Source of the DNA: Peribolospora baueri
Lineage: Eukaryota; Basidiomycota; Peribolosporomycetes; Peribolosporales; Peribolosporaceae
DNA length: 39,186 bases
NCBI GenBank assembly: GCA_029717555.1
Contig: JAMDHS010000132.1
Location: forward strand, 1 to 39,186
Direction of reading: 5' to 3'
In this document: piece after piece, positions 1-39,186 of the stretch
How positions within the stretch are numbered: position 1 is the first letter of the stretch
How the letters are laid out: every line of letters begins with the position of its first letter
Translations under genes and position numbers: made by a program
The notes under the pieces: generated by a model
The model's database searches: none
The model's input: only the letters and a program-made list of their open reading frames with translations
What the model was told of the DNA's origin: nothing

Positions 1-60
1 TTTTTTTTTTTTTTTTTTTTTTTTTTTCCTTTTTCCTTCTTTTCTTTCTTTCTTCCTCGC
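1..60. repeat. Poly-T and T/C-rich tract at the window edge
   Basis: The window opens with 27 T residues followed by a pyrimidine-rich stretch. It could be the 3' part of an intron or a low-complexity contig edge. No coding sense is visible in it. Confidence 0.6.
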
Positions 61-216
61 TCGCTCACCCTTGCTTGCCCACTGTACGCTCCTCGTCCCT
101 GTCTCGCGCCACGTCTCTGCTTCCGTTGGCCCTTCGTCCTTCGCGACCGCCCCTGATCGTCCCTCACGTCCCCCCGTTCCTGTCCTACCCACCGCGCTCG
201 ACGACGTACCGGGCAG

Positions 217-787
217 GACGTCGAGTCGCCCGCGCTGGCCTCCCAGATCGCCCAAGCCCTCCTCCCGGCAATCCGGCTGGACCTCCTCCCAAAATCGTCC
301 ATCGACGTCTTCGTTTCCATCCTCGAGGCCGACGGCGAGCAAGCCTCCGCCGCTACCGCCGCCACTGCCGCCAGCGCTGCCCTCGCACACGCCGGCGTCG
401 AGATGCGTGGCCTTGTCGTTGGATGTACCGCGGTGCGTCTGCGTCATCATCCGTCATCTGCCTCGCGTTTCCCATCCCCGCTGACACTCTCTCCTCCTCT
501 CACCCATCCAGGCGCTCCTCGACGCCGACACCGATGCCGACCAACCGTCCACGCCGACCATCTACCTCGACCCCACCACCTCGGAATCGCGCCTCGCCCG
601 CACAACCTTGTCCCTCTTCACCGCCCCCGCCCTCGGCGCCATCACCAACGTCGTCCAGTCCGGCCCCATGGGTGCTGACGAGACGGAGCGGATGATGGAT
701 GCCTGTGCGAGCAGCGCCGCTGATATTCATCGCGTCATCGCTGGCGCACTCGTGCGCGCGTACGAGGAGAGGAAGGCGGGCGCGTGA
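217..787 (+). CDS. MTR3: Exosome RNase PH-like subunit Mtr3 (EXOSC6), 5' truncated
   Basis: Mtr3 is one of six RNase PH-fold subunits of the RNA exosome ring, which feeds RNA to the Rrp44 and Rrp6 nucleases in nucleus and cytoplasm. Two exons are clear: 217-432 and 512-787 (stop TGA), separated by a 79-bp GTGCGT..CAG intron in phase 0. They give about 163 residues, the C-terminal half of the family. Family-typical blocks are DLLPKSSIDVFVSILEADG, GVEMRGLVVGC and YLDPTTSE; the GVEM.xLVVGC and LDPT motifs point to EXOSC6/Mtr3 rather than Rrp41 or Rrp46. The exon at 217 follows a plausible acceptor. The N-terminal half, which should hold the first part of the RNase PH fold, is not recognisable in the preceding 216 bases, so the start probably lies outside the window or in exons I could not resolve. 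Confidence 0.8.
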
Positions 788-1383
788 CGACCAGCGCAAG
801 TCGGTTTCCCTGCCTGCCTGCCTTTCTTCTACCCTCCTGTTTGTACTTTAGAGTCTGCGCTCACGCTCGCGTTTTGAACTCGACCGACCGTTCTGTTCTC
901 TTCTGTTCTTCGACGCCGGGTCGCGGTGCGCTGCTTGCTCAGTGCGCGCCGAACGCGTCGGACGGTGTGCTTCCGCTCTCTAAATCTTTCTGGCAGAGCA
1001 AACAAAACAAAGACCGGCACGGCTGGGTGGTGGCTCGAGCGCACGATGTGGGACGACGCATCGATCGTTAACGTAACGTACGCATTAGCATCTATTTAAT
1101 TTGTATTTGTATGTACGCGGTGCTGCGGCGCGACGCTCGCTGGCCGGTCGAGAGGCGACGGCGGGCCGATCGTGATCATCATCATCTTTGTCGTCGTTGT
1201 CGTTGTCGTTGTCAAGAAAGACGGACAGACGGTCAGACAGTAAGACAGTCAGACAGGCGTCCCTCGTGCCCCTTCTGCGATACCAGCCCCACACACGCAC
1301 CCTCGGGTTTTGCCCCCGTCCCTGTCTCCGTCCCAGTCCCATCGTATCGCATCGCAGCGCATCGCAGCCGACCCTAACCGCCC
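788..1383. other. Intergenic: MTR3 3' end and PFD6 promoter
   Basis: No gene is seen. An AT-rich patch near 1085-1112 is a candidate 3'-processing region for MTR3. Short microsatellites follow: GTCGTT-type repeats near 1189-1214, a GACAGA/TCAGACAG cluster near 1219-1257, and GCATCGCA direct repeats near 1340-1370 just upstream of the next start codon. Confidence 0.6.
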
Positions 1384-2153
1384 ATGTCGGTCGAGGCGAG
1401 GCTCAGGGCGGCCACGCTGGACTTTCAGAAGCTCCAGGGCGGTGAGTCGTGTTGTGCCGTGTCGTGTTGATTCGGTTCGGTTTGGTTCGGTCGCTCGCGC
1501 TGGCTTTTCTTTTTGTTTCCAGGGACGAGAACCGCTCACTTTTTTTCTTTTTCTTTCTTTCTTTCCACTCCACACGCAGACCTTCAAAACGCCGTGGAGG
1601 CGCGCCAGCGGCTCGACTCTCAGCTCTCGGAGAATGAGCTGGTGAAAAAGGTGCGTCCGGTTTGTCGTGGTGGCCGTCCGCTGCTCACCGAGACCTCCCT
1701 CACCTCACCTTCGTCCCCTTCCCTTTTCCTGCGCCTCGCAACGTCACAGGAATTTTCCACTCTCACCCCGAACAACCAGGTCTACAAGCTCATCGGCCCC
1801 GTGCTCGTTAAGCAGGACCAGGCTGAGGCCAAGAGCAACGTCGAGAAGCGGCTCGAGTTCATCCAAGAGGAGATGTGAGGTCTTTCTCGTCCTCTCTCTT
1901 CCTTCTCCCTCGCCTCATCTCTTTTCCTCTCTCTTCAGAAAACGAGTAGAGGCTCAGCTCAAGGACCTTGCGGAGAAGAGCGAAAAGAAGAAGCTCGAGG
2001 TGAGCCTAGGCCGACCACCGCGTTCCTTTCCTCTCTCGACTCACCCACCCGCACGCCATATCATCCTTTCGCCAGATCGTCGCCCTCCAAACTCAGGCTC
2101 AGCAAGCGTCGGGGGCGCAAGGCGGGGCGCAGGCGGTGCAGGCGGGAGCGTGA
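1384..2153 (+). CDS. YKE2: Prefoldin subunit 6 (beta-type, Yke2/HKE2)
   Basis: Prefoldin is the cytosolic hexameric chaperone that passes nascent actin and tubulin to the CCT chaperonin; subunit 6 is a beta-type subunit. Five exons (1384-1441, 1580-1650, 1750-1874, 1939-1999, 2076-2153) keep frame through four introns and give 130 residues, the usual length. The first coiled coil carries LDFQKLQGDLQNAVEARQRL and then ENELVKKEF. The second runs through KSNVEKRLEFIQEE to KSEKKKLEIVALQ, with the beta hairpin segment NNQVYKLIGPVLVKQD between them. The C-terminal Gln/Ala/Gly tail is typical. The first ATG sits shortly after a run of pyrimidines, and no alternative in-frame start is visible. The introns are 64 to 138 bp long, giving an intron-dense gene. 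Confidence 0.94.
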
Positions 2154-2769
2154 GAGGTGACGCATGTGTGCATTCCTGACGGGCACTAAGGACGCGTGAT
2201 TGAATGTCCCCGGTCCGCTGCCGGCTATCGTACATGGGGTGGAGGGGCTACGATGGACGATCTGCCTGAAGAGGACGGCCGCGAAATAAAACCAAATGTG
2301 CGATGCCGAGTGGCGACGTGTTCCCTCGTAAACCAGACCGCGGCCGAGCGCGCAAGCCCGAAGCTCCTCCGTCCTCTGCTGTCTGTTTTTGTGCTTGCCT
2401 TACACACGAGCCGAGCCTTGGGCGGATGAGGACCGATGTCGTTCGTCCATGCGCTCCAACGGCCGCCACCCGCACGTCAAAGCATCCATCAGACCCAGAG
2501 CCGTAGCCGGAACTCGGCGCGGTCCGTTTCAGACTGAGGGAAAAAGGGACGGTCCTCTCCGTCTCCCTCTCCGTCATCGCCCACGCAAGCCGATCGTGGC
2601 GGGGCGGTAAAGCAGACGGAGCAAACGACAAAGATTCGGCGAGAGAGCTTGACGCGAGATGGGATCGCAAGCAGGCGCCGTGTGACCACGCCGCCCTCCA
2701 GATTTCATTGTCCGGCAGCACCCCCTTGACGTCCGCCCCACCGGGCGAAAGGCGGTTCCTCTCCTCTCG
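2154..2769. other. Convergent intergenic region
   Basis: This stretch lies between the 3' ends of PFD6 (+) and the next gene (-). Open frames in it are compositionally random and lack splice support. An AATAAA sits near 2284, a candidate polyadenylation signal for PFD6. Confidence 0.5.
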
Positions 2770-3504
2770 TCATCGGCGCCGAGCGTAATAATCAAGCCAG
2801 TTCTCCAAACCCTGGCTCGGTATCGCCGCCTTCAGGCGCCCGTAGGACAAGGCGGATACGCCAGCCAATTTCGAAGACAGGTGCGAGGCGAGATAGCCGT
2901 CGATTCCCAGACGTGACACCGTCTTCCGACCGAGCCCAACTCTCGCAATGCGCATTTCCAACTCGACATCGACCGCCTGGCTGCCTTGCGCAGAAAGCGA
3001 TCCGAACAAAAGAAAGAGCAAGGGTTTGCCAAGTGTGACGAGGAGAGCTGTAGGGCTTATCATTCGACGGCTCGCAGGCGACCGTCTCGAGCTTCGTAAA
3101 GATCGGCCCGCCAAGGTTTGAAAAAAGCGCGGCAATACGGAAGAGATCGTCCGTGGCATTCTCTGAGTCGTCGATGGACTGGAGCTTGCGGTAAATGGCG
3201 TCGGGCGTCGCGGCGACGGCCCGCAGCATGGACGCATCCCGAGTTATGGACTGTCAACGAAAGCGGACGTCACGTCGGGGACTGTCAAACGCCAACATGG
3301 AGAGAAGCACCCGCTGAGAACCTACCGGAAGGACTTGCTCCAAGCGCTAGCCTGCCGTTTCCTGGCGCTGGTCCACAGAGACAACGCCGACGATGCTTGC
3401 TCGGCAGGGCCAGCTTCCGCTCTCTGAACGGCGTTGCGGTACGCTGGAACACCGCTAGCCTTAGAAATAGCATCGTATGTAGCCTTGCCTCCGGCTGTCA
3501 TCAC
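2770..3504 (-). CDS. Unrecognised protein gene, splicing unresolved
   Basis: I do not recognise this gene. Reading leftward, protein-like segments are a first exon with ATG at 3504, a short exon ending at 3326 (RLEQVLP), an exon from about 3249 (SITRDASMLRAVAATPDAIY) and a last exon ending at TGA 2770-2772 (ELEMRIARVGLGRKTVSRLG, then NWLDYYARRR). The donor at 3325 (GTAGGT) and acceptor at 3250 (GACAG) agree in phase 0. Between the last two segments the frame changes. Either a GTATTG donor within codons for DDLF joins to an acceptor before LLVTLGKPLLF, or frame A continues through FRIAALFSNLGGPIFTKLE and splices later over the pyrimidine-rich LLFLLF segment. The link between the first two exons is also uncertain. 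Function unknown; the ATG is a guess. Confidence 0.45.
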
Positions 3505-3885
3505 CGTAGACGATGAAGGGCGGTTCAGTTCATCTTGTGCTACGCACTAAATACGCGGGCGACCTTTGCAAGCTTAATCGGAAGATTACACAAAAGGCTG
3601 CGGACTCTTGCGCCACGCCGGGAGGAGGGGCGCGTGGGCGTTGGCGTTGACGTTGGGGGTTGGCCAGCATGGAAGACAAGAACGACAGCTCGCACTCGGT
3701 TTATCTTCTCCGACGCGCGTCACTTTACACGACACCGTCGATTAGCACCGAGATAACAACACTTCAAATCGGCCGGTCGAGGCGACTTATTAGATTTTCA
3801 ACCTCCTGCGACTGATCGCAGCCGCAGCCGGAAGTTGACCACCCCATCGCCCTTGGCACCCCGTCGACCACGCTTCCAACGCAGG
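3505..3885. promoter_or_regulatory. Divergent promoter region
   Basis: This is the interval between the putative start of the unrecognised minus-strand gene and the GT69 gene start. No clear binding motif stands out. A CAG two bases upstream of the GT69 ATG resembles an acceptor, so a 5' UTR intron is possible, but no convincing donor was found. Confidence 0.4.
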
Positions 3886-6109
3886 ATGCCTCCTCCTCGA
3901 GGTTACGTCTGGCGGTGGCGGCTACCGACCCCCGTAGTTCTGGCGCTTGGCGTTGCCCTTGGCCTGCTGCTCTCTCGCTGGATCTTCAACGTGAGTGCGC
4001 GCCGCATTGGATGGGCAGTCCAGCGTACCCCACGTCGCGCTTACCCTCTTTCTCTCGTCTCCCTCCCTCCGATGCCTTTGCCTCTGCAGCCCGCTCCCGA
4101 GGCGAAAGTTTGGTCGCCGGCGACTCGACTCCGCTCCGGCCCCGCTGATTGGTGGCACAGAAACGCGCAGCCGGCACTCCCGTCCCTCGAGCAGCGTCGA
4201 AGAGTGCTCGAGCTGATCGGTAATCTCTCGCCTCACCACACCAAGGAGTGCACCCGTCACGTCTCGCCCGTGTATGCCGCTCAGGCGCATGACCGGTACG
4301 ACGTCCTTGTCGGGCACGAGGTGCCACCGGAAGAGCACGATGGCAAGCTGCTCAGCCGGCTCTTCGGCGGAAGCGCCAAGGACGGCAAGAAGCACAGGAG
4401 GAAGAGCAAGTGGGACGGCGTCAAGGATCCCTTCCTCGATCGAGCCGAGGGTCTCCGCCGAGAACTCTCCCGAGCCGCCTCAGACACCAGCCGGACGCCC
4501 TCGTCGCACAAGTACTTCTTCGCCATCAATCTCTACAACTCCTTCGACATCATTCCCGACCTCTTCGCCATGCTCTTCAAAGTCTCTGCCGTCCTGGGCT
4601 ACCAGAACGTGTTCGTGTCGATCTATGAAAATGGCTCCAGGGACCAAACCAAAGCTTTGCTGCGTCTTTTCGATGCCTTGTCCAGAACACTAGGATTGCG
4701 AGTCGTCATCCGGTCGTCGAACCGCAAGAGAGGCGCTTTCCATCACCGGATCGAGTACCTGGGTAGGTCAACTCACATGTGCAAGGAAGCGCACCTTGGT
4801 TCTATATCGCTCATCCCACCTCTGCCTTTCACACCAGCCGAAGTGCGCAACTCGGCTTTCGTCCCCCTCCACGAACTTAGAGAGCACCAAGGCGAGGTTT
4901 TCGACACCATCGTCTTCATGAACGACGTCCTTCCTTGCGTGGACGACATCCTTGAGCTCATCTGGCAGAGCAGAAGGCAGAACGCCGGCATCACTTGCGC
5001 TGCCGATTACATGTTCCATGACTACTTGGTGAGTTCAGCACCCGTCCGTGGTGTCTTTCTGTGCGCGTCGACACGCTTGGCGAACCCGTTCGAACGCCGT
5101 CTCCCTCCCAACGCAGGGCATGCCCGTCTTCTACGACAACTGGGTCTCGCGCGACATCAACGGCACGGCGCTTGAAAACGCCCCCTTCGAGCGCGTCTTC
5201 GCTCACCCAGACTCGAAGCAGCGCTTCCAACGACACCTGCCGATTCAGATGCAGAGCTGCTGGAACGGCATCGCCGTCCTCGATCCAGCCCCGTTCTATG
5301 ATGTCGAGCCGGTCAAGTTCCGCATGGCCAATATTGCCGAGGAGGAGTGCTCGGCGAGCGAATGTAGCTTGATCTGTAACGATTACGCCGAGAGGGGATA
5401 CGGGAGAATTCTCATGGTGCCAAGGGTCAAGCTGGCGTATGACAAGGTGCGTCGTGGTTGCATCTCGACCCGCCACCTCCTTTTCCTTGCCTCTGCTTGC
5501 TTGCGTTGACGACCTCCCTTTCCTCTCATCACAGCGAGTCTTCGACATCATCCACCCTGACCGGCGAAACTTGACCGCCGTGCGCGGTTATAAGCGCCTC
5601 GGAGGCCGACCAGACGACCCACGTTCGGACCCGCAAGACCGATCGTGGTTTGGTCCGCACGACCGTCTGTTCGTGGACGAGGAGTACGAGGAGATTGAGT
5701 TTGTCGACGGTCCCGACTATGGTGAGTCGCGAGAGGTCCCCTTTACCCCGCTTCGCTCCAGTCGGATCTGTGAGGTCGAATAGGTTGTTGACGCCTCTGA
5801 ATTGAACCTTTTTTTTGTCATTCTCTTTCTCACTTCGTGGGAGCCAGTGTGGTGTTGGGTTAGTGTAATGCCTTTCCATGAGCCAGTTCAGCGCCGCCTG
5901 TGACCGTAATGAAGACGTCTGACCTAGTCCCTCCATCCTCTTCTCTCTTCTCCCTCGCACACCTCCTGTCTCCTTCCCGCTAACTATCGCAGGGCTGGGA
6001 CGGCGCAGGCGACTTGCAAGGCCCAGACGTCGAGCCGGTCTGGGAACCATTACCCGCGCCGAGGAGACAGGCTACGGCCGTCTATCACGACCGCGGCCTG
6101 GAACTTTAA
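3886..6109 (+). CDS. GT69 alpha-1,3-mannosyltransferase (CAP59/CMT1 family)
   Basis: This is a type II membrane glycosyltransferase of family GT69, the group that includes Cryptococcus Cap59, Cap60 and Cmt1, which act in capsule or cell-surface mannan synthesis in the secretory pathway. Six exons (3886-3990, 4090-4762, 4838-5028, 5117-5446, 5535-5721, 6009-6109) encode 528 residues. A short basic cytosolic N-terminus (PPPRGYVWRWR) precedes one membrane anchor at about residues 15-34. The catalytic region starts near residue 177 with KYFFAINLYNSFDIIPDLF, followed by VFVSIYENGSRDQT, FDTIVFMNDVLPCVDDI and ITCAADYMFHDY. Next come FYDNWVSRDINGT, a Cys-containing segment SASECSLICNDY, and a terminal IHPDRR region. 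The in-frame TTG at 3835 is not used; ATG 3886 gives the canonical anchor. For the last exon the acceptor ending at 6008 keeps a plausible tail, while the one ending at 5992 would read out of frame. Confidence 0.93.
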
Positions 6110-6656
6110 TCTCCCAGATCCGCTTCTCCCTCTATCTTCTTGATATCGCCCTCTTCCATACCCATCGCGTCTTATGCTAGATTCCACTTTTCCTCGCCTC
6201 TTCGTGACCTTTTCCTAAAGTGAGAGATGACCCAGTGCCTAACATGGATGGTACGACGCCTCCGATATCCGTGGATTAGAGGATCGGGGCGCACGTGAGC
6301 GCCGTTCTGCATTCGTTTCGTCCTCGACGGGTCGTGCTCGTAGAATACTTGAGCGAGGGAAGGGCGGAGACATGTCTGGACGAAGAAAGGAATCCGGGCG
6401 AAGTGAAGGACATGGGTGGTTAGGAGCGAGCCACGTGGCCGTGGGAAAGGCCGCGCGTCAGCCGGGATCCCTCCGATCACTTGAGCGTCGGTGGCTGGGT
6501 CGGCGGTGCGCACGACCAAGCTCTTCTCACCGTCTGTGCCAGATCCACATCACCTCGCCTTCCCTCCCTCGTCTCCTATCCTCTCCGTCCTCCACGCTCG
6601 CAACCTCAGTCTTTGGCCGCGCCGCGCCCTCTCACCCCTCTCTCGGTTGGCCCGCG
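6110..6656. promoter_or_regulatory. Intergenic: GT69 3' end and RPT6 promoter
   Basis: No gene is seen. A palindromic CCACGTGG (E-box/G-box type) lies at 6431-6438, about 220 bp upstream of the RPT6 start. I looked for the proteasome control element GGTGGCAAA known from ascomycete yeasts and did not see it. Confidence 0.5.
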
Positions 6657-8558
6657 ATGACAGGCATCCAGAGCTTCTACCAGAGCAAGCTCGAGCAATA
6701 CGAGCTGGAGATCAACGACAAGACGCAGAACTTGCGTAGGCTCGAGGCCCAGAGAAACGCTCTCAATGCTAGAGGTGGGTGGGCGCGAGGTGGTGGCCAG
6801 CTTCATGAGCTAAGGAGGACAGCTCGCTCCGGGTGGACTTGGTGGAGACCGGAAACGAGGGAAGGCGTTGGCTCGGCGGACGTGGGGACCGTGCACGCTG
6901 GAGGCGCTGGCTCGACGAGAGAGGGTGGTTGGGATGGCACCGTACTTTGGAGCACAACGCATTGATGTGCCACCTCCGCTGTTTTTTTGTTCCGTTTTGC
7001 GACTTCTCTCGTATGCTGATCCTGGCGCTTGCCGTCTGCCCCTGCAACAGTCCGCCTCCTGCGAGAAGAGCTGCAGCTGTTGCAGGAGCCAGGTTCTTAT
7101 GTCGGCGAGGTGGTAAAGGTGATGGGTAAGAAGAAGGTGCTCGTCAAGGTGCAACCGGAGGGGAAATATGGTGAGCGGAGACGATCTCACGCTCATCACG
7201 CCCTACCAAGCGATGAGACAATTGCTGATGGGACCTGCACCCACCTCCGTCCCCCACAGTGGTCGACTTTGCTTCAGACATCGACGTGAGCAAACTCACT
7301 CCGACGTTGCGCGTGGCCCTTCGCTCGGATTCGTACACGCTGCACAAGATCCTCCCCAATAAGGTGGACCCGCTGGTGTCACTCATGATGGTGGAGAAGG
7401 TGCCGGACAGCACGTACGAGATGGTGGGCGGGCTGGAAAAGCAGATCAAGGAGATTAAGGAGGTCATCGAGCTACCCGTAAAACATCCAGAGCTTTTCGA
7501 GAGCCTCGGTATCGCCCAGCCCAAGGGCGTCCTCCTCTATGGTCCCCCCGGCACCGGCAAAACGCTCCTCGCCCGTGCCGTAGCCCATCACACCGACTGC
7601 CGCTTCATCCGCGTGAGCGGCTCCGAGCTGGTGCAGAAGTACATTGGCGAGGGAAGCAGGATGGTGCGAGAGCTGTTCGTCATGGCCCGGGAGCATGCGC
7701 CGAGCATCATCTTCATGGACGAGATCGACTCGATCGGCTCCAGTCGAGGCGAGAGCGGTTCTGGCGGAGGAGATAGCGAGGTGCAGAGAACGATGCTCGA
7801 GCTGCTCAACCAGCTTGACGGGTTTGAGAGCACGAAGAACATTAAGGTGCGTGGTCGGGGTTATCTATGGAGGTCCCGTGCTCCCGCTCAGACTCCCGGT
7901 CGTCTCATATCCTCTCTCGTCATACTTCCGTCTGCTTCACAGGTCATTATGGCGACGAACCGCATCGGTGAGTTGTCTCCCAGATGAGCTTCGATGCTGA
8001 CCGTCTCCCGTGAGCTGATCACGGATCACGCGTCTTCCTCCCGAGCAGACATCCTTGACTCTGCTCTTCTTCGACCGGGTCGAATCGACCGCAAGATCGA
8101 GTTCCCTCCACCGGGGTACGTTCCCGCTCCGTCCCTCTCGGCTCATGACGGCCATTTCCCCTCTCGATCCGTCTTCGCTCACTCGTTTCGTTCGCTACCC
8201 CTCATAGCCCCGAGGCGCGCGTATCCATCCTGCGCATCCACTCTCGGAAAATGTCGCTCCAGCGCGGCATCAACCTGCGCGCCCTGGCGGAGAAGATGGG
8301 ACAATGTTCGGGTGCCGAGGTTCGGGGCATTTGTACCGAGGCTGGTGAGTTGGAGTTAGTGGGCTGGGTGTGGGCGGAGGGGAGGGTGAGAGGGGACGAT
8401 GATCGCTTACGTCGCACTTTGCATTCATTCCCTTAGGCATGTACGCCCTCCGCGAGCGACGACAGCACGTCGGCCAGGAGGACTTTGAGCTGGCCATCTC
8501 CAAGGTCCTGCGCAAAAACGCGGAGAGCGAGACGAGCAAGAGCAAGCTGTTCACATGA
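6657..8558 (+). CDS. RPT6: 26S proteasome regulatory ATPase Rpt6 (PSMC5/Sug1)
   Basis: Rpt6 is one of six AAA ATPases of the 19S base ring that unfolds ubiquitylated proteins and opens the 20S gate. Seven exons (6657-6774, 7051-7170, 7260-7846, 7943-7967, 8049-8115, 8208-8344, 8437-8558) join in frame to 391 residues, close to the family length of about 400. Order of parts: N-terminal coiled coil ([20 protein letters not shown]), OB-fold region ([20 protein letters not shown]), Walker A GPPGTGKT at about 174-181 and Walker B IIFMDEID at about 229-236. After these come sensor 1 (MATNR), the arginine-finger region [16 protein letters not shown], and the C-terminal helical domain ending [19 protein letters not shown]. 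The fourth exon is only 25 bp. The tail KSKLFT lacks an HbYX motif, as expected for Rpt6. Nothing looks damaged. Confidence 0.98.
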
Positions 8559-9629
8559 GCTGGGCGTGCGGTGGAGAAGGGGATGGGATGAGGAGATAGA
8601 CGCAATGTGGGCGTGTCGGTGTGAAGACGATGGGTGTAGGGTCGACGATTTGGTGGTGCACGTATGTAGAAGGATGGCGCGCAAGTGTGTATGTATCATC
8701 GCCGACGTTCTTCTCGCTCGGAACGGCCGTCGACTTTCCGATCTGCAACTCGTCGTCACCCAAACCATCGTAGCCTTTCGCTGTCCCCTCCCCTTGAGCT
8801 CCTCGCTCGCATATCCCTCTCCCAACGTGGGGAGACGATGTGTCGCATCCTCGAACGTCAGGACGGCGCTCTGTCATCGTCGACGCTCGTTTCGTGAATT
8901 CCGGGCATTCCGTCGATCGGGCGGCTGGCTGCCCGGCCCTAACCCTAATAGAGCGAGTGTTAAATTATTAATTAAGTAGGCCAACGCCATCATCGGACGC
9001 GCAATACATCATCATAAAAAAATGCCTGTCCGTTCACGGCCCTGCTGCTGGAATGGTACGACGTCTCGGCGAGGCTGGTGAAGAAAGAGGGCCGTGGAGG
9101 ATGGTAATCGTTAGAAAGGACGGCGGAGGAAGGAAAGAGAGGAAAGGGCGCGTCGTCGTCGAAGTCGTAGTTTAGCATCTGCCGGCCGGGGCACGGACGG
9201 ACGGAAGGGATCAGGGCGGCCGCGCACACCTCGTCCTCTGCTGCCCATCGGTGCGACAATCTCGTTCACGGAACTCGTCCACCCCCCCCTTCCCCCCGGT
9301 GTCTCCTCTCTCCGCTCTCCAGGACAGGTTTGCGCCACATATCTCGGCATGCGGCGGCCGGGGGCTGAAGGAGGCCACTTTCCGAGCACGTCTCGTCGGA
9401 TAGGATAGGATACGAGGACAGACAGACAGACAGACCGACGCGACGGGTTGGGACGCGCTAAGGAGCGCGCGCGCACGGGTCCACGACGACAACAGCCCGC
9501 TTGCTTCTCCAATGCCCCATCGCCATCGCCATCGCCATCGCCACCGCCACGACCGTCCCCTTCCCTTCATCTTTGCTTCCACCATCTTTGCCCCGCCGTT
9601 GCCATTTGCCCCATTTTTTTCCCATCACG
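8559..9629. other. Long intergenic region with simple repeats
   Basis: No confident gene is seen in this 1.07-kb stretch. It holds (CCCTAA)2 at 8937-8948, an AT-rich patch around 8962-8976, GACAGACAGACAGACAGACC near 9418-9437 and a CCATCG hexamer array near 9513-9545. An aromatic and acidic minus-strand frame at 8990-9178 (QMLNYDFDDDAPFPLF) preceded by a CAG acceptor could be a real last exon, but no upstream exon can be joined with confidence. Confidence 0.5.
8937..8948. repeat. Telomere-like (CCCTAA)2
   Basis: Two perfect tandem CCCTAA units lie here, the same motif found in the RPL44 promoter at 15825-15836 in the opposite orientation. It may be a telobox-type factor site or a chance interstitial telomeric motif. 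Confidence 0.6.
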
Positions 9630-10713
9630 ATGCTTACAGGACTGAACGGAGGTGAGAACAGCAGCAGGGGCGGAGGTGGAGGTGGAGGTGGCGGCGGAAG
9701 CGGGGATTTAGGTGGAGGGGGCGGTTCGAGGAGGACGGCTTCGGCCTCGAAATTGGCCCAGTACGTCCGTCGGTTTTCGTCTTGTCCAGTTCGTTCGTTC
9801 GTCCTCGGGCGGGCCGGGCCGCCTTCGTTCGCGTCTCCGCTCACCTCTGTTCGCTGTTCGTCTTCAGACTCGTCATGCCTGTCATCGTGAGCATCGACCG
9901 CCAGTTGGACGGGCATATGGCTACGCTCTGTCGTCTCAAGCAAGGTCAGGCGGGCAAAAAAAAGAGAGGGGGAGGCATGCATCCACCCATCGTCTCGCCA
10001 CTGATCCCCTTTTGCTGCGTGCGTTTTTGAAAAACGTCATCGCGATCTGGACGGACGACAGGCGGCCAGCTGGTCGAACGTGGTGCGGCGACCCATTCGA
10101 GCGACGTGCAGATCTTTGTCCGTCCCGAAGGCGAGGTCCAGCGTGGAGGGAGGACGGTGGACGCGGCGGCGATAAAGGAGGTGGTGGAGAAGATATCGGC
10201 GCTGGAATGGGAAAGGGAGGTGAAGATGTGGGCCTGCTGTGAGTCCGTTCTGAAATGGAAAGCCTGGAGGGTCGTTTGGGCACGGTCTGCTTAGTTGCCC
10301 GCCGTTTGTCTTGTCCCACCCACGCCCCCAGCCAAGGTCATGGTGGGCATCGTGATGGCATGTGTGCTCTCGCTCGTTCCGATGGCGATCAGCCTCGCGC
10401 TACAAGATAGGGCGGGCGATATTCAGCCGGTGCGTGTTCTTTGTCGGTGCCCGTCGCCGAGTGGCGCCTGGGCTTCGTTGCGGCTCATGGAGCTCGTTGT
10501 TGTTGTTCTTGTCGGTGTCGCATGCAGAGGGGCGTGGCGACGGCGATTTGCGTCGCTCTCTGCGTCTCCGTCGCCGGCATCTTTCAGGTGCTGTTCTGGA
10601 CGTGGCCGGGGATGCCGGTCAGTGGGTGCCTATGCGAGATGGATGTGCCGAAGATGACGCTTTGGCTGTTCTTTGCGATGAGCACTACCGGCGTTGTTTC
10701 TACCCTCTTCTAA
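9630..10713 (+). CDS. Unrecognised membrane protein with three C-terminal helices
   Basis: I do not recognise the family. Five exons (9630-9760, 9868-9944, 10062-10238, 10332-10429, 10528-10713) agree in phase and give 222 residues. The N-terminus is a Gly-rich low-complexity tract with ten consecutive glycines. A soluble part (PVIVSIDRQLDGHMATLCRL, then DVQIFVRPEGEV) carries an amphipathic stretch DAAAIKEVVEKISALEWE. Three hydrophobic segments follow at about residues 131-152, 163-184 and 203-222; the last ends almost at the C-terminus, which is TTGVVSTLF. One donor is GTCAGG, less usual than the GTGAGT/GTGCGT donors elsewhere. The Gly tract may be a young expansion, since the region upstream is also repeat-rich. 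Tail-end membrane insertion into the ER or a derived organelle is possible, but that is inference. Confidence 0.75.
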
Positions 10714-11709
10714 ACGGTGGCTGTGGCCTTGTAGGAGTTATGGGAGGGACGGTGTGTAGTATGTGCACGCGGTCGGACGGAGCGGAGGCGGAGGGAAGTG
10801 GCGGAGGCACGTGAGCGATCGGCGAGGTGCGTGGGTGGAGGTGGAGGCGGAGGCGTACATATTCAGGGTGGTCTCCTGTTGTTAGTCCGATGTTACTCGA
10901 CGTTACGCTAGGATGTTACTATGCTGTGTGTGCCTCCTTCTTCCACTGCTTGGCACAATCAGTTGACCTCGTTAACATATGCGCGCGCTACGCACGCCGT
11001 CGGTTGTGCCTCGCTGGCCGGCTGTCCGGAGTGGGCGGCCTGGGTGCCAAGCGAGCGAGACCCGCCTCGCTTGGCCTCGCTTTGTCCGTCGTTGGATGAG
11101 CGAATTCGAGGGTGCGCAAGTGGTGAGACGCGGATGTCGTCGAGGGACCCTCTCTCTTTTATTACAATTTCTTATCCGCCCCACCCGCTCATTTACAATT
11201 CCTTATCCGCCCCTTTCATCTGCCCTCGTCTCGCCCTCGCACCCGCGCTTCCGCTCCACCTCGGCCCGTCCCAAGACGTCGTCCTCGCCATCCTCATCTC
11301 CTCCATCCCATCCCGACCGACGACCGACGACCGACGACCGACCGACGGACTGACTGACCTTCGTCGCCCTTTCGTCGTCCCTCCGTCATCCCCTCTCTTC
11401 CTTCCTCTCCCCCCTCCTCCCTTCCGCCACCCGTGTGTGTACTCTAATCCACCCCCGAGTCCCAACCCCCAACCCCCCATCCCCGGCGATCCCATCCTTC
11501 GCCCCACTCACCTTCCCTTGTCGCCATCCCTCTCACGATCAACGCCCCTCCCCCCCCCCCCACGGACCTGCGCTTCGACAGCCTCGTTTGCCTCCGCCGC
11601 CGTCAAGGAACGCCTACGTCCCTCGCTCTGCTAGTCAGAGTCCTCCTCGCTTCTCCATCTTCGCCTACACATACCGCATATACGCCCCATCTTCTTTCCT
11701 CGACCCACC
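10714..11709. promoter_or_regulatory. Upstream region of the surface-sensor gene
   Basis: No gene is seen in this 1-kb interval. It carries a 21-bp direct repeat with GATA-type cores (11162-11213), a CGACCGA microsatellite near 11317-11350, and long C-rich and pyrimidine-rich tracts up to the start codon, typical of basidiomycete core promoters and 5' UTRs. Confidence 0.55.
11162..11213. repeat. Tandem 21-bp repeat with GATA-factor cores
   Basis: Two copies of a 21-bp element, TTACAATTTCTTATCCGCCC plus C (11162-11182 and 11193-11213), differ at one base and start 31 bp apart. Each contains CTTATC, the complement of GATAAG, the core bound by fungal GATA-type zinc-finger regulators. They lie about 500 bp upstream of the next ATG. 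Confidence 0.6.
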
Positions 11710-14493
11710 ATGCGTTACACAAGCTCAACGCCCCTCGCCTCCTTCCCTGCCGTCGCCGTTCTCCTTGGCGGCGCTTTCCCACCTGCTCTCGCCAAATCCA
11801 ACCTGCCCGACCGTGGCCAAGAGGCAGGTTTTATCACCTGGCCCGTCTCTGTCAACGGTGCCGACAGCAGGGACCCTAGCCAATTCGGCGATGGCGGCGG
11901 ACTCGACAGCAACCCGCCCACCGCGTTCACCTCGCCCACTCCCGACTTGCCCCTATCGCCGACGCTCACGCCCAGCCCGTCTAGCACTTCGACCGACGTC
12001 ACTTTCACGTCTCTCGCTCAGCCTGGTCCTCCGGCGAACCCCCCGTCTACTGGCGCCCTCCTCGTCAGCGCGCCGTCCAACCTCACCACCTGTGAGCCCA
12101 ACGTCACGCTGCTCTGGCAGTGGCAAGGCGATACCACCGCCGGCGGCACCCAGGTCGGCCTCAGCGCCCGCGTCGTCTCCCTCGGCTCCTTCTCTGCCGT
12201 GGCCACCAAGAGGACCGTCCGCAAGCGCCAATCTCGACAAGCGCGCCACGAGCACATCACTGAACGACGCAGTCAGTTCGCCGACAAGACCGGACACACC
12301 GCTGACCTTCAACCCGGCGACACCGTCACGCTCACAAAGTCCGAATTGATTCAGCCTCTACTCAAGGACGGCACTTGGACGTGGAACATGGTCAATTTGC
12401 CCGTCGGTTCCTATACGCTCCTCGTCGACGCCGTCTCTCACCCCGATATCAGCGGCCAGTCTTCCGTCTTTCAGGTCACTCAGGGCTCCTCGACCTCGTG
12501 CCTCACACGTCCCTCGCCCTCCGCGAGCCCTTCGAGCGCGCCCACCGGCGGCACCACCGGACCGCAGGCCAGCAGCTCTTCCTCCTCCAAGGCTGTCGGT
12601 CCTGGCACCATTGCGGCCGCCGTCATCCTCTCTCTCCTCGGCGTCGTTCTCATCGTCTTCGCCGTCCTCTATTATCGACGTCGCCAAAAGGCCGCCAGGA
12701 GCTCTCTCGTCGAGCGCGGCGGCACCGGGGGCTGGTGGCGACGCGCCAAGGAACAGATGACCGAGGTCCGTCGCAGCAGCACCGATGCCCTTCGGCACGC
12801 CGCCGGTCGTGAGCGCCAAGTCGCCCGCGATGGCACCGAGGTCTCGCCTTGGTACGACACCACCCATCCGGCCAGTCCGACGGTCAGCGAAGGCGACGCC
12901 AGTCCCCTTCCGGAAAACGTCGGTTCCAACCTGCTCTCGCTCCCCGGGCAGCCTTTGCAGAGTCGCTTCAGCACGAGCAGCGTCGGCCACGACATGCCCG
13001 GCTCGGGCTCGCAGATGCGCGAGCGAGACTCCTTCCGCGCCCAGGCGCCGTCGCAGCAGGCCGCGTTGAAGGGAAACAAGTTTGCAGACTTGTTCAACCT
13101 CAGCCCGGCCACCGCCAGCACGTTCGGCGGCACCGTGAGCGTGGCGTCCAGCCGCTCCGCCGCGGAAGAGCAAGACGGGGAGAAGGAGCTGATAATGACC
13201 GACGGCGGCCTCTCCAGGACGCCCTCCACCTTCTCCAACCTCCGCCGCAAGCCGGTGCCCGCAATCGACGGTGCGGCGGCACATGGGCAGGGTCACTCGC
13301 GCGCCGAGTCTTCCGTCATCGACTCTCTTGGCCCCGATCGCTTCTCCCTCGCCCCCTCGGAGCAGACCTGGTCTTCCGGCAGTGCCCATCACAGCGGCTC
13401 GTCGCCCTCCCCGAGTTTCGGCAACCGCACGCCGCGCGCCTCGGCGGCGACGTTGGCGACGATGACGACGTCTGGCTTCACCGCCGGCGTTCCTCCCATC
13501 CCTTCGGTCACTTCTCTCCAGCAAGGCGGCTCGAGGATGAGCTGGCTCGTTGGCGGCATGTCGCGTGACTCGCAGCGCGACTCGAGCAGCCAACCGCCCC
13601 TGTCACCCGGTCTGAGCGCCAGCTCGTTCGATCCGGAGAGGGACAGCTTCAGGATCACCAGGGGCGCGTACGTCGACCTGCGAAGGGACAATTCGCTTCC
13701 CACCCGCTCAGACTCTGCCACCCTCTCCAGCACGCGAACCGTCAGCCCGATGGCCATGACCGAAGCGGAGAACCCGTTCTTGTCGGGCGAAGACAGCGAC
13801 GCCGGTCGCGCCTCTCCTTCTGGCGCTTCGTCCCTCGGCTCGCCTTTTGCGGATCCGCAGCGAGTACGACAGCCGACGGCGACCGGGCGTCCTAGCACCA
13901 GCTCTTCGTCTTCTTTGCTCCCTGATTTTGACTTTGAGACCAACGGGATGGGTTCCCTCTCCGGCTTGTCCACGCCCACCATCGGCGTCCTCGTGCCTCC
14001 CGGAACGGCGGGGCAGCGTGGCATCAACGTTGAGTTTGGCACACCCCTCTCTGCATCGCCCCGTTCCCTCGCACCGCCGACAACAGCCGACGGCGTCTTT
14101 GCCGGTCCACAGGAGCCGCCCACCTCGCCGCTCGCCCCGCGTTCCGAGGTGTCCCGACCATCCCCTTGGTTCTCCCTCGGCGCTGACTCGCCCGTCGCAC
14201 CTACATTCGGCACAAAGTCCAGGCATCGCTCCATGGGTGTCGCTTCTGCCCACACGGACGGCGGGACGACGTGGGATGGCCGCGCGGATAGCGACGACGG
14301 CGACGGCGAAGGCGAAGGTGAGGGAGAGGGAGAGGGAGAGGGAGAGGGAGGTTCAGGAGGAAACGACTACATCAGCAGGTTCAGCCTCGCTGCCAGTACT
14401 TTTAAAGGCAGCATCCACCTCGCCGGGCCGGACAGCCCGCGGTGGCCGTGGGACGGTCAGGATGGAGAGGATGCGAAGAGGAGGAGCGCTTGA
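11710..14493 (+). CDS. Single-pass Ser-rich cell-surface protein, sensor-like
   Basis: This intron-free 927-residue ORF encodes a type I membrane protein. A signal peptide (residues 1 to about 28, ending PPALA) leads a Ser/Thr/Pro-rich ectodomain containing NLTTCEPNVTLLWQWQG and DGTWTWNMVNLPVGSYTLLV, a pattern seen in fungal surface proteins with an Ig-like module. A low-complexity Ser/Gly/Thr linker follows, then one transmembrane helix at about 302-324 (IAAAVILSLLGVVLIVFAVL) with a YYRRRQK stop-transfer. The remaining 600 residues are a Ser/Pro-rich, presumably cytosolic and phosphorylated tail ending in a (Gly-Glu)n tract near residues 867-880. This layout matches wall-stress or osmosensor proteins of the Mid2/Wsc/Skg6 type, but no single family is certain. 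The lack of introns contrasts with its neighbours. A 411-residue antisense ORF (12358-13593) is a GC-skew shadow. Confidence 0.85.
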   Translation: MRYTSSTPLASFPAVAVLLGGAFPPALAKSNLPDRGQEAGFITWPVSVNGADSRDPSQFGDGGGLDSNPPTAFTSPTPDLPLSPTLTPSPSSTSTDVTFTSLAQPGPPANPPSTGALLVSAPSNLTTCEPNVTLLWQWQGDTTAGGTQVGLSARVVSLGSFSAVATKRTVRKRQSRQARHEHITERRSQFADKTGHTADLQPGDTVTLTKSELIQPLLKDGTWTWNMVNLPVGSYTLLVDAVSHPDISGQSSVFQVTQGSSTSCLTRPSPSASPSSAPTGGTTGPQASSSSSSKAVGPGTIAAAVILSLLGVVLIVFAVLYYRRRQKAARSSLVERGGTGGWWRRAKEQMTEVRRSSTDALRHAAGRERQVARDGTEVSPWYDTTHPASPTVSEGDASPLPENVGSNLLSLPGQPLQSRFSTSSVGHDMPGSGSQMRERDSFRAQAPSQQAALKGNKFADLFNLSPATASTFGGTVSVASSRSAAEEQDGEKELIMTDGGLSRTPSTFSNLRRKPVPAIDGAAAHGQGHSRAESSVIDSLGPDRFSLAPSEQTWSSGSAHHSGSSPSPSFGNRTPRASAATLATMTTSGFTAGVPPIPSVTSLQQGGSRMSWLVGGMSRDSQRDSSSQPPLSPGLSASSFDPERDSFRITRGAYVDLRRDNSLPTRSDSATLSSTRTVSPMAMTEAENPFLSGEDSDAGRASPSGASSLGSPFADPQRVRQPTATGRPSTSSSSSLLPDFDFETNGMGSLSGLSTPTIGVLVPPGTAGQRGINVEFGTPLSASPRSLAPPTTADGVFAGPQEPPTSPLAPRSEVSRPSPWFSLGADSPVAPTFGTKSRHRSMGVASAHTDGGTTWDGRADSDDGDGEGEGEGEGEGEGEGGSGGNDYISRFSLAASTFKGSIHLAGPDSPRWPWDGQDGEDAKRRSA
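14301..14351 (+). repeat. In-frame GAGGGA/GGCGAA microsatellite
   Basis: A hexamer array encodes alternating Gly-Glu residues inside the surface-protein ORF. Its unit is six bases, so length changes preserve the frame. Confidence 0.8.
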
Positions 14494-15459
14494 GCTTCTT
14501 GTCTCGTCTCGTCTGTCTCGTCTCGTCTGTCTCTTCTCGTCTCGTCTCGCCTCGCCTTCTCTTCACCTTCCGTCCTTACGCTCGGGAGCGGCGAACGATG
14601 AAGCGCTCGTGTTGGTTCGATCAAACCTGGTCGGATCGGAGTGAACGAACGACACCGCTCGCTTTCCTTTCAGGGCCCCGTGTCATCCTCTTGTCTCATC
14701 GAGACGTCCGGTCGTCTTTGACCGGCTTGTTCTTCCTTCTTTCTTTCCCCGCTCGTCCTTCCCATCCATGCCCTTCTTTACGATGTGGACCCACATGTCC
14801 ATCTGTTATTTTTCCTTGGCTTTTTTTTTTCTTTTACTCAGGCGCTGTAGCATTTGCTCCACTCTTCCTTCCACCTTCCTTTTTGGGTCGTTTCCTCTTT
14901 CCCTCCTTCCTTCCTTCCTGTCTATATTTCTTTATTCGGCGCTTCGGACGCCACGGAGGGCCTCGCGCATCCGGACGCGGGCTTGCCCTCAAGGCCGCGA
15001 ACCGGTTTCGCTAGGCCTCTTTCTCCATCTCCCTGCCTAGACCGGCTGGGCCCTGACGTCGGAGACGTCTCCCTTCCCTTCCTCGCACCGGCGGCCTAGG
15101 CACGCTGTGTTGTTGTATGTACACACCGGCGGGCGGGGCTGGCGTCGCCCGGCCGCCGTTGCGTGGCCTCGACATTCTGCCCTTGCTCTTGTTTTACGTC
15201 CTTCTATTGTCTTCCCTTCCCTCCCGGCCTTTCATTTTTTTCTCTTTGTCTTTTTGTGGGTTTCTGACGGCGAGATGGATGGGCGTCGGTGATTGATTGG
15301 AATGGAATCCTTGTTCTTGATCACGTCGTCGTCGTTGTCGTCGTAGGTCGCACGCGAGCAAGCACCACTTACACGCAAAAGATGGTCCCAAAAACGGTCA
15401 TTCGTAACTTGAACTCGCGTGAGACTTCTATCCCCACTTCTGCCAGCTCGCTCCCATAA
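14494..15459. other. Intergenic: sensor 3' region
   Basis: No gene is seen in this 966-bp stretch. It begins with a CTCGT-type microsatellite (about 14501-14556) just after the stop codon, continues with T-rich tracts and shows no conserved frame on either strand. Confidence 0.5.
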
Positions 15460-15831
15460 ATGTCCGACCAACCGGGCCTTCCACTCTGTACGGTGTACAA
15501 ACACGAGAACCAGGTGGAGGAGAAGATGACAAGCGCCGACAAGAAGGGAGACGAAGGTGAGATGTTCCGGTTGCAGCAAACTTTCCTCCGGGACCAGGCC
15601 GAGCAGCGCCCCCAGGACCGAGAAGAGGCCACGGAGCAACACCAGGCCCTCCTCCGGATCCAGGCCGAGCAACATCGCCAGCTCCTGGAGGCCATCAACG
15701 CGTGGAAGGAGGAAGCGGCTCGCCTTGATGACGACGAACCGCCCGCCAAAGAGCGAGTCGCCGTCACCGCCCGTCAGACCGAACGCGGAGTGGCCCGTGC
15801 GTCCCGCCTGCGCTCACGCTCACAGGGTTAG
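15460..15831 (+). CDS. Possible small coiled-coil protein, 123 residues
   Basis: An uninterrupted ORF starts with ATG at 15460 and ends with a TAG inside the telobox repeat at 15829-15831. The translation is Gln/Glu-rich and strongly helical, with two related segments, FLRDQAEQRPQ and LLRIQAEQHRQ, and then LLEAINAWKEEAARL, which has heptad-like hydrophobic spacing. A basic tail (ARASRLRSRSQG) ends it. I do not recognise a family. The complementary strand is also open (15232-15675) and Leu-rich, so one of the two is a shadow; the plus-strand version has the more protein-like composition. Its stop lies only 212 bp before the RPL44 start, so the ORF may instead be promoter-proximal non-coding DNA. 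Confidence 0.35.
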   Translation: MSDQPGLPLCTVYKHENQVEEKMTSADKKGDEGEMFRLQQTFLRDQAEQRPQDREEATEQHQALLRIQAEQHRQLLEAINAWKEEAARLDDDEPPAKERVAVTARQTERGVARASRLRSRSQG

Positions 15832-15836
15832 GGTTA
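15825..15836 (+). promoter_or_regulatory. Telobox pair (GGGTTA)2 upstream of RPL44
   Basis: Two perfect GGGTTA units lie about 208 bp upstream of the RPL44 ATG. Tbf1/TRF-like Myb-domain factors that bind TTAGGG are known to control ribosomal protein genes in several fungi. The link here is inference from motif and position. Confidence 0.6.
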
Positions 15837-15879
15837 TGAGCACCTGTCCAGTCGAGGTTGGCGAAATTCGCACGGCTAC

Positions 15880-15887
15880 AACCCTAA
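15880..15887 (-). promoter_or_regulatory. Inverted telobox AACCCTAA upstream of RPL44
   Basis: A single AACCCTAA lies 43 bp downstream of the (GGGTTA)2 element in the opposite orientation, about 156 bp before the RPL44 start. Two facing sites suggest cooperative or dimeric binding. Confidence 0.55.
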
Positions 15888-16043
15888 CCGACCTGCAAAC
15901 GAGGGAGCGTGCTGCGGCGAGGCCCGCTCCACGGCGGGTCGCGGGCCCCTGCGGTGTGGTGGTCGTCGTCGTCGTCCGAGGCCGTCGCGCAACTCTTTCT
16001 CTTTCTTTTTCGCTACCGCCGCCTACCGCAAGTCACCCAAAAA

Positions 16044-16794
16044 ATGGTCAACATTCCCAAGACCCGCCGAACCTATTGCAAGGGCAAGCAGTGCAAGAAG
16101 CACACGTGAGCCGTCCTCCCTTCTCTCTCTCTCTCCCGTTTTTTTCTTTGCCCGCTTCGTATCGTCTCGTCTCGTTGGCCGTTGGATTGGGATGGAGTCG
16201 GGTGGCGGCGTCTCCTGCGCGGATCGATGGCGAGGCGAGGCGAGGCGAAACAAGGAGGGGTGAGAGGTAGAAGGAGACGGCGTCGCTGACCTCCATTCGA
16301 TCCCACGCTGCGTTTGCTTGGTTTCGTACCTAGGCCCCACAAGGTGACCCAGTACAAGAAGGGCAAGGACTCCATCTTCGCCCAGGGTAAGCGCCGTTAC
16401 GACCGAAAGCAGAGCGGTTACGGTGGTCAGACGAAGCCCATCTTCCACAAGAAGGTAAGTGCCGTTCAGGCGATTCCGGTCTCTTACGACAACGACGACG
16501 ATGACGATGACTGGCCGGGCGAATCATTTCTAATCCCTTTCATCATCCCATCCGTTCGAACAGGCAAAGACTACTAAGAAGGTTGTATTGCGTCTCGAGT
16601 GCACCGTCTGCAAGTTCAGGCACCAGCTCGCTCTCAAGCGCTGCAAGCAGTGAGTTTGCCTTTCACTCTGTCTAGCCCGCTCCGTCCGCCTTCATTCATT
16701 CACATCCCTTTTCTCCGTCGTCCCTCTGCCTCTTCTGCACAGCTTCGAGCTCGGCGGTGACAAGAAGACGAAGGGTGCGGCGCTCGTCTTCTAA
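16044..16794 (+). CDS. RPL44: 60S ribosomal protein eL42 (RPL44/RPL42)
   Basis: eL42 is a zinc-ribbon protein of the large subunit located at the E site. Four exons (16044-16105, 16334-16454, 16564-16649, 16743-16794) give exactly 106 residues, the universal eukaryotic length. The sequence starts [20 protein letters not shown] and ends [10 protein letters not shown]. Zinc ligands are Cys12, Cys17, Cys74 and Cys77. Residue 56 is Pro ([11 protein letters not shown]), the residue associated with cycloheximide sensitivity in yeasts, where Gln56 gives resistance. Lys40 and Lys55, methylated in fission yeast, are present. Exon 1 ends within the codon for Thr21, giving the long first intron (228 bp) common in ribosomal protein genes. 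The promoter holds telobox motifs. No defects are seen. Confidence 0.98.
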
Positions 16795-17623
16795 GCATCT
16801 CGTCCTCAGCACCTTCCCTCTGCCATGTATCCAGCCGTCTCGCTATGATATGCATTATGCATCGTCACCTTCTCTCAAATTCGATGTGAAGTGAAGCGAC
16901 GGATGAGAAGCGGAAGCGGGGTGGCGGACGGCGAGGGCTACGTGGTGTAGGCCGGGCGACAGGCTAAGATGGGTGCAATAAGGCCCCAGTCGGCCGTGTC
17001 GGCGAAGATGGGTGCGACAAGGCCTCCGTCGGCCGTGTCCTTTCTTCGTCTCCTCTTATCCGGTCATTGTGAATGTCGTTCCAATTCCATAAAGCGTCAT
17101 GCGGTGAGGGCATGAAAACCCCTGGTCCCAGCCAATGGTGGGGAAGAGGGGGAAGGGGAGAGGAGGGGAGATCCTTGCCGTAACCAAGCAAGCGGCGTCT
17201 TCCGCTAGTTACTGGAGGGAGGGGGTCATAGCAGCATCAAAAAAGAGACAAAAGGAAAACGGAGCGATTGGAGGGACGGCGGACGCGTACAAATGTGAGT
17301 GGGGTGGGGTAAGTGGAGACGGGAATGAGACCGACGAAGGGAGGAACCGAACCGGAGCAAGGAAACGACGGCCGGGGGGGAATCATTCGGAAGCGGGAAG
17401 AGAAGGGAGCGGTGAAACGAAATTATATACAAAGAAAGTGTGTGGACGCGGGCAAGGTAGGGGCGGATTGAGAGGACTTGAAGGACGATGAGCGCGGTGT
17501 GGTGCCTCTGCGCGTGGACTGAAAGAGGCAGATCGAAAGGCGCGGCTACGGCCGATCGGGGGGAAGATAAAGAGGGGCAGTGACTCTCGTCTTTGCAGCT
17601 GTCACGACGCTCCAATCGGTCGC
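16795..17623. other. Convergent intergenic region of RPL44 and CNA1
   Basis: No gene is seen. The stretch includes a 39-bp tandem duplication (16966-17043) and purine-rich plus-strand sequence toward the CNA1 stop. Open frames here are short and of random composition. Confidence 0.5.
16966..17043. repeat. 39-bp imperfect tandem duplication
   Basis: Copies begin at 16966 and 17005 with AAGATGGGTGC and share GTCGGCCGTGTC near their ends. They differ at a handful of bases, so the duplication is not brand new. Confidence 0.7.
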
Positions 17624-20531
<2,908 letters not shown>

Positions 20532-21201
20532 GCTGGCGAGCGGGATGAGCACAGGTTCGGCGGGGAGGGTCGAAGACGGCGCTGGTGTGACTAGAAGAGG
20601 GGCGAGGAGAGGTCGTGGAGAGCGGAGACGAGGTTGAGGTGCGGGTCACGGGAAGCGCGTGAGCTGCGGACGATGACGCGGTGCTGGGCGAAAAGAGAAA
20701 GGAGAGGGGGAAAGAGGGTGTTGAGTGGGTGCCTCCTACGACTCCGAACGGGACGAGACAACGGACGATGGAAGGGCGAAGGTCAGAGCGACGACGGACA
20801 CAAGAGCGATGACGACCGGCGGCGACGACGAGAAAGCGAAAGCCGTGCTTTGCGAGCGCGCGACTGGTTCATCCCAGCGCCCCGCCACGGACATGCGCGG
20901 ACATTCGAGGTTATAGCGCCCGCGGTGTAACCCTATCTCCCCTATCTCGGCGCTCGGGCCAGCGGGTTCCATCGACTACGGACGATGCCGAGGGGGACAG
21001 ACAACACCAGACAACACCAGACTGACAACCGTTCCTCACCCGGACATATTGCAAGAGTCCATCCGGCGAGAGACACATCCAGCGCAAACACGCTACCTAC
21101 AGACGTCAAAAGTACAGACCACAGAGTACAACTGAGTACAGAGCACCGACGCACAGACAAGCAAACAGGCACACAGGCACACAGGCACACAGCGTGCCCT
21201 G
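20532..21201. promoter_or_regulatory. CNA1 promoter and CUF1 3' region
   Basis: No gene is seen in this 670-bp stretch. Direct repeats ACAACACCAG (about 21002-21021) and an array of ACACAGGC units (about 21164-21192) lie next to the CUF1 stop codon. The 300 bp before CNA1 are GC-rich without a clear TATA box. Confidence 0.5.
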
Positions 21202-23755
21202 CTAACCTTCCGCCAACACAATCGCGCCTACGCCCCTCTCCCTCACCGTGCCTGCGCACTTCTCGCACCCTTCGTGTAGAAGCAGCACCGCCCCACCATC
21301 ATCTCGGAGACCCCCGTGATGGTGGTGTAGGTCGATCGCCCCGGCGGTCGCACCGGCGGTGAGAGCGGGCGCAGACACCGTTCCCGCTCCTCCATCGCCC
21401 CCGTTCAGGCCACTGTCCTCCGATGGTGGACCCTGCGATTTAGAGCCCATCGACACAGCCCCCACTTCCGTTCTCGACGGCGATGATCGCACATACCCCT
21501 TCGGATGCAGAGGGTCCAAGAAGTTCAAAAGCTCAGCGTGGTGAACTGCAATGGAATGATTTCCCACATCCGAGTTCGCCACAGCAGCGCCACCGCCGCC
21601 GCCGCTAGTGATCCCGGGCGAGTTCGGTGGTGTTTTGAGGTAGTGCGCCGGTAGCGATCGCAAAAAGGCGGAGATGGCCGGTATCGGCGTCTCGCCCGCT
21701 ACACCTTTCGTTCCTACGCCGCCCAGACCCAGGCCGAGACCGCTGACGATATGTTTGGCGTTGGTGCCCTTGGCTGTATTTGAGTGATGCGAAGACACGC
21801 CATTCCGGTCGTCGCCGTCGCGCCAGACGTCCGCGCCGCCCTCAGCTTCGCCTTTGTCTTCTGGGTTCACGAAAGGCCTCCTCCTCCGACCGTCCTCCGC
21901 GTCGCCAAGCCTCCTCTTCCTGCCTCCTTCTCCCACGTCGGCATTGTCGTTGCTAGACGCGGGACAAGTCGGAATGTCCTCGACCCCGGCTGCGCCCGCC
22001 GGATCGGCGGGCCCGCATTGGCAATTGTCTCCACACACGCACAAGTAGCCGCATGCGCAGCCGTGACCGGAGATCGCCTTGGGAAGTTCGATCATCGGCA
22101 GTCCTCCGGCACTTCCTCTTGACGAACTCGTCGGTGAGGAGGAAGAAGTCGCACCGGACGACCCTGAGCCGCCGTCCGAACTCAGTTCGGGCACGACTGC
22201 CGCCAACGTCGAGGAGGACCGTCCAGCCGTTGGAGAACCACCGGGTACGAAGGCGGAGAGACTATAATTTGCCAAGGACGAGCCAGTGAGAGCCATAAAG
22301 TCGTCCACCGCGCCAATGCCGCTCGGAAGTGTGAGGCCGCCCGCACAAGAGCCACAAGAACCACAGCGGGTAGGGCAGAAATGCGCCGAAGGGACGGACG
22401 CTCGCTCGGTCGGGGAAGAGTGCTCTGCGCACCCGGGACATCCGCACGTCGCTCCGCAGGAACAGCCGCTGGCCACTATGGTGTCACTTGCATCGGCCGC
22501 AGGTGCTGGGCCTGGTGTCGGCGGCGGTGGCAATGAAGACGACGGATAATCTGGAGGCAGCCCCGGCCACCGCGGAGGGTCCGCCTCGTTCGTTCTAGAG
22601 GTGGACAACTGACCGCTCTTTCGCTCGCCACCACAGCAATGTCCAACTCCTCCACCTCCTCCGCCGGCCTTCTTCCTCTGGGTATCCTCTATTCCTGCCT
22701 CTGACGTTGTCATCTTTCCTTTACCCTTGCTGGAGCAGCATGCGCCCACTTTCTCCTTCTTCCACGCCCCCCTCGCCTCCTCGCATCCGAGCTTGCTACC
22801 ATCATCACCCGGGAAGGCTCTCGCACCTAGAGTGCTGCCCAAGCTCGTACAGCAGCTGCCGCTTGAGTTGCACCCCCGGTCGCCACATTGGCATGAGTTG
22901 TCGCCGCACGAGCAAGACATAGAGGCCCCCGAACCACCAGAATGGCCAGGCCGTGTCGTCAACTTGGAAGGTCCGGCCACGCCAGCGCCATCATCGAGAG
23001 GAGAGGGAGAGAAGGGTGTGGCGTCGGAGGAGCAGCAGGTGCAAATGCCGGTAGATTTGCACTTGCACGGGTTCATAAGATTCGCGACTGGATGAGCAGA
23101 AATATGAAGCCATCGTGTCAATTTAATAGGCGGCCGTCCCAGAGTAATGAGAGAGCACCGAGCAAAGAATTATCGGATAGGGAAGTAACGACTCACATTT
23201 ATTTGAGCCCGACTCTGAAGGAGAGGCGTCGCTTTCTTGGGCGTGCCGGGCGAGAATGTCGCTGAGACCGTTGTATATGGTGGAAGGGGGCTCTAAAAGT
23301 GGAGATAGGAAGTGGAACGTTGTAATGTCCAGAGTCAGCGTCGAACCCAAGCAGGTCGAGCGGCAGGACAAACGAAAATGGGTAGAACTGGGCGACAAAG
23401 GTCAGAGATGAGACAGACACGCACCCTTTCTCCCAGACCCTTCACAAATACACTTTACATGTGCCTTGTTAGATTTCCTCCTCTGCCTACATGTCTCGCA
23501 CTGTGTCACCGGCCGCCCCTTGGGCTTGACCTCCTGGAGCAAGCGATCGGTATGGGTGCATGACGAAGAGCGATGGCCCTTTATACACGTCTGGCAAGAG
23601 TACTTCTTGTTGTTAATAAACACCTGAGAGAGAGTAGAGTCAAAAATTAAGGGTTGTGATGACATTTCAGCGGAGAGGAGAAAGTGGGCCGTTGCATTGG
23701 TCAGTGAGGTCGTCGGAGACGGGCGCAAACGCTAGGGCGGGCGGCGCCTCACCAT
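21202..23755 (-). CDS. CUF1: Copper-fist transcription factor Cuf1 (Ace1/Mac1 family)
   Basis: Cuf1-type factors sense Cu+ and switch copper-uptake and metallothionein genes. Four exons are proposed: 23755-23753 (the ATG alone), 23623-23425, 23292-23197 and 23087-21202, for 727 residues. The copper fist is residues 1-40. With the three-base exon the protein begins MVFINNKKYSCQTCIKGHR, placing zinc ligands at Cys11, Cys14, Cys23 and His25 and the minor-groove KGRP at 36-39, exactly the Ace1/Amt1 numbering. The alternative ATG at 23666, inside the proposed intron, would prepend 14 foreign residues (MSSQPLIFDSTLSQ). The rest is Ser/Gly-rich with Cys clusters CKCKSTGICTCC (107-118) and CSCGDNSCQCG (158-168). 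Further downstream are CSCGATCGCPGC, CGSCGSC, CACGYLCVCGDNCQC and a final CEKC, all likely Cu+-thiolate sites. Such clusters occur in both activator and repressor modes, so the direction of regulation is open. Confidence 0.95.
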
Positions 23756-23784
23756 TCTCACAAGACAAAATAAAGTCGCCGGTA

Positions 23785-23806
23785 AAACGGGAGGCACCTC
23801 CCGTTT
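23785..23806. promoter_or_regulatory. Perfect inverted repeat in CUF1 5' leader
   Basis: AAACGGGAGG and its exact complement CCTCCCGTTT are separated by two bases. The 3' edge on the CUF1 strand lies 29 bases before the ATG, so the RNA could form a 9-bp stem with a four-base loop. As DNA it could be a dimeric operator. Confidence 0.75.
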
Positions 23807-23922
23807 CACTCCAACCTCGCTGCACTACAGATGAATAAATTGCCAAAGAGCTGAGAATATGAGGGGCAGTAAAGACGTGGGGAGACGGTGGTGGTGGTGC
23901 TAGTCGTCAACGACCTCACGGC

Positions 23923-23948
23923 CCGGGTATGCCATCAGGCACACCCGG
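23923..23948. promoter_or_regulatory. Near-perfect inverted repeat in CUF1/CLF1 promoter
   Basis: Arms CCGGGT-A-TGCC and GGCA-C-ACCCGG pair with one mismatch around an ATCA loop. It lies about 30 bp upstream of a likely CLF1 5' UTR intron donor, so it could be in the CLF1 promoter or leader. Confidence 0.6.
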
Positions 23949-23978
23949 TCTGTTGCCGCAGCACGGATATAGGCGGCG

Positions 23979-24130
23979 GTGAGTTCTCCGTCGACCATCC
24001 ACGATCTTAACAAGGCCAACTCGCACCCGACTAGAGTGCTCTCCTCCCGCATCCGCCCCTTCTCCAGGGTGCTTTCCTCAATCTGCCATCCGTGTCATCC
24101 TTCTAACTCCTCTCCATACGTCTCTTGCAG
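23979..24130 (+). other. Likely CLF1 5' UTR intron
   Basis: A strong donor GTGAGT at 23979, a branch-like CTAAC near 24102 and a TTGCAG acceptor ending two bases before the CLF1 ATG define a 152-bp intron in the leader. It places the CLF1 transcription start upstream of 23979. Confidence 0.6.
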
Positions 24131-24132
24131 CC

Positions 24133-27100
24133 ATGTCTCGCGAATCACGCGCTCCTCGCATCAAGAACCGCGCTCCGGCGCAGGTCCAGGTCACCGCGGA
24201 GCAACTCCTTCGCGAGGCCCAGGAAAGACAGGAGGTCCGTCGTCCCGCTCCCAAGCAGCGCATCGAGGATTTTGAGGAGCTCCAGGAGTACAGGTCGAGG
24301 AAGAGGCAGGAATTTGAGGAGCAGATCAGGAGAACGAGGCAGAATGTGAGTTGTTTTTCCTTCAGTGTCGTGTCTGCTTTCTCCCGCGAGCGAGTCGGTG
24401 CTGACTTGCTGTGGAACGTGTCGACGAATCGATTGCTTCGTAGATCTCGGCATGGATGAAGTATGCGACGTGGGAAGCGACTCAGGGCGAAATAGATAGG
24501 TGAATGGCCATTTCTTCATCTACGTCAGGCCCCCCTCGTCACAGCGACCACGATGCTCACTTATCATGCTTACATTGCTCGTTTATTTGAATCTCTCAGG
24601 TCTCGCTCCATATTTGAACGCGCCCTGGACGTGGACCCGCATCACGTAGCACTCTGGATACGGTACACGGAAATGGAGTTGAAAAACAGGAACGTGCAGC
24701 ACACGCGCAACCTGTTCGATCGATGCGTGACGATCCTCCCCCGGGTGGACCAGCTGTGGTACCAGTACGTGCACCTCGAGGAGCTGTTGGGCAACGTTGC
24801 GGGGGCGAGACAAGTGTTTGAGAGATGGATGGCGTGGGAGCCGGACGAGAAGGCCTGGCAGGCGTACATCAAGATGGAAATGAGGTATGACGAGTGGGAA
24901 AGGGCTGGTCAGGTCTGGGAGAGGTGCATCTCCGTTCATCCCGAACCGAGACTGTGGATTAAGTGGGCTAGATTTGAAGAGGAGGACCGAGGTGACCCAG
25001 GTGAGAGCCAATCCAACTGGTCCCCTTCCGGTGGAAATGGGCGTCCATGTGATCGCATGCTGACCTGACGCCAATGCCTCCGTTCCAATACCGACTTACA
25101 GACCGTGCCCGAGAGATCTTCCAAATGGCTCTCGACTATTTCGGGGACGAGGAGGATCAGGTGGAAAAGGCACAGAGCGTGTACACAAATTTTGCCAAGA
25201 TGGAGGTCAGATTGAAAGAGTACGATCGGGCCCGCGTCATCTACAAGGTGAATCAGTCTTTACTGTCCTTTGATTTTGTCTCCATGCTCAGATCAGGCGA
25301 ACCATTGGCTAATATTGTTCTGTTGCCTGTTTCTCACTTTGGCGTTCCGCGCAGTACGCTCTCTCCCGCCTGCCACGATCCAAGTCTTCAGGGATCTACT
25401 CCTCATATACTCGCTTCGAGAAACAGTTTGGAGACCGGTCAGGGATCGAGGACACGGTGCTTGGCAAACGTCGGATTCAATATGAGGAGGAGCTCGCGGC
25501 CTCACCGAACAACTACGACACATGGTTTGACTACACGCGCCTGGAGGAGGATGCGTACCGAACGGCGCGGGAGGGAGGAGACTTGGACGAAGAAGACACG
25601 AAGATGGATGGACTGGAGAAGAGCAAGGTTGGGAAGGGCGCCGAGAGGGTGAGGGAGATGTACGAGCGAGCGGTGGCGCAGGTGCCGCCTGGAGACGAGA
25701 AGAGACATTGGAGGAGATATATTTTCTTGTGGCTCAATTATGCGTTGTTCGAGGAGATGGAGACAAAGGTGAGAAATATACCTCCGATCCGAGCCCTTTT
25801 TCCGACGTCGCGTAGGACTAATGCCCACTCATTATTACGTCTCATCTCCACATCACCTTCAGGACTTCTCTCGGGCCCGCGAGATCTATAAAGCGGCAAT
25901 TGCGCTAGTTCCCCACAAGAAGTTCACCTTTGCCAAGCTCTGGTTGCAGTACGCGCGCTTCGAGATCCGTCGACTCAATCTGGACCAGGCACGCAAAATC
26001 CTCGGCGCCGGCATTGGCATGGCGCCTAAGGAGCGATTATTCCGTGGATACATCGACCTAGAGATTGAGTTGAGGGAGTTCGATCGGGCGCGGAAGTTGT
26101 ACGAGCGGTGTTTGGAGGTGAGCCTTTAGTTTCGGCAGCCTAATCCCTTTCCTTTCGTCATTGCAAAAACTCACGCTTCTCTCGCAAATTTAACTGACCC
26201 AACCAGTGGGATCCATCCAACTGCCGCTCTTGGATCAAGTATACCGAGCTCGAACGACCACTGGATACGGACCGCGCCCGAGCCATCTTCGAGCTGGCAG
26301 TGGCCCAGCCGTCGCTGGACATGCCAGAAGTGCTTTGGAAGGCGTACATCGATTTCGAGTTCGACGAAGCAGATTACGACTGCGTCCGGGAACTCTATGA
26401 GCGTTTGCTGGAGCGCACGAGCCACGTGAAGGTGTGGATCGCGTACGCGCTCGGCGAGATGAACATTGCTATTGCGCAAGAGGAGGCGGAGGACGAGGAG
26501 GATGAGGACGAGGAGAGTGAAGAGGAGGTGGAGAGGTCACCGCGAGAATTGACGGAAGAGGAGATGGAGATGCGGAGGTTGCGCAGACTCGAGGCTGCTG
26601 AACGGGCGAGGAAGGTGTTTGAGCGAGGGTACAAGGACTTGAAAGATCAGGGTTTGAAGGAGGAGGTGAGTCGAGTTCTCATCCGATTCACTCTTTGCTT
26701 GAATGGCCTCTCTTTCTCTCTCTCTTTTTCTCGGCGCATCAATATTGAAGACCTTCTCCCGCCGGACATTTTCACTTCGTCCCACGCCCCCAGCGAGTCG
26801 TCCTCCTGGAAGCTTGGAAGACGTTCGAAGGCACGCACGGTACACCGGAGACGGTGGAAAAGGTGGAAGAACGCATGCCACGGGTGGTCAAAAAGCGCAA
26901 GACTCTCGAGGACGGTACGCTGGAAGAGGCGTGGGAACTCGTGTTCAAGGACGAGGAGAAGGAGAAGGCCACTTGGTCCCTCCTCGAGGCGGCGCGCAAT
27001 TGGAAGGCAAAGCAGGAGCAGATGCAGGCGGCCGCCGCCGCCGCGGCCGCTTCAGTAAACGGAGAGGTGGACGAGGCGAAAGGGGAAGAAGAGGGGAAAG

Positions 27101-27177
27101 TCGACGCCGACGGGGATGCTGCGATGGAGGAGGAAGATGCGGACTCGCAAGGGCGGTCAGAGTCCCCGGAGGAATGA
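24133..27177 (+). CDS. CLF1: Pre-mRNA splicing factor Clf1 (Crooked-neck, Syf3)
   Basis: Clf1/Crn1 is a HAT-repeat scaffold of the Prp19-associated complex, needed for spliceosome activation in the nucleus. Eight exons (24133-24345, 24444-24499, 24600-25000, 25102-25247, 25355-25768, 25863-26117, 26207-26665, 26794-27177) give 775 residues. The N-terminus ([20 protein letters not shown], then [20 protein letters not shown]) is diagnostic. It is followed by serial HAT motifs such as [57 protein letters not shown] and [18 protein letters not shown]. There are insertions relative to yeast: an acidic loop after [11 protein letters not shown] and a Glu-rich block ([16 protein letters not shown]) in the seventh exon. 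The tail has an Ala run and acidic residues. The gene is convergent with the next one, with 170 bp between stops. Confidence 0.97.
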
Positions 27178-27347
27178 GGATGGGATGGAATGATTTCATG
27201 CTCCCCTTCGTTCTCGCTCCAGCGCGTCGCAATGTTATTGTAGCATTTGAAGCAGCGGGAAGATCGTGGGTATGTATACTGGGGTACACAAGCAAAACAC
27301 ATCAGCCTGGATATTTGATAGGGCAGAGCGACCTCGCTCGCTTGTGC

Positions 27348-29459
27348 CTAGTTCCCGTTGTGCGACGCCGACTCGTGCGGGTGACCCTCGTGCGAATGAC
27401 TGTGCAAGAACCTTTCCAACCCTCCATCTCTGTCTTCCTGTCGCCCCTCTTCCCTCTTCGCGCCTTCCTCTCGTCCCTCAAGCTCCGCCGCCTTCGCGTC
27501 CAGAGCGGCGTGTGCGGGCTGCGCGCTGCTCGCAGCACCCTTGACGTCCCCGGCCGACTGCGCATCATGATCATGGTGATGCAAGAGCTCGTGCAGGAGG
27601 CCACCTCCGCCTTGCTCTTCCTTCTTCTCCACCTTGCCTTGACTTTCCTCTTCTTCCTGTTTTCCTGCCGGTTTCGCAAAAGAAAAAAAAAAAAGGTCGG
27701 GTTGAGAATGAGACGCGAAGACGTATCCGGTAACAAAGTTCCAAGGCTCAAGAACGGGAGCAAAGGAGGGAAGGATTGGGAATAAACTCGCTCACCTCCG
27801 GCGGTAGTAACCTGGCCTTCGCCTTCCAACTTCTTTTCCTCGCCGTCCACGGCATCCTTCATGAAGTGGAAAACTCCCTCCTTGGACTTGCCCTCCTTCG
27901 CCGCTACCGTGACCTTTACGTCTGGAGGACCCGTCGTTTCTGCGCTGACGTTGGCCTTGTCCTTAGCCTCGTTGGGGTGAAGGACGGCGTGAAGGACGCC
28001 GACGTGTTCGTGCTGCTCCTCCTTCGGGGCAGGAGAAGGCGACCTGGAATGGGGAGGGGACCTCTGGTGGTGCAAAACACCTGCGAGCTTACTAGCTTCG
28101 TCCTCGACATCGGCGACGAGACCTTGCTCGCGGCGCCCGGAGGAATGCGACCGACGAGAGCCGTGCGAACGCTTACTGGACGCGGAGCTCGACCTAGAGG
28201 AACGACTATGACGCTCGTGCTTGCTGCCAGAGTCTGGCGTCCTCGAGCTGGACCCCGAATAAGGACGGAGCAAGCCTTCGATCCCGCCTTGGTCCTTGCG
28301 CTTCGGCTCCTCCTTGACCTTGTGTTCGTTGGAGTGACCTCCTTCGATGCCGTTAAAGACGGACTTGAGCTTGTCTTCCGCCTTCTGGAGCCGTTGGCTG
28401 ACACGAGAGACATGGCTGTGATCGCTGCCGTCCGAGTCGTACTCGCTTTCCGCGTCGCTCAGTCCGACGCCGCGGTCCTTGGCGTGGAACCAGCTCCAAC
28501 GTTCGTGGCCGTGCTTCTCTTCTTTCCCGCTCGCGCTCGCTTCCTTCTTGCCCTTCCAAGTCCCCAGGACGACGCCGACGTTGCCGCGAACCTTGTGACC
28601 GTGCGCGTCGTGGTACGAGCGGGAATGGTGGAGCGTGGAGAAGTGATGTGAATGGCCCCCCTCCGCCGGCTGCTCCTCCTCGTCGTAGGCAGCGAACAGC
28701 GAGTTTCCGTGCGTCGGGAGTTCGATGTAGCCAGAGTCCGCGAAGACCGTTTGGGGCAACTGGGTGGCGAAGAAGAGGGTCAACGTGAGGAAGACGCTGG
28801 TGGGGAAAGGAGAGGGTAGGGGGGAAGGAAGCGTGAATGATGTGCATGTCTCGGAAGCCATGGTCAGTTAGATTAGATGAGCGAACCCTACGAATCTCAC
28901 CTCTCTGCCACAAGCACGTTCTGGGCCGTCCGCCATTCCTTGCTCCCTCGAGGGCCGTCTTGACCGTCCTCGACCCAGCCCCAAATGCAACCGGTGACAC
29001 CCAAACCGACCATGACGGCCTCCAGGGTGACGAAGACGAGGTGCGTGGGCCTCAGCGCCTCGAGGCGGCTGAGCCTGTTCAGGGGCCATGGAATGCGGAC
29101 GAGGCGGTCACGGATCTGGTCGCGGAGGAAGGCGTGCAGTGACAACGTCTCCGGGAGCCATGGTTGGAAGACGGAGAGGATGAAGAAGATGATGGAGGTA
29201 CCGAGAAGGTAGGAAGCGTGCGCCCGCAGAGAGGCCCGCGGCTGCTCGTCATGGTGGGCTCCCGCGCTGAGACCTGCCGGAGAAGGTCAGTGAGGATGGC
29301 CAACACCATCCACATTATCGTGCTCATCATCAGTCCGGCGCCCATTTCCTGCCCGTCTAGAGACAGCCGACGTCGCGCACTCGCCCGCTCACCGAGTAGG
29401 AGGCCAGCTAAGGCAAGCTGGATCTGGCCGAGGAGGTAGAGCAACTTTGTGGGCTGCAT
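27348..29459 (-). CDS. Unrecognised four-helix membrane protein with His/Ser-rich tail
   Basis: I do not recognise the family. Four exons (29459-29393, 29273-28901, 28796-27796, 27664-27348) agree in phase and encode 585 residues. Hydrophobic segments are at about 6-23, 43-62, 99-122 and 140-160. The rest is a long hydrophilic, presumably cytosolic tail with RS/SH-rich stretches (SSRSSSASSKRSHGSRRSHS) and Lys/Glu-rich parts. It ends in a His-rich region, with LLHELLHHHDHD and HSHSHEGHPHESASHNGN as the last residues. The ATG seen just before exon 3 (MASETCTSFTLP) lies in an intron; joining exon 2 to exon 3 restores the fourth helix. Metal binding by the His clusters is possible but unproven. 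The multi-span layout with a charged tail could be an ER, Golgi or plasma membrane regulator. Confidence 0.8.
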
Positions 29460-29953
29460 CGCCTTGCCTTGCCGGCTTGCTCGATGAACGAGCAAGGATC
29501 AATGGGAAATCTGGTGCAAGAAAGAGGTGTAAGGATACGCTCTCCGTTCCACGTTCGCAGCCACTCGCCCCGGACGTCCGATGACGCCGAGTGGGTGTGA
29601 TGGGACGTCGAGGCGAGCTAGAATTGAATCCATTGCGCCCACGGCCGATTGTCGTGAAAAGAGGCGTTCTCGGTAAAGTATCTTTCTTTATCGCAACCCA
29701 GGCTGCTCGAGACCGGCGTTTGCTCGGGTCGCAAGCTCGATAAGTGGCTGTTTGGTTGTTCATATGGTGCACAATGGGTGGCCTGTAGCTCCCGTCCCTC
29801 TCTTCCACCTGCTTGCTACCTGCCCTTGAGTACTCTAGATACGACTGTCGGCACACTGACGTAGGCCGGCGAGCGAGGCTTCTTTCGTGCTCTCTGACAA
29901 AAGACGAAGGGCGCACGTACGTCCGACCGACAACAAAGCTTATCTATTTGCCG
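29460..29953. promoter_or_regulatory. Promoter of the four-helix protein gene
   Basis: No gene is seen in this 494-bp stretch between two minus-strand genes. It must hold the 3' end of the J-protein gene and the promoter of the membrane-protein gene. No distinct motif was recognised. Confidence 0.45.
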
Positions 29954-31539
29954 CTAGGTATGCAACGAGTGGGTGAAACGGTCGAAATAGGTCGCTGGCA
30001 CGACAGCGACGACCGCTCGCCTTTCGCATGGAATGGATCCTAGGCGTCCCGGCGTCCCTGGAGGCGGAGACGACGTGCCATCTCCGGCTGATGGTACACC
30101 AGAGTCGACGACTCCTACCGATGGTCTGTCTTCCTTCGCCTCCTCCCACTCACCCCATCCATAGCCCTCCTCCCCTTCTCGTCCATCCCATGCATTGGCC
30201 CGCCCTCCGCCGCCCAACTTCAGTCCGACCCAAAAAACGAACGCAAACGTCGCGGTCGTTTGCAAGACCCTAACCACCCACCCAGACCCGTGGAACTCTC
30301 GATCGGGCGCAACGCCAGGATCGACGGCTGAACTTCTCGCGCCCGTATCCGTACCTCTCGAGGAAGAGGCACCGCCGGCTTCCTCGGCCTTCCGAGCAGT
30401 TCTACGGGCTTCCCTCGCGGCGAAGCGAGACACATAGTCCGTCGCCCCCCCGCCTCCTGACGCCCCTCCTCCCATCGCTTCTGCCGTCCGATGGTATGTG
30501 GGCCCTCGGCCCGTCCTCGCACCGCCGCCGCTCGTGTCCCGTTGTGGAGAGTAACGGCGGTGGTGATCCCATGCGTACGACGCTCGAGCGCGGCGCTGTG
30601 CGTTTGAGGAGTAGGAGGAGTGGTACGAGCCACCGGAGGATGTGCCGTACGGGGAGCTGCCATAACCTGAGGCGGGCGAATGGCCGAATGAGGCGTCATA
30701 TTCTTGTCTGTAGAACGAACGTGAGAGAGCGTCGACGGAGAAAAGACGGGCATGGTGAAAGCGACGAAAGAAAAAAAGAAGGAAATGGAAACACCCTGTC
30801 ATCGTCCGCTCACGAGCTGCAAGGCTGTCCAACGCTGAACTCACCTCTTCTTCGGATCTCCCAGGATGCCCCATGCTTCGCTCACTTCCTGAAATCTTTT
30901 CGTCGCGTTCTCATCGTTCCGATTCAAGTCCGGGTGATACTTTTTTGAAAGCTGAGCGGACCGACCAATTGGCATGAAATAGACAGAGTCGGTCAGTTGA
31001 ATAATGAGAGGATGAAGGAGACGCAGAAGCACAAGGCAGAGAGTGAGCGTCAGATCGTGCCAACCGTTGGCACACAGACGAGCGAGGACGTCCGTCCTGG
31101 CACCACCAAGTTGTGACCTCCGCCACAACGGCGTCAGAAGCAGGAGTACCTGGGCACGCCCTTCCGCACGCCCAGCGTCCCGACAATCTCCCTGATACAT
31201 CAAGCTCACCTTGTAAAACTGCGCCTTGATCTGTGCGGCACTGGCGCTCTTCGGCACGGATAGCACGTCGTAATAGTTCTTGGCGCGCGCCGCTGCGCTT
31301 GTATGAAAGGGTCGACGAACGGCGTGTGCTGTGTGCGAGGTGCGATGGTTGAGGTGCGATGGCGACCCGTGCAGCGCTGGGAAGAAGGCCGAAGCGTAAG
31401 CGTCTGGAGCCGGCGACGAGGAGGGGAAGGGTCGTCCGCTGACCGCGATGCTAGCCCTGGCAGCTGCTGCCGCGGCGAGGGAGGGTGGCGAGAGAAGGGG
31501 GTTCAGTCGGGATGGCATCACGGACGGACCTGGCCGCAT
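29954..31539 (-). CDS. Mitochondrial-type J-domain (Hsp40, class III) protein
   Basis: J-proteins stimulate Hsp70 ATP hydrolysis. Three exons (31539-31210, 30951-30845, 30707-29954) give 396 residues. The N-terminus is Arg/Ser/Ala-rich without acidic residues (SLAAAAAARASIAVSGRPFP, then VRRPFHTSAAARAKNYY), a mitochondrial presequence with a typical cleavage-like RPFHTSAAARA. The J domain follows at about 87-150: YDVLSVPKSASAAQIKAQFY, helix II into the catalytic HPD at 116-118 (KKYHPDLNRNDENATKRFQE), and WGILGDPKKRREYD. A Ser/Gly-rich linker leads to one transmembrane segment near 287-310 (VLQTTATFAFVFWVGLKLG). It therefore probably sits in the inner membrane with the J domain in the matrix. 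No zinc-finger or CTD substrate domain is present, unlike Mdj1. The ATG at 31518 is an alternative start. Confidence 0.9.
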
Positions 31540-32002
31540 TATATGCGACCGTACACCTTCTAACGATGAAGCCGGGGTGTCCGTGTGGCGAGAGCCCGTG
31601 CCTGGTGGTGGTGGTGGTGGTCGGAGTGGTGATCGGACCTGAAACACCTTTCTTCGATCACATCGCATCCACCTCCTCGTCACCGCCATCGATCTCGAAC
31701 CTAATGAGAGATCCATACGAATGACATTCGCAAATGCGCGCAAAAAAAAAAACCCCACCACCACGGACAGGTATCCTACGCTACAGCCATGGAACATCGG
31801 CACTTTCCGACCGCAGAAGAAAAAGAAAGAAAGGGCAAGATAAAGGATAGGAGAGAGAGTCCGTCGTCCAAAGCGTCTGACGGGTAACGGCGCTACACAC
31901 TCTAGAGAGTATGATAGAGGTACGTGGCGAGAGCCGTCAGAAGGGAAGAGCAATCAAAGCTAACTAGATCCAAACGTATGGAAGGTGCCTGGGGTAGAGG
32001 CG
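31540..32002. promoter_or_regulatory. J-protein promoter and WPL1 3' region
   Basis: No gene is seen in this 463-bp stretch. It includes a TGG-type short repeat near 31604-31622 and an A11 run at 31741. Confidence 0.45.
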
Positions 32003-35000
32003 TCAAGGGGAGGAAGAGAGCATCGTTTGACTGCGCGGATCGCTTCGGCCGCGGCTAAACGGCGACGGGCTCCTGGGTCGAAGTTCAGGAACCATCCGAC
32101 GAAGGGAAACGAGGATGCCGTCTACGAGGCTGGACCGGCCGTCTCCCGATGCTTTCGATTCTGCTCCACTGAGGCTACGGGAAACAGTGGGATCGTCTTG
32201 GCCCTGGCCGGCAGTCATCCACATCATCGTGTCTTCCTCCTTCGATCGGCCGGGGTCAGCCATATCCGCCGAATGCACATCACCCGACAGCAACTTGCGT
32301 TCGACGCTCTCACTGAGCTTCGCAAAGTCCTCCAAAGCTTCGACGAGCATCCGCAGCTTCTCTGTGTCGCGCTGGCCCTCACGCTCGGAGCTAGCGGCAC
32401 GGGACGGGGTCGGAGAAGACGGTTTTGATTGCTGGCTCTGAAGGGTGGGATTTGGGAGACCGTCTACGACCATGGGAAGATTGGCCGGACAGTCTTGCAC
32501 AGCTAGACCTAGCATGATGGCCGTGCAACCTGCTAGGAAGTTGGCGTCAGCCTGGAACAGCGTGAGAGCGATACAAAAGGTGTAAATCCACGGCAGGGAC
32601 ATGTAAGTTCACACGCCTATCAAGATCTCAACGAAGACCGCATAGGGACTGAACGACGAGCTCACCTCGTCCGCAGCCCTCTCCTGCTGCTCCGCGAAGA
32701 AGCCGGAAAGACAAGTGATGGAGTTCACCCGACCGGTGCACCGACATTCTCGGACGCATGCGCGGAAACGACACGTCGGGTCCAACTCTGGTCATCACAC
32801 CGGAACCCCAAAAGAGCACGCCGATGAGCTTGATGATAACGGCAGCAACGGAGAAGACAGGCAGGAAAGGGAAGGCACGAGAAGCCATTGCATGTGCAGA
32901 CTCACCGGTCCTCCGCAGCGAGTCCTTAGTCTCTTCGACGCTCTCCAACAAGTTTGTCAGAAGGCCGAGAGACAAACACAGGGCATCGTATCGCAGTTCC
33001 TCCAGAGCTCGCTCCGACCTTTCCTCTTCGTTGTCATCTCCAGCCCCCTTCCGGGTACCTTCCTTTTCACCGGACGCCCCCAGGTCGTCACCATCCCCTG
33101 CGACGAGACGGCAACTACCGGTGCCTTTGCAGGAAAGAATGAGACGAACAAGATTGAGCATCGTCGTTCGCTCGTCGACCAGAGCTCGGCACCAGTCCAA
33201 GGTAGTTTGAGTCATATTGACGAGAACCTTGAGCGTGCCAACGATGAGATCCATGCCTTTTTGAAAGGGTTGGAATGGACAAGCGGACCATGTAGATAGA
33301 CAACAAGTTTATGAACACTGAGAGTCACACACGGACAGCAAGCAGACGCTTTCCGAAGAAGATCGAATCGAATACGCACCCTTAACAACGGCTTTTTCTG
33401 CCTCACCTTCCGCCAAAACAGCTCCAATTAAGACCAAGCCGGTCAGGTCGGTGATGAACGATGACTCGACGTCAACAGCTGTTTCGAGTGGACTCGTTTC
33501 GACGCCAGCGATGGACGAGGGAAAGCTGCAGAGTTCCAAGAGACGCAGGCAGAGATCGATGTGGTCCAGATTGACGCTCGAGTCGGACGGAATGAGGTCC
33601 TGTTAACGTGGAGAATCATGTAGGGGACACGAGGTAAGTACACTGCCTGCCGAGGAACGAGGTAAAGAGGAGAGAAAGTAACACTCACGAGGCCTTTTTC
33701 ATAGCTATCCACACGCCCACCAACCACTCGCAGCTCCTTACCCAAGCTAGAAACGGCACTCTTCAACGGGCTCCCACCGGTCTCGTCCCGTCCACCAGCC
33801 GTGCACAAGAGTGTCAACGGCTCGAGGCCACCACGAGGCCGGAACGCGGCGATCTTGCATAAGACGGTGACGACCACGTTGGCGAGGGAGACGGTTGAGA
33901 CATGCTCCGGAAGAACGGAGGAGTTTTGAATGAGAGCTACTAAGCTGGCGACCTGCGTAAAGCACATCAGAAGCTTTGGGGTCAGAGCCGGAATGGCAGC
34001 CCACAGTTGGGACGAATTCGAATGAGCAGCGAAAGACATACCTGATTCTTCTCCAACTTGCTCAATCCCCTTCCACCCTTACTGAACGATGCAAGGAGGT
34101 AGTCCAGAACCACCTCGTTCGAGTCTGCCTCTCCGTCCACTCGCTGCCGGAGCAGGACGGCCAAGGTGGACACGACGTCCTCGCCGGCCTCGCGAAGCAG
34201 GGACTCAGCGTTGCTCTGCCGCGCACAAAGCAAGCCTAGGAAGATGGCTAAACAGGAATCGAGAACCTGCTCATACGTCAAGGGGTGGGTGAACAGACAG
34301 ACAAGCCGAGACAAATGCAAATATTGAGTCTACATATTGTGATCTGACCCGCAGGGAGCAGAAGAGTAAAACATGGACTCACTCCGTCTTTTTCAGCCAA
34401 CCTAGCCCGGTTTAGGCGGTCATACACCTTTCCGACGCTATCAAACGCCCTTAATCGGCGTATAAAGTCAGGATTGGAAACCTTGCGGACTATCTCGATC
34501 GCGCTGGGATGGAGACCGAAGGGGGCGGAATGCAAACAACAGTGCATACTTGGCATTCTTGACCCACAAACACACGAATCCAAACCTGCAAACAAAAAAC
34601 GGAGGAATTTTTGCACGAGCTCACCTCGTCCTCCGCACACTAGCAGCCTGCCCAACGCGAAGCCCGTCAAGGAGGTACTCCAAGTCGTCGTTGAACCGCC
34701 TGTTCTCGCCGGCCAAGCGAAGCTCGGAGATGGTCTTGAGCTCCGACGGGAGCTAAGGGTGACGGAGGCGACCGGGACAGAGAGGATTGGAAAAAAAACG
34801 GGACAGTGATTATTGGTTAACATAGCCTTGGTCACCTAGGGAGCGCCCATCCAGACATCGTACAGCAGAACGCCGCTGAATATATGCAAGGAAAACAGGA
34901 ACTCACCAGGCCCTGCCCGTCTTCATCATCACTATCATCCAGCCCGTACTTCCTCCTCAAATCCGCATAGCTCTCCCTCACCTTCATTTTCGACCATGCA

Positions 35001-36892
35001 GGCATCTGACTCGATCCTGTCATCTTTCCGCTCCCCACGCTGCCACGGTCTATGCCCAGAGCGTCCACTTCGGCGGAATCGGCTAGTCGAGATGGTAGAG
35101 AAGGTAAACCGCGCGGAGGGGAAGGGACAGAGAAAGGTAAAGAAAAGCGACCATCGTCTAGATCGCCATCTCGGCCGCCGCCGCCGTCGCCACTCATGGC
35201 GAACCTTCCAGCAGCGGAGGGCAATGAGGAAGACGCCGCGCCGGCTAAGGCTAAATCTGCGTCCATCTCCATGAGAAAGCTCCTGCTCTTTCCGTACGTC
35301 CTCTTCAGCCCTGCACCCCCACCGCCCCTCCCAAGCGCTGTGGAAGGGCCATCCTGAGCGCTAGAGACAGCACGGGATAGCGCGGCTGCTTCTGGACCTG
35401 CTCCGGAATGGGGGGAGGGAAACCCGCGCTTCGTGGGAGACGGGCTCGCCGTGACGTCCATGGGTGTGGTCGGACGGAAAACTCGAGAAGCCACTCGTGG
35501 TGGGGTACGCAAGATAGAAGATGAGCCGACGACATCTACGTCTCCATCAATGGCGACTGCAGGCAGGGAAGTGGTGCGGGAGTGGTTGGTGTTGGAGCGA
35601 GGGATGGCGAAGGATGATGACAATGACATTGAAGGGCGGGAGATGAGCGAGGAGGAACCAGAGGCGGAAGCCGAGTTCGAGTGCAATGTAAACGGGCCAG
35701 CTTCTTGCCCTGATGGACGCATGAGATCAACCAATCGCCTCCTCTTCGGCGGTCCCTGCCCACCCGCATGCTTCTCAGTTTGACGATCATCGAGCAATTC
35801 AAACAAGCTCGCTAGGTCTTTGGCGCGCTTTGATGGAGTGCTGGGCGAGGCGACTGAGGTGCTCTGCTCCGAAACAGAGTTATTTCTTCGGTGAGCGGGC
35901 TCGGAAGAGGGAGCATGGCGTCCTCGAGGTTGGGCTGGCGGCGTTGGAGACAGAGACTGCCGTGGTGGGGTAGAAGGAGGGTCGTTAGGAGCGGATGAGG
36001 ATACCTGCTTCGAAGGGGCACTACGCGAGACTGAGCGCTGTGGTCGACTTGGCTGCTGGCGCTGGTTCGTGCGTGCATTTGGAGTGGGGCTTGATGGGAC
36101 CGGTGCGGGTGTGTTGGACCTTTGCGAACGAGCGGTTCTAGTCGTTCGCTGTACTGCAGATGGAGATTCCGGCTTCCTCTTCTTGCTCCGAGGCGGGCTT
36201 TGATCACGAACGTTTGCTTCATGTCGCCAGAGCGGAGACTCGGTCTTGGAAGGTGCCGTCGTTAGAGTCGACATCTTCGAGCCGATATCGTCGGAAAAAT
36301 GGCTTGAAGGCATGTCTTGTAGAGGTACAACTCTTGAAGACGGTTGAAGCTGACGATGCGTAACTTGCGATTCTGAGTCGGAGGGTTTGGAACGAGGTCG
36401 GAACGACGCATCCAATTGGGCAGGAGCAGTTGCTCGAATGGTGGCATTGACGCGTCGAGCTCGCACCGAAGATCTTCTTGATCGGGTGCTCTCGACCGTC
36501 TCCACCACCTCGTCCCCCGCCGCCTCGTTCATCTCCGGCCCGACAGCCCCCTCAACTCTCTCACCCGTACCCTGCAGCCTTTCCCGGGTCGTTTGCCCCT
36601 CCTTGAAAGTGCTGGCGCCCCGACGTGAATGCTTCACAGGCGAACCCTGCCGGTCGACCCCTACCTCCACGGATACATCCGTCTGTAGTTGCCGAGAAGG
36701 CGGTAACAAAGCAGCCTCCACCTCTTCGTCAGAATCGAGCAATGGACCGTCCACGCTTTCTTTGGGCGGCGAGCTGATCGATGCGCTGGAAGCTCTGCCC
36801 AAGCGACGAGCTTTGGCCCTCTTGCCGTAAGTGACCGCCGCTCGGCCTCCTCCGTTGGACCTCCTCTTCTCCTTTCCCGCCCAGTCCATCAT
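32003..36892 (-). CDS. WPL1: Cohesin-release factor Wapl (Wpl1/Rad61)
   Basis: Wapl, with Pds5, opens the Smc3-Scc1 gate and unloads cohesin from chromatin. Nine exons, 5' to 3', are 36892-34907, 34752-34625, 34503-34383, 34266-34042, 33952-33689, 33599-33380, 33256-32906, 32787-32666 and 32551-32003, for 1321 residues. Exon 1 (662 codons) is a disordered Ser/Pro/basic N-terminal region rich in SP sites, ending SYADLRRKYGLDDSDDEDGQ. The helical WAPL domain then begins: LPSELKTISELRLAGENRRF, DLEYLLDGLRVGQAASVRRT, AIEIVRKVSNPDFIRRLRA, and LDSCLAIFLGLLCARQSNAE. It continues with LIVGTLKVLVNMTQTTLDWC and NFLAGCTAIMLGLAVQDCPA. The acceptor before exon 7 (CAAAAAG) is poor but is the only one that keeps the WAPL frame. 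The last 120 residues are hydrophilic. The gene is transcribed away from BIR1. Confidence 0.93.
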
Positions 36893-37267
36893 ACATTCGC
36901 GCTAAGCGGCGTGAACTGGAGACGATGAACAGGCGAAGGTCGAGCCAAACGAAGATTGAAGGAGCAACGAGAGAGTGCGCTGCTTGGGTCGTTTGCGTCG
37001 AGTGTCTGTTTGGCGCGGTTCAATGCTGTTCCTCACATTGAGCACGGACATCGGAGAGCTGCGGCAGAGGTCACGTGGACGCCGAGCGTGGATGGACGCG
37101 CGCCGCGAGAAAGATGAGAGTGAGCGTGTAAGAAGGCGAGTCGAGACGATCACGGCAGCGCGACGACGACGACGACGACGACGACGACAACGACTTGCTC
37201 AGCCCTGGGTCATTGCCTACAACATCTACCTGCTTTGCACGCGTAGGGATTCCACCGCCCGCCCACC
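36893..37267. promoter_or_regulatory. Shared WPL1/BIR1 divergent promoter
   Basis: This 375-bp interval separates two head-to-head start codons. It contains a (CGA)n tract at about 37161-37188 and an ACGCGT box near the BIR1 start. No separate gene is visible. Confidence 0.7.
37239..37244. promoter_or_regulatory. MCB-type box ACGCGT
   Basis: The palindrome ACGCGT, the MluI cell-cycle box bound by MBF (Swi6/Mbp1-type) factors, lies 24 bp before the BIR1 ATG. It is short enough to occur by chance in GC-rich DNA, but its placement before a mitotic gene is suggestive. Confidence 0.5.
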
Positions 37268-39186
37268 ATGCAGTCCGAGGCAGAGCGACTCCGATCCTTC
37301 GGCTCCTCTCGCGGTCGCTCCAAGGCCGCCTCGCCCGCATGGCCTCACCCTGCCAAAGGCTTCCGACCCACGCCCACATCGCTAGCCGCGGCCGGTTTCT
37401 ACTTCACCCCATCCTCTTCCGCCCCAGACAACGTGACGTGTTTCTTATGTGGCAAGTCGCTGGACGGATGGGAGGCCACTGACGACCCCTTTAACGAGCA
37501 CCTCACCCACGCCGGTGACTGCGCCTGGGCCAAAGTGCGATGTGCGGTCGAAGCCGATTTCGAGTCTAGTCCATACGGGGAAGGAGGGAGGCTTAGGACG
37601 GAATACTCGGACGAGGAGAGGTTGCCAAGCGGAAAGACGATGGAGAAGGCACGGTTGGAGACATTCGGGACTTGGTGGCCACATGATGGCAAGAAGGGAT
37701 GGAGCCGCGGACCGACATCTAAAAAGGTAAAAAAAAAAAAAGGGAAAAAAATTGTGCCCGTGCTCTAAGCAGTTAAGGCAGCCGGCTGACTCTGTTTTCA
37801 AACGAAAGCTCGCGAAGGCCGGCTTTCATTGCGCATCAGGGGAGGAGTCGGAAGACATGGCCTCCTGTGTGTACTGCACCCTCTCGCTCGATGGGTGGGA
37901 GAAGGAAGACGATCCCATGTGAGGCCCTCTTTCTTTCTGTAGTTCGTCAAGAGTTGCACGCTAATGCGACTTCTCTTTTGTCCAATCCCAGGCATGAGCA
38001 CCGACGACGAAGGCCGGACTGTCCCTTCTTCAGCGCCAAGCGCGTGAAAACTTCCAAGGGAAAGGCACGCTCAAAGGGCAAAGCGAAAGTGGACGAACAA
38101 GAAACCGAGGTAAAGCACAGCGATGCAGAGCTACCCACGACCGGTGGCGAAGAGGAGCCAGAGCGAGAGGAGGGGAAGCGAGAACGGAGAGATACCAAAG
38201 GTACGGCCCGGGTCATAAATTCAGCAGAGGCGAACCGCCCAGCCGCCGAAGCGAAGTACTCCGATGATGAGCCGCTCACGGCCGGTCGCGAAGAAGGGCA
38301 GGTGCGAGAGGAAGGCAAACGACGCCCAAGGGCTACCAAGGGCATGGCTCGGTCCAAGAGCTCGGCAAGAGTGGACCTCCCGGAGTCCGAGACGAAGCAT
38401 TCTGATGCTGTGCCGCCCACGACTGGGCATGAAGAGAGGTCGGAGCAAGAGGAAGGCGTGCGGCGCCCCAGAACGACGAAGGGCAAGGCTGGGTCCAAGA
38501 GCTCTTCAAAAGCGAACCACGTACAGCCTGAAGCCCTCAGCGATAATGAGCCGCCTACGACCGCCATCGAAGAGGAGCTGGGGCAAGAGGAAGGCAAGCG
38601 GCGCCCGAGAGCGACTAAAGGCAAAGCTGGACCCAAGAGCTCTCCAAAAGCGGATCACGCTAACATTGAAGATCTCACCGATACCGAGCTGGCCACGACC
38701 GCCGGCGAAGAGGAGGCGGAGCGAGAGGAAAGCAAGCGACGCCCAAGGGCGACTAAGGGCAAGGCTGGGTCCAAGAGCTCTTCAAAAGCGAACCACGTAC
38801 AGCCTGAAGCGACTACGAGCAAGGCTGGACCCAAGAGCTCTCCAAAAGCGGATCACGCTAACACTGAAGATCTCACCGATACCGAGCTGGCCACGACCGC
38901 CGGCGAAGAGGAGGCGGAGCGAGAGGAAAGCAAGCGGCGCCCCAGAACGACTAAGGGCAAGGCTGGGTCCAAGAGCTCTTCAAAAGCGAACCACGTACAG
39001 CCTGAAGCGACTACGAGCAAGGCTGGACCCAAGAGCTCTCCAAAAGCGGATCACGCTAACACTGAAGATCTCACCGATACCGAGCTGGCCACGACCGCCG
39101 GCGAAGAGGAGGCGGAGCGAGAGGAAAGCAAGCGGCGCCCCAGAACGACTAAGGGCAAGGCTGGGTCCAAGAGCTCTTCAAAAGCG
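37268..39186 (+). CDS. BIR1: Survivin-family protein Bir1 with two BIR domains, 3' cut by window end
   Basis: Fungal Bir1/Cut17 is the survivin subunit of the chromosomal passenger complex (with Aurora B and INCENP), recruiting it to centromeres and the spindle. Three exons are visible: 37268-37726, 37809-37918 and 37992 to the window end, giving 588 residues so far. BIR1 has zinc ligands Cys58, Cys61, His78 and Cys85 (DNVTCFLCGKSLDGWE). BIR2 has Cys173, Cys176, His193 and Cys200 (SCVYCTLSLDGWEKEDDP, then RPDCPFF). The exon 2 acceptor at 37808 was chosen because it restores the spacing TSKK-LAKAGF and follows a CTGAC branch site; acceptors ending at 37769 or 37778 also keep the frame. The rest is a basic/acidic repeat region (KRRPRATKGKAG units) with recurring SSPK sites. 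The stop codon, and the expected C-terminal Bir1 helix for INCENP binding, lie beyond the window. Confidence 0.92.
38043..38760 (+). repeat. Degenerate 46-47-residue repeats in BIR1
   Basis: Five diverged in-frame units can be aligned. Each opens with a KGxA motif, continues with a Ser/Lys segment and an acidic EEExxxxEE segment, and closes with KRRPRxT or a related motif. They are older than the near-identical block that follows. Confidence 0.8.
38761..39186 (+). repeat. 198-bp near-identical tandem repeat in BIR1
   Basis: Units start at 38761, 38959 and 39157 with AAGGCTGGGTCC, exactly 198 bp (66 codons) apart. The first two complete units differ at only a few positions, and the third is cut by the window end. 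Each encodes KAGSKSSSKANHVQPEATTS, KAGPKSSPKADHANTEDLTD and an acidic-basic tail. Confidence 0.95.

Follow-up and report, generated by a model that had tools for sequence, protein, structure and literature searches.

A predicted start-codon-only first coding exon in CUF1, a copper-fist regulator gene of Peribolospora baueri

The CUF1 locus and its neighbours

The window analysed here, a stretch of 39,186 nucleotides of the P. baueri genome, carries on its minus strand the gene CUF1, for which we infer four coding exons and a protein of 727 residues (Table 1), all exon joins being placed by reading frame and homology. Read along the minus strand, GTGAGA precedes the ATG at 23755-23753, the donor GTGAGGCGC follows from 23752, and the acceptor TCTCTCAG (in its longer form TTAATTTTTGACTCTACTCTCTCTCAG) has its last base at 23624. 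Exon 2 then opens at 23623 with GTGTTTATT, which reads GTG TTT ATT, and the codon preceding V2 in the unspliced DNA is CAG. A sequence-only reading of this DNA had proposed just this arrangement, an ATG followed at once by GTGAGG, a 129-nt intron, CTCTCAG and GTG TTT ATT, and each of these elements is seen in the minus-strand sequence. Exon 1 itself must be longer than three bases, since it has to hold the 5' leader; only its coding part would be 3 nt.

Table 1. Features of CUF1 and its upstream region, in window coordinates
Feature	Position	Strand	Basis or remark
Start codon, whole coding part of exon 1	23753..23755	-	sequence; M1 of the gapless AMT1 match
Intron 1, 129 nt, GTGAGG...CTCTCAG	23624..23752	-	predicted from frame, homology and splice signals
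Coding exon 2, copper fist	23425..23623	-	PF00649 at 23507-23623, E 3.6e-21; exon end predicted
Coding exon 3	23197..23292	-	predicted from frame and splice signals
Coding exon 4 up to the stop codon, many cysteine motifs	21202..23087	-	predicted
TAG at which translation from ATG 23755 would end with intron 1 retained	23732..23734	-	sequence
In-frame ATG within intron 1, would add 14 residues	23663..23665	-	sequence
Palindrome, 13-nt arms 23782-23794 and 23797-23809, 2 nt apart	23782..23809	.	ends 26 nt before the ATG

CUF1 shares a short promoter with a divergent neighbour, a crooked-neck/CLF1-like splicing factor gene that runs on the plus strand from 24133 onward, a start set by eye. The stretch at 25313-25888, for example, matches human Crooked neck-like protein 1 (E 1.6e-34), and the first exon of this gene taken alone matched no Pfam family. 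Elsewhere the window holds a CAP59-type mannosyltransferase domain (3757-5172, plus strand, E 3.3e-35) and a DnaJ domain (30844-31953, minus strand, E 1.9e-18).

Copper-fist homology of the joined N-terminus

A feature of the copper fist is a set of metal ligands, C11, C14, C23 and H25, together with (K/R)GRP at 36-39 and a Met1 that adjoins the domain. Joining the start codon to exon 2 gives MVFINNKKYSCQTCIKGHRSSSCTHTDRLLQEVKPKGRP, which starts MVFINNKKYSC and places C11, C14, C23, H25 and KGRP at 36-39, so that the metal-ligand and (K/R)GRP pattern, with Met1 next to the domain, is present in CUF1 in the alignment with AMT1 residues 1-41. This alignment (PDB 1co4) is gapless from M1, with E 2.2e-11, and it bears out the N-terminus and ligand positions first read from the sequence. 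The Copper-fist profile PF00649 is filled along its whole length, positions 1-39 of 39 falling on CUF1 residues 2-40, at a score of 76.7 bits against a curated cut-off of 25, and in a search of the genome CUF1 was the sole match (3 candidates scored). Cysteine-rich motifs in the C-terminal part are a further feature of copper-fist transcription factors; the predicted protein has four CxC-type motifs, at residues 107, 158, 308 and 443, and a Pfam search of the exon 4 region (21205-23169) gave no match. By its sequence CUF1 would be classed as a copper-fist transcription factor of family PF00649, with copper-dependent DNA binding predicted. A model in which an intron directly follows the start codon is credible because the family match begins at M1/V2 with all 39 profile positions filled, and we consider this gene model very probably correct.

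Splice signals of the predicted first intron

Intron 1 was compared, by leave-one-out scoring, with 23 reference introns read by eye; conserved genes of the genome supplied 21 of them and CUF1 itself the other 2. Its length of 129 nt lies within the reference range of 62-282, its acceptor score of 4.3 lies within the range of -1.9 to 9.0 (7 of the 23 are lower), and yTnAy motifs stand 24 and 17 nt upstream of the acceptor end. The donor is weaker: the intron part scores 4.9, with just one of the 23 references lower, and with the three exon bases, which are here forced to be ATG, the score falls to 3.6, under all 23 references (6.4-11.5). A G occupies donor position +6, as in none of the reference introns. 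This weakness argues against the intron being very strong and lends mild support to retention.

As to chance, the 509 nt that separate exon 2 from the start of the divergent neighbour contain four ATGs followed by GT or GC, and only the one at 23755 is donor-like. When this interval, its last 20 nt excluded, was shuffled with dinucleotides preserved, 58 of 2000 shuffles contained an ATG|donor that equalled or exceeded the real one in score, and 13 of 2000 contained one as good that also had A at -3. An acceptor as good as that of intron 1 is found at 263 of the 39186 plus-strand positions of the window, and the joint chance of donor and acceptor would be near 2 in 10,000 if the two are independent. 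A coding exon made of the start codon alone fits both the sequence and the homology, the splicing itself being predicted. We favour, and hold to be likely, the reading that CUF1 encodes a Cuf1/Ace1/Mac1-type copper-fist regulator and that, in this fungus rich in introns, codons 1 and 2 are separated by an ordinary intron. Exon 1 would consist of the leader and the AUG, splicing would join that AUG to GUG UUU AUU and so produce the canonical N-terminus of the family, and intron 1 would presumably be removed in most transcripts and not act as a regulated switch.

Retention of the intron and a possible copper link

Retention of intron 1 had been expected by the sequence-only reading to shift initiation into another frame. 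This does not hold, and a frame shift is ruled out, since 129 = 3 x 43: the intron is 43 codons long, which leaves ATG 23755, ATG 23665 and exon 2 in the same frame. What the unspliced reading from ATG 23755 meets instead, after MVRRRPP, is an in-frame TAG at 23734-23732. The intron also contains an out-of-frame ATG at 23697, and from ATG 23665 a further 14 residues, MSSQPLIFDSTLSQ, would precede the fist; the earlier reading had the number of residues right and the position of this ATG (given as 23666) off by one. An RNA that keeps the intron, or one begun within it, could in principle give a fist with this extension.

On this basis one can suppose that retention of intron 1, or transcription from inside it, perhaps depending on copper, yields either less Cuf1 or the form that is 14 residues longer. 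We regard this as unlikely, with a small but real chance. The weak donor and the in-frame ATG 23665 speak for it, and the regulatory sequence speaks against it: no exact CuRE (WAAKGSCKCR), the site that SOD1-like skipping would have near the start, lies at 23400-24200, and the window holds 38 CuRE-like sites, below the shuffle mean of 48.8. With one mismatch allowed, the closest CuRE lies at 23420-23429, where exon 2 meets intron 2. A looser GCTG-type pattern has a single match, within intron 1 (minus strand, 23675). CuRE control of intron 1 was rejected for lack of an exact site at 23400-24200. Precedent in Cryptococcus points both ways. Exon 1 of C. neoformans SOD1 has nine nucleotides including the ATG, and in low copper 5'-truncated transcripts that lack this exon are made in a Cuf1-dependent manner (PMC7961099). 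Excerpts of two further sources describe widespread alternative use of transcription start sites in C. neoformans (PMC11302930) and, in a review, alternative splicing, mostly retention, in most Cryptococcus genes (PMC5851062); the former nevertheless judges that alternative splicing probably has a minor impact in Cryptococcus (PMC11302930). Splicing of intron 1 as a copper control point is possible, by analogy with such cases. If the intron were regulated, CUF1 would join C. neoformans SOD1 as a copper gene in which start-codon use is set by the 5' structure of the transcript.

A possible start inside the intron and a predicted leader hairpin

It is very unlikely, in our view, that the intron is absent and translation begins at ATG 23665, 14 residues ahead of the fist. 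That ATG shares the frame of exon 2, with no stop codon between the TAG and this exon, but the family match starts exactly at M1/V2, the extension falls in a pyrimidine-rich tract readable as an acceptor with yTnAy motifs, the base at -3 of ATG 23665 is G, and an out-of-frame ATG stands at 23697. A gene finder that allows no intron after the ATG could nonetheless start CUF1 at 23665. The view that such a call would be a mis-annotation is backed by sequence and homology; the protein so predicted would carry 14 foreign residues ahead of its metal-binding fist, and N-terminal tagging would be misled.

We give hardly any credence to an RNA switch built of the leader, the start codon and the weak donor, in which the AUG would be usable only once spliced and on which copper or stress could act. 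In that scheme the 3' arm of the upstream palindrome would pair with the AUG and donor in unspliced RNA (AUG unpaired 0.03), and after splicing the palindrome would close on itself and free the AUG (0.59). The arms are 92% complementary, and the predicted unpaired value of the AUG is 0.03-0.04 in the pre-mRNA and 0.30-0.59 in the spliced RNA when transcription is taken to begin at 23880 to 23800. The effect vanishes when the assumed start is 23790 or 23780, so that one at about 23800 or upstream is needed. An AUG as closed appeared in 8 of 300 leader shuffles, and an opening on splicing as large in 4 of 300; among the 21 control starts described below one was lower and one tied. The donor, at an unpaired value of 0.17, is not unusually hidden by structure compared with the reference donors (7 of 23 lower, 3 tied at the printed precision) or with leader shuffles (132 of 300 as low or lower). 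For a test chosen post hoc on one sequence, such a leader hairpin, predicted to mask the AUG until splicing, is no more than suggestive.

Equally, the palindrome may act at the DNA level, as a CGG-N10-CCG site with the spacing of Put3 in the promoter common to CUF1 and the crooked-neck gene. Its core occurs without mismatch in the genome at 23782-23809 only. It was rejected as a repeat: one other place carries it with 2 mismatches, and the reversed pattern, used as a control, likewise has a single place.

Start-codon exons in other genes

As controls we checked 38 gene places in the P. baueri genome (13 Ras, 6 LSM, 8 proteasome, 5 ubiquitin, 1 ubiquitin-like, SOD1 and 4 L7Ae), and in reading their starts we used the N-termini that such proteins are expected to have. 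A start codon was taken for 21 of the 38; the other 17 were dropped, mostly without a readable start, though at least 2 of them (L073 and L086) had a visible, plausible ATG that was left unused. Among these 21, no first coding exon is 3 nt long, and two, those of SOD1 and an SmF-like gene, appear to measure 9 nt. In SOD1 (L002, from 885-893 onward) the apparent exon ATGGTCAAG is followed by a 282-nt intron that opens with GTGAGC, and in the SmF-like gene (L051) the apparent exon is ATGTCTTCG. An acceptor-like CACAG|ATG stands at the start of two ubiquitin genes and one Ypt1-like gene (L003, L008, L036), in which a leader intron may end at the start codon. Telomere-like AACCCTAA/TTAGGGTT motifs were seen upstream of a ubiquitin gene (L007, about 1060-1115), an RPS12-like gene (L091, about 78-95, reverse strand) and an RPL30-like gene (L093, about 215-265).

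The start-codon-only coding exon of CUF1 is uncommon, yet the arrangement is of a known kind. Its supposed rarity agrees with the count of 0 of 21 and is not remarkable per se, since 20 genes of S. cerevisiae have a first exon coding the AUG only, among them RPL30, RPL35A/B, RPS17A/B and UBC12 (PMC3226532). In the open-licence text of PMC we recognised no paper that reports an intron directly behind the start codon in a copper-fist gene, and a scan of viral contigs for relatives found none. Of about 159 transcription-factor genes of A. nidulans that call for re-annotation, one is a copper-fist gene (PMC8396895), and two MAC1 genes of P. ostreatus have four and three introns (PMC10816978); the excerpts of both papers give no position for the first intron.

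Comparison with known systems

The copper fist of AMT1 (1co4) resembles CUF1 throughout residues 1-41, with the ligand cysteines, His25 and GRP and no gap, a comparison that covers a 42-residue module only, the 1co4 entry being without gene structure. As for gene structure, the AUG-only set of S. cerevisiae, as excerpted, includes many ribosomal-protein genes and no copper regulator among its 20 members (PMC3226532); RPL30, which belongs to it, has another arrangement in P. baueri, and a search of the P. baueri genome with the Ribosomal_L29 profile, for a counterpart of yeast RPL35, gave no match. An intron at the start codon, as predicted for CUF1, is also present in 47 Y. lipolytica genes whose first coding exon is a single base, the A of the ATG; there the intron lies inside the ATG, whereas in CUF1 it would follow it, and the authors argue that retention leads to an early stop (PMC2911113). 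C. neoformans SOD1 has, as predicted for CUF1, a tiny start-codon exon in a gene of the copper network, and the first coding exon of P. baueri SOD1 apparently has the same length, 9 nt. In the excerpted report, however, the C. neoformans gene is a Cuf1 target whose regulation has been tested (PMC7961099), whereas P. baueri CUF1 is the regulator itself, as read from sequence.
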